DNA of 64,000 bases, from positions 186,001-250,000 of the forward strand of contig NZ_JAPNXS010000006.1 of assembly GCF_030397575.1 (NCBI RefSeq). The letters run 5' to 3'. The translations under genes and the position numbers were made by a program. Every line of letters begins with the position of its first letter. Position 1 is the first letter of the stretch. This document shows positions 1 through 64,000 of the stretch, piece by piece. Source of the stretch: Psychromonas sp. 14N.309.X.WAT.B.A12 (GTDB lineage: Bacteria > Pseudomonadota > Gammaproteobacteria > Enterobacterales > Psychromonadaceae). The notes beneath the pieces were generated by a model. It was not told the DNA's origin, made no database searches, and worked only from the letters and a program-made list of their open reading frames with translations.

Positions 1-1507
1 TTGGTAAAAAAAGTGAAAATTGCGTGGTGCTTTTCAAGTCATCAGTATCAAGAAGAAATTGATTGCTGGCTAAAGTGACGCCAGTGGAATTAACTTTCCA
101 ATGCAGGTCAATATCAGCTTTTTGTAAAGGCATTGAACGATTAAATTGTCCATCAAAAGTAATACGTTGTGGATCAAGTAGAATCGATGCATGACCACTA
201 TCTTGGTCAGCAGTCACCTTAATATTCGCATTGCTCACCCCAGGGATTATATCGTGAGCTTGATTACTAAAATCATCAATATGTGCACTCACCGTCATTT
301 GCCCAATCGGGTTAAAATGCATATCCAATTTACTCAATTTACCGCCTAACTCTAAATCAGCAACATAGTTAATCTGCTGTTCAGAAAGGGATGAAAATAA
401 TAAACCAAAGGGAGTAATCGCATTAATATTAATCCCCTTAAGATCAAACTGACCAAAACGACCAATATCACCATGACCTGCAATATTCACATCATTTAAC
501 GGTGTATAGTTATGGGTAATATTTAAATCATAACTATCAAACAACCAATGCTGGTCGTCATAGCTAAACTGAAATAAACCATCATTAATTTGCCAACTTT
601 CAGATTCACCTAACAATGTCCAAGCGATTTCGGAGTTGTCCCAGTGCAATTGCATATTCTTAAAACCATTAACATCAAAATCACTCCATAAACGAAACGA
701 CACAACGGCAGAAGTAAGATCGGCTAACGGGTTAATCTGTGGTTTTAAATACTCAGTGGCATTAAGGTTCTCTGCTTGAGCATACAAGCGCCCTACTAAG
801 TTATCAGGAGTGCCTTCAGCATCACCAGTAACATCAATAATAAACTCTAAAGTATTCTCACCTAGCGTATTAGGCAATGACGCTTTACCAACACCTTGAT
901 GTTGCTGACCGTCATTTAACCAGCTCAAATCCTGGATTAGAATAGTTTTTTGGTTATAGAGGTGGTCAGTAAAACGGATACGACTTTCGGTAATAGAAAA
1001 AGAGCTTAATCGGAGTAGCAGGATATTTTTCAAAGAGGCTAAGGTGCCCTGAGATCCAGCTTCATCAGACTCGGAAGTTGATAACTGACCAATGCGTTCG
1101 ACATCTAACGCCGATTTAAGCAATAAATCAGCACCCTTGATCGAGATATCATTAAAGATCAGCTGTTGCTTTTGTAAACTTTCTAAAAAATCTAAATGTA
1201 AAAATAGGTTATTAATTTTTAATTCGAAGGGTAAAACATCGGTTTCAGTGAAGGTGACATTATTTAAGGTGAGCACTAGACCGGAGAAGTCGATCCCTGC
1301 TGAAACTTTATCGGCATCGACATTAATATCGTGCTCTGCAGCAACCCACTCAACAAGTTGTGCTTTATAGTCTTCGACTCCATTAATTGCAAAACGGGCA
1401 GCGGTTAATAATACCGCTAAGACAATTAAAGTCACCACCAGCAAGACTATCAAGCATTTTAAACATCTTAATGTAAAATGTTTCAAAAATGAGAACCCAT
1501 TTACCAT
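1..1507 (-). CDS. yhdP: YhdP family AsmA-like envelope protein (5' part only)
   Basis: The minus-strand frame is open from an ATG at 1507 to the window edge, giving about 502 N-terminal residues of a protein that is normally over 1,200 residues long. A hydrophobic anchor lies at about residues 15-37, followed by a long beta-rich region of the AsmA/DUF3971 type. YhdP is an inner-membrane-anchored, periplasm-spanning protein. E. coli YhdP is implicated in phospholipid transport to the outer membrane together with TamB and YdbH. It lies downstream of rng, as in E. coli, with a gap of 118 bases, so it is probably the last gene of the mre-maf-rng-yhdP cluster. The C-terminus lies outside the window. 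Confidence 0.88.
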   Translation of the reverse strand, partial: MVNGFSFLKHFTLRCLKCLIVLLVVTLIVLAVLLTAARFAINGVEDYKAQLVEWVAAEHDINVDADKVSAGIDFSGLVLTLNNVTFTETDVLPFELKINNLFLHLDFLESLQKQQLIFNDISIKGADLLLKSALDVERIGQLSTSESDEAGSQGTLASLKNILLLRLSSFSITESRIRFTDHLYNQKTILIQDLSWLNDGQQHQGVGKASLPNTLGENTLEFIIDVTGDAEGTPDNLVGRLYAQAENLNATEYLKPQINPLADLTSAVVSFRLWSDFDVNGFKNMQLHWDNSEIAWTLLGESESWQINDGLFQFSYDDQHWLFDSYDLNITHNYTPLNDVNIAGHGDIGRFGQFDLKGININAITPFGLLFSSLSEQQINYVADLELGGKLSKLDMHFNPIGQMTVSAHIDDFSNQAHDIIPGVSNANIKVTADQDSGHASILLDPQRITFDGQFNRSMPLQKADIDLHWKVNSTGVTLASNQFLLDTDDLKSTTQFSLFLP

Positions 1508-1625
1508 CCTTTTACTGTATAACAAGTGGCGGTCAAGCCAGTAGTGACGCACTATTATTAACGATTAAGCTAGCTATCAATCTTAATACGCTTTTCGATA
1601 AAAGCAATCACCTCAGAGGAGTCTA

Positions 1626-3098
1626 TTAGATCATCACCACATCAAACTGCTCTGGTCCATACAGCGGCTCAGCATGAATTTCCACACGCTTCTGCATAAA
1701 CACGATTAACTCACCTAAATTATAGGATTCATCACCTTTCAGCGCCTCTGCAACCGCCACTGATGCATATACAGCAAAACGCTCAGCAGAATAAGCACGG
1801 TCTACACGTAATATTTCACGTAATATCTCATAACATACTGTCTCGACAGTTTTCACATAACCGCGACCATTACAGGTTTTGCACTCACCACAGAAAATAT
1901 GCTCAAGACTTTCGTGAGTACGCTTACGCGTCATTTCAATCAAACCTAATGGCGAGAAATCGTTAATATGGGTCTTTACGCGATCTTTTGCCAATGCTTG
2001 CTCTAAGCTATTAAATACTCGGCGACGATGCTCTAGCAATTTCATATCGATAAAGTCGAGTATGATTATACCGCCTAGATTACGTAACCTTAATTGGCGA
2101 GCAATCGCTAAAGTCGCTTCAATATTGGTATTGAAAATAGTCTCTTCAAGATTGCGATGGCCAACAAATGCACCGGTATTAATATCTACAGTGGTCATAG
2201 CTTCCGTTTGATCAATAATCAAATACCCGCCAGATTTTAATTCCACTTTACGATTTAAGGCACGTTGCACTTCATTTTCTACATCAAACAGATCAAATAT
2301 TGGGCTTTCACCAGCATAGTATTCAATCTTGCCTTCCAACTCAGGCACAAAATCGGCACTGAATTTAGATAACTCTTTAAAGCTCAATTTCGAATCGATA
2401 CGTACTCGATCTATTTCGTTGCCTACAAAGTCTCGCAAAATACGAAATGCCAACCCTAAATCTTGATATAACATCTTATTCTTAGATTGCGTACGCTGTT
2501 TACGTGTGATGACTTTACGCCAAACACGCTGTAAAAAAGCCGCATCATTTCTTAATTCAGCTTCAGGAGCCCCTTCCGCTGCAGTACGAATGATAAAACC
2601 ACCAAGGTCATCAACACAAGATTGTGTGATCTCCTTTAAACGCTCTCGCTCTTCAGCACTTTCAATGCGCTGTGATACCCCAACATGTTTGGTGTCAGGC
2701 ATAAACACTAAATATCGTGAGGGTAAAGTAATATCCGTAGTTAAACGCGCGCCTTTTGTACCTAGCGGATCTTTTACAACTTGCACAATGATATTTTGTC
2801 CAGGCCTTACTAAGGTTGAAATATCAGCAACTTTAAATTTTTCTTTTTCCGGTCCAGTAAAACATTCCGCATGTAAATCGATATCAGATGCATGTAAAAA
2901 GGCAGCTTTTTCTAAACCAATGTCAACAAATGCAGCCTGCATCCCAGGTAATACGCGGGTCACTTTACCTTTGTAGATATTACCAGCAATACCTTTACTT
3001 ACTTGACGCTCTATATGTAACTCTTGTAAAACACCACCTTCAATTAACGCAACACGCGTTTCTGTGGGGGTAATATTCATTAATAATTCAACAGACAT
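1626..3098 (-). CDS. rng: Ribonuclease G
   Basis: 490 residues, matching E. coli RNase G (489) nearly end to end. It is a single-strand endoribonuclease that processes the 16S rRNA 5' end and decays some mRNAs. An S1-type domain comes first (motif GNIYKGKVTRVLPGMQAAF, about residues 37-55). The catalytic RNase E/G core follows, with the Mg-binding aspartates in TVDINTG and LDFIDM, then the zinc-link cysteines in CGECKTC. I chose the ATG at 3098 over an upstream TTG at 3113 because AGAGG sits about 7 bases before the ATG and the family starts here. It begins 1 base after the maf stop, so it is translationally linked to maf. Confidence 0.97.
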   Translation of the reverse strand: MSVELLMNITPTETRVALIEGGVLQELHIERQVSKGIAGNIYKGKVTRVLPGMQAAFVDIGLEKAAFLHASDIDLHAECFTGPEKEKFKVADISTLVRPGQNIIVQVVKDPLGTKGARLTTDITLPSRYLVFMPDTKHVGVSQRIESAEERERLKEITQSCVDDLGGFIIRTAAEGAPEAELRNDAAFLQRVWRKVITRKQRTQSKNKMLYQDLGLAFRILRDFVGNEIDRVRIDSKLSFKELSKFSADFVPELEGKIEYYAGESPIFDLFDVENEVQRALNRKVELKSGGYLIIDQTEAMTTVDINTGAFVGHRNLEETIFNTNIEATLAIARQLRLRNLGGIIILDFIDMKLLEHRRRVFNSLEQALAKDRVKTHINDFSPLGLIEMTRKRTHESLEHIFCGECKTCNGRGYVKTVETVCYEILREILRVDRAYSAERFAVYASVAVAEALKGDESYNLGELIVFMQKRVEIHAEPLYGPEQFDVVMI

Positions 3099-3099
3099 G

Positions 3100-3669
3100 T
3101 TAAGCCTCTTCAAAGCGTTTAATAAGTTGTGCTGTTTCGTAAAGGGGTAACCCTACCACTGCACTATAACTACCCGAAATATGGGTGACGAATTGCCCTG
3201 CAATTCCTTGAATACCGTAACCACCGGCTTTATCTTTTGGCTCACCAGTATCCCAATAGTCTGAAATTTCTTGATCCGAGAGGATTTTAAATGTCACATC
3301 GGTAGTTACTAACTTAACCGCTTGTTGTTGTGCCGTGACTAACGCAACGGCCGTCAAGACTTGATGTGTATTACCCGATAACAAATGCATCATCTGTTGT
3401 GCATGCAGTTTGTCCTGTGGTTTCTCCATCACAATACCATCACACACCACAATCGTATCCGCACCTAACACCACGCCCTGCTGCTGATTATTAAGCAAAC
3501 CCGCTAAGGCTTTTTCCAAAGCTAAACGTTGCACATAATGCTCGGCACTTTCTGCCACCTGCTGAGTTTCATCAATACCCGCTTTAATACGTTGATACTC
3601 AACATTAATTTGTGACAACAATTCACCGCGGCGCGGTGAGCCTGATGCTAAAAACAGTTTAAATGGCAT
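3100..3669 (-). CDS. maf: Maf/YhdE nucleoside triphosphate pyrophosphatase
   Basis: 189 residues. Maf proteins hydrolyse non-canonical or excess nucleoside triphosphates; the YhdE branch acts on dTTP and UTP. Visible family motifs are LASGSPRR near the N-terminus, the GADTIV loop (about residues 69-74) and EKPQD. The start ATG overlaps the mreD stop (TAATG), showing translational coupling. The position between mreD and rng is the same as in E. coli. Substrate preference is inferred from synteny with yhdE and was not tested. Confidence 0.95.
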   Translation of the reverse strand: MPFKLFLASGSPRRGELLSQINVEYQRIKAGIDETQQVAESAEHYVQRLALEKALAGLLNNQQQGVVLGADTIVVCDGIVMEKPQDKLHAQQMMHLLSGNTHQVLTAVALVTAQQQAVKLVTTDVTFKILSDQEISDYWDTGEPKDKAGGYGIQGIAGQFVTHISGSYSAVVGLPLYETAQLIKRFEEA

Positions 3670-4151
3670 TAACTCACCTTATAACGAACGCGCAAGTAGC
3701 GCATAAATAGAAAGAACCAAGGCCAAATCAACATGGAGGTAAAAATTGACCAGAAATAAGGTCGATGTAACACAATCTCTTGCATGCTGGAGGCTATCCA
3801 ATACAAACCTAATTTCGCAATAAAGATAAAGACACCTAATAATAAAGTAGTCTGCACTAAGGTAAAATTACGAAAACGTTGGAAATTGATACTGGTTAAA
3901 TACGCCAATAAAGAAAACAATAAACCATGGGTTCCTAATGTTGAGCCTAATAACAGGTCAAGTATCAAACCCAGTATAAAAGCATGCCCAATGTTCACTC
4001 TATGCGGTAACGCAATAATCCAATAGAAAATCACTAAAATCATCCAATTAGGACGAAATGCATTAAACATGATCGGTAACGGAAAAATATCCGCCACCAA
4101 GCAAACAAAGAAAGTGAGGTAGATAACTCTATAACTATTCAGCAGGGGCAT
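3669..4151 (-). CDS. mreD: Rod shape-determining protein MreD
   Basis: 160 residues, about five predicted membrane helices and very hydrophobic throughout, close to the usual length (162 in E. coli). MreD is the inner-membrane partner of MreC and MreB in the elongasome that directs lateral wall synthesis. The start codon lies 17 bases inside the 3' end of mreC and the stop overlaps maf by one base, so the genes form a tight operon. Sequence conservation in this family is low; identification rests on topology, on the N-terminal FFVCLVADIFPLP segment and on position. Confidence 0.93.
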   Translation of the reverse strand: MPLLNSYRVIYLTFFVCLVADIFPLPIMFNAFRPNWMILVIFYWIIALPHRVNIGHAFILGLILDLLLGSTLGTHGLLFSLLAYLTSINFQRFRNFTLVQTTLLLGVFIFIAKLGLYWIASSMQEIVLHRPYFWSIFTSMLIWPWFFLFMRYLRVRYKVS

Positions 4152-5016
4152 CGAATTCTTCCGGAGAATCTAACGTTAAATCAGCATCGGCTAATGGGTC
4201 ATCATTCCATAGTAGGAGTAAATAACGGCTTCTATCTAGGTCCGCAACAGGTGTCGCCGTAACTGTGGCATACAACTCACCTTCTTGGTAATCAAAACGG
4301 CTAATTTTAGCCACCGGATAACCTGCAGGAAAACGTCCGCCTAAACCAGAGGTTACTAATAAGTCACCCTCTTTGATATCTGCATTACTTTGTACAAAAG
4401 GCACCTTAAGTTGATCCCAAGCGCCACTACCATGTACGACAGCAATCACATCATTACGTTGAACTCGCACCGGTATACCATGTGTTGCATCGACAATTAA
4501 CACAACTCGGCTAGTGGTACTACCCACTTGTGACACTTGCCCAACTACACCCTGCTCATTGATCACAGGTTGTCCTAAATACACACCATTCAATGCGCCT
4601 TTATCAATTAATAATTGATGCGTAAATGGGTCAGAGCGTAAACTCATCACTTCAGTAATCATACGTTTGTATTTAAACTGCCTTTCAGAATTTAATAGTT
4701 GGCGAAGTTGTTTATTTTCACTTTGTAACTGTCCTAATAAAAGGCGATCTGCTTTTAAGTGTAAATTGTCTTTTTCTAATTGTTGATTACGATCGACTAA
4801 CGCTTGTCTTGTCATGATGTTTTCAGAAAATGAACTGAATATTTTCTGTGGCGCATCGGCAACATATTGGATAGGTGAAACGATCGAATTTAAATAAACA
4901 CGAGCCGAAGAGAATAAATTGAACTGACTGTCAGCGATCATCAAACCGATACAACAGGCTATCACAATGGATAGCCTAAGTACGAAGGAAGGACCGCGGG
5001 TAAAAATTGGTTTCAT
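4135..5016 (-). CDS. mreC: Rod shape-determining protein MreC
   Basis: 293 residues. It has a single N-terminal membrane anchor (about residues 12-30), a coiled coil (about 65-110, rich in L, Q and K/E heptads such as NQQLEKDNLHLK), then the two periplasmic beta domains with conserved VTSGLGGRFPAGYPV. MreC is the periplasmic scaffold that links MreB to PBP2-RodA. The acidic C-terminal tail (about 20 residues, rich in D and E) is longer than the conserved core. It starts 50 bases downstream of mreB and overlaps mreD by 17 bases. Confidence 0.95.
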   Translation of the reverse strand: MKPIFTRGPSFVLRLSIVIACCIGLMIADSQFNLFSSARVYLNSIVSPIQYVADAPQKIFSSFSENIMTRQALVDRNQQLEKDNLHLKADRLLLGQLQSENKQLRQLLNSERQFKYKRMITEVMSLRSDPFTHQLLIDKGALNGVYLGQPVINEQGVVGQVSQVGSTTSRVVLIVDATHGIPVRVQRNDVIAVVHGSGAWDQLKVPFVQSNADIKEGDLLVTSGLGGRFPAGYPVAKISRFDYQEGELYATVTATPVADLDRSRYLLLLWNDDPLADADLTLDSPEEFDAPAE

Positions 5017-5066
5017 GGGGGTTTCTATTGAATGTTAACGCAGGAATCAACCTGCGTTAATTGATA

Positions 5067-6218
<1,152 letters not shown>

Positions 6219-6318
6219 TTAGTTATTTTGATTACCGTCAAAGGATTACCAAGATAACATTTAACTATCAGCTTATTTTTCAACCAACAAAAAGCTGAAT
6301 ATACCTGTCGGTACACTT

Positions 6319-6541
6319 ATACCAATTATAATAAATAAGCGCGCTAAATTTTGCATAGAAAAAATAACTTAGTTCAAGGCTTAAATTGAGCCTTTCGAAA
6401 ATTAACTTCGTTAATCGTCTGCCGGAGAATTAACAAAAAGGAGATTAATTCTTGGGTGATGGTTCTCTTTACGAAATTTACAACGAAGAAATAAGTTATT
6501 TTAACAAGTAAATTAGCTCCGTTAATTAGTCTGGTTGGTAT
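6319..6541. repeat. MITE-like fold-back element upstream of mreB
   Basis: A 223-base non-coding segment bounded by exact inverted ends ATACCAA (6319-6325) and TTGGTAT (6535-6541). The inversion continues imperfectly inward for about 20 bases. A second exact inverted pair lies inside, AAAATAACTTA (6361-6371) and TAAGTTATTTT (6492-6502), with further small hairpins such as ATTAACTTCGTTAAT. No open frame of note. The design resembles a miniature inverted-repeat element or a REP-like intergenic repeat. I saw no second full copy in this window, so mobility is an inference. Confidence 0.55.
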
Positions 6542-6603
6542 TAACTAAGCAGACACAAAGAAGCACAAATAGTTTCTTCTTTTAAGTGAATGTTTAGTTA
6601 TAA

Positions 6604-6627
6604 AAAAACCTACCGAAGTAGGTTTTT
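6604..6627 (-). terminator. Rho-independent terminator after aroA
   Basis: Perfect 10-bp stem AAAAACCTAC / GTAGGTTTTT with loop CGAA, ending in a T run on the minus strand. It lies 19 bases beyond the aroA stop and ends the serC-hisC-aroA transcript. Confidence 0.85.
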
Positions 6628-6646
6628 AATTAATACATTAAAATGC

Positions 6647-7939
6647 TTAATGGCTCACTGATGCTAACTTTTCAAAGTAATCAGGGAATGTTTTAGAAGT
6701 ACACTTAGGATCGTTAATCGTCACAGGTGTATCACTTAATGCCACTAATGAGAAACACATCGCCATACGATGATCATCATAAGTATCGATTTCTGCATGC
6801 TTAAGCTGTGCTGGCGGCGTTACTTCAATAAAGTCATGACCTTCAATCACTTCAGCACCGACTTTACGTAGCTCAGTTGCCATCGCATATAAACGATCTG
6901 TCTCTTTTACACGCCAGTTATAAACATTAGTGATTTTAGTGGTGCCTTCAGCAAATAATGCCGCAACCGCAATAGTCATCGCAGCATCAGGAATATGGTT
7001 CATATCCATATCAATCGCTTTTAACTGACCTTTGCTGGCTTTAATGTAATCGTCACCCCATTCAATATTTGCGCCCATTGCTTCTAAGGCATCAGCGAAT
7101 TGAATATCACCCTGTACTGATTTTTTGCCAATACCTGTCACTTTGATACTACCACCGCCAATTGCAGCAGCTGCTAAAAAGTAAGAAGCTGAAGACGCGT
7201 CACCTTCTACTAAGTAATTACCTGCTGCTTGATAAGTTTGACCACCTTTAATCACAAAGCGTTGGTACTCACCGTCAACGTTATCCACTTCAACACCAAA
7301 ATCTTGCATGATTTGTAAAGTAATTTTAATGTAAGGTTTCGATACTAATTCACCCACGATATTAATGGTTGTATCTTCAGAAGCCATCGGTGCAGACATT
7401 AAAAATGCGGTTAAAAATTGGCTTGAAACACTGCCATCAATACTAATATCACCGCCTTTCAGGCCAGTTCCTTTAATTTTTAATGGTGGGTAATTTTCAT
7501 CTTTTAAGTAACTAACGTCAGCGCCAGCTTGCTTAAGTGAATCAACCAATGAACCGATTGGTCGCTCGAACATACGCGGTTCACCAGTTAAGGTATATTC
7601 GCCTTGGCCTAAACATAAAGCAGCACATAAAGGACGCATTGCCGTACCTGCATTGCCTAAGAAAAGCTCGATATCACCTAATCCTTGTGTATCAAATGCA
7701 CGACCTAATCCTTCAACAATACACTGTTTTTTATCTGCAGAAAGCGTGTAGTTAACGCCTAATTTTTTTAACGCATTTAACATATGACGGATATCATCAC
7801 TGTCTAATAAATTAGTTAAAGTGGTCGTTCCTTGCGCCAATGCCGCTAATAATAAAGCGCGGTTTGATAGGCTTTTTGACCCGGGTAAATTAATTTCACC
7901 ATCGACTTTTTTAATCGGGTTTAATAATAACTGTTCCAT
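6647..7939 (-). CDS. aroA: 3-phosphoshikimate 1-carboxyvinyltransferase (EPSP synthase)
   Basis: 430 residues, a class I EPSP synthase. It joins phosphoenolpyruvate to shikimate-3-phosphate in the shikimate pathway in the cytosol. Visible motifs are [17 protein letters not shown] near the N-terminus (substrate phosphate binding), [10 protein letters not shown] (PEP site, the wild-type glyphosate-sensitive form), the catalytic Asp region IPDAAMT and RVKETDR. It starts 14 bases downstream of hisC, in an operon with serC and hisC, which makes biosynthetic sense (serine, aromatic and histidine aminotransferase steps). Confidence 0.97.
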
Positions 7940-7953
7940 ACTATCTGTTTCTC

Positions 7954-9060
7954 TTATTGCAAATTTAAAACACGGGTGAGTGCTTGTTTAAAACGTTGAT
8001 TCTCTGCGTCAGTACCAATGCTAATGCGTAAATGTTGTGGTAAACCATAACCGGTGATCGGTCTTACAATCACCCCTTCTAACAATAGTTTTTGATAAAC
8101 TTCGTCGCCCGATTGACCAACATTAACTGTAATAAAGTTACCCATAGATGGGATATACTGTAAATTATTAGCGTCAAAAAAAGCACTTAAGTCTTTCATG
8201 CCCGCATCATTTAAACGCACACTATCAGCCAAGTATTGTTCATCTTGCAAAATAGTTTCCGCCGCTTTTAAAGCCAAAGCGTTACAGTTAAACGGTTGAC
8301 GTACACGATTTAAAATATCAGCAATATCTGGGTGAGAAATACTGTAACCAACACGTAAACCAGCCAAGCCATAAGCTTTAGAGAAAGTACGTGATACTAT
8401 CAGATTAGGGAATTCAGCAATCCAAGCAATAGCATTACCACGACGCTCAGATGATGCATATTCAAAATAAGCTTCATCCAATACCACTAACACATCACTC
8501 GGAACTTGCTTCAAGAAGTCTTTAATCTCATCTTGCTCTAAAAAAGTTCCCGTCGGGTTATTAGGATTAGCAATAAAGATAAGTTTAGTTTTATCGGTGA
8601 TCGCCGCCGCCATTGCCTCAAGATCATGACCATAATCTTTAGCTTTGACTACGACAGCGGTTGCGCCAATTGCTTGCGTTACTATTGGATAAACCACAAA
8701 TGCATGTTCAGCAAACATCACTTCATGGCTATTATCTACAAAGGCACGTGCAATTAATTCTAATAAATCATTAGAGCCATTACCTAAAGTGATTTGGTTT
8801 AATTCGACTGCATACTTATTAGCTAGTGCCTGTTTAAGGTAATAACCATTTGCATCTGGGTAGCGTGTTAATTCCGTTAACTCTTTTTGTAATGTCGCTT
8901 TAACTGATTCACTTAACCCTAATGGGTTTTCATTAGAGGCTAATTTAACAATATTAGTTAATCCCAACTCACGCTCTAATTCATCGGTTGGTTTACCCGC
9001 TTGGTATGGGTGTAATTTTTGCACACCTTTATTCGCCAAGCTTAAAAAATCATTACTCAT
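7954..9060 (-). CDS. hisC: Histidinol-phosphate / aromatic aminotransferase
   Basis: 368 residues, fold-type I PLP aminotransferase of the HisC2 branch. The pyridoxal-phosphate lysine lies in [17 protein letters not shown], the PLP phosphate region in [16 protein letters not shown] and the conserved ANPNNPTG in the middle. The ATG at 9060 is preferred over a TTG at 9075: AGGA lies about 6 bases before it and the family begins MSNDFLxLA. The gene is not in a his operon. Sitting between serC and aroA, it may serve phenylalanine and tyrosine transamination as well as, or instead of, histidine synthesis. That role is inferred from context. Confidence 0.92.
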
Positions 9061-9092
9061 TTTACTTCCTTTCAATCACTTCTGTCGCGAGA

Positions 9093-10181
9093 TTATGCGT
9101 AGCGTTTCTCAAATTCAGCCATAAAGTCAACTAAGGCTTGTACACCTTCGATTGGCATCGCATTGTAAATACTTGCGCGCATTCCACCGACTAATTTATG
9201 GCCTTTTAAGGTTAATAAACCTGCAGCTTTGGATTCGCTTAAAAAGGTTTCATTCAAGCTATCATCAGCTAATGTGAAAGGAATGTTCATACGGCTACGT
9301 ACACTTTTATCTACATTATTGCTGTAGAAAGAAGACGCATCGATGGCGTTGTACAGCAGCTCAGCTTTCGCAATATTCTTTTTCTCTACTTCGGCAATAC
9401 CACCTTGAGCTAATAGCCATTTAAACACTAACCCCGCTAAATACCATGAATACGTTGGTGGTGTGTTATACATAGAGTCAGCGTTTGCTTGTATCTCGTA
9501 ATCAAAAATTGATGGAATCGCTTGGCGTGCTTTACCCACTAGGTCTTCACGTACAATGACAATTGCTAAACCAGATGGACCAATATTTTTTTGTGCTCCG
9601 GCGTAGACTAACCCGAACTTACTAATATCCAATGGACGAGACAAAATAGTTGAGCTCATATCAGCGACTAACGGCACAATCCCCGTTTCTGGCACATCAA
9701 AAATTTCAATCCCTTCAATGGTTTCATTTGGACAGTAATGCAGGTAGGCAGCACCACTATTAACAGGCCATTGATCACAAGGTTTAACGGTAATTTTGCC
9801 ATCTTCCGTGGTGGTCATGATATCTGTTTCTTTAATACGCGCATGTTTCTTGGCTTCAACCACCGCAGACTTAGACCATTGTCCAGTCAGGATGTAATCC
9901 GCATCTAGCTTTTCGCCTAATAAGTTAAGTGGAACCGCAGCAAATTGACCACGTCCACCACCTTGGCAAAATAATACTTTGTAATTATCAGGTACTGACA
10001 GTAACTCGCGTAAATCCATCTCAGCTTGTTTAGCTAATGCGATGTATTCAGGGCTACGGTGACTTACTTCCATCACAGAAACCCCAGAACCTTGCCAGTT
10101 ACAAAATTCACTTTGTGCTTGTTGCATTACTGCTTCAGGTAACATTGCTGGGCCAGCACAAAAATTATAAATCTTACTCAT
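9093..10181 (-). CDS. serC: Phosphoserine aminotransferase
   Basis: 362 residues, the same length as E. coli SerC. It converts 3-phosphohydroxypyruvate plus glutamate to phosphoserine and also acts in pyridoxal phosphate synthesis. The N-terminus [12 protein letters not shown] and the PLP lysine in [13 protein letters not shown] are diagnostic. AAGGGA lies about 8 bases before the ATG. It lies 59 bases after gyrA with a hairpin in the gap, and 32 bases before hisC. Confidence 0.97.
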
Positions 10182-10201
10182 TTTTATATCCCTTAAAACA
10201 A

Positions 10202-10225
10202 AATAAGCGGCTACGGCCGCTTATT
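10202..10225 (-). terminator. Hairpin terminator between gyrA and serC
   Basis: Perfect 10-bp stem AATAAGCGGC / GCCGCTTATT with a 4-base loop, followed on the minus strand by TTGTTTT. It should end or attenuate gyrA transcripts before serC, leaving serC to its own promoter or to readthrough. Confidence 0.75.
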
Positions 10226-10240
10226 GATTATCATAATCCA

Positions 10241-12961
10241 CTACTCAGCAGTATCAGTCTCTTGTTCATCGACTACGTCAGCTGGTGCTTCAGATGTACT
10301 ACCTTCTTCAACAGAGGCAATCACTTCGCCTTCTTCACCTTCGTAAACAGGCACATCTTTAATTTCATCAATACGTTGTAATGCAACGATTTTCTCATCT
10401 TCAGAAGTACGGATCAACGTAACACCTTGTGTATTACGACCCACGACTGATACCTCAGAAACACGCGTACGTACTAAGGTACCCTTGTTTGAGATCAACA
10501 TGATTTCATCGTTTTCATCAACCTGTACCGCACCTACCACTTTACCGTTACGTTCACTCACTTTAATTGAGATCACACCTTGCGTTGCACGGCTCTTAGA
10601 CGAGTAATCTTCTAACGGTGTACGTTTACCGTAACCATTTTCAGTCGTTGTTAGGATATGGCCCGTTGCGTTTGGTACGATTAATGAAACAACCTTACCG
10701 CCTTCGTTTAATTTAATACCACGAACACCGGTTGCTGTGCGCCCCATTGGACGAACACCTTTAAACTTGATTTCAGGGTTGCCGTTTTCATCTAAAACAA
10801 CGTTACCTTCTTCATCAGTCACTTCACTCTCTTCAGCTTCTTTGAAGCGAACCACTTTACCTGCATCAGAGAACAACATGATTTCATCATTACCGTCAGT
10901 TAACGCAACACCGATTAGCTCGTTATCATCATTTAAGTTAATCGCAATCAAACCACTTGAACGTGGGCGACTGTAAGCACTTAATGCCGTTTTCTTAACC
11001 GTACCGTTAGCGGTTGCCATGAACACGTATTTATCATCTTCATACTCACGTACCGGCAAGATAGCTGTAATACGTTCGCCCTCTTCAAGCGGTAAAATAT
11101 TCACAATCGGACGACCACGTGCTTGACGAGATGCTAATGGTAACTGGAATGTTTTCAGCCAGTACAAACGGCCACGCGTAGAGAAACATAGAATCGTATC
11201 ATGGGTACTTGCCACTAATAGTTTTTCAATGAAATCTTCATCTTTCATCTTAGTTGCAGCTTTACCTTTACCACCACGACGCTGTGCTTCGTAATCAGAT
11301 AGAGGTTGGTACTTAACGTAACCTTCGTGAGAAAGTGTAACGACCACATCTTCCTCAACGATTAAATCTTCCATACATAGGTCAGATTCAGATTCAGTAA
11401 TTTCAGTGCGACGAGGGTCAGCAAAGTTATCACGCACTTCTTCTAACTCTTCTTCAATCACTTCCATTAAACGCGCAGGGTTTTCAAGAATGAATAATAG
11501 AGCAGCAATTATTTCTAATAGCTCTTTGTATTCACCTAAGATTTTCTCGTGCTCAAGACCCGTTAATTTATGTAAACGTAAATCAAGAATCGCTTGTGCT
11601 TGAATTTCAGTCATGAAGTATTGGTTATCACGGATACCGAACTCAACCGCTAAGCCATCAGGACGAGCCGCATCAACACCGCTTGCTTCTAACATAGAAG
11701 ACACTGCACCTAAATCCCAACCACGTGCTTGTAAAGCAAGTTTCGCTTCGGCAGGTGTTGGTGACTTACGGATTAAATCGATAATCTCTTCGATGTTAAC
11801 TAATGAAATCGCTAAACCTTCAAGGATATGTGCACGGTCACGGGCTTTACGTAACTCAAATACCGTACGACGTGTAACTACTTCACGGCGATGCAGAATA
11901 AACGCTTCTAACATCTCTTTTAGGTTAAATAGTTTAGGTTGGCCATGGTCAAGTGCAACCGCATTGATACCGAAAGTCACCTGCATTTGTGTTTGTGCGT
12001 ATAAGTTATTTAATACAACCTCACCCACTTCACCACGCTTAACTTCCACTACCATACGCATACCGTCTTTATCAGACTCATCGCGTAATGCACTAATACC
12101 TTCAATTTTCTTATCTTTTACGAATTCCGCAATCTTTTCAATCAGACGCGCTTTGTTCACTTGATAAGGTAATTCATGTACCACGATCGTTTCACGACCG
12201 GTTTTTTCGTTAACTTCAACTTCCGCTTTAGCACGTACTTTAATTTTACCGCGGCCAGTTGTGTAAGCATCAATAATACCTTTACGACCATTGATAATAC
12301 CCGCAGTCGGGAAATCAGGCCCTGGTATATGTTCAATTAACTCATGAACCGTAATATCTTCATTTTTGATCAACGCTAAACATGCACTGATCACTTCACC
12401 TAGATTATGTGGTGGGATATTAGTTGCCATACCAACCGCAATACCCGAAGAACCATTAATCAATAGGTTTGGAATTTTTGTAGGTAGTACTTCAGGAATA
12501 AATTCAGTACCGTCATAGTTAGGTACGTAATCAACCGTTTCTTTTTCTAAATCGGCTAATAATTCATGGGCTAGCTTCTGCATACGGATTTCTGTGTAAC
12601 GCATTGCTGCCGCGCTATCACCATCAACAGAACCGAAGTTACCTTGACCATCAACCAACATGTAACGTAGTGAGAAGTCTTGCGCCATACGAACGATAGT
12701 ATCGTATACAGCCGTGTCACCATGTGGATGGTATTTACCGATTACATCACCAACAACACGTGCTGATTTTTTATAAGGCTTGTTCCAATCATTACGTAAG
12801 ATATTCATCGCAAATAAAACACGGCGATGTACTGGTTTTAGACCGTCACGTACATCGGGCAATGCACGCCCTACGATCACGCTCATAGCGTATTCAAGAT
12901 AAGAATTTTTTAATTCATCTTCAATATTAATTGGAGAAACGTCAGAGGCAAATTCGCTCAT
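10241..12961 (-). CDS. gyrA: DNA gyrase subunit A
   Basis: 906 residues (E. coli 875). It is the breakage-reunion subunit of gyrase, which introduces negative supercoils. The active-site tyrosine is Y122 in [10 protein letters not shown]. The quinolone-determining region reads [10 protein letters not shown] (Thr at 83, Asp at 87). The GyrA box QRRGGKG begins the C-terminal DNA-wrapping beta-pinwheel. Extra length is in a pinwheel insertion ([17 protein letters not shown]) and a strongly acidic C-terminal tail rich in E and D. It is divergent from ubiG, as in E. coli. Confidence 0.98.
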
Positions 12962-13278
12962 AGAAACTTAAATCCTTAATTTAGTGGAAATAGACTGAAT
13001 TTAGTAAGGGATTGATAGTAGCACAAATGCACCTCAGCAAAAGGCTTTTAATAGGCAAAATCGCCTGAGAATCGTTTTATGAGCGAATTTGAGGCATTTA
13101 TCGTTTTAAAGTACATTTTTTGAACAACTTAATTTTCAAATTAAAGCGCTCAGCGGCGCAAAATAAAATTCCCCATCCTAATTATTATCACGTTATAATC
13201 ATTTGCTAGGTCAAATGACTCAATCAACAATGACATTAGCCCATTTTTCACTGCCACAAACATACAGGGTGCACCAGC
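12962..13278. promoter_or_regulatory. Divergent gyrA / ubiG intergenic promoter region
   Basis: 317 bases between the divergent starts of gyrA and ubiG, with no open frame of note. A consensus TATAAT (13194-13199) points toward ubiG, about 80 bases before its start, but no good TTGACA lies at the right distance. The gyrA promoter must also lie here; I cannot place it. Confidence 0.45.
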
Positions 13279-14043
13279 ATGGATCACAACACACCAGCAA
13301 CAATTTCAGCCTTAGAAGCCACATCAGAAGCGTTGATACTAGAAGATAATGTCGATCAACAAGAGATCGAGAAGTTTTCAGCAATGGCAGAACAATGGTG
13401 GGATTTAGAAGGTGATTTCAAACCGCTACACATGCTAAACCCAACACGTCTTGAATATATCGAACAAGGTGTACAAGGTTTGTTTGGCAAAAAAGTAGTC
13501 GATGTAGGTTGTGGTGGCGGTATCCTAGCAGAGAGCATGGCGATTAAAGGTGCAGAGGTCATTGGCATCGACATGGCACACGCTTCATTACAAATCGCGC
13601 GTTTGCATGCCTTAGAAACAGAAACAAAAGTCACTTATAAAAAAACCACAGCCGAGCAGTTTGCCGCGGTTCATGCACAACAGTTTGATGTTGTGACTTG
13701 TATGGAAATGTTAGAGCACGTGCCAGATCCAGCGTCAGTGATCCAAGCATGTTGTGATTTAGTGAAACCAGGTGGCACAGTGTACTTTTCAACCATCAAC
13801 AAAACCTGGAAAGCCTACCTAATGATGATTTTAGGCGCAGAGCACGTTTTAAAATGGGTACCAAAAGGGACTCATGAATATGAGAAATTCATTCGTCCTT
13901 CTCAGTTATTAAGCGCGATTGATAACACGCAGTTACATTGTGATGATTTATGTGGTGTGGAATACAGCCCGTTATCAAGTAATTTTAAAATCACTAAAAA
14001 CGTTGATGTGAACTATATGTTGAAGTGTACGAAATTCAGCTAG
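13279..14043 (+). CDS. ubiG: Ubiquinone biosynthesis O-methyltransferase
   Basis: 254 residues, a class I SAM methyltransferase that performs both O-methylations of ubiquinone synthesis. Motif I is [16 protein letters not shown] (about residues 73-88). Conserved EHVPDP and the C-terminal VDVNYMLK match UbiG. The N-terminus carries about 20 extra residues compared with E. coli before the conserved [17 protein letters not shown]. The ATG at 13279 has AGGG 10 bases upstream. It is divergent from gyrA, the classic arrangement. Confidence 0.97.
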
Positions 14044-14051
14044 TTTTTCGG

Positions 14052-14168
14052 CTCGTTCGGATGCTCTCTAGTAGGAATGCATAGCTTCACCTCGTTCTCA
14101 CAGTCCTCCGTGGGAATGCATAGTTTCCCCCTCGTTCCCATGGCCCTCCGTGGGAATGCATATTTACC
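14052..14168. repeat. Three imperfect ~40-bp tandem repeats
   Basis: Units at 14052-14090, 14091-14130 and 14131-14168 each begin CTCGTTC and contain the block GGAATGCATA. In units 2 and 3, CCTCCGTGGGAATGCATA is identical. Each unit can form a small hairpin (TTCCCA with TGGGAA in unit 3). It starts 8 bases after ubiG. Similar short palindromic intergenic repeats occur in other gammaproteobacteria. Three contiguous units without spacers do not make a CRISPR array. Confidence 0.75.
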
Positions 14169-14249
14169 TAGATTACTAAGTGCTATCTCTCGTCTTTGCT
14201 CGTCCAGTCATTCACGTTTCGATTTACATTTATTCCGCCCTAACGGCGT

Positions 14250-14283
14250 GTTACTTTCTTTTGCTCGCCCAAAAGAAAGTAAC
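14250..14283. repeat. Perfect 14-bp stem-loop within a dispersed repeat
   Basis: GTTACTTTCTTTTG (14250-14263) and CAAAAGAAAGTAAC (14270-14283) are exact complements around the loop CTCGCC. The stem is preceded by CCGCCCTAACGGCG and followed by AAAGAAAAAGGCTCC. These blocks recur in diverged form near 14595, 15840, 17545 and, inverted, near 23430. The stem could fold as RNA after ubiG or act as part of a mobile repeat. Confidence 0.7.
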
Positions 14284-14330
14284 CAAAGAAAAAGGCTCCC
14301 GAGCGTTTTTTTAACCTGAATCAATCACAC

Positions 14331-14565
14331 CCTTCTTAACGCACCGCTCATATTCGACTTCCCTGTCTCGAACTGAGCTACCATGCCTTAGTTTGCTAGG
14401 AAATTATCGTAGCCAACTTGAGCAAGGTTTTGTTGTAGCTAAATCAAGAGCTGTGAGTTCAGTTTGTAAAATTAGTATGTAGCTCATGACGTATGGGTTT
14501 TCAGGGCGCTGACTTTAGTCTGCATGCTTTTACTTTGTGTTTTTTTACTAATACTAGTCTGCGCT
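14331..14565. repeat. Long direct repeat, copy 1 (~235 bp)
   Basis: The segment from CCTTCTTAACGCACCG to GCGCT is repeated with few differences at 14618-14853. No open frame spans it. The two copies are separated by 52 bases that carry another CCGCCCTAACGGCG block, so the unit was probably duplicated together with part of its flank. Confidence 0.85.
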
Positions 14566-14617
14566 CATCGAATCTGATTGATATTTCCAACTTTTGTTCC
14601 GCCCTAACGGCGTGCTA

Positions 14618-14853
14618 CCTTCTTAACGCACCGCTCATATTCGACTTCCCTGTTTCGAACTGAGCTACCATGCCTTAGTTTGCTAGGAAATTATCGTAGC
14701 CAACTTGAGCAAGGTTTTGTTGTAGGTAAATCAAGAGTCGTTATATCAGTTTGTTGAATTAGTCTTCAGCTTATAAAGTATGGGTTTTCGGGGCGCTGAC
14801 TTTAGTCTGCATGTTTTTACTTTGTGTTTTTTTTACTAATACTCGTTAGCGCT
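14618..14853. repeat. Long direct repeat, copy 2 (~236 bp)
   Basis: Second copy of 14331-14565, offset by 287 bases. It is near identical for the first 100 bases, then more diverged around 14735-14790, then again near identical through the ACTTTGTG and poly-T block. The differences suggest an older duplication rather than an assembly artefact. Confidence 0.85.
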
Positions 14854-15002
14854 GGGTGAATTAGCCGATAGGCTTGTTATGAACGGAAGCGCTCTGCGAT
14901 TCCTTTTTTTAGCCTGCTTTTTTTGTTTTAAATTTATTATATAATTTAAAACACCGCTCACTTATTATCGAAAACATATTATTCGTTGCTAATAAAAACT
15001 AT

Positions 15003-15722
15003 TTGTTCAAGAAACCAAATTTTCAAGGAAGGTTAAATTTGGAAGATGCCGTCAATAGAGTGATTAAAGTTCACCCCAATTCAAAACGTAATGCACTAAC
15101 GCTCATATGCCTTGGATGCACTTTGATTTTTATTTTTTGGATTATCAGTTTATTTCTTTGGCAAACCATTAAAATTCAATTGATTTTGCTCATATGTATC
15201 AGCTTAATGATTGCATTTATTGGGCTCCTTAAATATTTGGAGCCCGAAACCAGCTTTTTTATCACACCTAAAATGATTGAATATTGTCACCTTAATGGAA
15301 AATGGACATTGCCATGGCAAGATATTATACGCTTTGGAGAAGTTAAAGCAGACGTCAGAGGACAGCACACACAGTTGCCTTACCTTGGCATCAAGCTAAA
15401 TAATTTAGAATATCTCGCCAAAAACATATCCCCAAGGCTCGCCAACAAGTTAATTCACGAGCAACAAGAATTAATCGTTTTGGCTATCATTAATAAAGAA
15501 ATTAGTGCAGAAGAAGACTTGATTAATTTTGAACCATTCACGTTAAATGAAGTGATATATAAAGGCCCAATCGCAGGATGGTTACATCGTACGGAACAAC
15601 TCGCCAAAGCATATGGTTATCATCTTTATTTGCCAGAGAGCAGTTTAGATCGAGATATAAACCATTTTTTAACCTTATTAAAAGAGTGCCATCACTACAT
15701 CATTGTAAATGGGCCTTCTTAG
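15003..15722 (+). CDS. DUF2982 family membrane protein
   Basis: 239 residues. Two adjacent membrane helices lie at about residues 32-54 and 58-77, then a soluble domain containing WTLPWQDIIRFG and the conserved C-terminal GWLHRTEQLAKAYGYHLYLP. These match DUF2982, found in Shewanella, Vibrio and relatives; its function is unknown. There is no ATG at the N-terminus; a TTG at 15003 is the likely start, with no strong ribosome site, so the start is uncertain. The frame is open back to a stop at 14928. It stands alone between repeat-rich stretches, with no operon partner. Confidence 0.75.
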   Translation: MFKKPNFQGRLNLEDAVNRVIKVHPNSKRNALTLICLGCTLIFIFWIISLFLWQTIKIQLILLICISLMIAFIGLLKYLEPETSFFITPKMIEYCHLNGKWTLPWQDIIRFGEVKADVRGQHTQLPYLGIKLNNLEYLAKNISPRLANKLIHEQQELIVLAIINKEISAEEDLINFEPFTLNEVIYKGPIAGWLHRTEQLAKAYGYHLYLPESSLDRDINHFLTLLKECHHYIIVNGPS

Positions 15723-16114
15723 TTTTTTAGTCGTAATCAATGACCTGAAAAGGAATAATCGCAAATATAAGCAACCAGGCTGCTAGATTCTGCTTCTCGT
15801 CTCCGCTCGTCGAAGCTAAATTGATATTTCAAACTTTGTTTTCCGCCCTGTCGGCGAGTTCATTTTTTATACGAACAAAGAAACGGAACCAACAGAAACT
15901 CACCCCGATCGTTTTTTAATCTGAATGAATAACAACGTTGTAACGCACCGGCTCTTGCTGGCCATCCATGGCCAAAACTAGCCTAACCAAACATTCTGTT
16001 TGGATTTGCTAAAAGCAAAGTATGATTTGGGAAGCTTAACGGCGGGGAGGTGTTGCCGCATTTAACATGGCCATTTTTTCGTTTATGCCATGTTCGATAA
16101 AGTGCTTAATAAAA
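15723..16114. repeat. Repeat-rich gap with diverged copy of the CCGCCCTG repeat
   Basis: 392 bases without a gene. From about 15790 to 15930 it resembles the stretches at 14190-14340 and 14570-14640 (CTCGTCGAA, then TTGATATTTCAA, then TTCCGCCCTGTCGGCG, then AACGCACCG). The remainder holds small palindromes (ATGGCCATCCATGGCCA-like, CCAAACATTCTGTTTGG). I see nothing coding in it. Confidence 0.6.
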
Positions 16115-16414
16115 TTAAATGTTTAATGCAAAACTTAATAAAACACGTTTTCCTGATTCAATTTTAGTGACGCTGTGTTCATACTTATCTGGTCTGAATA
16201 AATACACGCGATTAAATAAATTGAGGATGCATTTTGTACACTTAAACACACCACCCACTTTGGGTTGTACCAATATGAAATTAAGTTTGTAATAGCGTCC
16301 TTTTTGAACATTATCAACGTGCATCCTGACACTGTGATTAATAGGATAAGTGACTAGGTTTATCGAAAATATCTTACTATAAAGAATGGTTTTATTTTTA
16401 ATGGTTTCGGTCAT
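16115..16414 (-). CDS. Small 2OG-Fe(II) oxygenase-like protein
   Basis: 99 residues with a clear start (ATG at 16414, GGAGA about 6 bases upstream). It has the arrangement of a 2-oxoglutarate/Fe(II) dioxygenase core: H32-x-D34 in RMHVDNV, distal H80 in DKYEHSVTKI and R90 in GKRVLLSF, ten residues after H80 as expected for the 2-oxoglutarate arginine. A GRYYKLNF strand and GGVFKC hairpin lie between. The usual enzymes of this superfamily are about 180-300 residues, so this is either a minimal stand-alone core or a trimmed paralogue. Substrate unknown. The call is from motif spacing seen by eye. Confidence 0.6.
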   Translation of the reverse strand: MTETIKNKTILYSKIFSINLVTYPINHSVRMHVDNVQKGRYYKLNFILVQPKVGGVFKCTKCILNLFNRVYLFRPDKYEHSVTKIESGKRVLLSFALNI

Positions 16415-16492
16415 ATTGTCTCCATGCCAATGAACTGTTTATTCTAGCATTGAGTCATCTGTAATAGCCCTGTTTAGCAATATCAAAATGCG

Positions 16493-16558
16493 ATGAGATA
16501 TAACCAAATAATACATTTCATTTGTTTATAAAAGATTTGGGTGTCCAACACTTCATTT
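16493..16558. repeat. 66-bp direct repeat, left copy flanking pyrF
   Basis: It matches 17475-17540 with two mismatches. It begins ATGAGATATA and ends GTCCAACACTTCATTT. The copies bracket the frameshifted pyrF, as if the cassette was captured or duplicated together with its flank. Confidence 0.85.
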
Positions 16559-16582
16559 AGTTACGTTTAATAAGATTCCCAC

Positions 16583-17396
16583 CTATTTTCGATATAAATT
16601 AATTTCAGAACGAAGTTTTAAAACAACTTCTCTAGCTTTAGAAGCGAAATCATCTCCATCACTAGCATAGATAACGCCTCGCGAAGAGCTAATAATTAAA
16701 CCAGTTCCATTTTCAGTTTGTCCTGCTTTTACCAAGAACTCGATATCTCCACCTTGTGCGCCAACACCAGGTACAAGAAAAGGCATATCTCCGACTATAG
16801 AACGAACTTCAGACATCTGTGATGGCCATGTAGCACCGACAACAAGTAAACAATTATTATTATAATTCCACTTGTCGCTAACTAAAGAAGCAACTTTTTT
16901 ATATAGAGGCATTCCATCTACTTCCAATTCTTGGAAGTCATTAGCACCTGAATTAGATGTTCGGCAAAGTAGGATTGTGCCTTTCTCCTTGTAATTGATA
17001 AAAGGTTCAGCCGAGTCAAAGCCGAGATAAGGGTTAACAGTTACAGCATCTACTTTGTAACGTTCGAATGATTCTACGGCATACTTTTCGGCTGTACTCC
17101 CAATATCGCCACGCTTAGAATCTAAAATCACTGGTATTTTAGGATATTTACTTTGAATATTGTATTGTTTTTTCTAATTGATCTTCTGCTGACTCAGCTG
17201 AAAAATAAGCAATTTGTGGCTTATATGCACAAACTAAATCGTGGGTGCTATCGATAATTTCTTTGTTGAATTTGAAAATTGCATCAGGAACATTACATAG
17301 ACTAGCAGGGAAACGAGAAACATCAGGATCTAATCCAACACAAACCAACGAGTTATGTTCTTCCCAGATACGGTTCAATTTTTCTATAAAACTCAC
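16583..17396 (-). pseudogene. pyrF: Orotidine 5'-phosphate decarboxylase, type 2, frameshifted
   Basis: Two adjacent frames together make one type-2 (mycobacterial-type) PyrF: 17148-17396 (GTG start after AGGAG; N-terminal 82 residues with VCVGLDPD) and 16583-17131 (C-terminal part, with the catalytic DSKRGDIGSTA). The enzyme makes UMP from orotidine monophosphate. The frame is lost near 17144-17150, where the codons for TIQYSK run into TAA. Skipping one T restores KYPKIPVILDSK, so one inserted base or two deleted bases explains it. All other conserved segments are intact, so this is a recent mutation or a sequencing error. Most gammaproteobacteria use the shorter type-1 PyrF, which suggests transfer. 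Confidence 0.85.
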
Positions 17397-17443
17397 TCAA
17401 TACTCCTTTTAGTGTAACGTCCACGATGAAAATGTTTGGGTGT

Positions 17444-17475
17444 CCAGTACTTCTTCCTTCCAGTACTTCTTCCTA
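17444..17475. repeat. 16-bp tandem duplication
   Basis: CCAGTACTTCTTCCTT (17444-17459) is followed directly by CCAGTACTTCTTCCTA (17460-17475). It sits just before the right-hand 66-bp repeat and after a partial copy of its GGGTGTCCA block at 17438-17445. Confidence 0.8.
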
Positions 17476-17540
17476 TGAGATATAGCCAAATAATACATTT
17501 CATTTGTTTATAAAAGGTTTGGGTGTCCAACACTTCATTT
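17475..17540. repeat. 66-bp direct repeat, right copy flanking pyrF
   Basis: Second copy of 16493-16558 (two mismatches). It lies 78 bases upstream of the pyrF start and continues into a diverged TTCTGCCCTGTC block of the dispersed repeat family. Confidence 0.85.
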
Positions 17541-17660
17541 CCAGCTTTGTTTTCTGCCCTGTCTCGTACTATCTTGTTATCTAACCAACAAACGTATTTT
17601 AAACGTAACTTTTCGGATATGCGCCCCTTAAACCACTCTAAAAAAAGTTACCTCTTAAGA

Positions 17661-19907
17661 TTAAAGATTAACTTGGCGATACTTTATTGAAAACTTATCA
17701 TCATCACTAATATAAGCTTCTTTGAGTGATATTTTTTGCTCAAAGTTTCTTTTATTCTCGTTTATTCGAGTAATAAGCTTTTTAATAAGCTCTCTTTTAT
17801 TATCTGGGAATTTATAGCCTAAAGTAATACAAACTATCTCTGCATTAATTCTATTTCTATCATGATTTGGATAGTCAAATTTTTCAAAATATATTTTATT
17901 CATATGGTTTGAAAATAATCTAACTTCACGCTCATACTCCCATCCCTTATTTTTAGTTAGTAAAAATTGATTGAATATAAATAAATCTTGTTCTGCATTT
18001 CGTTTTAATTCTTCAGTGTAGGAGATTTTCTCTATTCCAACGCCCTCTGGAAGTTCACCACCAAACCAATATTCAATCATTATCCCTTGATGCTCTTCAG
18101 CATAATGAGACCACATCAGCATGGAGTTAATATTGAGAGATAGAGAGAATGTTCGATAGTTTGAGTCAATAAGCTGCCCTTCGCCTACTTTATTTAACAT
18201 AGGTAGTTCTATTGGATCATTTAATTGCTCTCTGCTTGATAAGTAAAAGTATTGATTTGTTAAAGCATCAAGAGTGTTCATATTAAAATAAGAATATTTG
18301 AATAGGCGCTTCATTCCATCTGCTGTAAATGTATTCCATTGAAATTGATTGGTTATCGCAATATTGAATATTTGCTTTAGTTTCACAAAATCGCTTTCTG
18401 AAATATCTACATCAGATAGTTTTGTTCCAGTAGCAATATAATTTCCAATAATGACATGATCTTTCTCTTCAGATGAGAGCATTAAATTTAAACCGTATTT
18501 GTATTGCTCAAATGCTAACGATAATTGACCTTTTCTTTCATAACAAACACCAAGTATGTTGCACGAGGCCATCGTAGGTAAATTTTTTGTATGGATATCA
18601 ACAATGCTATCTATTACGTAATCATATTCTTCAGCTTTTATTCCTAAATTATAAAAACCTAATAAATCTTGATCCAATAAAGTTGAACCAAGCTTTTTAT
18701 TCTTCTTTTTTTCAAATTCATTCTGATAATAAGCTTTATTCCACAGCTCTTTAATAGCCTTAAGTTCTTCTTTTAATGTTGAATATTGGAAATACATCAT
18801 TAAATCTAAGCTATCAATAATATTTTTAGCTTGAATATAAGTTTCAAAATTATCTATTGGGTATTGTAACGACTGTCCACTTTCAAAGTGTTCCTCTAAC
18901 TCTTTAGTTTTTAATTTAAACTTTAATATTTTATAAAGTGAGTTGTTTTCACCTTGCAAAGAATCACTATTCTTATGAATACACTGCATTATTTCTTCAT
19001 CTAGTTCGTCATTTAATTGCAACTTAGCTAATACATAAAAAATTCGAGCGCTGAAACTATGTCTGAACAATATATCGCTTTTAGGTGCTTCGTCATAATG
19101 AGTAATTACAGCATGAAATTCTTTGGCCTGAAACGCAGACTTGATAATTGTTTCTCTTGTCATTAAGTTTTCTTTCAAATACTTTTGATAAATGCTTTTA
19201 TAATCATCGCTACAAAAATCAGGTACTTGAAATGGATAAATATTAGATATTACCTTCTCTTTATCAACTAAGCCTTTCTCTGCATATGGCTGTATAATAT
19301 CGTAACTAATTTTATCCATTGAATTAATAATAGTTAAGCCTTCCTCAATTTCATCAAGGTGGAAATGAGCCAATATAAGTAAATTTGATTTACATGTAAC
19401 CTCTTCATCCATAACTATTTTTTTTATAAGCGTCCATTGTGCAGCTAATAAGTTTTTTGTATTTTTAAAAGTAATACAAGAAGTGTTAATTAAATGTATG
19501 ACAACATCGTATTCACATTTTTTATAGTGAAATTCCAACACATAAAGCCAAGAACTCATATTATGATCTTTATAGTATAATCCGCGATGGCCGTCGATAT
19601 TGCCATTATCCAATTCTACTGATTTCTTATAAAAACAAGTTGGAATATGTTCATTTAAAATTTCACTATAAATTTTACTAGCGGTATCCCCCAAGTAGCT
19701 GTATGCAAATGATTTATTACCATATTTTAATATAATTTCACTAAACGTCTCTTGGGTATTTTCTTGTTTAAGATCTTGAATAAAGTAATAAAAACCTAAA
19801 TACCATTTGTTTTCTGAAGTATTTCGATGCTGCTCTAAAAAAGTAAGAGCAGAATAACGCTTAGCTTTTATAGCTTTAATGATTTCTTTTTCACTTATGT
19901 GATACAT
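17661..19907 (-). CDS. Helical-repeat protein with C-terminal DUF2971 domain
   Basis: 748 residues. About 500 N-terminal residues are alpha-helical with TPR-like character (for example LGVCYERKGQLSLAFEQYKYGL). From about residue 515 the DUF2971 pattern appears: LFKYSYFNMNTLDAL, a YLSSREQLNDPIE segment, MLMWSHYAEEHQGIMIEY and KGWEYEREVRLF. DUF2971 is common in accessory and defence-like islands; its activity is not established here. The frame opens at an ATG at 19964, but the ATG at 19907 has GGTGGG just upstream and begins the ordered domain, so I chose it. The coding is more AT-rich than the neighbours and the gene is solitary, suggesting acquisition. No partner toxin, antitoxin or nuclease is visible. 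Confidence 0.7.
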   Translation of the reverse strand: MYHISEKEIIKAIKAKRYSALTFLEQHRNTSENKWYLGFYYFIQDLKQENTQETFSEIILKYGNKSFAYSYLGDTASKIYSEILNEHIPTCFYKKSVELDNGNIDGHRGLYYKDHNMSSWLYVLEFHYKKCEYDVVIHLINTSCITFKNTKNLLAAQWTLIKKIVMDEEVTCKSNLLILAHFHLDEIEEGLTIINSMDKISYDIIQPYAEKGLVDKEKVISNIYPFQVPDFCSDDYKSIYQKYLKENLMTRETIIKSAFQAKEFHAVITHYDEAPKSDILFRHSFSARIFYVLAKLQLNDELDEEIMQCIHKNSDSLQGENNSLYKILKFKLKTKELEEHFESGQSLQYPIDNFETYIQAKNIIDSLDLMMYFQYSTLKEELKAIKELWNKAYYQNEFEKKKNKKLGSTLLDQDLLGFYNLGIKAEEYDYVIDSIVDIHTKNLPTMASCNILGVCYERKGQLSLAFEQYKYGLNLMLSSEEKDHVIIGNYIATGTKLSDVDISESDFVKLKQIFNIAITNQFQWNTFTADGMKRLFKYSYFNMNTLDALTNQYFYLSSREQLNDPIELPMLNKVGEGQLIDSNYRTFSLSLNINSMLMWSHYAEEHQGIMIEYWFGGELPEGVGIEKISYTEELKRNAEQDLFIFNQFLLTKNKGWEYEREVRLFSNHMNKIYFEKFDYPNHDRNRINAEIVCITLGYKFPDNKRELIKKLITRINENKRNFEQKISLKEAYISDDDKFSIKYRQVNL

Positions 19908-19992
19908 TTTACCCACCATTATAAAAATAGATCTATTAGTTAAAAAAAGGCTGGACGCCCGCATATTTAAATTATCAATATCAAATATTTAC

Positions 19993-20053
19993 AATAAAAC
20001 TTATCTCAATATGACTACGTCCGTTTTCCCAATAAGCTTTTCTGAATTAATCG
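19993..20053. repeat. 61-bp dispersed repeat, copy A
   Basis: From AATAAAAC to GAATTAATC this aligns with 23239-23299 (about three quarters identical by eye), sharing CTCAATATG, TTTTCTGAAT and the same length. It marks both ends of the segment that holds the zinc-ribbon gene, purT and the outer-membrane protein gene. Confidence 0.6.
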
Positions 20054-20105
20054 CCATCTTTATCAAACGAAGATAACTATGAATTCGGATCTAGTTTCTT
20101 TTTAC

Positions 20106-20414
20106 TTAATGCCTTGGCTTATCCACTTTTTCATTTTTACCTATAAAAGTAATGAGTAAGGCAACCAAAACACCTACTAAACCGATACTTGAAAATATAA
20201 TGCTGTACTCACTTTTAATACCAAAGATGTTTAATAGACTGGTTATTAGTAATAATGTCATCCCGAGTGTTTTTATTTTCGTTAACCGCTTATTTAAGCT
20301 AAACCAACCATCACAAGATGGACATTGCTTTTCTACGTAGATGCTATTTTTATTGATGCTTTTAATATCTTTCGGGCTCATTTTTTCTTGGCAATGTGGG
20401 CACGTTACTTTCAC
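20106..20414 (-). CDS. Zinc-ribbon protein with two membrane helices
   Basis: 102 residues from a GTG at 20414. An N-terminal four-cysteine zinc ribbon, CPHC (residues 5-8) and CPSC (about 31-34), is followed by two membrane helices at about 48-68 and 74-92 and a basic tail. The frame extends upstream to 20474, but AAGGA lies 6 bases before the GTG, and a start of MKVTCPHC is typical of small zinc-ribbon proteins. I do not recognise a family with a known role. It stands alone on the minus strand. Confidence 0.6.
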   Translation of the reverse strand: MKVTCPHCQEKMSPKDIKSINKNSIYVEKQCPSCDGWFSLNKRLTKIKTLGMTLLLITSLLNIFGIKSEYSIIFSSIGLVGVLVALLITFIGKNEKVDKPRH

Positions 20415-20474
20415 TTTTAATCCTTGGGGCTTATTAATTTCAGTTAACAATCTGGTAAGGCAATAAAATATCAT

Positions 20475-20984
20475 AATTTTATATTAATCATGCCATTCAT
20501 TTAAACGCCTAGTTAAAAACATGAGCCTCTAGTCTTTGAACTAAAAAGAGTGTTTGCCTCAACACGACAAGAATAAAACCTAAAACACACAAAAGGAAAA
20601 GTATGAGACAGGCATTCTTAATCTTCTTCCTGTATTTTTCTCATCTAGCTCAAATACTTCAAGCCAGACTTTTCTTACTTTAAAGGTATCTGGTTTCTTC
20701 TATCTTTTAGCAGTTCGAAGCGTCGTTCGGTATGTTCAGCCTTCTTTTGCACGGTATAACGATAGTCATTGATTTGCTGGCTAGCAGTATCATCAAATAG
20801 AGCTACCCTGCTTTTCTAGTCGATGGGCGGAGCCAGTGGATATAGTTTGCGAAGATACGGAATAATGAGTTCCGTATGATGAAAACGGTTCTTTCTTACT
20901 ATTAATCAATGCTAGCTAAACCCTTTTTCTGCTAGAATTCAAAACTTAATATCTCATCTTTTCATCCACATAAGAGTGAATTAC
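20475..20984. other. Intergenic region before purT
   Basis: About 510 bases. I see no convincing gene. On the minus strand 20675-20815 is an uninterrupted 46-codon frame with protein-like composition (contains VALFDDTASQQINDYRY and HTERRFELLKDRR) but no start codon and a stop directly upstream, so it may be a gene remnant. The last 100 bases should hold the purT promoter; a PurR-type palindrome was not recognised. Confidence 0.4.
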
Positions 20985-22175
20985 ATGACACATCCAATTT
21001 TAGGTACGGCAACCTCGGCAAGTGCAACTAAGGCATTATTGTTAGGCTCAGGCGAATTAGGCAAAGAAGTGGCTATCGAGCTACAACGTTTTGGCATCGA
21101 AGTGATTGCTGCTGATAGCTATGCAAACGCGCCAGCAATGCAAATTGCACATCGTTCACATGTTGTCAGCATGTTAGATGGAAAACGCTTAGAAGAAATC
21201 ATTCGCTTAGAAAACCCAGACTTCATTATTCCTGAAGTAGAAGCGATTGCGACTGATACTTTGCTGGAGTTAGAGCAACAAGGTTTTAATGTTGTCCCGA
21301 CTGCGCGTGCTGCAAAATTGACCATGGATAGAGAAGGCATTCGTCGTTTAGCCGCTGAAACGTTAAGCGTAAAAACTTCACCTTACATTTTTGCTGATAC
21401 TAAAGAAGAGTATTTACAAGCCGTTAAAGAGATTGGCCAGCCTTGCGTGATTAAGCCTGTAATGAGCAGTTCAGGTAAAGGTCAAAGCGTGGTAAAAACG
21501 GATGCAGATTTAGATAACTCTTGGACTTACTCTCAAGAAGGTGGCCGTACTGGCGAAGGTCGTATCATTATTGAAGGTTTTGTTCCATTTGATTATGAAA
21601 TCACTTTGTTAACGGTTAGCGCGGTTGATGGCATACACTTTTGCGCCCCTATTGGGCATCGTCAAGAAGACGGTGATTACCGTGAGTCATGGCAGCCACA
21701 AGCAATGTCTGAAACAGCATTACAAAAAGCCCAAGCTATTGCGACAAAGGTGGTTACTGAATTAGGTGGTTTTGGTTTATTTGGGATGGAGTTTTTTGTA
21801 AAAGGTGATGAAGTTTACTTTAGCGAAGTCTCGCCTCGCCCACACGATACAGGCTTGGTGACGTTGATTTCACAGGATTTATCTGAGTTCGCTTTGCATG
21901 TGCGCGCTATTTTAGGTTTCCCTATTGGTAATATTACGCAATACGGCCCTTCGGCTTCAAGTGTTATTTTAGGTAATGGCACATCACAAGATATCCAATT
22001 TGAAGGTGTCGCCACTGCGCTAGGCAAAGTAGCAGGATCGCAGATACGTTTGTTTGCAAAACCCAATATTAATGGTGGTCGCCGTTTAGGTGTCGCGATT
22101 GCTCGTGGTGAAAATATTGAACAAGCCATTGAGAGTGCAAAATCTGTTAGTACTGCTGTAAACATTGTTTATTAA
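20985..22175 (+). CDS. purT: Formate-dependent phosphoribosylglycinamide formyltransferase
   Basis: 396 residues, an ATP-grasp enzyme that uses formate and ATP for the third step of purine synthesis, an alternative to PurN. The N-terminal [20 protein letters not shown] binds substrate. The ATP-grasp segment has [16 protein letters not shown] and the metal site [15 protein letters not shown]. The ATG at 20985 is chosen over a GTG at 20976; AAGAG is placed suitably and the family starts here. A 15-bp tandem duplication (TATTAAATAAAGGTT, 22171-22200) spans the stop codon. Confidence 0.97.
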
Positions 22176-22322
22176 ATAAAGGTTTATTAAATAAAGGTTT
22201 TTGCTGAACCTTGACATAGCCTTTAGCAAGCTCAGGCAAGGAGCGAATTATACAACAGCATCGTTTTATAAAAGTCGAAATCTACATAAACTAGCGTAAT
22301 TTAATAGACGATATATATCAAA

Positions 22323-22351
22323 AAAGGCAAATCAACATGATTTGCCTTTTC
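22323..22351. terminator. Bidirectional terminator between purT and the OMP gene
   Basis: Perfect 13-bp stem AAAAGGCAAATCA / TGATTTGCCTTTT with a 3-base loop and A/T runs on both sides. It lies between two convergent genes and can serve both. Confidence 0.85.
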
Positions 22352-22378
22352 GTATTTTATTAGCTTATTTTTTGGAAT

Positions 22379-22957
22379 TTAAAATTTGTATTCAAGACCA
22401 ACTGAGGCGTATTTCATATCCGTTGAAAAGTCAGAATCGCTGTCCGCGCTTTCTGCATCCAAATCATTATCATAAACGGTATAATCGACTTTAACTGCCC
22501 AGTTTTTATCTAAGTGATAACTCACCCCTACCCCTGCAAATAACCCAGTGTCATCTTCGTTTCCATCAACTCCTAGTACAGAGTAATCAGTTTCATACCA
22601 GAGCTGACCACCTTTAGCATAAATTTCGATATTGTTTGTCACTGGTAAACCTAATTTTAACCCAAGGGTATATCCATCCGTTTCTGCACTTGCAACAGTG
22701 TTTCCATAATCACCAAAATCGACGTAACTCCCCTCAACAGCAATATATTCATTCAAAGAGTAACCTACGAATAGCTGATAAGCGTCTTTATCATCATCAA
22801 ATTCGTCATCATTATCTACTCGTAAATAACCATAGTTACCACCGACATAAACACCTGCCGCATCGGAATCTGGGTTATATGCTTCTGCATGCGCCAATGT
22901 TGCAGAGCTTAAAAAACCAGTTGAAATTAATGCGTATGCTAAAATTGACTTTTTCAT
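22379..22957 (-). CDS. Outer-membrane beta-barrel protein (OmpA/OmpW-like, small)
   Basis: 192 residues. A signal peptide (MKKSILAYALISTGFLSS, cleavage after AHA, about residue 24) precedes a barrel of alternating aromatic and polar strands with GGNYGYLRV and VGLEYKF at the end; the final phenylalanine is the usual outer-membrane assembly signal. The sequence is very acidic, with D/E-rich loops, as often seen in marine bacteria. It fits the eight-stranded porin-like OmpA-N or AcfA-type families; the role is unknown. The ATG at 22957 has GGAG about 8 bases upstream, better than the upstream alternative at 22969. Confidence 0.8.
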   Translation of the reverse strand: MKKSILAYALISTGFLSSATLAHAEAYNPDSDAAGVYVGGNYGYLRVDNDDEFDDDKDAYQLFVGYSLNEYIAVEGSYVDFGDYGNTVASAETDGYTLGLKLGLPVTNNIEIYAKGGQLWYETDYSVLGVDGNEDDTGLFAGVGVSYHLDKNWAVKVDYTVYDNDLDAESADSDSDFSTDMKYASVGLEYKF

Positions 22958-23578
22958 TGTATGCTCCATAAGTGTTTTATTATTTAATACTCATACTGAA
23001 TTACTTTGTTAGTAGAGTTGCTCTTCAAGCTATTAAAGCTGTTTAAGCTGATTAAGTATTTACAAAATATGTGCCAACATTTACCCCTAAAAAAAGGGTG
23101 TTTTTCGTTCTGAAAATGTACAATTCGTTGTTTTAATGTGAATTTTTTATAATTCACTATGAAGAAATTACATACTCTAATTGCTCAAGAAAATTTTTGA
23201 ATACCCCATGTTTAGAATAAGCACCAGCAAAAAATTTCAATAAAATCTTCCTCAATATGGCTAGGTCCATTCCTCCCATTAAGTTTTTCTGAATCAATCA
23301 CTGAACTTAGCAAGGTAAGGAACCGTTGCTAGCGCTCTCCAGATGGGCGTCGGATATGAGCGGTGCTTGAGGTAGCCGTTATTGCTTTACCCCAAAGGTA
23401 TAAATCAGAAAACGATACAGGAGCCTTTTTCTTTCCTTTTTGAAGGTATAGGTTTCTTTAGCGTGAGGAAAAATAACTTGCCGACCGGACGGAACACTGA
23501 CAATAAATATAAAACAGAGGAGACGAGATCTCAGATCTCTAAATAAATGAAGACTGGGTTACCATTCAGAACAAAGTA
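22958..23578. repeat. Repeat-bearing gap: dispersed 61-bp repeat copy B and inverted CCG repeat
   Basis: About 620 bases without a gene. 23239-23299 is copy B of the 61-bp repeat at 19993. From about 23310 to 23510 the reverse complement reads like the family at 14190-14340 (GGTCGGCAAGTTA, AAAGAAAAAGGCTCC, CACCGCTCATATCCGAC). The first 250 bases, upstream of the OMP gene, are AT-rich and should hold its promoter. Confidence 0.6.
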
Positions 23579-23767
23579 TTAAAGATAACCAGATTCAAAC
23601 ACTTGTTTGATTAATGCTATGAATAGCATGGCAAATACTAAAATAGGTAAGATTTTACTGTACTTCGCTTGTTGTTTCGCATCAATAGGCTTGGCATAAC
23701 GCTCACCGAGTATCACCATCAAGGCAACAGCACCAAATAACGCAATCAAGATCCAGATAATTGTCAT
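23579..23767 (-). CDS. Small two-helix membrane protein
   Basis: 62 residues. Two hydrophobic segments (about residues 2-21 and 39-57) are separated by a short basic loop containing GERYAKPIDAKQQAKYSK. A strong ribosome site (GGGGAGAG, immediately before the ATG at 23767) supports expression. No family recognised. It is flanked by repeats on one side and an apparent small frame on the other. Confidence 0.6.
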   Translation of the reverse strand: MTIIWILIALFGAVALMVILGERYAKPIDAKQQAKYSKILPILVFAMLFIALIKQVFESGYL

Positions 23768-24140
23768 ACTCTCCCCTTAACGATTCCACTTATTGTAATA
23801 GTTACATCATGTGTTCAACATAGCATATAGATCAATGTATATGGGCATTACATCACTATGCATTAGCAAGGAGACGTTGAAAATGAGATTTTTAGATTTC
23901 AGCAAGCTAAGGAATGATGGCACTTCTAACGCCCCTCTTTCCATAATGAACTTCATGAAAACCTTTCAATTGGCCCTGTAATAGTTACAGGGTGAGCATA
24001 CCTTTAATTTTACCAATTAAAAAAATAACATTAGTAATCAACAACTTAAATATTGGCATGCAACTTGTAATGCTTCTTACTAAGAACATCGACGCAATCA
24101 CTATATTGCATTTATTCAAGCTAACTTAAGGAGTTATATT
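23768..24140. other. Gap between the small membrane gene and the CsbD gene
   Basis: 373 bases. It contains a possible 32-codon frame (23883-23981) and a hairpin CCCTGTAA / TTACAGGG (23974-23992), then AT-rich sequence before the CsbD gene with AAGGAG at its start. The promoter of the CsbD gene should be in the last 120 bases. Confidence 0.4.
23883..23981 (+). CDS. Possible small protein of 32 residues
   Basis: An ATG at 23883 is preceded by AAGGAG 9 bases upstream, an unusually good ribosome site for a random frame. The product starts MRFLDFSKLRNDG and ends FMKTFQLAL. The stop codon lies inside a hairpin stem (23974-23992). No similarity recognised. It could be a genuine small protein, a leader, or chance. 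Confidence 0.3.
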   Translation: MRFLDFSKLRNDGTSNAPLSIMNFMKTFQLAL

Positions 24141-24332
24141 ATGAATAACGACATTATGAAAGGTCAGTGGAAACAAGTTTCAGGTACTATCAAAGAGAAA
24201 TGGGGTAAGTTAACAGATGATGACTTACAAGAAATTGACGGTAACCTAGAAGTATTCCAAGGCAAAATGCAAGAAAAATACGGTATGGAAAAAGATGAAG
24301 CAGAAAAAGAGTTTAATAAGACATTCTCATAG
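24141..24332 (+). CDS. CsbD family stress-response protein
   Basis: 63 residues, matching the CsbD/YjbJ family in length and pattern (MKGQWKQVSGTIKEKWGKLTDDDL, then NLEVFQGKMQEKYG). These are small hydrophilic helical proteins, abundant and often induced by general stress; the biochemical role is not known. A perfect AAGGAG lies 9 bases before the ATG and a strong terminator follows, so it is a monocistronic, probably highly expressed gene. Confidence 0.9.
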   Translation: MNNDIMKGQWKQVSGTIKEKWGKLTDDDLQEIDGNLEVFQGKMQEKYGMEKDEAEKEFNKTFS

Positions 24333-24372
24333 GTCTTAACCTCTTATGTAATGTTTATTAAATAATTTATTC

Positions 24373-24398
24373 AAGGCCAATTCAATTGGCCTTTTTTT
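24373..24398 (+). terminator. Terminator after the CsbD gene
   Basis: Stem AAGGCCAATT / AATTGGCCTT with a minimal loop, followed by seven T. It lies 40 bases beyond the stop codon. Confidence 0.85.
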
Positions 24399-24708
24399 CA
24401 AACAATAAAATGAAGTTTTATTTTCATTAAAAGGGAGTTTGGTGTCTATAAAAAGCGCTAAAAAATCCCCCAAAAATTGAATCTAAGCTGGTATTAATCG
24501 AGCTCAAAATCTCGTCACGATTGTTAATTGACTCATTAGTATATTTTCAATACCAAAATAATTTTAAGTTTCACACAAAAATACAGTTTATAAAAAGACA
24601 CAATCAATTCAGTTCTTAATAGGTTTTATTTATCACAACTAACTAAAACTCTATTTATCAACATGTTTTATCAGTATCCAAAGGTCACAAAAAATAAGGA
24701 TAGTGTTT
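24399..24708. other. Intergenic region before gcd
   Basis: 310 AT-rich bases between the CsbD-gene terminator and gcd. I see no gene, repeat or recognisable operator. The ribosome site AAGGA for gcd is at the end. Confidence 0.5.
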
Positions 24709-27042
24709 ATGATCATTTTATCAGGGTTATTTTTTATTATAGGTTTAGCCTTATTGCTCGGCGGTGGTTGGCTAATTGCGTTGGGTGGTAGCTTATATTA
24801 TTGCTTAGCCGGAATAGCATTCATTGCGGTGTCATTATTAGTGCGTAACAAAAATGCATACGCTAACTTTATTTACGCTATTTTTTTAATGGCGACAATG
24901 GTTTGGTCAATTCTTGAATCAGGTCTCAGTTGGTGGCCTTTAGCAACTAGAATGGGACTTTTCCTAGTGTTAGCAATCCCTCTCCTCTTAATTGCTTTTG
25001 TTAAACATCGTCGCGGTTGGATATTTTTATTGCCCGTCTGGTTAGCGACCAGTGCCACTACTCTTTCCCCTTTAATGGTTACATCCCCGACAACGGTAGA
25101 GGGTCAATTACCGCGAGCTGTTAGTATGCCCTTTTCAAGTGATGTAGATGAAAGTGATTGGAATGCTTATGGTAGAAGCAATTTGGGGCAACGATTTTCT
25201 CCTTTGGCTAACATTACACCTGAGAATGTCGATCAATTACAATTGGCTTGGCAATATCAAACAGGTGATAAAAAAGGCCCTAAAGATGTAGGCGAAACCA
25301 CTTATGAAGCAACCCCACTTAAAATAGGTAATGCACTTTACCTTTGTACGCCTCATAATTGGCTTATTGCTTTAAATGCAGATACAGGTGAAGAGCAATG
25401 GGTTTACGACGCCAAAGTACCCGCTGAAAGTCAGCGCCAGCATCAAACTTGTCGTGGAGTTTCTTATTTACCACCAAGTGATAGTAAACCACTTCCTGAT
25501 GTTCAAACCATTTCAACACCTTCAGAAAATCTAAGCGCATTACAATGCGATGCACAATTATTTTTACCCACATCAGATGCACGTCTTATCGCAGTTGACC
25601 CTGTCACAGGAGCGCGCTGTGCTAACTTTGCCGAGAACGGAGAGTTAGATTTAATGCACAATATGCCATTTAAACAATCTGGTTATTATTATTCAACGTC
25701 GCCTCCATTAGTAGCAGGTGGTGTAGTCATCGTGGCTGGTTCAGTAAATGATAATTACGATATTAATTCGCCTTCTGGTGTGATCCGAGCTTATGACGTG
25801 AAGACGGGGGAGTTAATGTGGAACTGGGATTCAGGAAAGCCAAATAAAACAGCACCAATTGGGGAAGATGAGCTATATGCAACTAGCTCACCAAATAGCT
25901 GGTCTGTTGCGAGTGCAGATGAGGAGTTAGGATTAGCTTATTTCCCAATGGGTAACCGAACTCCCGATCAACTAGGTATATACCGCACACCTGCTGAAGA
26001 AAAATATGCAACATCTGTTGTGGCATTGAGTCTTAAAACAGGTCAAGTCGCTTGGGTTCAACAGTTTGTTCATCATGATTTATGGGATATGGATACGCCT
26101 GCTCAACCTTCTTTATTAGATCTAGACACTGAAACAGGAAAACAACCCGCTTTGGTAATTCCAACCAAGCAAGGCGATATTTATGTGCTTAATAGAGCGA
26201 CAGGTGAAGCTATATTGCCGATCACCGAAGAAGCTGCTCCACAAGGTGCGATTGTTGGAGATCACACAGCTAAAACTCAACCGACTTCTGCTTTATCTTT
26301 TAAACCAGAAAAATTAACAGAATCGGATATGTGGGGAGCAACGCCATTAGACCAGTTAATATGCAGAATTAACTTTAAAAAATTACGCTATGAGGGGCGT
26401 TACACACCACCATCAGAACAAGGCTCAATTATATATCCAGGTAACTTTGGTGTATTCAACTGGGGCAGTATTGCAATAGATCCTAAACGTCAGCAATTAT
26501 TTGGAATGCCTCTTTACCTTGCTTTTACATCAACATTAGTGCCCAAAGAGGGACTCGATTTAAGTGGTTCAAATAAAGGGGAACAAGGGGTTAATTCAAA
26601 TGAAGGGGCTGATTATGCTGTAGATTTAAAACCATTCCTTTCTCCACTGGGCATTCCCTGCCAACAACCTCCTTGGGGATTTGTAGCTGGTGCAAACCTT
26701 AAAACTGGTCAGACGGTTTGGAAACATAAGAATGGCACTATTGAAGATATGACGCCACTTAAACTGCCAATTGAAATGGGTGTACCTGGTATTGGTGGTC
26801 CAATTATTACTGATAGCGGCATCGTATTTATGGCGGCGACGGTTGATAATTACTTGCGAGCTTACAACCTATCCGATGGTAAGGAGCTGTGGAAAGCGCG
26901 ATTACCAGCAGGTGGGCAAGCCACTCCAATGACCTATTTAAACAGTAAAGGTGAACAAATGGTCGTGCAAGTTGCAGGTGGTCATGGTTCTATTGGAACA
27001 ACAATTGGTGATTATGTTATTGCTTATAAACTAAAGAAATAG
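24709..27042 (+). CDS. gcd: Membrane-bound PQQ-dependent glucose dehydrogenase
   Basis: 777 residues (E. coli Gcd 796). It oxidises glucose and other aldoses to lactones at the periplasmic face and passes electrons to ubiquinone. Five membrane helices (about residues 1-125) precede an eight-bladed quinoprotein propeller starting at about 150 (DWNAYGRSNLGQRFSPL). It contains HHDLWDMDTPAQPSL, the region of the catalytic Asp in E. coli, and ends with the conserved GGQATPMTY and GGHGSIGT. The ATG at 24709 is chosen because AAGGA lies 8 bases before it; the GTG at 24703 is too close. No PQQ synthesis genes are in the window, so cofactor supply is not shown. Confidence 0.95.
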   Translation: MIILSGLFFIIGLALLLGGGWLIALGGSLYYCLAGIAFIAVSLLVRNKNAYANFIYAIFLMATMVWSILESGLSWWPLATRMGLFLVLAIPLLLIAFVKHRRGWIFLLPVWLATSATTLSPLMVTSPTTVEGQLPRAVSMPFSSDVDESDWNAYGRSNLGQRFSPLANITPENVDQLQLAWQYQTGDKKGPKDVGETTYEATPLKIGNALYLCTPHNWLIALNADTGEEQWVYDAKVPAESQRQHQTCRGVSYLPPSDSKPLPDVQTISTPSENLSALQCDAQLFLPTSDARLIAVDPVTGARCANFAENGELDLMHNMPFKQSGYYYSTSPPLVAGGVVIVAGSVNDNYDINSPSGVIRAYDVKTGELMWNWDSGKPNKTAPIGEDELYATSSPNSWSVASADEELGLAYFPMGNRTPDQLGIYRTPAEEKYATSVVALSLKTGQVAWVQQFVHHDLWDMDTPAQPSLLDLDTETGKQPALVIPTKQGDIYVLNRATGEAILPITEEAAPQGAIVGDHTAKTQPTSALSFKPEKLTESDMWGATPLDQLICRINFKKLRYEGRYTPPSEQGSIIYPGNFGVFNWGSIAIDPKRQQLFGMPLYLAFTSTLVPKEGLDLSGSNKGEQGVNSNEGADYAVDLKPFLSPLGIPCQQPPWGFVAGANLKTGQTVWKHKNGTIEDMTPLKLPIEMGVPGIGGPIITDSGIVFMAATVDNYLRAYNLSDGKELWKARLPAGGQATPMTYLNSKGEQMVVQVAGGHGSIGTTIGDYVIAYKLKK

Positions 27043-27390
27043 CAATAGCCAAGGGCTAAATATAACTCAAGAATGCTGGGTTATATTTAGTCTATTTATA
27101 TGGGCTATGCGTTAAAAAGGTACTTATTCTTTTATCTCAAAGGAATAGCATCAAAATTGTTACAGGTGCCTTTTTCTGTAGATTAATTAAAGCGATACAT
27201 TACTAGGGAGACCGTAGGAATAAGTTACTCTTCCCCCTCAAAAGACATCAACAATCCCAAACAATAAAATAACAATCCGCATTATATTGTTGATATAAAT
27301 AGTTTATGTTATTAAATATGTTCAAAGCCTAATTAAACGCATTATCGAGTTAAGAGTAGGCCTCTCTCTATTTAGAACATAAGGATGATT
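27043..27390. other. Intergenic region gcd - AEC permease gene
   Basis: 348 bases. Apart from the gcd terminator hairpin I see no gene or repeat. The sequence before 27390 is AT-rich and contains AAGGA as the ribosome site of the permease gene. Confidence 0.5.
27058..27088 (+). terminator. Probable terminator after gcd
   Basis: Stem AAATATAACTC / GGGTTATATTT around a 9-base loop, 15 bases beyond the gcd stop. The stem is AT-rich but long, and it is followed by AT-rich sequence rather than a clean T run. Confidence 0.5.
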
Positions 27391-28269
27391 ATGTTTGCAC
27401 AAGTTGTTGGGATACTTTTTCCTGTTTTTGCGATAACTCTTGTTGGATTTTTTATTGGCCGCTGGTTAAAACCAGACTTCAAACCAATCAATCGCATCAA
27501 TATGGATGTACTTGTTCCTGCACTTGTATTCTCATCTTTAGCAGTAATGCCAATGGAAATGGGACAACTCCCATTAATTACCGCATCAGTTGTCGCTGTA
27601 TTATTACCTGGCCTATTAATGGTCCCTATTTGCAAAGTTTTTAAGTTAAATTTTAAAATTTGGGCACCGTCGAATATGTTCAGAAATAGCGGTAACTTAG
27701 CTATTCCTTTGTTTACCTATACTTTTGGGGATACCGCACTTGCCCCCGCTGTATTGCTTTTTGTTATCTCATCCTGCGCACACCTTAGTATCGGCATCGC
27801 TTTATTAAGTGATGGGAGCCCTATTAAAAAGATGCTGACTATGCCGGTATTTTTAGCGGCTTTGTTAGGGTTAGTATTAAATCTTAGTGGCGTTGGCATA
27901 TGGAAACCGCTTTATGATGCCACCCATTTACTCGGCGGCGCTTCTATCCCGATTATGCTGTTATCACTTGGCTCTCAGATGTGTAATATTCGCCTTAGTG
28001 GTTTAAAGGTTGGGATTATGTGTACGGTATTGTCATTTGTTACAGGTGCAATTGCCTTTATAGCAATCTATCTATTTATCCCGTTACCAACACTACATTT
28101 ACAAATGTTGCTTTTGTTTACTATGCTACCACCAGCGGTGATGAATTATATGCTCGCAGAAAGATTTAATATTGGGCCAGAAAAAGTGGCATCGATGGTG
28201 TTATTCAGCAATTTTTTCAGCATTATCACGCTTCCTATTGTGCTGGTTATAGCTTTGTCACTAGGCTAA
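27391..28269 (+). CDS. AEC family permease (auxin-efflux-carrier fold)
   Basis: 292 residues with about ten membrane helices in a five-plus-five layout, matching bacterial AEC transporters (MdcF, YfdV type). Conserved features include FRNSGNLAIPL in the first half (discontinuous helix with N and P) and LPPAVMNYMLAERF in the second half. The family moves organic anions such as malonate, malate or oxalate; the substrate here cannot be told. The second ATG (27391) is chosen because AAGGA stands 5 bases before it. A small membrane gene follows after 41 bases and may be co-transcribed. Confidence 0.88.
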   Translation: MFAQVVGILFPVFAITLVGFFIGRWLKPDFKPINRINMDVLVPALVFSSLAVMPMEMGQLPLITASVVAVLLPGLLMVPICKVFKLNFKIWAPSNMFRNSGNLAIPLFTYTFGDTALAPAVLLFVISSCAHLSIGIALLSDGSPIKKMLTMPVFLAALLGLVLNLSGVGIWKPLYDATHLLGGASIPIMLLSLGSQMCNIRLSGLKVGIMCTVLSFVTGAIAFIAIYLFIPLPTLHLQMLLLFTMLPPAVMNYMLAERFNIGPEKVASMVLFSNFFSIITLPIVLVIALSLG

Positions 28270-28310
28270 AAGGTGATCGTAAAATGGTTGTTATAACCTA
28301 TGGGGGATAA

Positions 28311-28580
28311 ATGGACTTTATTGCATTGATTATAACTGTGCCAACGCTAGTCATCGGGATCAACCTTATTTCTTGCATTCTATTTAAACGAATTTTTGTA
28401 TTTGGGCACCATCTTAAGATCAACAAAAATATGAGTATTGCTGAGTTAAAAATGCAAGTTAACAAGCCATTTATATTCGGTAACTGGTATCGTAAAGGTG
28501 AAGCAAATTATGCTCGCGCAGTTTTTTCGAATACGCTTCTCTTCGCTGCTCTTTTCTTGATAACAGCGGTACTCACATAA
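28311..28580 (+). CDS. Small membrane protein of unknown function
   Basis: 89 residues with hydrophobic segments at about 3-25 and 70-88 and a soluble middle that contains MSIAELKMQVNKPFIFGNWYRKGEANYARAV. GGGGGA directly precedes the ATG, a strong ribosome site. It lies 41 bases after the AEC permease gene on the same strand, so a shared transcript is likely. No family recognised. Confidence 0.65.
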   Translation: MDFIALIITVPTLVIGINLISCILFKRIFVFGHHLKINKNMSIAELKMQVNKPFIFGNWYRKGEANYARAVFSNTLLFAALFLITAVLT

Positions 28581-28699
28581 ATTAATACGAATACCACTTC
28601 AACAATATCTAGCTGAATAACTGACCGCTAAGCTGGCGTTGCCCATTAACAATGGGCTATTAAGCTTTGTTCAGTTACCACTGATTTGGGATCAACGAA

Positions 28700-30484
28700 T
28701 TACGACGAGCAACTGAGGTGAGATACCCCACCAACATTAAAGAACTCAAGCGGCTTCAAGCGATAAAACTTATCTTCCACTGACTGCGACTGTTCTTCGT
28801 ATGGGTTCGCCATCACTTCTTGTAGCTCTTGAATTAAACTGTCATCCCCTACTGCTGCTTGTTGATAAGCAGGTTTAAGTAGCCATTCACGTAAAATGTA
28901 TTTAGGGTTCACTTGCTTCATCTGCTTTGACACATCTTCAAGTGTTGTACCTGCATTGGCATTACAGTCACTAATAAGTAGCGCTTTCCATTTAACAAAC
29001 CATTCTATCCAACGTGTATCTACCTGCTGACTCTCGGCTTCCTGCTCAGCACTTTTATGCATTAAATTTGTGTAGAAGCTTTTCTTAAGTGGGCGAATAT
29101 CGTTAGGGATCGACGATAACTCTCTAAAGAAAATCGTATAATCGATAGGCGTTTGCATCATTATCATCTGTAACTCACGAAGTACTGCCATGTGTTCAGG
29201 CTTATCCAATGAGCTGAGACCAAGCTTAGCAGCCCACATAGCTTGCATTTTCGATTCCATCACGGTTGAAAACTCACTTTGAATGTCTTCAAGTGCAGAT
29301 AAAGCGTCTTGATCGGTTGCCAATAGTGGTTTTAATGCTGAGCAAAACATTTCAAAGTTACTTTGTGCAGCCTTAGGTTGGTTCATAAACGAGAAGTGAT
29401 TACCGCCCCCCGTCCAAGGCTGGTAATGAGGATTAAACAGGTCACTAAACCCGAAAGGGCCATAATCTAAGGTAAAACCACCAGCAGCACAGTTATCGCT
29501 GTTGAAGTTACCTTGGCAAAAACCAACACGGATCCAGTTTGCAATTAATGAGGTGAGACGCTCACGAAACTCACCTGTCAATTGGACTATTTTTTCGGGC
29601 GTGCTTAGTGCTTTGTCAATCACTTCCGCGTATTCACGGTCGATCAAGTGCAATACTATTTTTTCAAGTTCATCAATGGCGTGAAGCTGCTCATCATATT
29701 CGCCATCGTCACGGGTACGACGAGCGAACAGTTCGATTTGTCCAACGCGTAGGAATGATGGAGCAACACGTGTTGAAATAGCAACAGGCTCAGTAACCAT
29801 CATATCCGGATTTTCCGATCGTGATCCTTCTGCATACCACCCACGCTGTACCGTTTCAGTTTTTGAAACATACAAACTCAAAGAACGTGAAGTAGCCACA
29901 CCCAGGGCATGCATATGATCCTGCGCCAAGAATTCACGGACGCTTGAACGTAACACTGCGCGACCATCGGCACCACGACAATATGGAGTACGGCCACCAC
30001 CTTTTAACTGCATTTCCCAACGTTGACCGTTAATCACCGCTTCAAGTACTGAGATAGCACGGCCATCTCCATATCCGTTACCAGTTTGAAACGGGCACTG
30101 GTGAATGAACTCAACACCGTAAATAGAAAGTGCATATCCTGTCGCCCACCCTACTTTGCGCATTGGCTCAGGTACTTGAGTAATGTCCCCGGAGAATAAT
30201 CGCATAAAATCCGCAGACTCAGCTAGACCGTCCGCTAAACCAAGTTCAGCAAAAAAACGCTTACTGTGCGCAACATATTGCGGGTCTTTAATAGGGGTTG
30301 GTTTAACTGGCACATAATGGCCTGAGAAAACTTGTCGTTCAGTATGGTCAACACCATTTTCTGTCGCATCAGGATCGCAGTTAAGCCTATCCATGAAAGA
30401 ATAATTCGCCAAGTTAGCAAGCTCACTGAAGGTCGAAATAATAGGTGTTGTTGAATTTTTTTTCTGAGGCTGTTGGTTTGTCAT
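28700..30484 (-). CDS. selO: Protein adenylyltransferase SelO (YdiU family)
   Basis: 594 residues, longer than E. coli YdiU (478) but typical of the long SelO branch. SelO is a pseudokinase-fold enzyme that transfers AMP to Ser, Thr or Tyr of target proteins and is linked to redox homeostasis. Visible elements are [20 protein letters not shown] (nucleotide-binding loop), the metal and catalytic segment GNFNSDN and LDYGPFGF. The C-terminus ends SCSS, where eukaryotic SelO carries selenocysteine before the last two serines; here it is cysteine. In E. coli-type enzymes the segment reads HGVMNTDN; the first residue here is Gln instead of His. Confidence 0.93.
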
Positions 30485-30647
30485 AATGATTTATACCAAG
30501 GTTGATCAAGATAAAAGTGTATACCTGATATCTTACCCCGATATGCTAGAGACTTCTGTACTTATTGTGAGCGACTAATTTATAGCCTGGCATTAAGCGG
30601 AAATGACTAACGAACCGATGTAGGCAATTTGATTTAAAAAATAATCA

Positions 30648-30678
30648 GGAGCTAATCCTCTGCACGGTCATTAGCCCC
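30648..30678 (-). terminator. Probable terminator after the DUF1223 gene
   Basis: On the minus strand the stem GGGGCTAAT / ATTAGCTCC (one G-U pair) has a 13-base loop and is followed by TGATTATTTTTT. It lies 26 bases beyond the stop. Confidence 0.6.
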
Positions 30679-30703
30679 TTTTAAAAGTATTTTCGATAAC
30701 TCG

Positions 30704-31480
30704 CTATTGGATAAATCCTCCTACTGCTTGAATAGGCGTTAAACTGCTTCCTTTACTAACCCATGCACTAATTGCCTGAGCTTGCTCTTGATGGGCATCT
30801 TTAGATAAATTCAACGTCGCCACCCATTGGTTATTTTCAAATGTCATCGCCATTTTTTGCCAATCCAGTGCAACAAATTCATGGCGTAATTGCTTATTAC
30901 GGTTTTCGCCGCGCTTAACATTACTTTTTAAATCCATTCCTAAGGGGGCGACGGATAAAATAAGTGGTTTACTTTGATCAGCAACAACCCCTTCACTTGG
31001 TGAAAAAATCGCTTTGACTTGATGCTGAGAATCTAATGATTGATAATCAATTTTTAAATTACCAATTGCGCTTTTAGCCATGGCTTCTACGGCACCCTGT
31101 ATAGAATGCCCTCTAAAAAAGCCTTTCCACTCTTCACCTGAAATAATAAAGTTAGGTGTGTACACGCTGCGTTGAAGACCATTTGCTGACAAGCTATATT
31201 GTCTAGCTGTATATTCAGGTGTGGCAAAGCGATCTGTCCAACCTAATCTATCCCAATAATCGACATGAAAAGCCACTGGCACAAAGGTTTGAAATAATTG
31301 TGGGTCACCAACGAGTTGACTCAGCTTTTTCTCTGCTGGCGGGCAAGAACTACAACCTTCAGAGCTAAAAAGCTCAACTAAAGCGACCTTATTTACCCCA
31401 CTATTAAACGTTTCAGCGAGCACTTGTTGTTGGCTGAGCATAGCAACGGCTAACAAACTAGATGTAATTAATTTTTTCAT
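30704..31480 (-). CDS. DUF1223 thioredoxin-like secreted protein
   Basis: 258 residues. A signal peptide (MKKLITSSLLAVAMLSQQQ, cleavage after VLA, about residue 22) is followed by the DUF1223 pattern: LVELFSSEGCSSCPPAEK (a CxxC motif at the thioredoxin-like position) and FHVDYWDRLGWTDRFATPEYT. The family is periplasmic or exported and of unknown function; the CxxC suggests disulfide chemistry. The ATG at 31480 has GAGGA 6 bases upstream and begins the signal peptide; the ATG-like start further upstream at 31513 lacks this. Confidence 0.88.
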   Translation of the reverse strand: MKKLITSSLLAVAMLSQQQVLAETFNSGVNKVALVELFSSEGCSSCPPAEKKLSQLVGDPQLFQTFVPVAFHVDYWDRLGWTDRFATPEYTARQYSLSANGLQRSVYTPNFIISGEEWKGFFRGHSIQGAVEAMAKSAIGNLKIDYQSLDSQHQVKAIFSPSEGVVADQSKPLILSVAPLGMDLKSNVKRGENRNKQLRHEFVALDWQKMAMTFENNQWVATLNLSKDAHQEQAQAISAWVSKGSSLTPIQAVGGFIQ

Positions 31481-31790
31481 TCTGTCCTCTTTATTTGCTA
31501 AGCGATCCAACATTCAACTAACCTATCGATTTTTGCTGTTTTATATCAATTAGGTAGCTGATTGTGTTTAGAAGACCTAGTAAAAACAGATTTGATTGCA
31601 TTAAAAACATAAATTCTTGTAACACAAAGTGAAATGGAGAGTATTTCCAATGAAATATCAATTAGATAATAAGTGACGCCCAGTCTTGTAAACCTACTTC
31701 AATATTCGCATAATAAAGTGGTTAAAAATTAACCACCACAATCTACCTATTCTTTGTAACCATCTATTTTCAATGTGCTAAGGAAATATT
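31481..31790. other. Divergent intergenic region DUF1223 - sugar dehydrogenase
   Basis: 310 AT-rich bases between divergent genes. It must hold both promoters. I see no repeat, RNA gene or clear operator in it. Confidence 0.5.
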
Positions 31791-32924
31791 ATGACTTGTT
31801 GGCAGAAACTACTATTCATTCACTTCAGTTTGTTGGCGAGCACAGTACAAGCTGACCTTTCACTGCCTATGTTTGAAGATAAAACGCCTTATCAAACACA
31901 AGTAGTTTGGCCTGATATCATTATTCCATGGGGTATGGTTCAATTACCCAATGAGCAGATTTTAGCGACGGAACGTTCAGGTAAATTATGGTTATTAAGC
32001 GAAGGTAAACCTTCCATTGAAATAGTAGGTTTACCAGAAATTGATAGCAATGGACAAGGTGGCTTACTTGACATTGCTTTGCATCCTAAGTTTGAAAATA
32101 ACCAAGTTGTTTTTTTCACCTATGCTAGCCAATATATCAATAATAATAAGACAGCCAGTAACACCGCTTTAATGCGAGCTAAATTAGATCTGAATAACCA
32201 TAGGTTAGTTGAGCAGAAACAGCTATACCTTGGTGAAGGTGATTCAAATAAAGGCCAACATTATGGCAGTCGTATTGCCGTGACGGATCAGTTTGTATAT
32301 TTTTCCATTGGAGACCGTGGACAACGTGATAAAAATCCACAAAACTTATCATTAGACGGCGGTAAAATTTATCGATTAAATCTTGATGGTAGTATCCCGA
32401 CCTCCAATCCTTTTTATCAACAAGCTAACGCCAAAAAAGCCATCTACTCCTATGGACATCGTAATCCACAAGGTTTAGTGACACTTGCTGACAATACTCA
32501 ACTTTGGTCACATGAACATGGTCCAAGAGGTGGTGATGAAGTTAATTTAATTGAAGCGGGGAAAAATTATGGTTGGCCTGTTATTGGCTATGGCACTAAT
32601 TATATTGGTACTAACTATACTGATATTACTGAAAAGCAAGGAATGGAGCAGCCTAAACTCTATTGGGATCCCTCCATCGCACCTTCCGGTATGGCCTATA
32701 TTAGCAGTGAACAATATCCGCAATGGCAAGGTAAGGTATTGCTCGGAGGAATGAAATATGGGCATTTAGTCTTGCTAGAAATAAACAATAAACACGTAAT
32801 GAAACAAACTAAGTTATTAGCGGGTATTGGTAGAGTAAGAAATGTTATGCAAGGTAACGATGGTTATATTTACTTAGGCATTGATGGTAAAGGTATCCTA
32901 AGGTTACTCCCTGAAGAAAGCTAA
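31791..32924 (+). CDS. PQQ-dependent aldose sugar dehydrogenase (YliI/Asd family)
   Basis: 377 residues with a signal peptide (about residues 1-21, ending VQA) and a six-bladed propeller of the soluble quinoprotein glucose dehydrogenase type. Visible motifs include PWGMVQLPNEQILATERSG, GGLLDIALHPKF (calcium and PQQ side), YGHRNPQGL and SHEHGPRGGDEVN. E. coli YliI (Asd) oxidises aldoses in the periplasm when PQQ is supplied from outside. Together with gcd, 6 kb away, it is the second PQQ-type sugar oxidase here. AAGGAAA precedes the ATG. Confidence 0.9.
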   Translation: MTCWQKLLFIHFSLLASTVQADLSLPMFEDKTPYQTQVVWPDIIIPWGMVQLPNEQILATERSGKLWLLSEGKPSIEIVGLPEIDSNGQGGLLDIALHPKFENNQVVFFTYASQYINNNKTASNTALMRAKLDLNNHRLVEQKQLYLGEGDSNKGQHYGSRIAVTDQFVYFSIGDRGQRDKNPQNLSLDGGKIYRLNLDGSIPTSNPFYQQANAKKAIYSYGHRNPQGLVTLADNTQLWSHEHGPRGGDEVNLIEAGKNYGWPVIGYGTNYIGTNYTDITEKQGMEQPKLYWDPSIAPSGMAYISSEQYPQWQGKVLLGGMKYGHLVLLEINNKHVMKQTKLLAGIGRVRNVMQGNDGYIYLGIDGKGILRLLPEES

Positions 32925-33111
32925 TGATTAGTCTTTTATTGTCATTGCCTTTTGGTTCATAGTGGCTTTAGTGAGCTTCATCAAGAATGAACTTTTATCA
33001 TTAACTTATCTGAAGGCTCACTTCACAATTACATAATTGTATTACAAATATGAAAGGCGTTAGGGTTACACTGGATTTATCTAATACTTACATTAATTCA
33101 GGAATGTTTCT

Positions 33112-34191
33112 ATGACGCGTTATCCACCTTTAAAATATGTACTGAGCAGTGTCAGTGTATCTATATTACTCTCTGGTTGTACCCTTCCCCCTCCTGAAAA
33201 TGGAGTATGGCCAGCAGATATTATTGATTTAAGTTATTGGAAAATCACCCTGCCCTTAGAGGCGAACAGCGGTAAAGCGAGAGAAGTTAGCGTCAGTGAT
33301 ATTAAAACATTTTACAACACTGATTTTTTCTATGCGAATACTGAAGGTGGTGTTGTCTTTGCCACACCAAACAAAGCTCCTACAACGGGCGGTTCAACCA
33401 ATACCCGCAGTGAATTAAGACAGATGATGAACGGTAACTCAGGCGGTGGACCTAAAGATAAGATGAATAACTTTGCACTGGCCGCTAATCCCAATGCAAA
33501 GAAATTTGCCGGTGTCGGTGGGCAATTAAAAGCCACATTAAAAGTAGATGCAGTCTCTTTACACGCAGGCTATCCAAATAAGCCCCCTGCTTACTCTATG
33601 GTTGTCGGTCAGATACATGCAGGTAAAGATGAATATCTTCTATATGGTACAGATGACCAGTTTGGCTGGGGAAATGAACCGATTAAAATTTATTATAAAA
33701 AGTGGCCAAATCATACAACAGGCTCAGTTTTTTGGACTTATGAAAAAAACCTACCGAGAAAAGATCCTAACCGTACTGATGTCGCCTACCCAGTTTGGGG
33801 AAATACCTGGGAAAACCCAACAGATCCTGCGGCTACAGGGATCGCATTAGGAGAAGAGTTTAGTTATGTGATTAACGTGCACAACAATATTATGTACCTT
33901 ACCTTTACCACCAAAAACCAGGCTGAAGTAAACTATCAAATTGATTTATCCAACAACATTGATGCTTACGGTAAAGTAGATGCGTTAGATAACCCAGACG
34001 GATATCAAAAAGATTGGTTTTATTTTAAGGCAGGCGCATATAACCAATGTAGCAGTAAAGATGCGCCCGGCATATGGTACACCAATTGTCCCGGCACAGG
34101 AGAGTGGGCTATAGATAAAGCCAACGGGGATTACGCGCAAGCTACTTTCTATAATATCGAATTAAGCACTTCAGAAGCGCCAAGCAATTAA
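33112..34191 (+). CDS. Alginate lyase lipoprotein, polysaccharide lyase family 7
   Basis: 359 residues. A lipoprotein signal with LSGC at about residues 20-23 is followed by one PL7 beta-jelly-roll domain. The three PL7 active-site blocks are present: RSELRQM, VGQIHA (the QIH form) and the C-terminal YFKAGAYNQ. The enzyme cleaves alginate by beta-elimination; QIH is generally linked to guluronate-containing or mixed substrate. The lipobox suggests surface or periplasmic anchoring, fitting cleavage close to the cell. No other alginate genes are nearby, so it is a single lyase rather than a full utilisation locus. A perfect terminator follows. Confidence 0.93.
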   Translation: MTRYPPLKYVLSSVSVSILLSGCTLPPPENGVWPADIIDLSYWKITLPLEANSGKAREVSVSDIKTFYNTDFFYANTEGGVVFATPNKAPTTGGSTNTRSELRQMMNGNSGGGPKDKMNNFALAANPNAKKFAGVGGQLKATLKVDAVSLHAGYPNKPPAYSMVVGQIHAGKDEYLLYGTDDQFGWGNEPIKIYYKKWPNHTTGSVFWTYEKNLPRKDPNRTDVAYPVWGNTWENPTDPAATGIALGEEFSYVINVHNNIMYLTFTTKNQAEVNYQIDLSNNIDAYGKVDALDNPDGYQKDWFYFKAGAYNQCSSKDAPGIWYTNCPGTGEWAIDKANGDYAQATFYNIELSTSEAPSN

Positions 34192-34199
34192 CTCGATCA

Positions 34200-34234
34200 G
34201 TTATAAAAACCGTTTAATTAACGGTTTTTATAAC
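34200..34234 (+). terminator. Terminator after the alginate lyase gene
   Basis: Perfect 15-bp stem GTTATAAAAACCGTT / AACGGTTTTTATAAC with loop TAATT, starting 9 bases after the stop codon. Confidence 0.85.
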
Positions 34235-34485
34235 CTCTATCTAATCAGGATAGCCTTACCTCTCCCGATTAACCTTTTCAGATCAATTTAACCTACTTTA
34301 TTTAATCAATATAATTCAATTACTTAGAATCAGCCCGAAAAAAAACAAACAACAAAACCTATCAAAAATTAAAAGTTTTCACATAAAAACCTATCAATAG
34401 TATAGAAACTACCCATTTTACTTAATGATAATAAGTATCAATAATAGCTACACATAACAGAGACATACTTTAAGAGGGACACACA

Positions 34486-34884
34486 ATGGCTAAAACAATT
34501 ACTTTTGCAGGCATCCACTTCAGCATCGCAACCCTAGTTGCTTTTGCTTTGACAGGTAATTTTTTATTGGGCAGTTTGATTGCGATTATCGAACCATCTA
34601 TTAATACCGTAGCCTTCTATTTTCATGAAAAAGTTTGGCAACATGTGCCTTTCCTTAAAAAGCGCGAGTCAATGACCAAGGCAAAAACAATCAGCTTTGC
34701 TGTGATTCACTTTAATGTTGCCTTTGCTGTTACTTTCGCTTTAACTGGCGATGCATTCATCGGCGGTTTAATGGCAACGATTGAGCCAACCATTAACTCT
34801 TTTGCTTACTTCTTCCATGAAAAAGCATGGGGTAACAAAAATAAACAATCAGATTATGAAATTGAACAGGCTATGTGCGTTTAA
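34486..34884 (+). CDS. Tandem DUF2061 membrane protein
   Basis: 132 residues made of two copies of the DUF2061 unit (about residues 1-58 and 64-122). Both copies have the order KTI-F-IHF, a membrane helix with FALTG, a second helix, then IEPxIN and FHEKxW. DUF2061 proteins are small predicted membrane proteins of unknown function, usually with a single unit, so this is a duplicated form. A good ribosome site (GAGGGA) precedes the ATG. A long hairpin follows the gene. Confidence 0.85.
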   Translation: MAKTITFAGIHFSIATLVAFALTGNFLLGSLIAIIEPSINTVAFYFHEKVWQHVPFLKKRESMTKAKTISFAVIHFNVAFAVTFALTGDAFIGGLMATIEPTINSFAYFFHEKAWGNKNKQSDYEIEQAMCV

Positions 34885-34914
34885 TGACATTTAGTTAAAA
34901 AACTTCATCCCCCC

Positions 34915-34957
34915 TTCCTGCTAGGTCTTTATAATTAACATAAAGACCTAGCAGGAA
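34915..34957. terminator. Long perfect hairpin after the DUF2061 gene
   Basis: An exact 18-bp stem, TTCCTGCTAGGTCTTTAT (34915-34932) and its complement (34940-34957), with a 7-base loop. There is no T run on either strand, so it may be a terminator helped by the stem alone, an RNA-stability element or a small inverted repeat of mobile origin. Confidence 0.55.
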
Positions 34958-35147
34958 AATTACTCGTTTCCGCTCCTCATATATTTTTCGCACACCAGCC
35001 TCACTCTTTGGAAAAAGAGATAAAATATTAAAAATATGGCATGCTATTGGGTTGTCTCCTGTGAGCGAGTGAAGCAGAGATATAAATACAAACTTTATTC
35101 GAAGCGCACAATGCAGACGTTTCGTAAAAACCAATTAGAGACAACAC

Positions 35148-35831
35148 ATGGCAAAGAAGAAAAAATCGAGTTTATTAGGCAAAATCTGGTATGTCCTGTG
35201 GCGTTTACTTTTGTTAATGATATTGACCCTGCTACTATTTCGCTTTGTACCATTACCGACCTCTGCTTTTATGTTACAAAGCCCATATCCTGTAACACAG
35301 AAATGGATCAGTATTGATAAGCTCTCACCTGCTATGTCGTTGGCTGTTGTAGCCTCTGAAGATCAACGTTTTCCCACTCACTTTGGCGTCGATTTTACAG
35401 CGATTGTTGATGCACTTGAACAATACGATGACGGTGATGGGTTACGTGGTGCAAGCACGATTACCCAACAAACAGCAAAAAATATTTTCCTATGGTCAGG
35501 CAGAAGCTTTATCCGTAAAGGCTTAGAGGCCGGTTTAGCGCTCAGCCTAGAAGCTGCTTGGGGTAAAAAGCGTATTTTGGAAGTGTATTTGAACATTGCA
35601 GAGTTTGGAAAAGGAATTTATGGGGTTGAAGCGGCCAGCCAACATTACTTTGGCAAGTCAGCTACCCAACTCACTGCTCATCAAACAGCACAGTTAGCAG
35701 TATTATTACCTAGCCCGCGTACTCGTGATCCACGTAATCTAACGGCTAAACTCAGCCAACGAGTGATTTGGGTCGAACGTCAAATGCGACAACTAGGCGC
35801 AGGTTATCTTAAACCTATTCTTGAAAATTAA
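35148..35831 (+). CDS. mtgA: Monofunctional peptidoglycan glycosyltransferase
   Basis: 227 residues, a GT51 enzyme that polymerises lipid II into glycan strands. One N-terminal membrane anchor (about residues 14-32) is followed by the GT51 motifs in order: EDQRFPTHFGVD with the catalytic Glu, GASTITQQTAKN, a RKGLEAGLALSLE segment and KKRILEVYLNIAEFGKGIYG. There is no transpeptidase domain, which marks it as MtgA. Its start ATG has AGAGA upstream. It is convergent with mesD. Confidence 0.95.
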   Translation: MAKKKKSSLLGKIWYVLWRLLLLMILTLLLFRFVPLPTSAFMLQSPYPVTQKWISIDKLSPAMSLAVVASEDQRFPTHFGVDFTAIVDALEQYDDGDGLRGASTITQQTAKNIFLWSGRSFIRKGLEAGLALSLEAAWGKKRILEVYLNIAEFGKGIYGVEAASQHYFGKSATQLTAHQTAQLAVLLPSPRTRDPRNLTAKLSQRVIWVERQMRQLGAGYLKPILEN

Positions 35832-35925
35832 CTTTCTCAAGGGAGCTATAATAAAACGCAGTAGCTATCATCTACCACAGTCGCCTACCGGCTAATTTAC
35901 ACTACGCAATGAATAGATCATATTT

Positions 35926-35955
35926 GGGGCAAACGACTGCCCCGTCCAGTTTTTT
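35926..35955 (+). terminator. Terminator after mtgA
   Basis: Stem GGGGCA / TGCCCC (35926-35931 and 35938-35943) with a 6-base loop, followed by GTCCAG and six T (35950-35955). Confidence 0.65.
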
Positions 35956-35973
35956 CACTTGCTTATTAACGTA

Positions 35974-37002
35974 CTAGGCGATCAATTCTTGACGTATAAT
36001 TGCGGCGCCAGCACTAAGTGCATTTAATTTACCCAGTGCAACTTCACGTGATAAAGGTGCCATACCGCAGTTAGTACAAGGGTACAGTTTATCTGCATCC
36101 ACATATTTAAGTGCTTCTCTTAGAGTATTAGCGACTTCTTGCGGGGTTTCAATCACATTGCTTGCAACATCAATCGCTCCTACCATCACTTTTTTACCTC
36201 GAATAAGGGCTAGTAATTCCATTGGAACATGCGAGTTGTGACACTCCAAAGAGATAATATCAATGTTAGAGGCTTTCAATTTAGGGAAAACCGCTTCATA
36301 TTGACGCCATTCGTTACCTAATGTTTTCTTCCAGTCGGTATTGGCTTTAATGCCATATCCGTAACAAATGTGTACAGCAGTTTCACATTTAAGCCCTTCA
36401 ATGGCCCTTTCTAAACATGCAATCCCCCACTCATTTACTTCATCAAAAAACACATTAAAGGCCGGTTCATCAAATTGAATAATATCCACGCCTGCCGCTT
36501 CTAACTCTTTCGCTTCCTGATTAAGGATGATTGCAAATTGCCAAGCCAATTCTTTTCGGCTTTTATAATGATCATCATAAAGAGTGTCAATCATGGTCAT
36601 TGGCCCAGGTAAGGCCCATTTAATGGGTTGATCAGTTTGTTGACGTAAAAATTTCGCATCTTCAACAAATACTGATTTTTGTCGGCTAACGGGACCAATT
36701 ACAGTCGGTACACTCGCATCATATCGGTCACGAATTTTAACAATTTTACGGTTCTCAAAATCCACGCCATTAAGGTGCTCAATAAAGGTAGTCACAAAAT
36801 GCTGACGGGTTTGTTCGCCATCACTGACAATATCGATACCTGCAAGTTGCTGTTGGTGTAACGCTAAGCACAATGCATCTTTTTTACCATCAACTAATGT
36901 TTGTTCTTGTAGTTTCCACGGTGACCATAATGTTTCAGACTCTGCAAGCCAAGACGGTTTTGGCAAGCTGCCTGCCGTAGAAGTGGGTAATAATACTTTC
37001 AT
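35974..37002 (-). CDS. mesD: Core methionine synthase MesD
   Basis: 342 residues, equivalent to the C-terminal catalytic half of cobalamin-independent MetE. The zinc ligands are visible as His and Cys in VHICYGYG, Glu in SLECHNSH and Cys in PCTNCGMAP. MesD-type enzymes are short methionine synthases that lack the folate-binding N-terminal half of MetE and depend on the partner MesX, encoded 59 bases upstream on the same strand. Published work places MesD among folate-independent methionine synthases with an unknown methyl donor and an oxygen requirement. The ATG at 37002 is chosen over a TTG one codon earlier. Confidence 0.88.
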   Translation of the reverse strand: MKVLLPTSTAGSLPKPSWLAESETLWSPWKLQEQTLVDGKKDALCLALHQQQLAGIDIVSDGEQTRQHFVTTFIEHLNGVDFENRKIVKIRDRYDASVPTVIGPVSRQKSVFVEDAKFLRQQTDQPIKWALPGPMTMIDTLYDDHYKSRKELAWQFAIILNQEAKELEAAGVDIIQFDEPAFNVFFDEVNEWGIACLERAIEGLKCETAVHICYGYGIKANTDWKKTLGNEWRQYEAVFPKLKASNIDIISLECHNSHVPMELLALIRGKKVMVGAIDVASNVIETPQEVANTLREALKYVDADKLYPCTNCGMAPLSREVALGKLNALSAGAAIIRQELIA

Positions 37003-37061
37003 CAATATTCATCCTGTTTAGGGTATTTTATGTTAATTCTTTTACTGTTTTTATTGGGCTA

Positions 37062-38045
37062 TTAAGCAAAACAAGCTGGCTGGGTATCCAACTGTTCTAA
37101 TAACTTTTTATGTGGTTTGATGAAAAACTCCTCAGCAAACTTACCTTGTGCTATGCCTAATCGACTGCGCTCATCTCGGTCATATAAAATATGTGTTAAT
37201 GAATAATCTACATGCTTTAAATCAGGCTTATAAATATCACTAGCCACTGTATTGGCATTGTAAATTTCAGGTCGATAGATCTTCTGGAAAGTTTCCATCG
37301 TGCTAATGGTGCTGATTAGTTCCAGATTTGTGTAATCATTCAACAAATCCCCCATAAAGTAGAAAGCCAGTGGCGCTACCGCATTTTCAGGCATGAAATA
37401 ACGTACCTGTAAGCCCATCTTTCTAAAATATTGTTCCGTTAATGAGGAGGCATTAGGCTGATACTCAATACCTAATATCGGATGCTGATTACCTGTACGT
37501 TGATAGGTTTTAGTTTCCGCCACACTCAAACAAATAACCGGTTTTTTAATAAAGTATGCTTTATAAGCAGGAGAGTTTAAAAAAGACTTAAATAGCCTTC
37601 CATGCAGCTCACCAAAATTTTCAGGTACAGTGAATGAAGACTTACCTTTGTTATGTGCTGACAACAAAATACTAAAATCGTAATCACGTATATAAGATGA
37701 GAAATTGTTGCCAACAACCCCATCAATACGCAGCCCGCTTTGATGATCAACAATATTAGTTTTTAACATTTCAATGGAGGGAAAAGTTTGCATACTATTC
37801 TGAATATTCATTTCAACAGAAACGATTTCAAGTTCAACAGAGTAACGCTTTGCTTCAGCGTTATCCCAATGAGCTAAGCGATTAAATCGATTATCGATCA
37901 TCTTAAATGCGTTGCGTAAATTATGCTGGCGGTTTTCTCCACGAGCCAGATTAGCAAAGTTTGTTGTCGCTCGAGTGTTGTCTGCTGGCTGGTAATGCTC
38001 ATCTAAAGCAGTGCTGTTAACCGTAAATGTAAAATCTGTATTCAT
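37062..38045 (-). CDS. mesX: MesX (DUF1852), partner of MesD
   Basis: 327 residues, beginning MNTDFTFTVNS. It matches the DUF1852 family, which occurs next to short MetE-like proteins and is needed for their methionine synthase activity. No cofactor motif is obvious by eye. The ATG at 38045 has GGAG about 9 bases upstream and matches the family start; the frame upstream to 38084 is probably not translated. It is followed by mesD, so the pair forms an operon. A methionine-responsive operator (MetJ or MetR type) was not recognised upstream. Confidence 0.88.
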   Translation of the reverse strand: MNTDFTFTVNSTALDEHYQPADNTRATTNFANLARGENRQHNLRNAFKMIDNRFNRLAHWDNAEAKRYSVELEIVSVEMNIQNSMQTFPSIEMLKTNIVDHQSGLRIDGVVGNNFSSYIRDYDFSILLSAHNKGKSSFTVPENFGELHGRLFKSFLNSPAYKAYFIKKPVICLSVAETKTYQRTGNQHPILGIEYQPNASSLTEQYFRKMGLQVRYFMPENAVAPLAFYFMGDLLNDYTNLELISTISTMETFQKIYRPEIYNANTVASDIYKPDLKHVDYSLTHILYDRDERSRLGIAQGKFAEEFFIKPHKKLLEQLDTQPACFA

Positions 38046-38523
38046 CGTTTTTAGCTCCAATTGTCTATCATAAAATCTACACACTCCTTGTTTATTAAGA
38101 CTTCCTAGCCAATCCCCTTATTGGTATCTGAAACACCAAATAATAAAAGTCAGGGTAATATTGCCTAGCATTAAACAGCAGTAAGTATTTTATACGCCAA
38201 ATCAAACATGAACAAAAATGATTAATATTCAAATAAACATGAAAATAACTAATAAACAAAAATTAACGTGATTAACAACGATAAAACAGAACTGAGTACA
38301 ACACCTTTGTAAGATTGGATAGTGTTGGGCTTTTCTTTAATGAATTTTCTGATGTCATGTAACGCAGGAAACAATAGGCATTGAGAAAAATGTATCCTTT
38401 GCCCTCAAAACGTTATATTAAAAATGGACCTATTATTTGATACTTTTTCAAAATACGGCTCAACTGGTTTATATTGGATCATTATTGTAAGCCGTATTAA
38501 GCAGATAACTACAGGACAACTAT
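38046..38523. other. Divergent intergenic region mesX - thioredoxin-like gene
   Basis: 478 AT-rich bases with both promoters. I see no clear MetJ box (AGACGTCT), MetR site or riboswitch-like structure. Nothing else can be supported. Confidence 0.5.
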
Positions 38524-38865
38524 ATGGACAAGCATCAACTTGGCTTTCAACCTGAATATCAAGAAGAAACCATTACCTTTACTGAAGTAAGCGAATTGCT
38601 AGGCCTTACTTTACTTGAATTTGGAGCACCCTGGTGTCCACATTGCCAATTGGGTAGTGAATTAATCAAAGAGGCTTTTGCAGAGGATACTAAATATAGT
38701 CGATTAAGGCATATCAAAGTCTTTGACGGGAAAGGTAAACAACTGGGCCGCGCTTTTAAGGTCAAGCTATGGCCGACCTTCATTTTATTAAAAGATGGTG
38801 ATGAGGTTGCCCGTTTGATTCGCCCAACAGAGTCACAGTCTCTACAGCTATTTTTAAACAAATAA
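38524..38865 (+). CDS. Thioredoxin family protein
   Basis: 113 residues, thioredoxin fold without signal peptide, so cytosolic. The active site reads APWCPHCQ (about residues 37-44), with CPHC rather than the usual CGPC of thioredoxin. The cis-proline is in LWPTFILL. CPHC is the DsbA-type dipeptide and may give a more oxidising potential, but this is inference. AGGA precedes the ATG. It is monocistronic between two long gaps; a link to the ribonucleotide reductase genes downstream is possible but not shown. Confidence 0.85.
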   Translation: MDKHQLGFQPEYQEETITFTEVSELLGLTLLEFGAPWCPHCQLGSELIKEAFAEDTKYSRLRHIKVFDGKGKQLGRAFKVKLWPTFILLKDGDEVARLIRPTESQSLQLFLNK

Positions 38866-39354
38866 TAGATGCAGAATTTAATAGTCTTCGAAAGCAATTA
38901 CAGGCTTAAAATTGATTATTAATCAGGAAGTACATAGATAAAGCTAATAATCTTGGTTTAATAAGGTTTCCTATCACCTTTATATTAGCTCTTTAAGGGT
39001 GAGCTTATCTTGCATAACCACACTTTTTCTAAGCACTTTTGTTGCTTAAAACCCATTTATTTTAATCTTATTAATGCCCGCTAAAAGTAAGTGTATTTTA
39101 GTAAAGAAAAGCCATATAACACTCACATTTTGGTAGATAGTTTAAGCCTATAATTAAGTGCCAAATACAACAAAAAAAACGATGAAAAAAGATAATAAAA
39201 ACATGAACAAGTTCTAAGTTTATAAAAAAGCTATTTCTCCCTCAAATAATTTTCTGTGAAAAAAAAAGCTAAAATAATGTTTGCATTTCCTATAAAACAG
39301 AGCTGAACTGAAACCATTTGTTAGTGACTACTAACCAACTTAAATCATCTCTAT

Positions 39355-39375
39355 TTGTCCACAATTTTATCCACT
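39355..39375. promoter_or_regulatory. Two DnaA-like boxes upstream of nrdA
   Basis: TTGTCCACA (39355-39363) and TTATCCACT (39367-39375) each differ by one base from TTATNCACA and lie 12 bases apart in the same orientation. DnaA boxes are known regulators of the E. coli nrdAB promoter, so a cell-cycle link is plausible. Confidence 0.6.
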
Positions 39376-39411
39376 AATTTAACAAAACTTATCCCTTGAA
39401 AAATTCTCAAA

Positions 39412-39459
39412 AAGCTTTATCTTGTGTCTCTTCTTTTAAAGCAACACTACATCTTGTGT
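39412..39459. promoter_or_regulatory. Pair of NrdR boxes upstream of nrdA
   Basis: ACACTACATCTTGTGT (39444-39459) matches the NrdR palindrome ACACWATATATWGTGT at 14 of 16 positions. A second site, AAGCTTTATCTTGTGT (39412-39427), matches 12 of 16. Start-to-start spacing is 32 bases, about three helix turns, as usual for NrdR pairs. NrdR represses ribonucleotide reductase genes when dATP is high. Confidence 0.75.
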
Positions 39460-39545
39460 TTTATTTGAACAACACACACTAGAGTAAAGACAGCCTAAAT
39501 AGCTAACATCTTTACTCTACTAACATCAAGCAAAGGCCTCTAAAA

Positions 39546-41816
39546 ATGAATAAAAACCTGTCTGTCACTAAGCGTAATGGGAAAAAAGAACCCATTGACC
39601 TTGATAAAATCCATCGCGTCATTACATGGGCAGCAGAAGGTTTAAACAACGTTTCAGTATCTCAGGTAGAGTTAAACTCTCATATTCAATTTTATGATGG
39701 TATTCGTACTGACGATATCCATGAAACGATCATTAAAGCCGCTGCTGATTTAATCTCTGAAGAGTCGCCAGATTACCAATATCTTGCTGCACATTTAGCA
39801 GTATTCCACTTACGTAAACGCGCTTACCAACGCTTTACACCACCAAGTGTATTCGAACACGTGAGTAAGATGGTTTCTAAAGGTAAATATGATGAACATT
39901 TACTAGAAGATTACACTAAGCAAGAGTTTGAAGAGATGGATCAATTTATTGATCACTCTCGTGATTTAAATTTCTCTTATGCAGCAGTAAAACAGCTGGA
40001 AGGTAAATACCTAGTACAGAACCGTGTAAGTGGTGAAATCTACGAAAGTGCACAGTTCTTATACCTAATGGTAGCGGCATGTTTATTCTCTGATTACGAT
40101 AAAGAAACTCGTTTAGATTATATTAAGCGTTTTTACGATGCGACGTCATTATTTAAGATTTCATTACCGACACCGATCATGTCTGGTGTGCGTACTCCGA
40201 CTCGTCAATTCAGCTCATGTGTATTAATTGAGACAGGCGATAGCCTAGACTCTATCAATGCAACGTCTAGCGCCATTGTTAAATACGTATCACAACGTGC
40301 TGGTATTGGTATTAATGCGGGCCGTATTCGTGCGATGGGCAGTAATATTCGTGGTGGTGAAGCTTACCACACGGGTTGTATTCCATTTTACAAACACTTC
40401 CAAACGGCTGTTAAATCTTGTTCACAAGGTGGCGTTCGTGGTGGTGCAGCAACTGTCTTCTACCCGATTTGGCACTTAGAAGTTGAATCATTACTGGTAT
40501 TGAAAAATAACCGTGGTATTGAATCAAACCGTGTTCGTCACCTTGATTACGGTGTACAACTTGGTCGTTTATTCTACCAACGCTTAATCGACAAAAAAGA
40601 GATCACACTATTCAGCCCTTCTGATACACCAGGGTTATACGATGCTTTCTTTGAAGACCAAGATGAGTTTGAGCGTTTATACCACCTATATGAAGCTGAT
40701 GAGTCAATCCGTAAGAGCTCAATTCCTGCGGTAGAGTTATTCTCTCTATTGATGCAAGAGCGTGCAAGTACAGGCCGTATTTACATTCAGAATGTTGACC
40801 ACTGTAATACACACAGTCCATTTGACAGTAAAGTAGCACCTGTACGCCAAAGTAACTTATGTTTAGAGATTGCGTTACCAACTAAACCATTAACGCATAT
40901 TAAAGATGAAGAAGGTGAAATCGCCCTTTGTACTTTATCTGCGATTAACTTAGGGGCAATTGAGTCATTAGATGAAATTGAAGAGTTATCAGAGCTTGCA
41001 GTAAGAGCACTGGATAACCTGTTAGATTACCAAGATTACCCAATTCTTGCGGCTGAAAAAAGCAGCATGAGCCGTCGTACTCTAGGTATAGGTGTAATCA
41101 ACTACGCTTACTACTTAGCGAAAAACGGCGTGAAATACTCTGACGGTAGTGCAAATAACCTAACGCATAGAGCATTTGAAGCAATTCAATACTACCTATT
41201 GAAAGCATCAAACAAGTTAGCTAAAGAACGTGGTGCTTGTGAGAAGTTTCATGAGACACGTTACTCACAAGGTATTTTACCGTTAGATAACTACAAAAAA
41301 TCGTTAGATGCAATTTGTGACGAAGGTTACCACTTAGATTGGGAGCAATTGCGCGCAGACATCGTTAAAGATGGTTTACGTAACTCAACCTTATCTGCCT
41401 TGATGCCTTCTGAAACATCAAGCCAAATTTCAAATGCAACTAACGGTATTGAGCCTCCACGTGGTTTCATTAGTGTTAAAGCGAGTAAAGATGGTATTTT
41501 GAAACAGGTTGTACCTGAATTTGATAAATACAAAGATCAATACGAATTATTATGGAGCATTCCAAATAATAAAGGTTATTTAGAACTAGTAGGTATCATG
41601 CAGAAGTTTGTTGATCAAGCTATCTCAGCAAATACAAACTATGATCCAAAACGTTTTGATGACGGTAAAGTACCAATGACGATTCTACTTAAAGACCTAT
41701 TAATGGCTTACAAGATGGGATTAAAAACACTGTACTACCATAATACACGCGATGGTGCAGATGATGAAAAAGTCATCGAAGATGATGGTTGTGCGGGCGG
41801 TGCTTGTAAAATATAA
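39546..41816 (+). CDS. nrdA: Class Ia ribonucleotide reductase, alpha subunit
   Basis: 756 residues (E. coli 761). It reduces ribonucleoside diphosphates to deoxy forms with NrdB. The N-terminal ATP cone (about residues 5-95, dATP activity site) is followed by the 10-stranded barrel with FSSCVLI (first redox Cys), SNLCLEIALP (Asn, Cys and Glu of the radical site) and IALCTLSAINL (second redox Cys). The C-terminal CAGGACKI holds the swinging Cys pair. Unlike the usual order, nrdB does not follow: a terminator and a seven-gene operon intervene. Confidence 0.98.
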   Translation: MNKNLSVTKRNGKKEPIDLDKIHRVITWAAEGLNNVSVSQVELNSHIQFYDGIRTDDIHETIIKAAADLISEESPDYQYLAAHLAVFHLRKRAYQRFTPPSVFEHVSKMVSKGKYDEHLLEDYTKQEFEEMDQFIDHSRDLNFSYAAVKQLEGKYLVQNRVSGEIYESAQFLYLMVAACLFSDYDKETRLDYIKRFYDATSLFKISLPTPIMSGVRTPTRQFSSCVLIETGDSLDSINATSSAIVKYVSQRAGIGINAGRIRAMGSNIRGGEAYHTGCIPFYKHFQTAVKSCSQGGVRGGAATVFYPIWHLEVESLLVLKNNRGIESNRVRHLDYGVQLGRLFYQRLIDKKEITLFSPSDTPGLYDAFFEDQDEFERLYHLYEADESIRKSSIPAVELFSLLMQERASTGRIYIQNVDHCNTHSPFDSKVAPVRQSNLCLEIALPTKPLTHIKDEEGEIALCTLSAINLGAIESLDEIEELSELAVRALDNLLDYQDYPILAAEKSSMSRRTLGIGVINYAYYLAKNGVKYSDGSANNLTHRAFEAIQYYLLKASNKLAKERGACEKFHETRYSQGILPLDNYKKSLDAICDEGYHLDWEQLRADIVKDGLRNSTLSALMPSETSSQISNATNGIEPPRGFISVKASKDGILKQVVPEFDKYKDQYELLWSIPNNKGYLELVGIMQKFVDQAISANTNYDPKRFDDGKVPMTILLKDLLMAYKMGLKTLYYHNTRDGADDEKVIEDDGCAGGACKI

Positions 41817-42178
41817 AATATAGAAATTTAATAATAATTCTATAAATCAAAAGGATGCCTCAAGGCATCCTTTTTTTTTTTGCTAAAAAACATCTTTTAT
41901 TTTTTGCATATTTGATAATCTCTCCTAAAGTAAATATACCTACAATTAAATACAAGCATTATTCACCCTTCATTACCCGCTTTTAAAAATTAATTGTAAT
42001 TATTTAAATAATTAAGAAATTAAATTAAATCTTCTCGGGTCTTGGTATGGGAGCTTTAAATAATGACGACATAAATTATTGCTCACACATACTAATAACG
42101 GACAACAACCCGCTTTTAATGCTTAGCAAGGACCATTTTTAAAGCATTAATGCGCATTGATATAAAGGCTAATAAACT
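41817..42178. other. Intergenic region between nrdA and the TVP38-reductase operon
   Basis: 362 bases holding the nrdA terminator, then AT-rich sequence. An inverted repeat TTAATGCTT (42116-42124) / AAGCATTAA (42142-42150) lies 29 bases before the operon start and could be an operator or a hairpin in the 5' leader. Confidence 0.5.
41850..41880 (+). terminator. Strong terminator after nrdA
   Basis: Stem AAAGGATGCC / GGCATCCTTT with loop TCAA, followed by a run of T. It lies 33 bases after the stop and separates nrdA from the next operon. Confidence 0.92.
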
Positions 42179-44332
42179 ATGTTAAAAAAGATCGTACTCT
42201 TGATACTAGCAATCGGATTAATAGGGTTGTTTTTCCACTTCAACCTACACCAATTGCTCACCCTTGAAGGGTTAAAAGGTTCAATGGATCAGTTCACTTC
42301 ATTACGTGAACAATCACCTGCTTTAGTGATTGGTGGTTTCTTTATTTTATATGTATTAGTGACTGCATTAGCATTGCCAGGTGCCGCTATTTTGACCTTA
42401 GCAGCAGGCGCACTGTTTGGTTTATTTGAAGGCTTAATCATTGCTTCATTTGCTTCTAGTATTGGTGCGCTGTGTTCGTTCTTAGTTTCACGCTACTTAT
42501 TACGTGATTCGCTGAAACAACGTTTTCCAGAACGTTTATCAGCTATTGATGAAGGGATCAAAAAAGAAGGTGCATTTTACTTATTCACTTTACGTTTAGT
42601 ACCTATCTTCCCATTCTTCCTAATCAATCTATTAATGGGTGTGACAGCACTTAAATCTTGGACTTTCTACTGGGTAAGCCAAATCGGTATGTTAGCTGGA
42701 ACCTTTATCTTCGTGAATGCAGGTACGCAACTAGCTAAAATCGATAGCCTGTCAGGTATCTTATCTTTTGGTTTAATCATCTCATTTGTTTTACTCGGTA
42801 TATTCCCACTTATTGCAAAAGGTATTGTTAATATGATTAAAAAACGTCAAGTCTATAAAAAATGGACTAAACCAGCTAAGTTTGACCGTAACATGGTTGT
42901 TATTGGTGCAGGCGCAGGCGGTCTAGTAACAAGTTACATTGCAGCAGCTGTTAAAGCTAAAGTAACTTTGGTTGAAGCCGGTGAAATGGGTGGTGACTGT
43001 CTAAACTATGGTTGTGTACCAAGTAAAGCCATCATCAAAAGCGCAAAAATTGCAGAGCAAATTAGAAATGCACACCATTACGGTTTAGAAGATACAACAC
43101 CGCAATTTTCATTCAAAAAAGTAATGGAGCGTGTACATCAAGTTGTTGCTGACGTTGCACCGCATGACAGTGTTGAACGTTACACTGATTTAGGTGTAGA
43201 AGTAGAAAAAGGTTACGCAAAAATTCTTGACCCTTGGACAGTAGAAATTAGCTACGAAGATGGTACTAAAAAGAAATTAACGACTCGTACTATTGTTATC
43301 GCAACTGGAGCTCGCCCATTTGTTCCACCACTACCAGGTATCGAAGAAACAGGTTATGTTACTAGTGATACGTTATGGACTGAGTTCGCTAAATTAGAAA
43401 CACCACCAGAGAAACTAGTGGTATTAGGCGGTGGTCCAATCGGTTCTGAATTAGCACAAAGCTTCGCTCGCTTAGGCTCGAACGTTACACAAATTGAGAT
43501 GGCAGAGCGCATCATGATCAAAGAAGATCTTGAGGTGTCTGAATTCGCTACCGAGTCATTAAAAGAGAGTGGCGTAAACATCTTAACCTCGCATCAAGCA
43601 TTACGTTGTGAAACAAAAGATGGTAAGAAATTTATCATTGTTAAACACAACGAAGAAGAGATTGAAATTGAATATGACCAATTATTATGTGCTGTAGGTC
43701 GTAGTGCACGTTTAACTGGTTACGGCTTAGAAGAACTTGGTATCGAAACTAACCGTACTATCGTTACCAACGAGTACTTAGAAACACTTTACCCTAACAT
43801 TTTTGCTGCTGGTGATATTGTTGGTCCTTACCAATTCACACATGTCGCTGCCCATCAAGGTTGGTACGCTGCAGTGAATGGTCTATTTGGTAACTTGAAG
43901 AAGTTTAAAGTGGATTACCGAGTAATTCCATGGACTACCTTTATCGACCCAGAAGTAGCACGTGTTGGTATTAATGAAGATGAAGCAAAACAAAAAGGTA
44001 TTGATTACGAAATCACTCGCTTTGATTTTGAAGAACTAGACCGAGCGATCACAGACAGCGCAACCAAAGGTTTCATCAAAGTCATTACACCAAAAGGTAA
44101 AGATAAGATCTTAGGTGTGACGATTGTTTCTGAACATGCCGGAGACTTAATTGCTGAGTTTGTATTAGCAATGAAACACGGTTTAGGTCTAAACAAAATA
44201 TTAGGTACGATCCACAGTTACCCAACATGGGCTGAAGGTAATAAGTACGCAGCTGGTGAATGGAAGCGAAATCATGCGCCACAAACGGTTCTAAATTGGT
44301 TAGAGAAATACCATACATGGAGACGCGGCTAA
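42179..44332 (+). CDS. TVP38/TMEM64 membrane domain fused to a flavin disulfide reductase
   Basis: 717 residues, two proteins in one. Residues 1-225 are a TVP38/DedA-like (VTT) membrane domain with about six helices and the family core LALPGAAILTLAAGALFG; this fold is linked to lipid scrambling and membrane homeostasis. From residue 239 a complete pyridine-nucleotide disulfide oxidoreductase follows: FAD site VVIGAGAGGL, redox pair C274/C279 in GGDCLNYGCVPSK, NAD(P) site VVLGGGPIGSELAQSF, FAD contact FAAGDIVG and C-terminal HSYPTWAE, the active-site His-Glu. It lacks the N-terminal metal-binding domain and C-terminal Cys pair of MerA. It is first in the operon; the next gene overlaps by one base. 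Substrate unknown. Confidence 0.9.
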   Translation: MLKKIVLLILAIGLIGLFFHFNLHQLLTLEGLKGSMDQFTSLREQSPALVIGGFFILYVLVTALALPGAAILTLAAGALFGLFEGLIIASFASSIGALCSFLVSRYLLRDSLKQRFPERLSAIDEGIKKEGAFYLFTLRLVPIFPFFLINLLMGVTALKSWTFYWVSQIGMLAGTFIFVNAGTQLAKIDSLSGILSFGLIISFVLLGIFPLIAKGIVNMIKKRQVYKKWTKPAKFDRNMVVIGAGAGGLVTSYIAAAVKAKVTLVEAGEMGGDCLNYGCVPSKAIIKSAKIAEQIRNAHHYGLEDTTPQFSFKKVMERVHQVVADVAPHDSVERYTDLGVEVEKGYAKILDPWTVEISYEDGTKKKLTTRTIVIATGARPFVPPLPGIEETGYVTSDTLWTEFAKLETPPEKLVVLGGGPIGSELAQSFARLGSNVTQIEMAERIMIKEDLEVSEFATESLKESGVNILTSHQALRCETKDGKKFIIVKHNEEEIEIEYDQLLCAVGRSARLTGYGLEELGIETNRTIVTNEYLETLYPNIFAAGDIVGPYQFTHVAAHQGWYAAVNGLFGNLKKFKVDYRVIPWTTFIDPEVARVGINEDEAKQKGIDYEITRFDFEELDRAITDSATKGFIKVITPKGKDKILGVTIVSEHAGDLIAEFVLAMKHGLGLNKILGTIHSYPTWAEGNKYAAGEWKRNHAPQTVLNWLEKYHTWRRG

Positions 44333-45180
44333 TGAAATCAGCAATCCAACACACAACCAATAAGGTAAGCGCCCTAGTGCGCTTCACCTTAGGAGCAGCA
44401 ATATTAAGTGGTTCAATGCTCAGCACAGCTTATGCTGAAACCAGCGGCAACTTACACAGTACTTGGACAAATTTATTGGCAGAGCATATTACGCCAGTCA
44501 ACCAAGGCCATAGTACTGCAGTTGATTATGCAGGCTTTAAGCAACAAGAAGATACATTACAAACTTACTTAGATACGTTAGCTGAAACAACACGCACAGA
44601 ATTTGATGGATGGTCAAAAGAGAAGCAATTAGCTTTTTTGATCAATGCTTACAATGCATGGACAGTTGAATTTATCTTAACGAAGTACCCTGACTTAGAT
44701 TCAATTAAAGACTTAGGTAGTTTGTTTAACTCACCATGGGACAAAGAGTTTGTACCATTGTTAGGCAAAACAGTGAGTCTAAATGATATTGAACATGGTC
44801 TCATTCGTGGTAGTGGTCGCTACAACGATCCACGAATCCACTTTGCAGTAAACTGTGCAAGTATTGGTTGCCCAGCACTACGTGAAGAGGCTTATACGGC
44901 GGATAAGTTGGAACAACAATTAACCCAACAAACCGAGCGTTTTTTAACTGATTCAAGCCGTAATTACATTAAAGGTAACAATATCTACCTGTCATCTATT
45001 TTTAAATGGTATGACGAAGATTTTGAAACGGGATTTCGAGGAACGAAATCTATCCAGGGCTTTATAAACTTATATGTTGATGCACTGCAATTAACTGAAG
45101 AGCAACAATCGACACTTAAAAATCAAAAGTTTAAAGTTAAATATTTAGATTATGATTGGAATCTTAATGCTATCCGTTAA
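44332..45180 (+). CDS. DUF547 exported protein
   Basis: 282 residues from the ATG at 44332, which overlaps the previous stop (TAATG) and has GGAG 9 bases upstream. A signal peptide (about residues 1-37, ending AYA) precedes the DUF547 domain: KEKQLAFLINAYNAWTVEFI, RGSGRYNDPRIHFAVNCASIGCPAL and FKWYDEDF. The family is predicted to be periplasmic, with an unknown fold role; the AxNCASxxCP segment is its most conserved part. Its position links the membrane reductase to the ABC importer genes that follow. Confidence 0.88.
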   Translation: MKSAIQHTTNKVSALVRFTLGAAILSGSMLSTAYAETSGNLHSTWTNLLAEHITPVNQGHSTAVDYAGFKQQEDTLQTYLDTLAETTRTEFDGWSKEKQLAFLINAYNAWTVEFILTKYPDLDSIKDLGSLFNSPWDKEFVPLLGKTVSLNDIEHGLIRGSGRYNDPRIHFAVNCASIGCPALREEAYTADKLEQQLTQQTERFLTDSSRNYIKGNNIYLSSIFKWYDEDFETGFRGTKSIQGFINLYVDALQLTEEQQSTLKNQKFKVKYLDYDWNLNAIR

Positions 45181-46447
45181 TAAAATTTGCCAGCATAGTT
45201 TTGCTGGCTTTTATAAAGCACTTTGTTATTTATTACTTCTATTAATACCCCAACAAGCCTTATTTGCCTCGGAGTCGCAGTCTAATGCTGCGGCGATGTG
45301 GGAAAATATTGAAATGCGAGGCACTCAACAGAGTGTCTACTTTCATGCTTGGGGCGGTGATCAGCAAATAAATAATTATATTCAATGGGTTGCTAAGCAA
45401 GTGAAGCAACAATATGACATTGACCTACACCATGTGAAACTCACCGATACCAGTGAAGCGGTAAGCCGGGTGCTCGCTGAAAAATCAGCCAGTAATCACC
45501 GTAACGGTCAAGTTGATTTAGTTTGGATCAACGGAGCCAACTTTGCTTCTATGGCCAAACATAAATTATTAGCCTTAGACTGGGCTGATAAACTCCCTAA
45601 TTTTGCTCTTACTAACCCAGAAAACAACCCAGCCATGACGCGTGACTTTGGTGTACCAACCGAAGGAATGGAAGCTCCCTGGGGACAAGCAGCCCTAACC
45701 TTCTATTATGACAGCCTAAAAGTGGAACAACCTCCACAAACATTAGCAGAATTACTAAGCTGGACAAAACAACACCCTGGTCGATTTACTTACCCTAAAC
45801 CACCTGAATTTTTAGGAATGAGCTTTTTAAAATATGCCTTAATTATTTTAAATGAGAATCAGCCCGATAATATTAAAGATAAACTTTACCAAGCGGCTAC
45901 TCCAGAAAGTGAAGCGCAAACCTTGCCTGCTCTATGGAATTTTTTAGATGAACTACATCCAAACCTATGGCGTCAAGGCCATCATTTCGTTGCTAATGGG
46001 CTGGCCTTACGTCGTTTAAGTGGGGATGGCGAACTGCAAGTTTCCTTTACTTTCTCAGCAGCAGAAATTCCTTCAGCTATTGCACGTTATGATCTACCTG
46101 ATAGCACTCGTAGCTATCGTATGCTTGATGGAAGTTTAAGTAATATTCATTTTGTTGCTATTCCCTATAACTCACCACATTTAGACAGTGCTAAATTAGT
46201 GGCGAACTTCTTACTTAGTCCTAAAGCACAGGCTAAAAAGCAGCAAACTTCAGTATGGGGAGATAGTAGTGTGCTAGATTTATCGCAACTTTCCCCAACA
46301 CAACATGCTTACTTCGATATGACCGAAAAGCGACACTTAAGTGCAAATATCATTAATGTTGATAACACACGCCTATTAAGTGAGTTGCACCCAAGCTGGT
46401 CTGCGGTGATCACTAAGCAATGGCTTGCCCGTTATGGAGTACAATAA
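45167..46447 (+). CDS. ynjB: YnjB-type ABC transporter substrate-binding protein
   Basis: 426 residues. A signal sequence (about residues 1-34, ending FAS) is followed by a type-2 periplasmic binding protein like E. coli YnjB, which belongs to the thiamine/iron/spermidine-like group. Conserved pieces are VDLVWINGANFASM, APWGQAALTFYYD and SLSNIHFVAIP. The frame also has an ATG at 45152; I chose 45167 because GGA lies 8 bases before it. It overlaps the DUF547 gene by 14 bases and its stop overlaps ynjC. The ligand is unknown in any organism I know of. Confidence 0.9.
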   Translation: MLSVNKICQHSFAGFYKALCYLLLLLIPQQALFASESQSNAAAMWENIEMRGTQQSVYFHAWGGDQQINNYIQWVAKQVKQQYDIDLHHVKLTDTSEAVSRVLAEKSASNHRNGQVDLVWINGANFASMAKHKLLALDWADKLPNFALTNPENNPAMTRDFGVPTEGMEAPWGQAALTFYYDSLKVEQPPQTLAELLSWTKQHPGRFTYPKPPEFLGMSFLKYALIILNENQPDNIKDKLYQAATPESEAQTLPALWNFLDELHPNLWRQGHHFVANGLALRRLSGDGELQVSFTFSAAEIPSAIARYDLPDSTRSYRMLDGSLSNIHFVAIPYNSPHLDSAKLVANFLLSPKAQAKKQQTSVWGDSSVLDLSQLSPTQHAYFDMTEKRHLSANIINVDNTRLLSELHPSWSAVITKQWLARYGVQ

Positions 46448-48153
46448 TGATTGTTGCTAACACGTTTTTTACCCGCACCGTTCGCACTAGCCCAATGGTA
46501 ATGATCGCCCTACTAGTTGTTCCTGTATTGGGTGGATTATTAGGTGTGTTATTACCCGCGTTTGGTTGGTTCCCTGCATTAGGCGCGACTGAGTTTGGTT
46601 TATTTGGTTTTACAGAGTTATTTGCAACACCTGGCATTGAGCGAATGTTACTACTGAGTTACGGTACAAGTTTAATTAGTACTCTATTAGCTTTCCTTAT
46701 TACGGTGTTAATACTCGCCAGTTATTTTAATAGCCCATGGTTAAAACGTATTCAACGTTTATTGGGCCCTATTTTAGTTATCCCACATGCTGCTGCCGCC
46801 ATTGCGATTGGTTTTTTAATTGCCCCTTCAGGTTTTTTATCGCGCCTTTTCTCACCATGGTTAACGGGTTGGGATACACCACCAGATTGGTTATTTCCGC
46901 ATGACCCTTATGGCTTAAGTATCATTTTAGGCTTAGCCTTAAAAGAGTTACCGTTTTTATTGTTAATTGCATTGGGAGTGCTCGCTCAACCGGAAATAGG
47001 TAAAGTCCTCAAGCAACAACACAAGGTAGCTTCAAGCCTAGGTTATTGCCCAATGACAGGCTTCTTTAAAGTCATCCTACCTAGTTTATACGGTTACATG
47101 CGTTTACCGATTTTAGCCGTACTCGCTTATTCAAGTGCGAGTGTAGAGATCCCATTAATCCTTGGGCCAAACACACCACCAACATTGGCTGTTGCGATCA
47201 TGCAATGGTTTAGTGATGTAGATTTAAGCTTACGTATCAAAGCTTCATCAGGTGCTATCGTGCAAATTCTTGTGACCCTTTCACTGCTATTAACTTGGTG
47301 GGGAATTGAATTATTAGTGAAGAAATGCAGTGCCTCTTGGTTAACCAATGGAGCGCGCGAACATGGCGGCATGATCATCAAACGCTTTACTGATGTTATT
47401 ACCTTCATTATGGTGAGCACTATTGCTTTAGCTCTCCTAGGCATGGTGTTTTGGTCTTTTGCAGGTTTTTGGTCTTACCCAAACCTGCTGCCCGATCAAT
47501 TTATGACGATGCATTGGCAATCTGCGTTAACACAAATGCAAACACCTTTATTTAATACCTTGGTGATTGCCTTTAGCAGTACCCTACTAGCCATTATATT
47601 AACGCTGTTAGCATTAGAGTCTGAACAGCAAAGCAATAAAACCATTTCAGCTGTCAGCGGGTTAATTATCTACCTGCCTTTGTTGATCCCGAGTATTGCT
47701 TTCTTATTTGGACTGGTGTGGATGTTTGAGCAAGTAAATAGCCAACACACCTATTTAAATGTGGTATTCGCTCATCTTCTGTTTGTTTTACCTTATGTAT
47801 TTTTATCATTAGCCAATAGTTACCGTCGATTGGATCCACGCTTTAGTTCGGTGGCAGCCAGTTTAGGAGCCTCTCCTTCTAAAATATTCTGGCAGTTAAA
47901 ATTACCTTTATTAATATCGCCTATTTTGATCGCCAGTGCCTTAGGGTTAGCCATTAGCTTTAGTCAATATTTACCAACGCTATTAGCTGGTGCAGGTCGA
48001 ATTAATACCATTACTACCGAAGCGGTAACATTAGCAAATGGGGCGAGTCGACGCACCAGTGCGGTTTATGCATTAATGCAAATGTTACTGCCCGCTTTAT
48101 TCTTTATTTTAGCTTGGTTAACACCGAAAATTTTCTCACGTGCACGTGTATAG
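46447..48153 (+). CDS. ynjC: YnjC-type fused ABC permease
   Basis: 568 residues with about twelve membrane helices, two permease domains in one chain (about 60-285 and 365-565), as in E. coli YnjC. Each has an EAA-type cytoplasmic loop: VASSLGYCPMTGFFKVILP in the first and VAASLGASPSKIFWQLKLP in the second. The ATG at 46447 overlaps the ynjB stop (TAATG) and has GGAG 7 bases upstream. It moves the unknown ligand delivered by YnjB, powered by YnjD. Confidence 0.92.
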   Translation: MIVANTFFTRTVRTSPMVMIALLVVPVLGGLLGVLLPAFGWFPALGATEFGLFGFTELFATPGIERMLLLSYGTSLISTLLAFLITVLILASYFNSPWLKRIQRLLGPILVIPHAAAAIAIGFLIAPSGFLSRLFSPWLTGWDTPPDWLFPHDPYGLSIILGLALKELPFLLLIALGVLAQPEIGKVLKQQHKVASSLGYCPMTGFFKVILPSLYGYMRLPILAVLAYSSASVEIPLILGPNTPPTLAVAIMQWFSDVDLSLRIKASSGAIVQILVTLSLLLTWWGIELLVKKCSASWLTNGAREHGGMIIKRFTDVITFIMVSTIALALLGMVFWSFAGFWSYPNLLPDQFMTMHWQSALTQMQTPLFNTLVIAFSSTLLAIILTLLALESEQQSNKTISAVSGLIIYLPLLIPSIAFLFGLVWMFEQVNSQHTYLNVVFAHLLFVLPYVFLSLANSYRRLDPRFSSVAASLGASPSKIFWQLKLPLLISPILIASALGLAISFSQYLPTLLAGAGRINTITTEAVTLANGASRRTSAVYALMQMLLPALFFILAWLTPKIFSRARV

Positions 48154-48161
48154 GAACGTAT

Positions 48162-48812
48162 ATGAAATCAATAACAATACCGTCACTGGTTATCGAAAAA
48201 TTACAATTAAAACAGAAAGATAAAGTACTCTTATCGCTAGACGAAGAAATTATTGGCGGACAAGTACTGACCATAATGGGACCGTCAGGTAGCGGTAAAT
48301 CTACTTTACTGAATTGGTTAGTCGGTATGTTACCAAGCAGCTTTGATGCAACAGGTAAACTCTACTTAAATGGTGCTGATGTTTCTCAAATATCTAGCCA
48401 CCAGCGTCATATTGGACTTTTATATCAAGACCCATTGCTGTTTCCTCATTTGACAGTGGAAGGCAACATCGCCTTTGCAATGCCAAAAGGTAACAAACAA
48501 GATAGGCTTGATGAGATCAGCGATGCTTTAAAACAGGTAGGCTTAAGTGGCATGGAAAAACGCTGCCCACAAAGCTTGTCGGGCGGCCAACAAGCACGTG
48601 TTGCACTATTACGAGTTTTATTGAGTAAGCCCAAAGCAATCCTTTTAGATGAACCTTTTAGTAAACTGGATAGCCAACTCCGTCAAGAAACACGTCAGCT
48701 TGTGTTTGATGAAATTCAACGTCATAGTCTACCCGCAGTAATGGTGACACATGATGAGAGCGATGCCATTGCAGCACAGGGTAAAGTGATTACCTTAGAC
48801 AAGTTAATTTAA
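48162..48812 (+). CDS. ynjD: YnjD-type ABC transporter ATPase
   Basis: 216 residues, a complete nucleotide-binding domain: Walker A GPSGSGKST, Q-loop YQDPLLFPHLTV, signature LSGGQQARVALLR, Walker B AILLDEPFSKLD and H-loop VTHDE. AGGA precedes the ATG at 48162, 8 bases after ynjC, so the upstream extension of the frame is not used. It completes a B-C-D importer set. Confidence 0.95.
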   Translation: MKSITIPSLVIEKLQLKQKDKVLLSLDEEIIGGQVLTIMGPSGSGKSTLLNWLVGMLPSSFDATGKLYLNGADVSQISSHQRHIGLLYQDPLLFPHLTVEGNIAFAMPKGNKQDRLDEISDALKQVGLSGMEKRCPQSLSGGQQARVALLRVLLSKPKAILLDEPFSKLDSQLRQETRQLVFDEIQRHSLPAVMVTHDESDAIAAQGKVITLDKLI

Positions 48813-48832
48813 TCGTAGCAAACGGGAAGTCG

Positions 48833-49465
48833 ATGTTAGATAGATTTATCACACCAGTTATCAAACCACTGTTAATGCCAGTGGTAAAAACCTTGGACAA
48901 ACGTGGTGTCACACCAGATCAAGTAACCTTAGTTGGCTTCTTTATCGGCATCATAGCAGTCCCCTTACTGGCCAATAAAATGTGGACGGCTGCATTAGTG
49001 ATGATTGTGATTAACCGTATTCTAGATGGGTTAGATGGAGCCTTAGCACGTTATCAAAACAACAGTACCAGTGCTGGCGGTTTTTTAGATATCTGTGTGG
49101 ATTTCTTATTTTATGCGGCAATCCCAGTTGGATTTGCAATGGCTGAACCAGAATTTAACGCACTGCCTGCTGCGGTATTACTAGCCGTATTTATTGGTAC
49201 TGGTTCTACTTTTTTAGCCTTTGCTATTCCCGCTGAAAAGCTCAACCTAGACAGACCACAATTTGCCAATAAAAGCTTCTATTTCATCAATGGATTAACA
49301 GAAGGCACTGAAACTATCGCCTTTTTTGTGGCATTTTGTATTTGGCCACAATACTTCCCAGCCTTGGCTTACCTCTTTGCTTTACTGGGTGCGATGACAG
49401 TGTTTACAAGGATTCATGGTGGCTATAAAACATTAAAGTCGCACCAAGTAAGTAATCAGGAATAA
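48833..49465 (+). CDS. ynjF: YnjF-type CDP-alcohol phosphatidyltransferase
   Basis: 210 residues, about six membrane helices. The CDP-alcohol phosphatidyltransferase signature is complete: DGLDGALAR, then G and two Asp in GGFLDICVD. Enzymes of this class swap CMP on CDP-diacylglycerol for an alcohol, making phospholipid head groups. E. coli YnjF, encoded next to ynjE and ynjBCD, is an uncharacterised member; this is the same linkage. It begins 20 bases after ynjD. The alcohol substrate is not known; it could be supplied by the importer, which is speculation. Confidence 0.9.
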   Translation: MLDRFITPVIKPLLMPVVKTLDKRGVTPDQVTLVGFFIGIIAVPLLANKMWTAALVMIVINRILDGLDGALARYQNNSTSAGGFLDICVDFLFYAAIPVGFAMAEPEFNALPAAVLLAVFIGTGSTFLAFAIPAEKLNLDRPQFANKSFYFINGLTEGTETIAFFVAFCIWPQYFPALAYLFALLGAMTVFTRIHGGYKTLKSHQVSNQE

Positions 49466-49467
49466 AT

Positions 49468-50280
49468 ATGGTTGATGATGCTCAGCTCAGGCTAATTATT
49501 TTTATTACTATTTTAGCGGTGATGTTTACCGTAGAAAGGTTATTCCCTGCGCGTCAGTTACCTACTAAACCGTCAGCCCCTTCACAAAAAATGCGTTTAA
49601 CTGGTAACTTTGGCATCGTATTTATATCTGGTTTATCAGCAAGGTTGATATTCCCATTAGGCTTAATGGGCTTAGCTTTATTTTTTACTGAACAAAATAT
49701 AGGGTTATTCAACCTCGTTGATCTCCCAGAGTGGTTAGTGATTACTTTAAGCTTATTACTCTTGGATATGCTTATTTATTGGCAGCACCGCCTATTCCAC
49801 AAAATCCCTTTATTATGGCAACTACACAAAGTACACCACGCAGACACACATGTAGACAGCAGTACTGGATTACGTTTTCATCCTTTAGAGATTATTGCCA
49901 GCTTAGTGATTAAAGGGGTTGCCATTTTTATCTTTGGTATTCCTGCTTTTGCGGTCATTTTATTTGAAGTGTTACTCAATGGCTTTGCGCTGTTTAACCA
50001 CGCGAATATTCGTTTACCTGCCAAAGTAGAAGCAGTTACCCGCCTGATTTTAATGACCCAAATTTTACATCGCATTCATCACAGTCAATTATTCAAAGAG
50101 AGTAATTCAAACTTTGGTTTTAGTGTCATTTGGTGGGACCGTTTATTCGGTAGCTACTCTGCGCAAGCTACAAAACCAGACCTAGAGATTGATATCGGTA
50201 TTACAGAGTTTCCTGATGCGAAGGACAATGCGCATTTATGGGGATTATTGAGCATGCCGTTTAAGCGAAGAAATAAATAA
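49468..50280 (+). CDS. Membrane fatty-acid hydroxylase / sterol desaturase family protein
   Basis: 270 residues with about five membrane helices and the di-iron histidine pattern of the family: HRLFH (about residue 107), HKVHH (about 120), HANIR and HRIHHS (about 198). These enzymes hydroxylate or desaturate lipids or other hydrophobic substrates using oxygen. The ATG follows the ynjF stop after 2 bases with AGGAAT in front, so it is the last gene of the operon. Substrate unknown; a lipid made by the preceding transferase is a reasonable guess. Confidence 0.88.
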   Translation: MVDDAQLRLIIFITILAVMFTVERLFPARQLPTKPSAPSQKMRLTGNFGIVFISGLSARLIFPLGLMGLALFFTEQNIGLFNLVDLPEWLVITLSLLLLDMLIYWQHRLFHKIPLLWQLHKVHHADTHVDSSTGLRFHPLEIIASLVIKGVAIFIFGIPAFAVILFEVLLNGFALFNHANIRLPAKVEAVTRLILMTQILHRIHHSQLFKESNSNFGFSVIWWDRLFGSYSAQATKPDLEIDIGITEFPDAKDNAHLWGLLSMPFKRRNK

Positions 50281-50388
50281 AGCCAGACTTTTTTAGGATA
50301 AAAATAAAAACAAATTTAAACTAAAGCAGTGATCGAATCGTAGTAAGTTGCTAAGATACGCGAAATTAGAATTCTGACGGAGAGTCAC

Positions 50389-51534
50389 ATGGCTTACACA
50401 ACTTTCTCTACCCTTTCCAACGATGCAATGAAAGAACCTATGTTCTTTGGTAACCCGGTTAACGTGGCTCGTTATGACCAACAAAAATTTGAAGTATTTG
50501 AAAAATTAATCGAAAAACAGTTATCGTTCTTCTGGCGCCCAGAAGAGATTGACGTAAGCCGCGATCGCATTGATTTTTTAAACTTACCAGATCACGAACA
50601 ACATATCTTCATTTCAAATTTGAAGTACCAAACGCTTTTAGATTCAATTCAAGGTCGTAGTCCTAACATGGCATTACTGCCTATTGTTTCGTTACCTGAA
50701 TTAGAAACTTGGATCGAAACATGGTCTTTCTCTGAAACAATTCACAGTCGTAGTTACACGCATATTCTGCGTAATCTATTTACTGACCCAAATGAAGTGT
50801 TTGAAGATATCGTCAATAATGATGAAATTCAAAAGCGTGCTACTGATATCTCATTTTATTACGATGGTTTAATTCATGCAGTGCAATTTATGCAACTGCA
50901 CGGCTTAGAGCAAAATGAAGTTGCTTACGTTAATCTTGATGGTAAAACAGAAAAATTAACATTACGTGATATTAAAAAGAAACTGTATCTATGTGTTTGT
51001 TCTATCAATGCACTAGAAGCGATTCGTTTTTACGTATCATTTGCTTGTTCGTTTGCCTTTGCAGAGCGTGATTTATTAGAAGGCAATGCCAAAATTATCA
51101 AGCTAATTGCACGTGATGAAGCATTGCACCTAAACTCAACACAGCAAATGCTGAACCTTTGGGCTGATGGTAAAGATGATCCAGAAATGGCTGAAATCGC
51201 TATTGAATGTTTTGCTGAAGGTCGTGACATCTTCTTAAAAGCGGCAGAGCAAGAAAAAGAATGGGCACAATACCTATTTAAAGATGGTTCAATGATTGGT
51301 CTTAATGAAGAAATTCTATGCCAATATGTTGAATACATTGCAAATCAACGTATGCAAGCGATTGGCTATGAAGCACCATTTACAGTTAAGAGCAACCCAA
51401 TTCCATGGATTAACCACTGGTTAGTCAGTGACAATGTTCAAGTAGCACCGCAAGAAGCTGAAATCAGCTCTTACTTAGTAGGTCAAATCAACAGTACTGT
51501 TGATAGTGAAGACTTAAGCACCTTTGAACTATAA
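50389..51534 (+). CDS. nrdB: Class Ia ribonucleotide reductase, beta subunit
   Basis: 381 residues, colinear with E. coli NrdB. It houses the diferric-tyrosyl radical cofactor. Ligands and radical Tyr are in [14 protein letters not shown] (Glu, His and Tyr at about 116-123) and in [11 protein letters not shown]. The C-terminal tail STFEL docks to NrdA. GGAGAG lies 4 bases before the ATG. It is about 8.6 kb from nrdA, and the 108-base leader does not show an NrdR box like the one at nrdA. Confidence 0.98.
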
Positions 51535-51548
51535 GAACAGCCAACGAT

Positions 51549-51803
51549 ATGTCCTCTAAACTCACTTATAATGATAAACAATATACTTTGGATGAAGAGG
51601 CGACACTGCTTGAGAATTTAGAAAAGCAGGCAGTGTCCGTTGAGTTTCATTGCCGAGATGGGCACTGTGGTGCTTGTCGATCACAGCTTGTCTCAGGCGA
51701 AGTTTCCTACACCACTTTCCCAATGGCTTACCTGAAAGATGGCGAAGTATTATTGTGCTGCAGCAAAAGTAAAAAAGACATTACAATCAAGTCCCTTTCA
51801 TAA
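51549..51803 (+). CDS. yfaE: 2Fe-2S ferredoxin YfaE
   Basis: 84 residues, plant-type [2Fe-2S] ferredoxin. The ligand cysteines are in EFHCRDGHCGACRSQL and LLCC. In E. coli YfaE maintains the diferric-tyrosyl cofactor of NrdB; the gene follows nrdB here by 14 bases, so the nrdB-yfaE pair is conserved even though nrdA is elsewhere. Confidence 0.95.
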   Translation: MSSKLTYNDKQYTLDEEATLLENLEKQAVSVEFHCRDGHCGACRSQLVSGEVSYTTFPMAYLKDGEVLLCCSKSKKDITIKSLS

Positions 51804-51988
51804 ATAGAATGAATTTTAGACAATAAAGTCAAACTCTCATCACTCATTATTTTAAAAATACCAACTAGATCACCTTCATAAAATAAATTTATATTTAAAT
51901 ATAAGAAATATATACATGTTTTAATCGTTATCTAATGGCATAATCAATTACATCATATTTTTATCACATGGAATCTAGTGTTTATACT

Positions 51989-53629
51989 ATGAAAATATTC
52001 TCTTCCTTAGTTATTTTAACTGTTACCTTGCCTTTTTTATCCGGTCAAGCGGCGGCACAAGTAAGATTTTCTGAAGGTTATGAAGCTGCGCATTCAGGTA
52101 ACTATAAAAAAGCAGTAGAAATTTGGTTACCACTTGCAGAAAAAGGGGATGCTCCAGCACAGTACACAATTGGTTGGATGTATGAAAGTGGACAAGGTGT
52201 TCAAGAAGACTTAAAGAAAGCCGTGTATTGGTACAAAAAATCGGCACAACAAGAATATGAAGCAGCACAATATGTACTAGGAACACTATACGAAAAAGGC
52301 GCGGGTGTAGAACAAAACAGCGAAAGAGCCTTAAGTTACTACTTATTAGCTGCCGAACAAGGCGATCCAATTTCACAATTCCAAGTGGGTAACTATTACC
52401 AATATGGTATTGGTACTTACAAAGATAATGATAAAAGTATTTTATGGTATGAAAAAGCGGCTAAGCAAGGCCATATAAATGCACAAATTGATCTTGGTAA
52501 AATATACCAATCAGGTGAAGCCTTAGAGATAAATTATGAAAAAGCAGTGCAATGGTATCAAGCTGCAGCCGATCAAAATAATGCCCTAGCGCAATATCAA
52601 CTCGCCTATATGTATGAACATGGGCTAGGCAAACAACAAAACTATTCTAAAGCGATACAACTCTATTCAAAATCTGCGAACAACGGTTACTCTCAGGCCG
52701 CATTTAAGTTAGGCACTATTTTTGAGTCTGGTGACAGTGGTGAAATCGATAATGCAAAAGCCATTAGTTGGTACCGTCGCGCTGCACTACAAGGTAATAC
52801 TAACGCTCAATTCCAATTAGGACGTTTATCAGAACTGGGCAAAGGCACTGAAAAAAGTATACAGCGAGCTATTGACTGGTATACGCAAGCTTCAAGAAGA
52901 GACAATGCTGAAGCCTATTACATACTGGGCCAAATTTATGAAAAAGGCACGACAGATTACCGCCACAATATAAGAGCTAATTTACAAAAGGCAGTAAAAA
53001 ACTATCAATATGCTTCTGAGCTTAATTACCCTTTAGCACACGCAAAATTAGCCTACTTTTATGAGATGGGTATTTTTACCAATCAAGACAAAGATGCAGC
53101 CATTGATCTTTATAAAAAGTCACCACAAATATGGGCAAAAGAGCGACTACAGCGACTAGTTAACCATGACCTTTGTTTAGAAGAAGCCAGCACTCGAATG
53201 TTCAACGAACTAATCAGCTGTGCTAACCGAAATTTATTAAGAAAAAAAATCAAACAGCAATCCATTAAAGTCATCTCGGAGGATGATCAATCGTTATTAG
53301 ACACCTATTTTACCGGTGCAGTGATCAAAGGCACTAGCGAGCTGACCATGGAATACACTGAGACAAATGACTTTGCTAAAGCAACTTATACTTATATCGG
53401 TAGAAACAAACCTGAATTAATAGATAAGGTTAAAAACCAAATCATCGAAAAATATGGGCAACCGAGCCATTCAATAGGCGATACGTCACAAGGAGAAGCC
53501 AGCTTTCATTGGATATTAGATGACAATATAGTGGTGAATGTCTTTAGACTTTGGCCTGATACAACCACTTTTGTTGAATATGAGCTGCTTACTGAACCAC
53601 ATAATGAATATTCGATTAAAAGCCTTTAA
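51989..53629 (+). CDS. Sel1-repeat (SLR) exported protein
   Basis: 546 residues. A signal peptide (about residues 1-24, ending AAA) is followed by about nine Sel1-like repeats of 36 residues (pattern AxAQYxLGxMYExGxGVxxDxxKAxxWYxKAAxQG) to about residue 375, then a unique C-terminal domain of about 150 residues. Sel1 repeats are helical adaptors for protein-protein contact. The start could be seven codons upstream (51968); the methionine directly before the signal peptide is preferred. No operon partner; targets unknown. Confidence 0.88.
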   Translation: MKIFSSLVILTVTLPFLSGQAAAQVRFSEGYEAAHSGNYKKAVEIWLPLAEKGDAPAQYTIGWMYESGQGVQEDLKKAVYWYKKSAQQEYEAAQYVLGTLYEKGAGVEQNSERALSYYLLAAEQGDPISQFQVGNYYQYGIGTYKDNDKSILWYEKAAKQGHINAQIDLGKIYQSGEALEINYEKAVQWYQAAADQNNALAQYQLAYMYEHGLGKQQNYSKAIQLYSKSANNGYSQAAFKLGTIFESGDSGEIDNAKAISWYRRAALQGNTNAQFQLGRLSELGKGTEKSIQRAIDWYTQASRRDNAEAYYILGQIYEKGTTDYRHNIRANLQKAVKNYQYASELNYPLAHAKLAYFYEMGIFTNQDKDAAIDLYKKSPQIWAKERLQRLVNHDLCLEEASTRMFNELISCANRNLLRKKIKQQSIKVISEDDQSLLDTYFTGAVIKGTSELTMEYTETNDFAKATYTYIGRNKPELIDKVKNQIIEKYGQPSHSIGDTSQGEASFHWILDDNIVVNVFRLWPDTTTFVEYELLTEPHNEYSIKSL

Positions 53630-53862
53630 TAAATTTAATGTTAAGTAATGGGTGTCTTTTATACATTCATGAATCTATCTTCCCATTAATGACGAAGCAC
53701 CGTAGACCAGACATCATTAACCACAGTCAAATACTATCAATCATCTAAATATAGGAAGCCCTCTCGGACTAAATTAACAGGTAAAAAGCAGCGTAATACT
53801 ATAAAATAATGCTGCGCAATGTTTTCAAGACCAATCCCCTAATTATATAAATAAGTGAGTTC

Positions 53863-55479
53863 ATGGATAGCACAATATTACTCTTCATTGGCATGGCCTT
53901 TAGTTTTGGCATGATCATTAACTTAACAGGTTTACCGCCAATGGTAGGCTTTTTGTTAGCAGGTTTCACACTTAATTTCATGGGCTTTGAGTCATCCGAT
54001 GCATTAGTTACCTTAGCTAACTTAGGGGTAACCTTACTGCTCTTTTCAATCGGTTTGAAACTGAATATCCGCACTCTATTAAAATCTGAAGTATGGGCAG
54101 GTGCAAGCATTCATATTGTCGCCAGTATTCTCTTTTATACGGCGATCTTATTTATTATTAAACAGTTAGGTGTTTCATTATTTGCTGAGTTAGACATCTA
54201 TGGGTTAGTTCTTATCGGCTTTGCACTGAGCTTTTCCAGTACTGTATTTGCAGTAAAGATTTTAGAAGAAAAAAGCGAAGCTAACTCGTTATATGGACGA
54301 ATCGCCATTGGTATCTTGATCATGCAAGATATTTTTGCCGTCTTATTTTTAACTATTTCCGTTGGAAAAGTTCCTTCTATCTGGGCGATTGGTTTACTTG
54401 CGCTACCGTTAATTAGACCGCTGCTGTATAAAATATTAGATAAAGCAGGCCACGGTGAGTTACTGGTCTTATACGGTTTCGTATTAGCCTTGATCGTTGG
54501 CGCAGGTTTATTTGAAAGCCTTGGTATGAAAGCCGATTTAGGTGCGCTAATTGCTGGTATGTTATTAGCTGGACACCCAAGTGCAAAAGAGATGGCTCGT
54601 TCACTATTTAACCTAAAAGAACTGTTCCTCGTCTGTTTCTTCCTAAACATAGGTTTTGGAGGGTTACCGCAATTTGATCACTTAATGATTGCACTGGTGC
54701 TATCTGTGTTATTAGCCGGCAAAATTGTCCTGTACTTTTTAACGCTCAGTAAATTTAAATTACGCTCTCGAACCTCCCTATTTGCGGCTTTTAGCTTAGC
54801 GAATTACAGTGAATTTGGATTAATCGTTGCTTCTTTAGCGACTTACAAAGGCTGGTTAAGTCGAGATTGGTTAATTATTACTGCGATTGCCGTATCGCTT
54901 AGCTTTATTATCGCCGCTTTATTAAATAAGTATGCAGATGCTATTTATGACCGTTATCGTTTAGCCTTAAAACGCTATCAAGCAACACGTTTACATTTAG
55001 ATGATCGCCCAGTACGCGTTGGCGATGCACAAATTTTAGTCATGGGAATGGGCCGAATCGGCGTAGGTGCATACGATGCGCTAAAAACCACTTACGGTGA
55101 AAAAGTAATGGGTATTGATTATAACCACCTCACTACCTTACAACATCGTGAAGCAGGACGACGTGTTATTACCGGCGATGCATTAGATTCAGACTTTTGG
55201 AATAAATTACAGCTTACAGACAAAATTAAACTGATTCTCTTAGCCATGCCAGACCACAATGGTAACCGTTATGCGGCAGAGCAGTTAAACAATATTGAAA
55301 ACTGTAGTTTTAAAGTAGCTGCACTAGCACATTATAAAACCGATGAAGAAGAACTAAATGCCTTAGGCGTTAATTTAGTGTTTAATATGTATGAAGAAGC
55401 TGGTGCAGGATTTGCGCGTCATGTTTGGACCGATTTCCAGACAATTTTAGAAAAAAGTCCGCACAAATTGGACTTATAG
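53863..55479 (+). CDS. KefB/YbaL-like cation:proton antiporter
   Basis: 538 residues, CPA2 family. About twelve membrane helices (residues 1-370) include the conserved LLFSIGLKLN and LIMQDIFAVLF with the family acidic residue. A cytosolic RCK/TrkA-N domain begins at about 390 (ILVMGMGRIGVGAYDAL), with an Asp at MGIDYN suggesting NAD(H) binding. It probably exchanges K+ or Na+ for protons. No kefF or kefG ancillary gene is adjacent, so glutathione gating as in KefB/KefC is not supported; YbaL is the closer model. Confidence 0.88.
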   Translation: MDSTILLFIGMAFSFGMIINLTGLPPMVGFLLAGFTLNFMGFESSDALVTLANLGVTLLLFSIGLKLNIRTLLKSEVWAGASIHIVASILFYTAILFIIKQLGVSLFAELDIYGLVLIGFALSFSSTVFAVKILEEKSEANSLYGRIAIGILIMQDIFAVLFLTISVGKVPSIWAIGLLALPLIRPLLYKILDKAGHGELLVLYGFVLALIVGAGLFESLGMKADLGALIAGMLLAGHPSAKEMARSLFNLKELFLVCFFLNIGFGGLPQFDHLMIALVLSVLLAGKIVLYFLTLSKFKLRSRTSLFAAFSLANYSEFGLIVASLATYKGWLSRDWLIITAIAVSLSFIIAALLNKYADAIYDRYRLALKRYQATRLHLDDRPVRVGDAQILVMGMGRIGVGAYDALKTTYGEKVMGIDYNHLTTLQHREAGRRVITGDALDSDFWNKLQLTDKIKLILLAMPDHNGNRYAAEQLNNIENCSFKVAALAHYKTDEEELNALGVNLVFNMYEEAGAGFARHVWTDFQTILEKSPHKLDL

Positions 55480-55596
55480 TAAGAAATATCAGGCTATCGA
55501 TGTTTTTTGTTAGTAAATTGTACTGATTTCGTGTGACTTTTGATGTTTATTCTGCAAAAATCAACTCTCTCAGTATGTTGATCTAGTTTGATCACG

Positions 55597-55624
55597 AAGC
55601 ATTTTAGTTAATAAACTAATGCTT
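55597..55624. promoter_or_regulatory. Hairpin in the asnB leader region
   Basis: AAGCATTTTAGTT (55597-55609) pairs with AACTAATGCTT (55614-55624) apart from two unpaired T. It lies 62 bases before the asnB start. It could be a terminator of the antiporter transcript or a leader element. Confidence 0.4.
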
Positions 55625-55686
55625 AAAAGTAATTCAAGAAGTAACGAATAACCTTATTATTCGTTTACAATATAAAAGGTAACCCT

Positions 55687-57357
55687 ATGTGTTCTATTTT
55701 TGGTGTGCTCGACATTAAAAGCGATCCTATCGCATTGCGTCAACAAGCAATTGAAATGTCAAAACTGCTTCGTCATCGCGGCCCAGACTGGTCTGGCGTT
55801 TATTCTTCTGATAAAGCGATCCTTGTTCATGAACGTCTTTCTATCGTTGACGTGAATAATGGTGCACAGCCTTTATACAATCAAAATAATACACACATCC
55901 TTGCTGTTAATGGCGAAATCTACAATCACCAAGAACTAGCAGCTGAACTAACTTGTGGTTACCAGTTTAAAACTAAGTCTGACTGTGAAGTTATCCTTGG
56001 TTTATACGAAGAGAAAGGTAATGCATTCCTAGATGACCTAAACGGGATCTTTGCTTTCTGTTTATATGATCAAGAAAAAGACAAGTACCTAATTGGTCGT
56101 GACCACATGGGTATCATTCCACTATATCAAGGTTGGGATGAGCACGGTAACTACTACGTAGCATCAGAAATGAAAGCGTTAACGCCTATCTGTGCAAAAG
56201 TATCTGAGTTCCCACCAGGGCATTACTTAGACAGTGAAGTAGGTGAATTAACTAAATATTACGTTCGTGATTGGATGGAATATGACGCGGTTAAAGATAA
56301 CGGCGGCAGCGCTGCTGAAATCGGCCAAGCATTAGAAGAAGCGGTTAAACGCCAACTAATGTGTGATGTACCTTACGGTGTATTACTATCTGGTGGTTTA
56401 GATTCTTCAGTTATCTCTGCTATTACACAAAAATTTGCTAAGCAACGTGTTGAAGATAATGACCAAAGCGGCGCATGGTGGCCACAACTGCACTCTTTCT
56501 CTGTTGGCCTAGAAGGTTCACCAGACTTAGCAGCTGCACAAAAAGTAGCTGACGAATTAGGTACGGTTCACCACCCTATTATCTTTACTGTACAAAACGG
56601 TATTGATGCGCTGAAAGAAGTTATCTACCACCTAGAAACTTATGATGTAACGACTATTCGTGCATCAACGCCTATGTACTTAATGGCACGTAAAATTAAG
56701 GCGATGGGCATTAAAATGGTACTATCTGGTGAAGGTGCTGATGAGATCTTCGGTGGTTACTTATACTTCCATAAAGCACCAAACTCTCAAGAATTCCATG
56801 AAGAGTTAAACCGTAAACTAAGCAAACTGCATATGTTTGACTGTTTACGTGCTAACAAATCAATGTCAGCTTGGGGTGTTGAAGCGCGTGTACCATTCTT
56901 AGATAAAGAGTTCATGGACGTAGCAATGCGTACTAACCCTGAACTTAAAATGATCAAAGATGGCCGCATCGAAAAGAACATTCTACGTGAAGCGTTTGAT
57001 GGTCAATTATTACCTGAAGTATTATGGCGTCAAAAAGAGCAATTCTCTGATGGTGTTGGTTACAACTGGATTGATACACTAAAAGAGCACGTTGAAACAT
57101 TAGTGACGGATCAACAACTAGCAACAGCTGAGTTCAAGTTCCCAATCAATACACCGGATACAAAAGAAGCTTACTTCTACCGCAGTATCTTTGAAGAGCA
57201 CTTCCCACTAGACAGTGCTGCAGAATGTGTACCACACGGTAAATCTGTAGCTTGTTCTACAGTTGAAGCATTAGCTTGGGATGAAAGTTTCCAAAACAAT
57301 GCAGACCCTTCAGGTCGTGCTGCTGGCATCCATAACGATGCTTACGCGCAAAAATAA
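55687..57357 (+). CDS. asnB: Asparagine synthase B, glutamine-hydrolysing
   Basis: 556 residues (E. coli AsnB 554). The N-terminal glutaminase domain starts MCSIFGVLD with the nucleophile Cys2 and has LRHRGPDWSG and NGEIYNH. The synthetase domain has the PPi loop LLSGGLDSSV (about residue 235) and LSGEGADEIFGGY. It makes asparagine from aspartate, glutamine and ATP. AAAGGT precedes the ATG and a terminator follows, so it is monocistronic. Confidence 0.98.
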   Translation: MCSIFGVLDIKSDPIALRQQAIEMSKLLRHRGPDWSGVYSSDKAILVHERLSIVDVNNGAQPLYNQNNTHILAVNGEIYNHQELAAELTCGYQFKTKSDCEVILGLYEEKGNAFLDDLNGIFAFCLYDQEKDKYLIGRDHMGIIPLYQGWDEHGNYYVASEMKALTPICAKVSEFPPGHYLDSEVGELTKYYVRDWMEYDAVKDNGGSAAEIGQALEEAVKRQLMCDVPYGVLLSGGLDSSVISAITQKFAKQRVEDNDQSGAWWPQLHSFSVGLEGSPDLAAAQKVADELGTVHHPIIFTVQNGIDALKEVIYHLETYDVTTIRASTPMYLMARKIKAMGIKMVLSGEGADEIFGGYLYFHKAPNSQEFHEELNRKLSKLHMFDCLRANKSMSAWGVEARVPFLDKEFMDVAMRTNPELKMIKDGRIEKNILREAFDGQLLPEVLWRQKEQFSDGVGYNWIDTLKEHVETLVTDQQLATAEFKFPINTPDTKEAYFYRSIFEEHFPLDSAAECVPHGKSVACSTVEALAWDESFQNNADPSGRAAGIHNDAYAQK

Positions 57358-57380
57358 TTTCAGCTTAAACTGAAACCATT

Positions 57381-57405
57381 AAAGCGCTCAATGAGCGCTT
57401 TTTTT
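57381..57405 (+). terminator. Terminator after asnB
   Basis: Stem AAAGCGCTC / GAGCGCTTT with a 3-base loop, followed by a T run, 24 bases beyond the stop. Confidence 0.9.
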
Positions 57406-57419
57406 ATGGGACAAAGAAA

Positions 57420-57878
57420 ATGAATAGATGTTTATGTAAAAGTGGTCAAACCTATCAAGATTGTTGTCAGCCGCTACATGAAGGCCAACAAAGGGCAAAG
57501 ACCTGTGAACAACTAATGCGTTCTCGTTACAGCGCATTTTGTTTACAACTTGGAGAATACTTATTTTCTACTTATCACCCTGACTATCGCGGTGACTTAA
57601 CCGTTGCACAATTATCTGAGCAATCACTGGATTGGAAAAACCTTGAAATCGTCAGTACTGAGACAGGAAGTGATAAAGGATTTGTAGAATTTAAAGCCTG
57701 GTACCATTTAGAAGGGCAACTACTTTGCCACCATGAACACTCAAACTTTGTAAAACAGCAAGGACAGTGGTTTTATTGTGACGGAACTTTTTATCCTGAA
57801 CAAAAATCAGGTAAGATACAGCGCAATGATAGTTGCCCCTGTGGTAGCGGTAAAAAATATAAGAAGTGTTGTGGTTAA
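57420..57878 (+). CDS. ychJ: YchJ family protein with two SEC-C motifs
   Basis: 152 residues. SEC-C zinc motifs lie at both ends: CLCKSGQTYQDCC (about residues 4-16) and CPCGSGKKYKKCC (about 139-151), with an NTF2-like middle (LMRSRYSAFCL, WYHLEGQLLCHHEHSNF). E. coli YchJ has the same arrangement; function unknown. It sits just upstream of purU, and the two are neighbours in E. coli too, so the linkage is conserved. Confidence 0.93.
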   Translation: MNRCLCKSGQTYQDCCQPLHEGQQRAKTCEQLMRSRYSAFCLQLGEYLFSTYHPDYRGDLTVAQLSEQSLDWKNLEIVSTETGSDKGFVEFKAWYHLEGQLLCHHEHSNFVKQQGQWFYCDGTFYPEQKSGKIQRNDSCPCGSGKKYKKCCG

Positions 57879-57938
57879 ACGTTTCATCATTAAGTGAATA
57901 CAGATCTACACAACATGCTTTAATCAATAGAGAAAATA

Positions 57939-58778
57939 ATGCAAAAGAAAACACTATTAACAACTTGCCCTGACTCAAAGGGTTTGATTGCACAAATTAC
58001 TAATATCTGCCAAAAACACCAACTAAATATCGTTAAAAATAATGAGTTTGTTGACCATCAATATAATCGCTTTTTTATGCGTACGGAAATTGAAGGTTTT
58101 TTCAATGATGAAACGTTATTAGCAGACTTAGATTATAGCCTGCCGGCAGGTTCATCACGTGCATTGATCAATTCAACACAACGTAAACGTATCGTTATTC
58201 TAGTGACGAAAGAAGCGCACTGTATCGGCGATATTTTAATGAAAAGCACCTATGGTGGCATCGATGTTGAGATTGCAGCGGTTATTGGTAATTATGATGT
58301 ATTAGAAGATTTAGTCACTAAATTTAACATTCCATACCACACGGTAAGTCATGAAGGGTTAACACGTGAAGAGCATGAAGAGAAAGTATTAGAAACTATT
58401 GCACCTTATACTCCTGACTACGTTATTTTAGCCAAATACATGCGTATTTTAACGCCTAAATTCGTTGAAACTTATGCAAACCGTTTAATTAATATTCACC
58501 ACTCATTCTTACCAGCGTTTATTGGTGCAAAACCATACCAACAAGCTTTTGACCGTGGTGTGAAAATAATTGGTGCAACGGCGCACTTTGTTAATAACGA
58601 CTTAGATGAAGGGCCAATCATTACACAAGATGTGGCACACATTGACCATGCATATAATGCAGAGCAACTTGCAAAAGCAGGACGAGATGTTGAAAAATCA
58701 GTTTTAAGTCGAGCATTACAGCAAGTATTAGACGATAAAGTCTTTGTTTACGCTAACCGTACCGTAGTATTTAAATAA
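57939..58778 (+). CDS. purU: Formyltetrahydrofolate deformylase
   Basis: 279 residues. The N-terminal ACT domain (about 1-80, LLTTCPDSKGLIAQIT) senses methionine and glycine in E. coli; the C-terminal formyltransferase-like domain has the NIHHSFLPAF and GATAHFVNNDLDEGPII motifs with the catalytic Asn, His and Asp. PurU releases formate from 10-formyl-tetrahydrofolate. That formate is the substrate of PurT, also encoded in this window at 21 kb, so both halves of the formate route to purines are present. Confidence 0.97.
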   Translation: MQKKTLLTTCPDSKGLIAQITNICQKHQLNIVKNNEFVDHQYNRFFMRTEIEGFFNDETLLADLDYSLPAGSSRALINSTQRKRIVILVTKEAHCIGDILMKSTYGGIDVEIAAVIGNYDVLEDLVTKFNIPYHTVSHEGLTREEHEEKVLETIAPYTPDYVILAKYMRILTPKFVETYANRLINIHHSFLPAFIGAKPYQQAFDRGVKIIGATAHFVNNDLDEGPIITQDVAHIDHAYNAEQLAKAGRDVEKSVLSRALQQVLDDKVFVYANRTVVFK

Positions 58779-58803
58779 TTAAGGTTAAATCATTAACCTA
58801 TAA

Positions 58804-58834
58804 AAAAACCTTAACGATTGTTAAGGTTTTTTTT
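58804..58834. terminator. Bidirectional terminator between purU and the DUF3332 gene
   Basis: Stem AAAAACCTTAAC / GTTAAGGTTTTT with loop GATT and T/A runs at both sides, between convergent genes. Confidence 0.9.
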
Positions 58835-58881
58835 AATGTTCGGTTATCAATAAAACTAAGTAATAGAACAACCTAGATTAA

Positions 58882-59466
58882 TTAAGATTGAGGTTGTTGT
58901 TCAGCCATATATGCAGATAGTTCATTCATTGACGCGGTTGTAACCACTTCCCCGTTTAATGAGAAAGTTACCTTCTCCCCTACTTTTTCCCCACGCAATA
59001 CTGCTTTTTCACCATTAGTGTAAACAATATCGTAATCAATAGTATTTTCATTTACTGGATTTACTTGTACTGAGTAAACTGATTTTTCATTATCTGTTTT
59101 ATTGGTTAATGGTTTTAACGGTGCTTTTCTTAGAGACGGATCTAACCCTTCATTTATTTGATATTGAGTTTTCACCTCAGAGTCGAAAATATGTGGGCTA
59201 CCGTTCAGTGGATTCTTTCCAGTCCAGAACTCTAAAGAGTTAAAGACAACGACATCAACTGCTAATGTTAATGCATAAACAGGTAATAATAAGATATTAA
59301 CGCCACCACGAGCGTAGCGGTTATCAACTACCTCTAAGTTAAACTGCATGACTTTATCAGTAACGGCATTACTACCAACACAAGCAGATAAAGCTGACGT
59401 TAACGACACAACAGCAGTTAACATGGCTACTTTTTTCACAGCACTTTTAGGCATTTTGTTTCCCAT
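58882..59466 (-). CDS. DUF3332 lipoprotein
   Basis: 194 residues. A signal with lipobox LSAC (Cys at about residue 29) is followed by the DUF3332 pattern: NLEVVDNRYARGGVNILLLPVY, LAVDVVVFNSLEFWTGKNP. Members occur in Vibrio, Shewanella and relatives, and no function is known. A hydrophobic stretch (about 52-70) suggests a second membrane association. The ATG at 59466 has AGGA 8 bases upstream; a second ATG at 59454 is also possible. The frame upstream of 59466 is not needed. Confidence 0.82.
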   Translation of the reverse strand: MGNKMPKSAVKKVAMLTAVVSLTSALSACVGSNAVTDKVMQFNLEVVDNRYARGGVNILLLPVYALTLAVDVVVFNSLEFWTGKNPLNGSPHIFDSEVKTQYQINEGLDPSLRKAPLKPLTNKTDNEKSVYSVQVNPVNENTIDYDIVYTNGEKAVLRGEKVGEKVTFSLNGEVVTTASMNELSAYMAEQQPQS

Positions 59467-59712
59467 AAATATTTTCCTATTTTGATATATAAAAACAAAA
59501 CTAATCCCCGTTACCCCACTTTTTGATTCTCTTCTGCAATACAAAAAACAGTGGGTTGTATCAGCGTAATGTTAGTTAAGTTGCCATTATGACAGCACAC
59601 AATAAGTGAAGTTCAACCAAGGACGTTTTGTCAGGTCCTTCCATCACTTTACTCAATAACCCACTATTAATTAATAGGCAAAGCGTAAAATCGTCATAAA
59701 GTATTACTCATA

Positions 59713-60267
59713 TCAATATCTGGGACGGGTTACTTTTAAAGGATTATTGTCTAAATCTAAGTTTTTATATTCATCTAATAGGCTTGTACCGATACCTGAT
59801 AAATATTGGCTTTCAGTTTCCACTCCGGCCATGTCAAACTCCTTTGCAGCATTGACTCGTAACTTTTTATGTAACGGTAAATTATCAATGATATCAACAG
59901 GTAAAACGTCCAATTTATTTCTCGATAATAGCGCTTCATTACTTAATAACTGTTTAAGGCGAATATCAGCTAACTTTCCTTGATGCAGATCTGTATTTAA
60001 TTCTGCCAATAATTTGCTCGATGGCCCAGTGTTCAACAATGGCTGACTTGCTGGCAATTCAAAATAAGTGCGTAAGTCTTGCTGTTGAGCCACCTGTTCA
60101 GGATTAGTTTTCACATCAAATTGTGCAAAATCACGAGCATCATCAGATAAGAAACTCAGTAACAAATTAAACTTATCGCGGGTGCCAGCATGTACAGCAG
60201 TATTTAACTGTTGTCCTAACTGCCATTCATTAATTACCGCTTGCTGTTTAAGTTGTTCAATATTCAT
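59713..60267 (-). CDS. VC2046/SO_2500-like conserved protein
   Basis: 184 residues, soluble, mostly helical, acidic. The N-terminus MNIEQLKQQAVINEWQLGQQLN and a central LLLSFLSDDARDFAQF match a small conserved family in Vibrio and Shewanella that I recall as VC2046/SO_2500; function unknown. The assignment is from memory of the pattern and is less sure than the gene call. It lies upstream of the DUF3332 gene on the same strand, but the gap (246 bases) argues against one operon. Confidence 0.68.
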   Translation of the reverse strand: MNIEQLKQQAVINEWQLGQQLNTAVHAGTRDKFNLLLSFLSDDARDFAQFDVKTNPEQVAQQQDLRTYFELPASQPLLNTGPSSKLLAELNTDLHQGKLADIRLKQLLSNEALLSRNKLDVLPVDIIDNLPLHKKLRVNAAKEFDMAGVETESQYLSGIGTSLLDEYKNLDLDNNPLKVTRPRY

Positions 60268-60402
60268 ACTGAAATATGAGCTCCTACTGATTTTTTATGT
60301 CCACTCCTATTTTTATCGGCAACAAGCTGATTTTATTTAATGTTTTTTTGAATTTAATCTTCACATGTAATTATTTTCTGATATTATGCTCCTCGAAATA
60401 AC

Positions 60403-60486
60403 GGAGGGGTTCCCGAGTGGCCAAAGGGAACAGATTGTAAATCTGTCGCGAAAGCTTCGGTGGTTCGAATCCACCTCCCTCCACCA
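60403..60486 (+). tRNA. tRNA-Tyr (GTA)
   Basis: An 84-base class II tRNA with encoded CCA. The acceptor GGAGGGG pairs with the 3' TCCCTCC (one G-U pair). The anticodon stem ACAGA / TCTGT encloses the loop TTGTAAA, giving anticodon GTA at 60437-60439. A long variable arm and the T loop GGTTCGAATCC follow. It is a single tRNA gene, with no other tRNA nearby. Confidence 0.97.
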
Positions 60487-60667
60487 TTTCACCTTCATTC
60501 TATGCAGACACGCCGTTTTTGCTTCTAATTCCTTTTAAATTATTAAAACATAATGTAAAAAGGGCTATATCTTGACAAATACCGCCTACACTCCTTTACT
60601 TATTTTTATCCATTAATGTACTTGGTATTATCAGCAAAGAAGATTGTAAATTAGATTGGTATTAATT

Positions 60668-62302
60668 ATGTATCGTTATAATAATAAAAAAATATTAATA
60701 GTAGATGATCAAAAGCCATTCCATGTAATGATGAAGACCATGCTAATCAACCAAGGTGCTAAAGATATGACCTTTGTTGAAACAACAGATCAAGCAGTCA
60801 AAGTGGCTAGTCTCATTAAATTCGATATTTACTTGTTTGATTACAATTTAGGTGCAGGTAAGAATGGCGTACAACTTTTAGATTATCTAAAGCAAAATAA
60901 GTTAATCCCAGACCACGCAATTTGCTTTATTATCACAGGCGATAGTAATAAGCGCATGGTGTTAACGGCTATGGAAAAATCACCCGATGATTACCTAATG
61001 AAGCCCTTTTCTCCTGTGCAATTAAGTACCCGGTTAACCGCTGCTACGCAACGAAAGTCAATGTTGCAAGATATCTATAAAGCGATTTCAGATCAAGATT
61101 ACCCATTAGCTATCTCCCTTTGTAAAGATAAGATTCAAGCCTCTTCGGAAAACCGTAATTTGTGCAAGAACTTATTAGCTGAAATCTATATTGAAACAAA
61201 AGAGTTTGCCAATGCAGACCGTATTTTAAAACCATTAATTGAATTAAGGCCGCTGGTTAGGCCGTGTATTAGCCTAGGTAGATCTCTGTTTTTACAGAAA
61301 AAGTATAAAGAGTCGATAGAAGTATTAACACGCTTGATTGAAAGCTCACCTTTACAGATGGAAGCTTACCGCTGGTTAGCACGTTCATATAAGCAAGATG
61401 GTCAACTAAACAATGCATTAACTATTTTAACTCAAGCAGCGAACGCCACTCATCACAGTATTGAACGTCATCAAGAAGTGGCTTTATTAGCTAATGAGAT
61501 GGAAGAATATTTAGTGATGGTTAATAGTTACTCATCCATTTTATTCTTAAGTCGTAACTCTTTTTATCCAGACCCTTGTCATCTTGCTAACTACTTGCGC
61601 AGTATTCTTAATCTAGCTAAGCAAGAGACTGACTTGAATGAGCGCAGGCACATCTTAAAGCGTGTCTCTTCGACCTTATATCAAAGCCGCTTTGAAGAAG
61701 GTAAAAATAAAGATTTCAACTTTAATGGTTTTGATGAAATATACCAAGCCAACGTATTATTTACGTTAAATGAGCCACTTAAAGCCAAACGTCGTATTTT
61801 TAATACCTTAAAAAATACAACCAGTGCCGTTGCCGACTTCGACACCACCTTTTTGATTGAAAGTTCATTATCTTTACTAGATATTGGCGAATTTGAAGAA
61901 GCAACACCACTACTTGCTGAATTAGATCAACGCCATATCATTGATCCAACAACAAAAATTAATATTAAGAAACATACTGGTCAGGCTTTACAACGACGAA
62001 TGGATAATTTTAAAGGGCATAACAAGGCTGGTATCGAATATTTTACTAATGGTCAATATGAAGAGGCTCTAGAGCGCTTTGATCAAGCTTTACTGTTAGA
62101 GCCTTTAAATTCGGGTGCTATTTTGAATCGTTCACAAGTATTTATTCATATGCTGCAACAAAATCCTAAAAACAAAGGTGATTTGATCATGAAATTTCAA
62201 AACACTACCGCATTATTAAACAATACCCATTTGCCTGAAATCCACTCTGAGCGTTTACAAGCACTACGTCATGAACTTAAAAAGATTAAAGGTACGATTT
62301 AA
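60668..62302 (+). CDS. Response regulator with TPR output domain
   Basis: 544 residues. An N-terminal receiver domain (about 1-125) has the acidic pair in LIVDDQKPF, the phospho-acceptor Asp in YLFDYNLG, Thr in FIITGDSN and Lys in YLMKPFSP. The rest is helical with TPR units (for example ISLGRSLFLQKKYKESIEVL and AGIEYFTNGQYEEALERFDQALLLEP). There is no DNA-binding or enzymatic output, so it probably acts through protein contacts. No histidine kinase is adjacent. The ATG at 60668 fits the receiver start; the TTG 12 bases upstream is less likely. Confidence 0.9.
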   Translation: MYRYNNKKILIVDDQKPFHVMMKTMLINQGAKDMTFVETTDQAVKVASLIKFDIYLFDYNLGAGKNGVQLLDYLKQNKLIPDHAICFIITGDSNKRMVLTAMEKSPDDYLMKPFSPVQLSTRLTAATQRKSMLQDIYKAISDQDYPLAISLCKDKIQASSENRNLCKNLLAEIYIETKEFANADRILKPLIELRPLVRPCISLGRSLFLQKKYKESIEVLTRLIESSPLQMEAYRWLARSYKQDGQLNNALTILTQAANATHHSIERHQEVALLANEMEEYLVMVNSYSSILFLSRNSFYPDPCHLANYLRSILNLAKQETDLNERRHILKRVSSTLYQSRFEEGKNKDFNFNGFDEIYQANVLFTLNEPLKAKRRIFNTLKNTTSAVADFDTTFLIESSLSLLDIGEFEEATPLLAELDQRHIIDPTTKINIKKHTGQALQRRMDNFKGHNKAGIEYFTNGQYEEALERFDQALLLEPLNSGAILNRSQVFIHMLQQNPKNKGDLIMKFQNTTALLNNTHLPEIHSERLQALRHELKKIKGTI

Positions 62303-62421
62303 CGGTTAACCATCTTATGCAAGTCATATGATTGATAGTAAACCGTTATACATAAACAGGTTAGCGATAACACCACAAGCTGTTTGACACGTTCGATACT
62401 CTTAAAAAGAGTGGTTAACCG
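62303..62421. repeat. Inverted repeat CGGTTAACCA / TGGTTAACCG between convergent genes
   Basis: CGGTTAACCA (62303-62312) starts right at the end of the response regulator gene and its exact complement, TGGTTAACCG (62412-62421), lies just before the hmp stop. Each also contains the palindrome GGTTAACC. A small hairpin ACTCTT-AAA-AAGAGT sits inside. It may be a two-way terminator or a small repeat. Confidence 0.45.
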
Positions 62422-62434
62422 GCATGTGTAGCCC

Positions 62435-63619
62435 TTAAACTAAGCTTTTGTTAGGGCCAAACACTTCATAATGAATTTTATCATCGCTAATCTTCAAGTC
62501 TTTTAATTGTTGATAGACAGCTTTCATCATGATTAGCGGGCCACAAATATAATATTCTACACCTGACGGTAATAGCGAGTGTATTTTCTGCAAATCAATT
62601 AAGCCATGATGTTCACCTTGTGCAGTCAGGTCAACTTGTTGGTAAAAGCAATGTGCATTTACTTTTTGTTGCTCTACTAGTACATCAAGTTCATTTTTAA
62701 AAGCATGATGTTGGCGATCTTGAGCACCATGAATAAAATGTACTTCACGAGGATTAGTTTGCTTAGTTAAGGTTTCTAACATTGCTTGCATCGGTGTGAT
62801 GCCTACGCCACCACTGATCAGTACCGCAGGATTATCCGTTTGTTGTAACACAAACTCACCACATGGTGGTGTTACTTTTACTGTATCACCCACCTTAAAT
62901 TGACTGTGTAGATAGTTAGAAACAAGCCCTTCCCCTTGCGCATTCAGCTCTTTTTTCACAGAGATACGGTACCCTTTTTCATCGAAGGCACCAGATAAAC
63001 TATATTGTCTTATCTGTTGGTAATCTTGTCCCTGTGGGTGTAAGTGAATGCTAATATACTGACCCGCCATGTATTCGGCAATAGGCCCCTGATCGCTCGG
63101 TTGTAAATAGAAAGAAGTAATCAAAGGTGTTTCTTGCTGCATTTTTACAATAATGAAATCACGAGTACCTGACCAACCGCCTGTTTTATCAGCATTTTCT
63201 TTATACAGTGCTTTTTCTCTTTCAATAAACACATTCGCTAATACACCATAACCACTTGCCCAAGCAGCAATCACCTCCTCTCCGGGGTTTAACACCTCTT
63301 CAATAGCTTCTAACAGCGCGCTTCCCACCAACGGGTAATGTTCTGCTTTAATGCCTAAACTGGCATGTTTTTGAGCAATACGCTCTACATCACCTAAGAT
63401 CACTGACAGGTTATCAACATATTTTGAAAAGGCATAAACTGCCATCGCTAATGCATGCTTTTGATTGCCAGACTGCTGATTGGTCATGTTAAAGATATTT
63501 TTTAATTCAGGGTTTTTAGCCAGTAATATTTGATAAAAGCGTCCAGTGATCTGCTCGCCATATTCAGCCAAAGCAGGTGTGCTCGCTTTAATTATTGCAA
63601 TTTCATTATCTGTTAACAT
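62435..63619 (-). CDS. hmp: Nitric oxide dioxygenase (flavohaemoglobin)
   Basis: 394 residues (E. coli Hmp 396). The globin domain (about 1-138) has proximal His in IAQKHASLGIK and the distal Gln in NQQSGNQKHALAMAV. The FAD domain has RQYSLSG, and the NAD domain has GGVGITPMQAML and YICGPLIMM. It converts NO to nitrate with oxygen and NAD(P)H. It is divergent from nsrR with NsrR-like sites between, the expected regulation. Confidence 0.97.
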   Translation of the reverse strand: MLTDNEIAIIKASTPALAEYGEQITGRFYQILLAKNPELKNIFNMTNQQSGNQKHALAMAVYAFSKYVDNLSVILGDVERIAQKHASLGIKAEHYPLVGSALLEAIEEVLNPGEEVIAAWASGYGVLANVFIEREKALYKENADKTGGWSGTRDFIIVKMQQETPLITSFYLQPSDQGPIAEYMAGQYISIHLHPQGQDYQQIRQYSLSGAFDEKGYRISVKKELNAQGEGLVSNYLHSQFKVGDTVKVTPPCGEFVLQQTDNPAVLISGGVGITPMQAMLETLTKQTNPREVHFIHGAQDRQHHAFKNELDVLVEQQKVNAHCFYQQVDLTAQGEHHGLIDLQKIHSLLPSGVEYYICGPLIMMKAVYQQLKDLKISDDKIHYEVFGPNKSLV

Positions 63620-63632
63620 GTACTACCCCATT

Positions 63633-63712
63633 AAGTTGCATTTAAAATACTGGTTTAAAATTAAGATGCATATTAAATACTTATTTTAAAAGATGCAATT
63701 AAAATGCATAAT
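63633..63712. promoter_or_regulatory. Three NsrR-like operators between hmp and nsrR
   Basis: Three 23-base sites of the NsrR pattern (AAGATGCATTT, one base, then its inverse) start at 63633, 63663 and 63690. The rightmost, AAGATGCAATT-A-AAATGCATAAT, is the best; the other two keep the left half (AAGTTGCATTT, AAGATGCATAT). NsrR represses hmp until NO damages its iron-sulfur cluster. Confidence 0.75.
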
Positions 63713-63774
63713 TAAAACTCAATCATTAACATGAAATGAAACAACAGAATCACACGACGTTAAAAGGTTATCTA

Positions 63775-64000
63775 TTGCAACTCACTAAACATACAGATTA
63801 TGCAATCCGTGTATTAATTTATTTAAATACACAAGTTGATCAGGCTCCATTAGTTAAAGCAACTGACATTGCTGAGCTATTTGGGATTTCGTTTAATCAT
63901 CTTACTAAGGTTATTCATCACTTAGGAAAAGCCGGGTTTATTCAAACGGTGCGGGGAAAAAGTGGCGGGATAAAACTAGCTAAACCAGCAGATCAGATAA
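63775..64000 (+). CDS. nsrR: NO-sensing repressor NsrR (N-terminal part)
   Basis: The frame starts at a TTG (63775), preceded by AAAGG 7 bases upstream, and runs to the window edge, giving about 75 residues. It matches Rrf2-type NsrR: QLTKHTDYAIRVLIYL, a helix-turn-helix around IAELFGISFNHLTKVIHHL, and TVRGKSGGIKLAKPA. The three iron-sulfur cysteines lie beyond the window. There is no in-frame ATG upstream, so the TTG start is favoured. Confidence 0.9.
   Translation, partial: MQLTKHTDYAIRVLIYLNTQVDQAPLVKATDIAELFGISFNHLTKVIHHLGKAGFIQTVRGKSGGIKLAKPADQI

Follow-up and report, generated by a model that had tools for sequence, protein, structure and literature searches.

A modular seven-gene unit joins the orphan YnjBCD importer to a membrane flavoprotein and lipid enzymes in Psychromonas-type bacteria

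Organization of the predicted operon

The ABC importer YnjBCD lies in a seven-gene unit with a VTT-flavoprotein fusion, a DUF547 protein, and two lipid enzymes whose motifs are intact. The gene content and order of this unit are conserved and its genes are linked across genomes; its makeup is modular. In the window, the 64,000-nucleotide stretch of Psychromonas DNA analyzed here, positions 42179-50280 read as a real operon in a marine Psychromonas-type bacterium. The features of the region are as follows.

39546..41816, + strand: nrdA, flanking and outside the unit (NF006578)
41849..41874, + strand: intrinsic terminator 3' of nrdA, a hairpin followed by T's; sequence diverged, pairing kept
42038..42058, + strand: conserved non-coding element GGTCTTTATGT..GAGCTATC, 5' of gene 1; candidate regulatory site
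42179..44332, + strand: gene 1, VTT (TVP38/DedA) membrane domain plus MerA/lipoamide-dehydrogenase-like flavoprotein, 717 aa (VTT and Pyr_redox_2/Pyr_redox_dim profiles)
44332..45180, + strand: gene 2, DUF547 protein with an N-terminal signal-like segment (DUF547 profile, alignment)
45167..46447, + strand: gene 3, YnjB solute-binding protein (NF008633)
45189..45208, + strand: hairpin with a T-run, directly after the DUF547 stop and within the YnjB start
46447..48153, + strand: gene 4, YnjC fused ABC permease (BPD_transp_1)
48162..48812, + strand: gene 5, YnjD ABC ATPase (ABC ATPase profile)
48833..49465, + strand: gene 6, YnjF CDP-alcohol phosphatidyltransferase (PF01066)
49468..50280, + strand: gene 7, fatty-acid-hydroxylase-superfamily membrane protein (PF04116)
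50389..51534, + strand: nrdB, flanking (NF006576)

The initial annotation described seven co-directional genes with overlaps or small gaps, and both this layout and every gene family that it named are borne out by the reading frames and profile matches, which include CDP-OH_P_transf for YnjF and FA_hydroxylase for gene 7. With start codons refined from the frames and the sequence, gene 1 and DUF547 meet in a TAATG at 44330-44334, as do YnjB and YnjC at 46445-46449. DUF547 and YnjB overlap by 14 nt (YnjB ATG at 45167, DUF547 stop at 45178-45180), and the remaining gaps are 8 nt (YnjC/YnjD), 20 nt (YnjD/YnjF), and 2 nt (YnjF/gene 7). Among nine Psychromonas-type sequences, dN/dS is at most 0.13 where defined, with finite dS for YnjD in only one of eight comparisons. 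The position of the operon between nrdA and nrdB, behind the nrdA terminator, had been overlooked, and the 108-nt gap 5' of nrdB holds a TTGTTAGTATAC-like stretch that, by eye, is alike in most relatives.

A hairpin followed by T's is found after nrdA in the window and in nine genus relatives; the operon therefore probably needs a promoter of its own. A sigma-70 scan for one gave 21 matches versus 38.6 in shuffled sequence, fewer than expected by chance. The conserved upstream element was considered as the mark of a dedicated regulon, but its sole match in the genome is its own site, and a reversed control pattern also gives one match. Control by a riboswitch or other structured RNA was likewise set aside, as an Rfam search of the 64-kb window at gathering thresholds returned only one tRNA.

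Conservation, linkage, and modularity

Of 80 named YnjB loci, 10 have all seven genes in the same order and on the same strand. The full set is also present in eight of eight same-genus loci, fetched for an adjoining reductase and YnjB with a DUF547-sized gap (one of them, L148, shares its genome with named locus L042), and in nine loci from two other families (L158-L160, L166-L171). Genes in fetched loci were taken from a codon-score caller and labeled by BLASTP against window and reference proteins. In statistics that treat genomes as independent and ignore relatedness, 79 of the 295 genomes sampled from the order have both the reductase (88 genomes, with G382, 587 bits and cut by contig ends, excluded) and YnjB (104 genomes), versus 31 expected; the two genes adjoin in 45. 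The linkage is thus conserved, and the genes do not assort independently.

This linkage supports the earlier interpretation in part. A single pathway of all seven genes is too strong a claim, given that three of the genes are optional, that the set is split in one genome, and that codon adaptation drops within it. Among the 80 loci, DUF547 is present in 10, the hydroxylase in 14, and YnjF in 22, and YnjBCD stands without any listed partner in 28; of the 104 genomes with YnjB, 25 yielded no fused reductase. In one same-genus genome (L139/L140), reductase-DUF547 and YnjBCD-YnjF-hydroxylase lie apart in two places. Codon adaptation of gene 1 is close to that of nrdA and drops at the DUF547/YnjB border, where an RNA hairpin is frequent. 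Together, the separation, the codon difference, and the hairpin identify a modular unit of [reductase-DUF547] and [YnjBCD-YnjF-hydroxylase]. The exact hairpin at 45189-45208 is found only in the window and L147, and in other relatives the border often carries another hairpin, scored without control windows from other gene positions; it may be a break or an attenuator between the modules. Across the class, the reductase is much more widespread than YnjB (90 versus 9 of 274 genomes, 7 shared), which indicates that it is independent of the importer, although many of the class matches counted span the flavoprotein part only.

Outside the genus, a TonB receptor that the initial annotation missed lies directly upstream in all 18 full-set loci read, namely nine of the 10 named loci plus L158-L160 and L166-L171. 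It is also upstream in L157, L161, and L162, each of which lacks one gene, and in L039 and L040 (one genome) a receptor that BLAST places in the same cluster separates DUF547 from a distant YnjB (30-32%). Such a receptor is absent from many loci with adjoining reductase and YnjB, in Psychromonas, Psychrobacter, L153-L156, and L173-L180. A search of the window's own genome with the Shewanella receptor, run without a positive control, gave no match.

The match to the E. coli ydjXYZ-ynjABCDEF region noted earlier holds. The VTT protein, YnjB, YnjC, YnjD, and YnjF are 31, 40, 43, 45, and 58% identical to their E. coli homologues, which one region (ydjXYZ-ynjABCD, with ynjE and ynjF) likewise brings together, and bridge loci carry YnjA-VTT-reductase-YnjB-C-D-F. 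The E. coli region differs in lacking the flavoprotein fused to VTT, DUF547, and the hydroxylase; it has in addition ferredoxin-type YdjY, a second VTT protein YdjZ, YnjA, and YnjE, and its ynjF is on the opposite strand. In the literature found, YnjBCD is still an orphan, and no function is described for the linked genes, as had been supposed.

The VTT-flavoprotein and the lipid enzymes

Gene 1 carries the CXXXXC motif and the nucleotide-binding and dimerization domains of the class I flavoprotein disulfide reductase superfamily. C274, C279, and Y681 are invariant in 22 homologues. The His before Pro-Thr is catalytic in dihydrolipoyl dehydrogenase and glutathione reductase; alignment to E. 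coli Lpd and Gor places a Tyr at this position in gene 1. The protein scores 399 bits with TIGR01350 (cut-off 409) and 387 bits with the MerA model TIGR02053 (cut-off 454). It shares with MerA the CXXXXC motif and the Tyr. In the MerA alignment it lacks both the C-terminal Cys pair, which has a functional role in MerA, and the heavy-metal domain, and it has an added VTT domain (PF09335), for which scramblase or flippase activity is only predicted. Fusion to PF07992/PF02852, as in gene 1, is the commonest fusion of the COG0398 DedA proteins, and is described without operon context or substrate in the available part of PMC10127716.

YnjF retains the CDP-alcohol phosphotransferase motif, DxxDGxxAR(x8)GxxxDxxxD, with D65, D68, G69, A72, R73, G82, D86, and D90 invariant in 18 sequences, and its nearest solved relatives are AF2299 and inositol-phosphate transferases. 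Gene 7 has PF04116 and the His-box pattern characteristic of the fatty acid hydroxylase superfamily (H107, H111, H120, H123, H124, H201, H204, and H205, invariant in 15 sequences); it reaches 82 bits with the ornithine lipid hydroxylase OlsE model NF052566, below the cut-off of 475. DUF547 (predicted model pLDDT 79.5) is probably periplasmic, judging by eye from its signal-like segment. A papain- or transglutaminase-like role for it is neither shown nor excluded by comparison with solved folds, which gave no Foldseek match at E <=0.001 and a best VIA-align Z of 4.3, to 14-3-3 proteins.

The ligand and the proposed role

YnjB scores 488 bits with NF008633, over the curated cut-off of 203. Solved structures did not single out a ligand: the best sequence matches (aminoethylphosphonate, iron, and polyamine binders) are marginal, and fold matches to the predicted model (pLDDT 91) are tied across many ligand classes, with sugar, hexose-phosphate, aminoethylphosphonate, and glycerophosphodiester binders among the nearest and iron, polyamine, and metal-citrate binders also matched.

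Within the order, YnjB alternates with TIGR04283, a glycosyltransferase named for arsenosugars. TIGR04283 is present in 11 of 11 genomes that have the reductase but not YnjB, and the reductase in all 14 TIGR04283 genomes, a count that adds G382 and G288 (427 bits, cut) and in which only the flavoprotein part was seen in G288 and G537. That importer-less relatives have it points to a compound that cells can either make or import. No exception was found in the order to an absolute rule that a reductase genome must have YnjB or TIGR04283, but the rule failed in the class sample, where five of 45 reductase genomes have neither (two of these are 86% and 58% complete). The link is weaker there, with TIGR04283 in 37 of the 45 (every second by score of 89 outside the window) versus 17 of 35 controls, which were chosen by hand among those listed. 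A weaker reductase relative (260-440 bits) occurs in 19 controls, 12 of which have TIGR04283, versus 5 of the 16 without one. A halomonad cluster, kinase-YnjBCD-TIGR04283-TIGR04282-VTT-reductase-TIGR03169, joins importer and VTT-reductase as here; it lacks YnjF, DUF547, and the hydroxylase, whose places are taken by a kinase and sugar-type transferases, and its completeness varies by locus.

We tentatively propose an envelope unit of two joined modules that would take up a sugar- or polyol-phosphate-like compound, process it at the membrane, and join it to lipid. In this proposal we infer the direction of flow, the ligand class, the order of reactions, and the membrane and periplasmic placements. 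In other genera, the TonB receptor would carry the scarce compound over the outer membrane. DUF547 would act in the periplasm, YnjB would bind the compound, a small molecule most likely resembling a sugar or polyol phosphate, and YnjC and YnjD would import it. The VTT-flavoprotein, in which Tyr replaces the catalytic His, would be an NAD(P)H enzyme anchored in the membrane and carrying a redox-active Cys pair; it may act on the compound or its lipid-linked form. YnjF would place a phospho-alcohol on lipid using CDP-diacylglycerol, and the hydroxylase would modify the lipid. The earlier suggestion that the importer supplies a head-group precursor is plausible given the YnjF motif and its inositol-phosphate-type relatives, but the ligand searches favored no candidate. 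Counting against the proposal are the wide spread of the reductase in the class, the YnjBCD loci with no listed partner, the YnjB genomes lacking a fused reductase, the adjoining loci that have no TonB receptor, the class genomes with neither YnjB nor TIGR04283 and the controls that do have TIGR04283, the negative searches for arsenosugar genes in the window's own genome, the range of ligand classes among the fold matches, and the absence of a solved-fold match for DUF547.

Alternative explanations

It is possible, if rather doubtful, that YnjBCD imports a nutrient of known type (polyamine, thiamine, or 2-aminoethylphosphonate) and that the membrane enzymes are merely co-regulated envelope genes. 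The marginal YnjB matches and the partnerless loci fit this explanation, as do permease and ATPase scores with the PhnU/PhnV/PhnT, ThiP, and Pot families; these scores are weak and far below cut-offs, and the conserved linkage to the reductase and YnjF argues against it. E. coli ynjC carries a thiamine/sulfate-type annotation, and a deletion strain took up less of a cationic dye (cited in the available part of PMC9184624), an observation with which a cationic ligand would fit better than a sugar- or polyol-phosphate.

Metal or metalloid handling, in which gene 1 would be a MerA-like reductase of a thiol-bound metal(loid) and YnjBCD and the TonB receptor would import a metal complex, is unlikely. 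The Tyr at the His position is as in MerA, and the receptor matches TonB siderophore receptors below the cut-off (95 versus 223 bits). In L129 and L130 the reductase has ArsS nearby; in L138, where VTT and reductase are split, a methyltransferase resembling ArsM (below cut-off) lies close to them; and in L126, by sequence reading, copper-type genes neighbor the reductase. However, the missing Cys pair and heavy-metal domain and the low MerA score count against it; ArsS occurs in 6 of 295 genomes, all of one genus and never with YnjB; and the lipid enzymes would be left unexplained.

We also consider improbable a role in repair of the envelope or of lipid asymmetry, with VTT flipping lipid, YnjF and the hydroxylase remodeling it, and YnjBCD recovering freed head groups. 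VTT proteins are lipid scramblases/flippases (PMC10127716, in part), BaeR slightly raises ynjA and ynjB (PMC2731931, in part), and a ynjC variant affected fitness in colistin-treated laboratory E. coli by an unknown mechanism (PMC9184624, in part). Against this, the available part of PMC3688515 lists the E. coli unit among those activated by FNR.

A more specific and quite unlikely reading makes YnjBCD a salvage route for the glycosyl compound that the TIGR04283/TIGR04282 sugar pathway yields. Bacteria would either make this compound or import it by the TonB receptor, DUF547, and YnjBCD; YnjF would anchor it as a phospholipid in the marine forms, and the Tyr-type VTT-flavoprotein would act either way. 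Arsenosugar genes were sought in the window's own genome and not found (no TIGR04282 at E 0.001, no TIGR04283 at E 1e-30, and 43 bits with ArsS TIGR04167, cut-off 300).

Finally, it is very improbable that the nrdA-nrdB position merely holds the genes together for expression with ribonucleotide reductase, leaving their grouping uninformative about a shared pathway: all eight full-set loci fetched from the genus do sit there and gene 1 has nrdA-like codon adaptation, but the terminator separates nrdA from gene 1, and the same order elsewhere without nrd flanks refutes position as the full explanation.

Implications

Through the operon, YnjBCD is linked to one particular flavoprotein of the membrane and to a lipid transferase; other marine genera add a receptor in the outer membrane. 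Within the order, a glycosyltransferase pathway alternates with the importer. Both the partners and this alternation narrow the search for the YnjBCD ligand. If the salvage reading were true, the ligand class of an orphan E. coli transporter would be known, as would an enzyme that assembles phospholipids of the arsenosugar type or related ones. The recurrence of importer, flavin enzyme, and two lipid enzymes in several marine genera offers a route to the function of the E. coli transporter, whose ligand can be tested directly in E. coli laboratory strains and in marine species that can be cultured.

A Compact Seven-Gene Operon between nrdA and nrdB

ORFs and family models place one unit in the window:

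42179-50280, + strand, seven-gene unit

The encoded families are, in order, a VTT membrane domain fused to a flavoprotein disulfide reductase (gene 1, hereafter the reductase), DUF547, YnjB, YnjC, YnjD, YnjF, and a fatty-acid-hydroxylase-type protein (gene 7). The initial annotation described a tight, one-strand seven-gene operon, and this description is borne out. All genes lie on the + strand; with starts read from ORFs and sequence, junctions 1/2 and 3/4 are both TAATG and genes 2 and 3 overlap by 14 nt, and the gaps at junctions 4/5, 5/6, and 6/7 are 8, 20, and 2 nt. Among the named relatives listed, the best match of YnjB is from Psychromonas arctica (75%).

The unit is flanked by nrdA and nrdB, each above its model cut-off. 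A terminator lies 3' of nrdA in the window, and a hairpin followed by T's is also found after nrdA in nine genus relatives, its sequence changed and its pairing kept. Given these signals, the nrdA promoter is probably not the one that reads the operon. An element 5' of gene 1, GGTCTTTATGT..GAGCTATC, is present in the genus loci that have the nrdA position and scores far lower in the remaining loci searched. The unrelated 8.1-kb operon splits nrdA from nrdB in the window and in eight relatives, with flanking gaps in the window at 41817-42178 and 50281-50388. Repeats 5' of nrdA (~39440-39480), picked out by eye, are presumably NrdR-box-like. On the minus strand at 35974-38084, the gene of a MetE-like methionine synthase adjoins that of a DUF1852-like protein, a pair that we take to resemble MesD/MesX.

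Conservation and Genome-Level Linkage

Named YnjB loci were the best 80 of at least 583 confirmed relatives, a set biased toward close relatives. Same-strand partners in these 80 are the reductase (35), YnjF (22), the hydroxylase (14), DUF547 (10), and a TonB receptor (9); in 28, YnjB, YnjC, and YnjD are the only members of the tested list found. The proposed co-occurrence of all seven families is upheld in part: the reductase and YnjB are shared by 79 of 295 order genomes versus 31 expected (YnjB in 104, E up to 1e-30; reductase in 88, at least 559 bits, G382 excluded), but the full set lies on one strand in 10 of the 80 loci. These ten are from Psychromonas, Shewanella, Pseudoalteromonas (four), Colwellia, Pseudocolwellia, Salinimonas, and Alteromonas. 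In 45 of the 295 order genomes, the reductase and YnjB share a strand, with the reductase immediately 5'. In the class sample (n = 274), YnjB exceeds the cut-off in 9 genomes and the reductase occurs in 90, with both in 7.

All seven genes lie between nrdA and nrdB in 8/8 fetched same-genus loci, which were chosen because the reductase adjoins YnjB with a DUF547-sized gap. Among the 14 other same-genus genomes sampled, five have neither the reductase nor YnjB at the thresholds used, two (G468 and G537) have both, apart by position, one (G518) is split, and six that were read have a different arrangement.

The TIGR04283 glycosyltransferase family occurs in 14/295 order genomes, and the reductase is present in all 14 (fused, split, or contig-cut); in G288 and G537, the flavoprotein part of the reductase was the only part seen. 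All 11 order genomes with the reductase and without YnjB carry TIGR04283. ArsS occurs in six of the 295, all of one genus and none with YnjB. In the class test, TIGR04283 is present in 37/45 reductase genomes versus 17/35 controls (Fisher p 0.002, kinship ignored); of the eight reductase genomes without it, three have YnjB and five have neither.

Psychrobacter loci are without DUF547, and some are also without the hydroxylase. Halomonads have the order kinase-YnjBCD-TIGR04283-TIGR04282-VTT-reductase-TIGR03169, with variable completeness. In one Halomonas locus (L069), YnjB, YnjC, YnjD, and the VTT-reductase are each broken over several frames, which suggests sequencing errors or decay. Six loci of one family (L173, L174, L175, L176, L178, and L180) have the order YnjA-VTT-reductase-YnjB-C-D-F, preceded by a DUF1499 protein (domain tested in L173 only), and form a bridge from the marine operon to the ydj-ynj arrangement of E. 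coli. In two alphaproteobacteria (L107:7851-9889 and L110:7766-9885), radical SAM/SPASM-type (domain tested in L110) and kinase-like proteins are encoded directly 5' of YnjBCD. In L037 and L112, the neighbors of YnjBCDF, as labeled by reading the sequence, include a P-type ATPase, DoxX, and DUF692/DUF2063/DUF2282-like genes, which we take to be a bufferin-like set.

A TonB receptor lies directly 5' of gene 1 in 18/18 full-set loci read outside the genus (nine named loci, L158-L160, and L166-L171; some possibly the same species). It is also upstream in L157, L161, and L162, each one gene short, and is not found upstream in DUF547-less loci such as L153-L156 and L173-L180.

Two Modules Meeting at the DUF547/YnjB Border

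Reductase-DUF547 remains between nrdA and nrdB (L140) in the same-genus genome G518, where a different hydroxylase-YnjBCD-YnjF set occupies a separate site (L139). Codon adaptation, referenced to gyrA, mreB, serC, and asnB, is 0.68 for gene 1, 0.62 for gene 2, and 0.51-0.57 for genes 3-7, with 0.70 for nrdA and 0.72 for nrdB. Gene 1 diverges as slowly as nrdA (dN 0.005 to the relative L147 for each). Where DUF547 meets YnjB (44332-45300 in the window), 12 of the 16 loci inspected have a simple hairpin, unrelated in sequence between loci; its tail is T-rich in five (the window, L145, L147, L046, and L047). The z-scores for folding, computed for the border stretch only, range from +1.1 to -4.9 and fall below -2.8 in 9 of 16 loci; the hairpin stretch doubles as coding sequence for the YnjB signal segment. 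As read from sequence, these hairpins may mark a point of differently set expression.

Proposed Function

Among the matches listed in open-licence PMC full text, the passages matched yielded no established function for YnjBCD or the VTT-reductase. They describe FNR activation of ydjXYZ-ynjABCD and ynjE (PMC3688515), a slight increase of ynjA and ynjB by BaeR (PMC2731931), and the VTT-reductase as the commonest COG0398 fusion, a subfamily tied to aerobic metabolism (PMC10127716). They give ydjX as an uncharacterised transporter (PMC10971958), place YnjB beside polyamine binding proteins in a review table (PMC9397018), and report enrichment of YnjBCD genes in a cold-brine Marinobacter clade (PMC9207381). 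A ynjC variant affects the fitness of laboratory E. coli under colistin, the gene being annotated as thiamine/sulfate with substrate unknown (PMC9184624), and screen tables include ynjB and ynjC (PMC13131330, PMC9405208, PMC11495030).

The Cys pair of gene 1 is kept in 22/22 homologues. Tyr occupies the position of the His before Pro-Thr in E. coli Lpd and Gor, as it likewise does in Polaromonas MerA; the C-terminal Cys pair of MerA is absent from gene 1. Motifs are intact in YnjF and in the hydroxylase. The predicted YnjB model (pLDDT 91) resembles an uncharacterised Bordetella protein (3pu5) and is also near sugar, hexose-phosphate, aminoethylphosphonate, and glycerophosphodiester binders, with many ligand classes tied. 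The solved structures closest to YnjF are AF2299 and inositol-phosphate transferases. For the identity of the imported compound, and for whether the flavoprotein would act before or after lipid attachment, we can only infer. Taken together, the motifs, the YnjB model likenesses, and the YnjF relatives favor a reading in which a sugar/polyol-phosphate-like compound would be taken up and then used in or on membrane lipid.
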